A stretch of 7,165 nt of DNA from contig MHDQ01000080.1 in the NCBI GenBank assembly GCA_001803565.1, positions 1-7,165 of the forward strand, given 5' to 3'. Numbering within the stretch: the stretch's first letter is position 1; each line of letters begins with the position of its first letter. A model generated the notes under the pieces. That model was not told where the DNA came from and did not search any database. It saw nothing but the letters and a program-made list of their open reading frames with translations. The translations under genes were made by a program, and so were the position numbers. The stretch is from Nitrospinae bacterium RIFCSPLOWO2_12_FULL_45_22. GTDB taxonomy: Bacteria; 2-12-FULL-45-22. Of the stretch, positions 1 through 7,165 are shown piece after piece.

Positions 1-938
1 CCATCGTTTTGAGAAATAATGCTATTTGTTATGTAGATGGCTGGGCTTACAGATTGATATTGCGATGAAGAAATACCAGACCCTTTATTTCTTAATATAC
101 TACTATTGTTTATATTAATCCTTTTGAATAAATAACCAGAATCAGTACCAATTAGGATCCCAGGGCTTCCCTCCGATATAATGCAATATTCGAACGTGAT
201 ATTACTATCACCTCCGGCAGTCTTACGAATAATTTTTATACCGTCCCAATATCCAGGGGCCGATGACTCGGCATAGGGGGCAAATCTTATCGGTTTGCTA
301 GAAGTACCCACAGCATTTAAAGTACCATGGACAAACAGTCCTGACCCGGCCATGAACTTTACCTCTACCCCGGGCTCTATGGACAAGAGAACACCGGGAT
401 TCACAAAAACATCATCGGTGACAATATAAGGGCTATTGGCCTCAGTCCAGGTGGTGTCGGTAGAAATACCGCCGCCAATGGCCTTACCAACGAAATCGGC
501 TGTCTTAACAATAGTTTTGGGATTGCCCCAGTCGTCAGCCAGGTCTTTATAGGTAACCGTTATCTTATCGCCAGCAAAAGTAACTTGCAGCTTCCCATCC
601 GCCCCAATGCTTCCTTGCTCATCCAATGCTATGGAACCCTGAAAAACCCCGGTAGAAACATCTGTCTCGGTTAGGGTAACAGTTTCAGCCTGGCTCTCAA
701 TAGCACTTGTCACCGACACACTTAGGCTATCTTTGGCTGTGCTATCCTTATTCTCATCAATATCGGTAACCTGGATATACAAAGTCTCTCCAGATCGATA
801 GATACTCTTATCCAGGCTCAAGGTACCCGTTACATTTGCCAGGGTGCTATTAGGGATAAGAAGCACGAGGCAGGCTATTATTGCTATTGCCAGGCAAGCT
901 TTCAGGGATAATTTAGGTAGGGAAAATGCTCTGCCCAT
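1..938 (-). CDS. Secreted right-handed beta-helix protein (C-terminus cut by left window edge)
   Basis: The frame is open from an ATG at 938-936 to the window edge, giving 312 residues with no stop; the C-terminus is missing. A TAGGAGGG ribosome site lies just upstream, which fixes the start. Residues 1-34 form a Sec signal peptide: a basic start, a hydrophobic core (LAIAIIACLVLLI, about 16-28) and a likely cleavage after STLA (34). Residues 36-150 look like an Ig-like beta-sandwich, with the ETDVSTGVFQGSI pattern (91-103) seen in many surface-protein repeats. From about 164 the sequence has the usual opening of a parallel beta-helix: W-T-x-x-N-S-P-Y-I-V, then LLSIEPGVEVKF (184-195), GTLNAVGT (205-212) and YWDGI (230-234). 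Regular short-strand repeats follow. These features point to an exported surface or extracellular protein. Substrate and ligand cannot be read; carbohydrate binding or adhesion is only a family-level guess. It is divergent from the genes to its right and has its own promoter. Confidence 0.85.
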   Translation of the reverse strand, partial: MGRAFSLPKLSLKACLAIAIIACLVLLIPNSTLANVTGTLSLDKSIYRSGETLYIQVTDIDENKDSTAKDSLSVSVTSAIESQAETVTLTETDVSTGVFQGSIALDEQGSIGADGKLQVTFAGDKITVTYKDLADDWGNPKTIVKTADFVGKAIGGGISTDTTWTEANSPYIVTDDVFVNPGVLLSIEPGVEVKFMAGSGLFVHGTLNAVGTSSKPIRFAPYAESSAPGYWDGIKIIRKTAGGDSNITFEYCIISEGSPGILIGTDSGYLFKRININNSSILRNKGSGISSSQYQSVSPAIYITNSIISQND

Positions 939-1000
939 CCTGCCCTCCTATGGGGATATTGCCAGAGTGGATCATGGGCGAGACTCTCATACTACGGGCC

Positions 1001-1029
1001 ATTAAATCAAAGAAACCATTGGGTGTCAA
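1001..1029 (-). promoter_or_regulatory. Predicted sigma-A promoter for the beta-helix gene
   Basis: On the minus strand a perfect TTGACA (-35) lies at 1029-1024. After exactly 17 bases comes TTTAAT (-10) at 1006-1001. Transcription would start near 994, leaving a leader of about 55 bases before the ATG at 938. The match to consensus and spacing is good, but this is a sequence prediction only. Confidence 0.6.
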
Positions 1030-1104
1030 GAGGAATTTTAGCCAGCTTAATCTGAACCTCCCGATGGTAAAAAAATATTCCGGCAAAAATATTTTATCCT
1101 TTTC

Positions 1105-1133
1105 TTGACAAAAATACAATAAGATGCTATTAT
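1105..1133 (+). promoter_or_regulatory. Strong predicted sigma-A promoter for the small-gene cluster
   Basis: A perfect TTGACA (1105-1110) is followed by a 17-base spacer and TATTAT (1128-1133). The spacer ends in TGC, an extended -10 feature. A very A/T-rich stretch with AAAATATT-like runs (about 1066-1098) lies just upstream and could act as an UP element. The start would be near 1140, leaving a leader of about 110 bases before the gene at 1252. It faces away from the minus-strand promoter at 1001-1029, so the 939-1251 gap is a divergent regulatory region. Confidence 0.7.
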
Positions 1134-1184
1134 ATAATTATGCAATTGCTTGTATCATAGGGTTAATGGGGGTAGAAGGTTAAA

Positions 1185-1235
1185 ATGAAGATCGAAACCC
1201 ATAGAAACGGTATCATTCCTCTTTCAGTAATTTAA
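1185..1235 (+). CDS. Possible 16-residue leader peptide in the 5' leader
   Basis: Within the transcript leader, an ATG at 1185 opens a 16-codon frame (MKIETHRNGIIPLSVI) ending in TAA at 1233-1235. A GTAGAAGG ribosome-site-like sequence lies several bases upstream. The stop is 16 bases before the ATG of the next gene and two bases before that gene's AAGGAGG site. This layout fits a translated leader or translational coupling. A frame this short can arise by chance, there is no codon run suggesting attenuation, and no terminator hairpin is visible after it. Confidence 0.25.
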   Translation: MKIETHRNGIIPLSVI

Positions 1236-1251
1236 TAAGGAGGACTGTGAG

Positions 1252-1725
1252 ATGAAGGTAGAAGGAACGGGGCATTATGAAATACCTTCAGGTATTCCTT
1301 GCGGTACCTTTGGAACTGTTATAACCCGCAATGGATTCATTAGATTTAAGGTTGAGTGTCGCCGGTGGGATTGTGTTGAGTGTAGGGACAACCTCTGGAG
1401 CATTTGGGAAGCTAAGATTGACATAGCATGGGAAGGTAGAGACCGGTTTTATGTTGGTACTATGCAGAAGGAACGCAGGCAGCTAAGCCGATGGCTGACC
1501 AAAGTAGGGCTGGAGCAAGCAATTACAGTGTATGCTGGTAAAGATGGTTTCTTAGTAATAGCAAACAGGCCTTTCCCCGGTAGCCAGAGAGTGAGGAAGA
1601 AGAAGACCCTCAAAGTAATGAAAAGATACCTGTTTACCCAAATTGACCACGGCCAAAACCGCAAGATCGTTGCTACAAAAAGGTTTGGGTCGGTTTTGAG
1701 AGTGCTTATTACTCATATTAAATAA
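1252..1725 (+). CDS. Hypothetical protein with an N-terminal cysteine cluster
   Basis: This is a complete 157-residue frame. The ATG follows AAGGAGG with ideal spacing, so the start is secure. Four cysteines lie in the first third: C17, then C36, C41 and C44 in CRRWDCVEC, which look like a zinc-binding knuckle. The rest is rich in Trp, Arg and Lys, with a basic stretch at RVRKKK (113-118), consistent with nucleic-acid binding. A C-x4-C-x2-C 'C..WDC..C' start is reminiscent of replication-initiator-like proteins of phages and plasmids. However, no HUH histidine pair or catalytic tyrosine motif is evident, so that function is not assigned. It is the first gene after the 1105-1133 promoter and probably co-transcribed with the genes to its right. 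The family is not recognised. Confidence 0.7.
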   Translation: MKVEGTGHYEIPSGIPCGTFGTVITRNGFIRFKVECRRWDCVECRDNLWSIWEAKIDIAWEGRDRFYVGTMQKERRQLSRWLTKVGLEQAITVYAGKDGFLVIANRPFPGSQRVRKKKTLKVMKRYLFTQIDHGQNRKIVATKRFGSVLRVLITHIK

Positions 1726-1808
1726 AAGAGGACATAAGTAATATAGGTAATAGGCACCATGAAATTTACCGGAAAGCATTACTGGTAGCGAAATGGCTGA
1801 AAATAGGC

Positions 1809-2105
1809 GTGGTCAATTCTGGTCAAAAAGCCCTTGCTTATGATTGGAAAGGGGCGAAATGGGAGGATATTGACTCGAAGTGGAAGTTCAAGCCGGACGA
1901 CTATAAAGCCGCTATACTCAAAGAGATCTCGGAACGAGGACTTGTACCCTTGGAAAAGGCGGGAAAAGAGTTTATTGAGGAGCATTCCTTCTCAGAGGTT
2001 ATTATTGAAGATGTGAGGAGCCTGGTCATTGATTGGTTGGAGAGTTTGAAGGAGAGGAAGGGTGACAATGATTATTCGCACACTACAACCACTAAAAGGG
2101 CTTAA
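1809..2105 (+). CDS. Hypothetical acidic protein, start uncertain
   Basis: The listed start is a GTG at 1809 (98 residues), the only conventional start available, but it has no convincing ribosome site. The same frame stays open upstream to 1722 and encodes plausible protein there (a predicted helix, HHEIYRKALLVAKWLKIG, runs into the listed start). An AGAGGA sequence at 1727-1732 would fit translation from about 1743, where the codon is ATA. So the true start may be non-standard, or an original ATG may have mutated. Two ATGs in other frames (1759, 1793) stop after a few codons. The visible protein is charged and mostly helical (about residues 29-86), with no known domain recognised. It overlaps the next gene by 38 bases, which indicates an operon. 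Confidence 0.5.
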   Translation: MVNSGQKALAYDWKGAKWEDIDSKWKFKPDDYKAAILKEISERGLVPLEKAGKEFIEEHSFSEVIIEDVRSLVIDWLESLKERKGDNDYSHTTTTKRA

Positions 2106-2277
2106 TCACCGGGGTGAAATCGTAAAAGTACCTCCGGGGACGTACCTTTCTGTTGATCCCGATAAGGCAAACTTGTTAATAAGCCTTGATCTAGCCAAGC
2201 CAGAGAGGATATTTGAGTGGGAAGCTAGGGATGAACCTTTAGGTAAGTTTCCAGTTCATGATCGGTATGTTAATTAG
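2068..2277 (+). CDS. Small phage-connector-like protein (69 aa)
   Basis: The ATG at 2068 is preferred over the in-frame GTG at 2062 because the GGAGAGG at 2051-2057 is spaced about 10 bases from it. The 69-residue protein has the pattern 'Leu-Lys-Gly-x-x-x-x-Gly-x-x-x-x-x-Pro-Pro-Gly-Thr-Tyr-Leu-x-Val-Asp' followed by DKANLLISLDLAKPE (32-46). This resembles small phage proteins of head-tail gene regions, where a 'required-for-G-x-Y' strand segment precedes 'A-x-x-L-i-x-x-g-x-A'. That is pattern memory, not a proven homology. It overlaps the upstream gene in another frame and lies 37 bases ahead of the regulator gene. Confidence 0.5.
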   Translation: MIIRTLQPLKGLNHRGEIVKVPPGTYLSVDPDKANLLISLDLAKPERIFEWEARDEPLGKFPVHDRYVN

Positions 2278-2293
2278 CCTTACCATCTGTAAC

Positions 2294-2301
2294 CCCTAGG
2301 G
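2294..2301. promoter_or_regulatory. CCCTAGGG palindrome over the regulator's ribosome site
   Basis: A perfect 8-base palindrome overlaps the Shine-Dalgarno run AGGGAGGGG (2298-2306) of the Xre-type gene. A protein bound here could block the start region, so it is a candidate operator for autoregulation. Palindromes this short occur by chance, and an identical copy lies inside the coding region at 2529-2536. Confidence 0.25.
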
Positions 2302-2314
2302 AGGGGCAATATCC

Positions 2315-2815
2315 ATGTTCTCTGGGAAAAAGCTAAGAGAGATAAGGAAATCCAAAGGACTTACCCTAAAAAAACTGGCAGAAAAAGCTGACTTGAATTG
2401 GCAGCAAATACAGGCCCTAGAAACTGGAATAAGAACCGGCCTCACAGCTATAACCCTAAGAAAGATAGCCTTGGCCCTGGATGTTAGCATGGATGAGTTT
2501 TTTGAGGATGAGCACTTAGGGCAGAGGCCCCTAGGGTTAATTTTGGATGGGATAGAAGAGTTAGCAGAGAGGCGGCGGCTGACCCTGCCCAAGGATATAT
2601 ATCCTATATACCTATTCCAGGAGGCCCTGGGCATAGCGGATAATGAAGCATTCACCAATATCCTGTTAGCACTGGCCAGAGGCAGGGTTATTGAACTTAT
2701 CCCGGTATTTGCTCGTGATACTAAAGAAGGTATGAAGGTCTATCAGGTGCCGGAACTAGGCAACAAGAAGTATTATTCATTCACTATTGTAGCGCCTTAT
2801 GCTTCAGATAAGTAA
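2315..2815 (+). CDS. Xre-family transcriptional regulator
   Basis: This complete 166-residue protein starts at an ATG preceded by AGGGAGGGG about 8 bases away. Residues 6-62 are a Cro/C1-type helix-turn-helix: LREIRKSKGLTLKKLAEKA (helices 1-2), then NWQQIQALETG (recognition helix) and TLRKIALALDVSMDEFF (closing helices). The rest (about 63-166) is not recognised. It holds a helical stretch and a beta-rich end (VIELIPVF, KVYQVPEL, YYSFTIVAP), and could be a ligand or dimer domain. No RecA-cleavage or metallopeptidase (HExxH) signature is seen, so the classical prophage induction routes are not supported. It lies just upstream of the integrase gene on the same strand, and repeated palindromes at both gene starts suggest it controls itself and integration. 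The target is inferred. Confidence 0.85.
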   Translation: MFSGKKLREIRKSKGLTLKKLAEKADLNWQQIQALETGIRTGLTAITLRKIALALDVSMDEFFEDEHLGQRPLGLILDGIEELAERRRLTLPKDIYPIYLFQEALGIADNEAFTNILLALARGRVIELIPVFARDTKEGMKVYQVPELGNKKYYSFTIVAPYASDK

Positions 2816-2864
2816 GGGTAGTTGGTATACTGAGTAGGGGGGATACTTTATAGTCTGGCAATAC

Positions 2865-2929
2865 AAAGGGGATAGGGAACCTAGGCCCGATAAGGATAGG
2901 TTAAACCTTGGCACCTATCTTTCCCCTTT
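2865..2929 (+). repeat. Nested inverted repeats ahead of the integrase gene
   Basis: Two dyads are nested here. An inner stem of about 10 base pairs pairs 2892-2901 (AAGGATAGGT) with 2913-2922 (ACCTATCTTT), including one G-T pair, around an 11-base loop. An outer 7-bp stem pairs AAAGGGG (2865-2871) with CCCCTTT (2923-2929). A CCTAGG palindrome (2880-2885) sits in the bulge between them. No U-run follows, so it is not a typical terminator. It could be a structured leader, an operator region or a recombinase arm-site region. Confidence 0.4.
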
Positions 2930-2953
2930 ATTCATAAAAGCCAGGGTAAGCAA

Positions 2954-2965
2954 CCTTAGCTAAGG
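2954..2965. promoter_or_regulatory. 12-bp perfect palindrome at the integrase ribosome site
   Basis: CCTTAGCTAAGG is a perfect 12-base palindrome whose last bases overlap the GGGAGGA ribosome site (2964-2970) of the integrase gene. It could be an operator for the adjacent Xre regulator. No loop would remain if it folded on itself, so a DNA-level site is more likely than an RNA hairpin. Confidence 0.35.
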
Positions 2966-2977
2966 GAGGAGCATAAT

Positions 2978-4048
2978 ATGGGAGTCTACAAGAAAGGTAA
3001 AAGCTGGTACATAAACTTTTATTACCAGGGCCAGCGAATTCAAGAATGTGTAGGCCAGGCAAGTAAAACAGTGGCTAAGGAAGTCGAAGCAAAGCGGAAG
3101 GCCGAGGTTATAGAAGGCCGCTACAACCTGAACCAGAAGAAACTAACCCCTATCTTTGAGAACTTCTGCCAGCAGTATTTAGAAACCTACTCCAAGCCTA
3201 ATAAAAAACCTTCCTCTTACCTGCGGGATCAGTGCTCCATAAAGCGGCTAGGGGAGTATTTCAATGGAAAAAGGCTAGCTGATATTAGCGCCTGGTTAAT
3301 AGAAAAGTACCGGGCCAAAAGGAAGGTAGAAGAGGTAGCAGTAGCTACCCTTAACCGAGAACTGGCCTGCTTAAGGCATATGCTAAATACAGCCCGTAAG
3401 TGGAATAAACTGTACGATAGCCCTTTTAAAGATGTAAAGCTCCAGAGAGAGAACAATGGCAAGATGAGAATCCTTACTCAGGAAGAGGAAATAACCTTAA
3501 TGGATGTCATAAAGGTTAGCCCCAAAGCCCGGCACTTAGAGCCAATAGTTATTACCGCTCTAAATACTGGTATGCGAAAAGGAGAGATCCTTGGCCTAAA
3601 ATGGGGGGCAGTAACCTTCAAAGAAGGCTATATCACCCTGGAGAATACCAAGAATAATGAGATAAGGCTAATACCCATGAATGACAAATTGACAAATACC
3701 TTGAAAAATGTTAAAAAGGATTCCACGAGCGATTATGTCTTTATTAATGGAGACGGCTTACCATATAGAGATATAAAGACCGGATGGTGGAATGCGGTAA
3801 AAAAAGCCGGTTTAAGAGGGTTACGCTTCCACGATTTACGGCATACCTTCGCATCAAGATTAGTTATGGCAGGGATAGACTTAGTAACCGTAAAAGAACT
3901 CTTGGGACATAAGGATATTAAGATGACTATGAGATATAGCCATCCTACCCCGGAACATAAAAAGGCTGCGGTGAAAATTCTGGATCAAGTAACTACTATT
4001 TTAACTACTCCGTCCAAAGTAGCTATTTTACATTTCCCACAATCTTAA
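2978..4048 (+). CDS. Tyrosine-recombinase integrase
   Basis: This 356-residue protein is full length for a phage or ICE-type integrase. The ATG follows GGGAGGA with good spacing. Residues 1-50 form the arm-DNA-binding domain (KKGKSWYINFYYQG near the start). Residues about 58-150 are the SAM-like core-binding domain. The catalytic domain (about 165-335) carries the full set: R200 in TGMRKGEILGLKW, K225 in NTKNNEIRLIPM, H285 and R288 in HDLRHTFASRL, H311 in LLGHKDIKMTM, and the nucleophile Y320 in MRYSH. It should therefore be active in site-specific integration and excision through 3'-phosphotyrosine intermediates. Its stop is 13 bases before a tRNA-Arg gene, the usual kind of target for this family. 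No excisionase (Xis) is recognised nearby. Confidence 0.95.
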   Translation: MGVYKKGKSWYINFYYQGQRIQECVGQASKTVAKEVEAKRKAEVIEGRYNLNQKKLTPIFENFCQQYLETYSKPNKKPSSYLRDQCSIKRLGEYFNGKRLADISAWLIEKYRAKRKVEEVAVATLNRELACLRHMLNTARKWNKLYDSPFKDVKLQRENNGKMRILTQEEEITLMDVIKVSPKARHLEPIVITALNTGMRKGEILGLKWGAVTFKEGYITLENTKNNEIRLIPMNDKLTNTLKNVKKDSTSDYVFINGDGLPYRDIKTGWWNAVKKAGLRGLRFHDLRHTFASRLVMAGIDLVTVKELLGHKDIKMTMRYSHPTPEHKKAAVKILDQVTTILTTPSKVAILHFPQS

Positions 4049-4061
4049 GCTAGATAAGGAA

Positions 4062-4138
4062 GGGCGAGTAGCTCAGGTGGATAGAGCGTTGGTCTCCGGA
4101 ACCAAAGGCCGTGGGTTCGAGTCCCGCCTCGCCTACCA
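4062..4138 (+). tRNA. tRNA-Arg (anticodon CCG), CCA end encoded
   Basis: A full cloverleaf can be drawn. The acceptor stem GGGCGAG (4062-4068) pairs with CTCGCCT (4128-4134), with one G-T pair at the end. The D stem is GCTC/GAGC (4071-4074 and 4084-4087). The anticodon stem is TTGGT/ACCAA with loop CTCCGGA, placing anticodon CCG at 4096-4098, which reads the Arg codon CGG. The variable loop has 5 bases. The T stem is GTGGG/CCCGC with loop TTCGAGT. Discriminator A4135 and an encoded CCA (4136-4138) follow. It looks functional. It sits just 3' of the integrase gene and is the likely attachment site. Confidence 0.96.
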
Positions 4139-4332
4139 ATCCTATCAAGGCTTTCCGCGACTTGTCCAAAACTCTTCCCAAAAGGTTGCCAAAAAATCGG
4201 CCCTTTTATTCAATATAGAACCTCTTTAATAGATCCGATGTTCACCCCAAGGCAAATTAGGTGCGAACGAGCCGTAATGCACGGTTTTCAAGGCTTTTTG
4301 CAATGGGGGTGGGCAAGGTAGAGTTTGTCTCC
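4139..4332. other. Intergenic stretch between tRNA-Arg and the nif-like promoter; no gene seen
   Basis: No frame here has a ribosome site and protein-like composition. A GTG-started frame at 4261 is a shadow that runs into the next gene out of frame. A weak hairpin GAGCCGT/ACGGTTT (4269-4275 with 4281-4287, two G-T pairs) is the only terminator-like item. If the tRNA is an attachment site, the chromosome-element junction may lie at the tRNA end, but no second copy of its 3' part is visible in the window. Confidence 0.5.
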
Positions 4333-4361
4333 TTGACAAGAATATTTTTCTCCAATAAAAT
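4333..4361 (+). promoter_or_regulatory. Predicted sigma-A promoter of the NifH-NifH operon
   Basis: A perfect TTGACA (4333-4338), a 17-base spacer and TAAAAT (4356-4361) are present. Transcription would begin near 4368, about 47 bases before the ATG at 4415. TTGTC (4325-4329) and GACAA (4335-4339) form a short inverted repeat over the -35 box, a possible but weak operator. No sigma-54 -24/-12 (GG-N10-GC) promoter was recognised, so NifA-type control as in Proteobacteria is not supported. Confidence 0.65.
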
Positions 4362-4414
4362 GCCCATAATTAAACATTTGATTAACATACATTTAAAAAG
4401 CAAGGAGGAAGAGG

Positions 4415-6169
4415 ATGTCTTCACGAATCAGGCAGATTGCTATATATGGGAAGGGGGGTATAGGTAAATCCACCATTGCCTCAAATATCTCTGCAACATT
4501 AGCAGAAAAAGGATTAAAGGTATTCCAGATGGGCTGCTCTCCCAAGATAGATAGTACCTCCCTGTTAAACCGAGGAAATATCCTGGAACAAGATATCCTG
4601 ACCAAGATCCGGACTGTCGGTGCTACCAGAGATGGTTTTAAGGAGTGTATAGTTGAAGGGTATGGGGGAGTATTATTGGCTGAGTCAGGCGGACCAGAGC
4701 CTGCTACTGGCTGTGCTGGTAAAGGCGTTTCCCACGCCCTGGATATCCTTGCTCGTACACGCTTGCTAGAAGAATTAAGGGTAGAGTTTGTAATTTATGA
4801 TGTTATTGGAGATGTTGTATGTGGTGGCTTTGCCCAACCTATGCGCTCCGGCTATGCCCAGGAGATATATATTGCTTCTAGTGGAGAGCTGATGTCGATC
4901 TATTCTGCTAACAATATCTGTATCGCTATAAAAGAGCTGAGTAGCCAGGGGGCTTCGGTGCGGGTAGGGGGACTAATCAATAATATGCGAGGAGTCCCAA
5001 AAGAGGGGGAGTTGATGAAAGAATTTGCCCAGCGATTAAATATACCTATTTTAGCCAATATCCCTAGAGATAAAATTGTTCAAGAAGCAGAGGCAGAGGG
5101 AGGCACAGTAATAGAGAAACGTCCCGACTCAGCACAAGCTTTCATATATCGTGAGTTAGCCGAGAATATCATTAATAATACCTTCCTCGGAATTCCTACC
5201 CCGTTGGAATTAGACGATATATTAGGATTGCTCAGGCGCTATCAAGAGGTAGAAAGAGCCCCGTCACCTATAATGAAACCGGAGCCATCCATCCCCATCT
5301 CCCCTCTACAGTCTTCCACTGCCTCCCGAAAAGCTACCAATGGCCTATTGCGAAAAGTTGCCTTCTATGGCAAGGGTGGGATAGGAAAATCTACCATTGC
5401 TGCCAATATCAGTACTGCCCTAGGCCAAATGGGGGAAAGGGTCATGCAAGTAGGCTGTGACCCCAAGAGGGATTCTCTCTTTACCCTGTTTGGTAGGCTG
5501 ATGCCCACTGTCTTAGACGAATTACGCAAGGGTCCCATGAATAGAGATAGCCTCAAAGGCGTTATACATCAAGGAGCTAATGGTATCTGGGGGGTAGAGA
5601 GCGGGGGACCCAGGCCGGGTGTGGGTTGTGCAGGTGGTGGGGTGATGGAGGCCCTACGTTTACTAGAGGAATATCGTATTTTTGAGGAATATAATATAAC
5701 CTTTGCCTTATTTGATGTTTTAGGGGATGTTGTGTGTGGTGGCTTTGCTCAACCCATGCGGGCCGGTTATGCCCAAGAGGTTTATATCATCACTTGTGGT
5801 GAGATGCTTACCCTCTTGCAGATCAACAATATTGCCAAGAGTATAAAAAAACTGGCCGAGCGGGGTAGCGAATGTGCCTGTGCCGGGCTTATCAATAATA
5901 TGCGGGGATTGCCTCATGAAGAACAGATTGTGGAAGAAGTAGCTGCATTAATGGGTTTGCCAGTAGTGATGCACATCCCTCGCTCATCTACCGTCCAAGA
6001 TGCAGAACTACAGGCTAAAACAGTAGCTGAAGCCTTTCCCGATTCTCCCCAGGCCCAGGTATATAAAAACCTTGCCCAGAGAATATTAAATAACGATAAA
6101 ACCTATATACCTAAACCCCTTACTATGGAAGAGATCAAGTCTATCATCAGCAAATATGCAGGAAATTAG
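4415..6169 (+). CDS. Tandem NifH-NifH fusion (nitrogenase iron protein-like, two domains)
   Basis: This 584-residue protein is twice the usual length of NifH (about 275-295) and holds two complete Fe-protein domains. The ATG follows AAGGAGG by six bases. Half 1 (about 4-276) has P-loop GKGGIGKST (12-20; K13, K18), GCSPKIDS (40-47), GCAGKG (99-104; C100) and YDVIGDVVCGG (128-138; D129, D133, C136). Half 2 (about 311-582) has GKGGIGKST (319-327; K320, K325), GCDPKRDS (347-354), GCAGGG (404-409; C405) and FDVLGDVVCGG (433-443; D434, D438, C441). A Pro/Ser-rich linker spans about 277-310. NifH is normally a homodimer that binds one [4Fe-4S] between subunits and passes electrons to its partner with MgATP hydrolysis. 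One fused chain could supply all four cluster ligands. The Asp39 equivalent is Ser42 in half 1, and the Arg100 equivalent is K103 or G408. Both halves share AQPMR-x-GYAQE and GLINNMRG, suggesting duplication within one lineage. Partner and reaction are unknown. Confidence 0.93.
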   Translation: MSSRIRQIAIYGKGGIGKSTIASNISATLAEKGLKVFQMGCSPKIDSTSLLNRGNILEQDILTKIRTVGATRDGFKECIVEGYGGVLLAESGGPEPATGCAGKGVSHALDILARTRLLEELRVEFVIYDVIGDVVCGGFAQPMRSGYAQEIYIASSGELMSIYSANNICIAIKELSSQGASVRVGGLINNMRGVPKEGELMKEFAQRLNIPILANIPRDKIVQEAEAEGGTVIEKRPDSAQAFIYRELAENIINNTFLGIPTPLELDDILGLLRRYQEVERAPSPIMKPEPSIPISPLQSSTASRKATNGLLRKVAFYGKGGIGKSTIAANISTALGQMGERVMQVGCDPKRDSLFTLFGRLMPTVLDELRKGPMNRDSLKGVIHQGANGIWGVESGGPRPGVGCAGGGVMEALRLLEEYRIFEEYNITFALFDVLGDVVCGGFAQPMRAGYAQEVYIITCGEMLTLLQINNIAKSIKKLAERGSECACAGLINNMRGLPHEEQIVEEVAALMGLPVVMHIPRSSTVQDAELQAKTVAEAFPDSPQAQVYKNLAQRILNNDKTYIPKPLTMEEIKSIISKYAGN

Positions 6170-6259
6170 GCATCCCATTTTTTATCTCAGGAGAATAAGG
6201 TTCATGAAATATTTACCATTGACTTCATAACCCCAATAAGAATAAGAGGAGGGCAGTTT

Positions 6260-6652
6260 ATGAGAGAGAAAGAAAACATAGAGAAGGTAAGAGGAATTTA
6301 TGAAGCTATGGATAAGGGAGACTTTACTGCCTTGATAAGCCTGATGGCCGAGGATGGTTCAGTCTGGCTTATCGGCTCTACACCCATGTCTGGCCTCCAT
6401 CAAGGAAAGGAAAAGATCGAAGCCCTCTTTAAACAGGTTAGTCAGTTTTTCTGTAACGGCATCCATTTCAATATTAAACATATCCTGGCTGAGGGTAATG
6501 TTGTGATGGCAGAATGGGAGGATTGGGCGATTGTAGCTAATGGCAAGAGATATGAGAATAATGGAGTAAATATATTTGTCTTCAACAAAGAAGGTAAGAT
6601 ACAAAGCTTTCGGGAATACATAGACCCAGAAAAGATAATGCAAGTTATGTAG
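6260..6652 (+). CDS. NTF2/SnoaL-like small protein
   Basis: This 130-residue protein starts at an ATG six bases after AGGAGGG. It has the SnoaL/NTF2 layout: N-terminal helices (VRGIYEAMDKGDFTALISLMAED, about 10-32), then strands ending in a GLHQGKEKIEALF segment (45-57), the usual position of 'G-x-x-G-x-e-a-I'. A curved sheet follows, with HILAEGNVVMAEWEDWA (74-90) and NNGVNIFVFNKEGKIQSFREYID (100-122), where the closing 'f-f-x-x-G-K-I-x-x-x-x-E-Y' is typical. Members fold as a cone that either binds small hydrophobic ligands or catalyses isomerase or cyclase steps. No catalytic residue set can be assigned. It lies between the NifH fusion (90 bases upstream, no convincing promoter in the gap) and the NifB-like gene (12 bases downstream), so it is probably co-transcribed with both. 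Its role there is unknown. Confidence 0.8.
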   Translation: MREKENIEKVRGIYEAMDKGDFTALISLMAEDGSVWLIGSTPMSGLHQGKEKIEALFKQVSQFFCNGIHFNIKHILAEGNVVMAEWEDWAIVANGKRYENNGVNIFVFNKEGKIQSFREYIDPEKIMQVM

Positions 6653-6664
6653 GCCTAGGACATA

Positions 6665-7165
6665 ATGCTAGAAAAGTTTATAGGGCAATATCACCCCTGG
6701 TTGAAGGAGCACCTGAGGAAGATCCAGGAGCACCCCTGTTATGATCCTTCCGCCCGTCATCTTTATGGAAGGGTCCATCTCCCGGTAGCCCCGGTGTGCA
6801 ATATAGGGTGCAATTATTGTATCAGGGAATTTGATTGTGTTCATGAGACCAGACCCGGGGTGACCAGCCGGGTCTTAACCCCTGAAGAGGCGCTAAAGAA
6901 ATTAGAAGTAGTAGTAGAAACCTATCCAGGGATACGGGTTTTAGGGATTGCTGGCCCGGGCGAGCCGCTGGCTAATGAAGAGACCTTCGTCACCCTTGAA
7001 CTGGCTCAAGCTAAATTTCCCCATCTGATCAAATGCCTCAGCTCTAATGGTTTACTTCTGGCAGACAAGCTCTCTCAGTTGAAAGAATATAATATCTCTA
7101 CCATTACCGTTACCTTAAATGCCGTTAGGGCCGAGATCGGCGAAAAAATCTATGCCTGGATCAAT
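6665..7165 (+). CDS. nifB: NifB-type radical SAM protein (C-terminus cut by right window edge)
   Basis: The first 167 residues are present. The ATG follows AGGA by four bases, 12 bases after the previous stop. Family: NifB joins two [4Fe-4S] units with a SAM-derived carbide to give NifB-co, the 8Fe-9S-C core of nitrogenase cofactors. Seen here: a conserved HPCYDPSARHLYGRVHLPVA-type start (23-42), the radical SAM triad C45-x3-C49-x2-C52, and then FDC (C58), whose spacing matches an extra cluster ligand of NifB proteins. ETRPGVTS (61-68), LGIAGPGEPLAN (93-104; NifB commonly GPGDP), LIKCLSSNG (121-129; C124) and EIGEKIYAWI near the window end also match NifB. Match to the family is strong over the whole visible part. 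The later cluster-binding Cys pair and any NifX-like domain lie beyond the edge. Its place behind the fused NifH gene argues for a metallocluster-dependent system. The nifB symbol reflects sequence type, not proof of nitrogen fixation. Confidence 0.9.
   Translation, partial: MLEKFIGQYHPWLKEHLRKIQEHPCYDPSARHLYGRVHLPVAPVCNIGCNYCIREFDCVHETRPGVTSRVLTPEEALKKLEVVVETYPGIRVLGIAGPGEPLANEETFVTLELAQAKFPHLIKCLSSNGLLLADKLSQLKEYNISTITVTLNAVRAEIGEKIYAWIN

Follow-up and report, generated by a model that had tools for sequence, protein, structure and literature searches.

What does a single gene that encodes two complete Fe-protein domains make: a covalent version of the usual dimer, or something else? To our knowledge, every Fe protein characterised so far is built as a symmetric dimer from a single gene product, with one [4Fe-4S] cluster bridging the subunits. 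The window analysed here is the entire contig C80 (7165 bases) of an 85%-complete MAG (G000), and it holds an ATG-started open reading frame of 584 amino acids (P0001) with zero internal stops, in which the Fer4_NifH profile matches twice at full length. The gene lies among these features:

4333..4361, plus strand: promoter-like box TTGACA-17-TAAAAT, 11/12 matches, in a region whose promoter-like hit count is not above chance
4405..4410, plus strand: Shine-Dalgarno AGGAGG, preceding the ATG of the fused gene
4415..6169, plus strand: fused two-domain Fe protein P0001 (open reading frame, profile matches, AF2 model)
4415..5260, plus strand: N-terminal domain, HN type; P-loop 12-20 intact, C100/C136; Ser42 replaces Av2 Asp39, Asp129 equivalent intact
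5249..5350, plus strand: flexible linker of ~34 residues, amino acids about 279-312, mostly low pLDDT
5351..6157, plus strand: C-terminal domain, HC type; P-loop 319-327, Asp349 (= Av2 Asp39), C405/C441
6260..6652, plus strand: SnoaL/NTF2-like open reading frame between the fused gene and nifB; profile match, positional association only
6665..7165, plus strand: 5' portion of a nifB-like radical SAM gene that runs off the end of the contig; TIGR01290, positions 6-156 of 441

The reading frame and the two profile matches agree with the initial annotation, which had claimed two complete domains in one chain; both P-loops and both cysteine pairs lie where it had placed them, and the Pro/Ser-rich linker is present. 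The whole protein scores 572.6 bits with the Pfam model, and the halves taken singly 286 and 294 bits. P0001 has the traits of the PF00142 superfamily (P-loop with signature lysine, two cluster cysteines, full-length match), each half carrying a P-loop, switch regions and both cluster cysteines. The halves are nevertheless unequal: the N half has Ser42 where the C half keeps an aspartate. The upstream part of the window contains a phage-repressor-like HTH gene (2315-2815) and a tyrosine recombinase gene (2978-4048) whose end lies 14 bases upstream of a gene for tRNA-Arg(CCG) (4062-4138). This region is probably an integrated element upstream of the tRNA gene, with the fused gene on the opposite side.

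Two tandem nifH genes could have been merged by assembly or gene calling, and both the MAG source and the existence of relatives with split tandem genes speak for such an artefact. We find it hardly credible. Between 5240 and 5350, where a stop or frameshift would have meant two genes, the assembled sequence has neither, and the linker is in frame. Moreover, the fused architecture recurs in four further genomes, which rules out an assembly artefact as a general cause. Relatives of both halves were found in nine of the ~1,050 genomes searched, five of them fused (the window, G584, G889, G899 and G901) and four split (G043, G100, G032 and G387). The fused proteins of G584, G889, G899 and G901 are mutually about 85% identical. 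The split form consists of two adjoining genes, HN then HC, spaced from a 4-base overlap up to 28 bases apart, and this adjacency and order are the same in 9/9 genomes. Thus the fusion is real and recurrent. It is not the basic novelty, since the same two domains are separate adjacent genes in four genomes; the underlying unit is an ancient pair of Fe-protein paralogues, HN and HC.

One and two fusion events were not distinguished with six concatenated pairs (AU p 0.196). In the N tree of nine pairs, G000 is placed nearer the split pairs than to the G584 group, and the sequences therefore lean towards two fusions, without proof. No relative was found in the window's phylum (two genomes searched) or in the viral contigs searched. 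An apparent double hit in G038 was rejected because its locus is an ordinary NifBHD. The G387 split pair lies on record JANQFG010000047.1, whose sample name, PL23a, suggests an origin in the coral-skeleton study PMC9868349.

The "two NifH domains" of the initial annotation hold for the Fer4_NifH fold but not for the family, as the halves fall below the cut-offs of the known types and form a clade of their own. With the nifH equivalog TIGR01287 each half reaches 312-313 bits against a cut-off of 394, and with the CfbC model NF033200 the halves reach 302 and 307 bits against 402. With the BchL/ChlL model TIGR01281 the C half has 207 bits against 345, and the N half stays below the listing limit. 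The whole chain passes these NCBIfam cut-offs solely by summing two sub-threshold domains, and a family-model pipeline would in this way name the fused protein "nitrogenase iron protein". Besides nine HN/HC pairs, our tree included 22 single Fe proteins, drawn from loci and plasmid records, and three more read from PDB alignments; the comparison set thus comprised 25 other Fe proteins, including NifH, MarH and BchL and with no CfbC row. HN and HC are reciprocally monophyletic (support 98/95 for each clade) and together stand apart from the 25 other Fe proteins (100/99), outside the NifH clade and without grouping with the MarH of 9fmg. A tree with six pairs also supports these clades. As each is one clade and both together are one clade, a single duplication must have preceded their spread.

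The two paralogues differ at the ATP site. At Av2 position 39, which we take to be the switch-I aspartate of the deviant-Walker ATPase site, all nine HN copies in our alignment carry Ser, and Asp stands in all nine HC copies and in 25/25 other Fe proteins; it is the sole column fixed in HN and fixed differently in HC. HN thus departs from characterised NifH, MarH and BchL, which have this aspartate in every subunit. The switch-I aspartate (Get3 Asp57, MinD Asp40, Soj Asp44) is required for normal hydrolysis. Cysteines 97/132, K15, D125 and D129 are retained in 18/18 HN and HC copies. Since HN thus keeps Asp129, which also has a proposed part in hydrolysis, some activity may persist at the HN site. 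In the G584 group both halves are under purifying selection, with dN/dS about 0.03-0.09.

HN might instead be inhibitory or purely structural, either not binding ATP or not using it, so that electrons would pass via HC homodimers. Such a role would suit the conserved loss of the switch-I aspartate; it sits poorly with the P-loop lysine, Asp125, Asp129 and both cysteines that HN keeps in 9/9 copies, and with purifying selection in the G584 group. It also conflicts with an engineered linked BchL, an active single-chain Fe protein in which ATP must bind both sites and a one-site ATP-binding knockout abolishes activity (PMC7948495). Taken together, we consider an inhibitory or structural HN very improbable. 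The linked BchL resembles the natural protein in having two Fe-protein domains per chain, and was built to make the ATP sites unequal; it differs in being a laboratory construct with identical halves. In the natural protein the binding lysine is kept in both halves and the switch-I aspartate is lost in one. The two-domain chain as an idea has therefore a precedent in the laboratory, and the earlier statement that no such reductase had been described is to be narrowed to natural proteins: no natural heterodimeric or fused Fe protein was found described in open-licence papers.

Further information about the arrangement of the halves was obtained from AF2 models of the fused chains of the window and G584 (pLDDT 85; pTM 0.79 and 0.81), made from shallow alignments of 14 and 16 rows, few of which cover both halves; one structure-model alignment was made without the plasmid-record rows. 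Each half of the window model matches NifH structures (Z about 39-41, rmsd 1.3-1.7); ArsA is absent among the structural matches listed, to which we attach no conclusion. Loosely placed domains should score clearly lower pTM, so that the two halves are probably packed together within one chain.

A second substitution bears on which subunits pair. The signature lysine K10 is replaced by Thr in HC of 4/4 G584-group genomes. In NifH, MinD and ParA ATPases this lysine reaches across the dimer, in trans, to the nucleotide bound by the other subunit, and BchL Lys-39, its equivalent, touches the nucleotide in the ADP-AlF3 complex. Because K10 acts across the dimer, its loss from HC would strike the HN site, which already lacks Asp39. 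That both losses hit one composite site is what HN-HC pairing predicts; self-pairing of each paralogue does not. The loss of K10 is one event in one clade, and its trans role is taken by analogy from the known ATPases.

Alternatively, HN and HC could each pair with itself, giving two homodimers with distinct tasks such as catalysis and cofactor maturation, the fusion merely co-expressing them. NifH is indeed known to work as the reductase and also to take part in maturing the cofactor and the P-cluster, and docking-surface residues differ between HN and HC (position 92 and the R100 equivalents), residue 92 being Glu in every HN copy but Arg, Lys or Val in the HC copies. We think this unlikely, as fusion in two distant lineages favours one complex, the HN-HC gene order is invariant with frequent overlaps, the whole chain folds confidently in two AF2 models, and the K10 and Asp39 losses of the G584 group coincide at a composite site only in an HN-HC pair. 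Our preferred reading, to which we give a probability of roughly 0.7, is that HN and HC form an obligate pseudo-heterodimer with one bridging [4Fe-4S] cluster and two ATP sites, one of them hydrolysis-competent, that serves nitrogenase-like DK enzymes. The covalent pseudo-dimer proposed by the initial annotation is thus supported by the split two-gene orthologues, by both losses falling on one composite ATP site and by the two models of pTM about 0.8. What it missed is that the basic unit is a diverged paralogue pair, the fusion being derived, and that one ATP site is degenerate.

Among known systems, MarH of the MarBHDK system (PDB 9fmg, PMC12552129) shares the Fer4_NifH fold, P-loop, cluster cysteines and a NifB-like gene nearby, and in G043, G100 and G387 the D/K partners of the pair fall together with a Mar-like D/K. 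Unlike HN/HC, MarH comes from one gene, forms a homodimer and keeps Asp39, and the Arg-His pair proposed as a Mar hallmark was not found in the partner D subunits of HN/HC. NifH (Av2) shares the domain fold (Z about 40) and the ATP-site and cluster residues with the fused protein but is a homodimer with Asp39 in both subunits. Av2 Asp39Asn (PDB 1xd8, 1xd9), which was crystallised, is altered at the same position, as a laboratory change in both subunits of the homodimer. ArsA also has tandem deviant-Walker ATPase domains in a single chain; it is an arsenical pump ATPase of other function, with no [4Fe-4S] and only weak P-loop similarity. The fused protein looks like a natural lopsided version of the Fe protein.

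NifD/K-like genes lie next to the pair or elsewhere in the genome for each split pair and for G584. The D/K of G043, G100 and G387 belong with a Mar-like pair, and G032 and G584 have D/K that make up a separate group. The partner D subunits keep the P-cluster cysteine equivalents 62, 88 and 154, and 4/5 have the cofactor cysteine 275 equivalent, missing in G584. In G000, G387 and G032 a NifB-like gene is close to the pair; in G043 and G100 one lies elsewhere in the genome. Among the six genomes searched, only G584 has no nifB match. This pattern fits a NifB-derived cofactor in most lineages. The MarD Cys270 equivalent is present in 4/5 partner D subunits and Arg428-His429 was not found in them; a Mar-like D of G532 is likewise without Arg-His at the MarD position. 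The DK partner of the window's own protein lies outside the assembly, none having been found in the 85%-complete MAG.

The only NifDK-like pair in the MAG lies on another contig (G000:C74, L062:9730-12362). We set it aside as partner, since it clusters with a NifH-D fusion system found in G387 (G387:C79, L047:1153-3372), in which a NifH domain is fused to a NifD-like domain in a 739-aa frame followed by a NifK-like gene. A single Fe protein of G000 (C86, L010:2840-3670) lies between old-yellow-enzyme-like and nitroreductase-like genes, and together with the C74 pair is probably a second nitrogenase-like system in the same MAG. In G100 and G043 a D-like gene lies apart from the HN-HC-K cluster (L063:2246-3613, L064:9307-10734), with tolQ/R/B-pal-like genes near it in both. 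The fused-group operons (L046, L080, L081, L082) include 3-hydroxyacyl-CoA dehydrogenase-like and aldehyde dehydrogenase-like genes, with transporter-like and molybdopterin-oxidoreductase-like genes near them; these neighbours are a lead to the substrate of the partner enzyme. Around the G387 pair (L028:3157-15561), inspection of the sequence by eye suggests genes of the nitrilase family and genes like those of dihydropyrimidine dehydrogenase and aldehyde ferredoxin oxidoreductase.

As to the pairing within the chain, the shared cluster, hydrolysis at one site and the cofactor, we infer the following course. The fused gene product would be the reductase (Fe protein) of a nitrogenase-like enzyme, a degenerate HN joined to a competent HC, with the halves packed face to face like a NifH dimer. 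Judging from conservation and the AF2 models, one [4Fe-4S] cluster would be shared via C100, C136, C405 and C441. ATP is expected to bind at both interfacial sites, because both P-loop lysines are kept; its binding would close the dimer and be needed for docking on the DK partner. Normal hydrolysis is expected solely at the HC site, because the switch-I aspartate and the trans lysine are kept there in every lineage, while the HN site may be a non-hydrolysing or slow clamp that holds. Such asymmetry would permit docking in a single orientation on the asymmetric D/K pair. Low-potential electrons would then pass from the shared cluster to a P-cluster-like centre and, in most lineages, a NifB-derived cofactor.

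Why two ATPs are used per electron, and whether both Fe-protein sites act alike, is debated. It is tempting to propose a family in several bacterial phyla of obligate heterodimers, fused in at least two lineages, with one hydrolytic and one conserved non-hydrolysing site, which hydrolyse just one ATP for each electron and hand it, always in the same orientation, to a partner enzyme; we offer this tentatively, at slightly less than even odds. A natural, conserved, asymmetric Fe protein is a ready-made separation-of-function experiment, and the order of losses can be followed in it: first the switch-I aspartate at one site, then the opposing lysine in one group, while the binding residues and the cluster ligands stayed. 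In summary, HN/HC marks an uncharacterised branch of nitrogenase-like enzymes, for which NifB-derived cofactors are probable.
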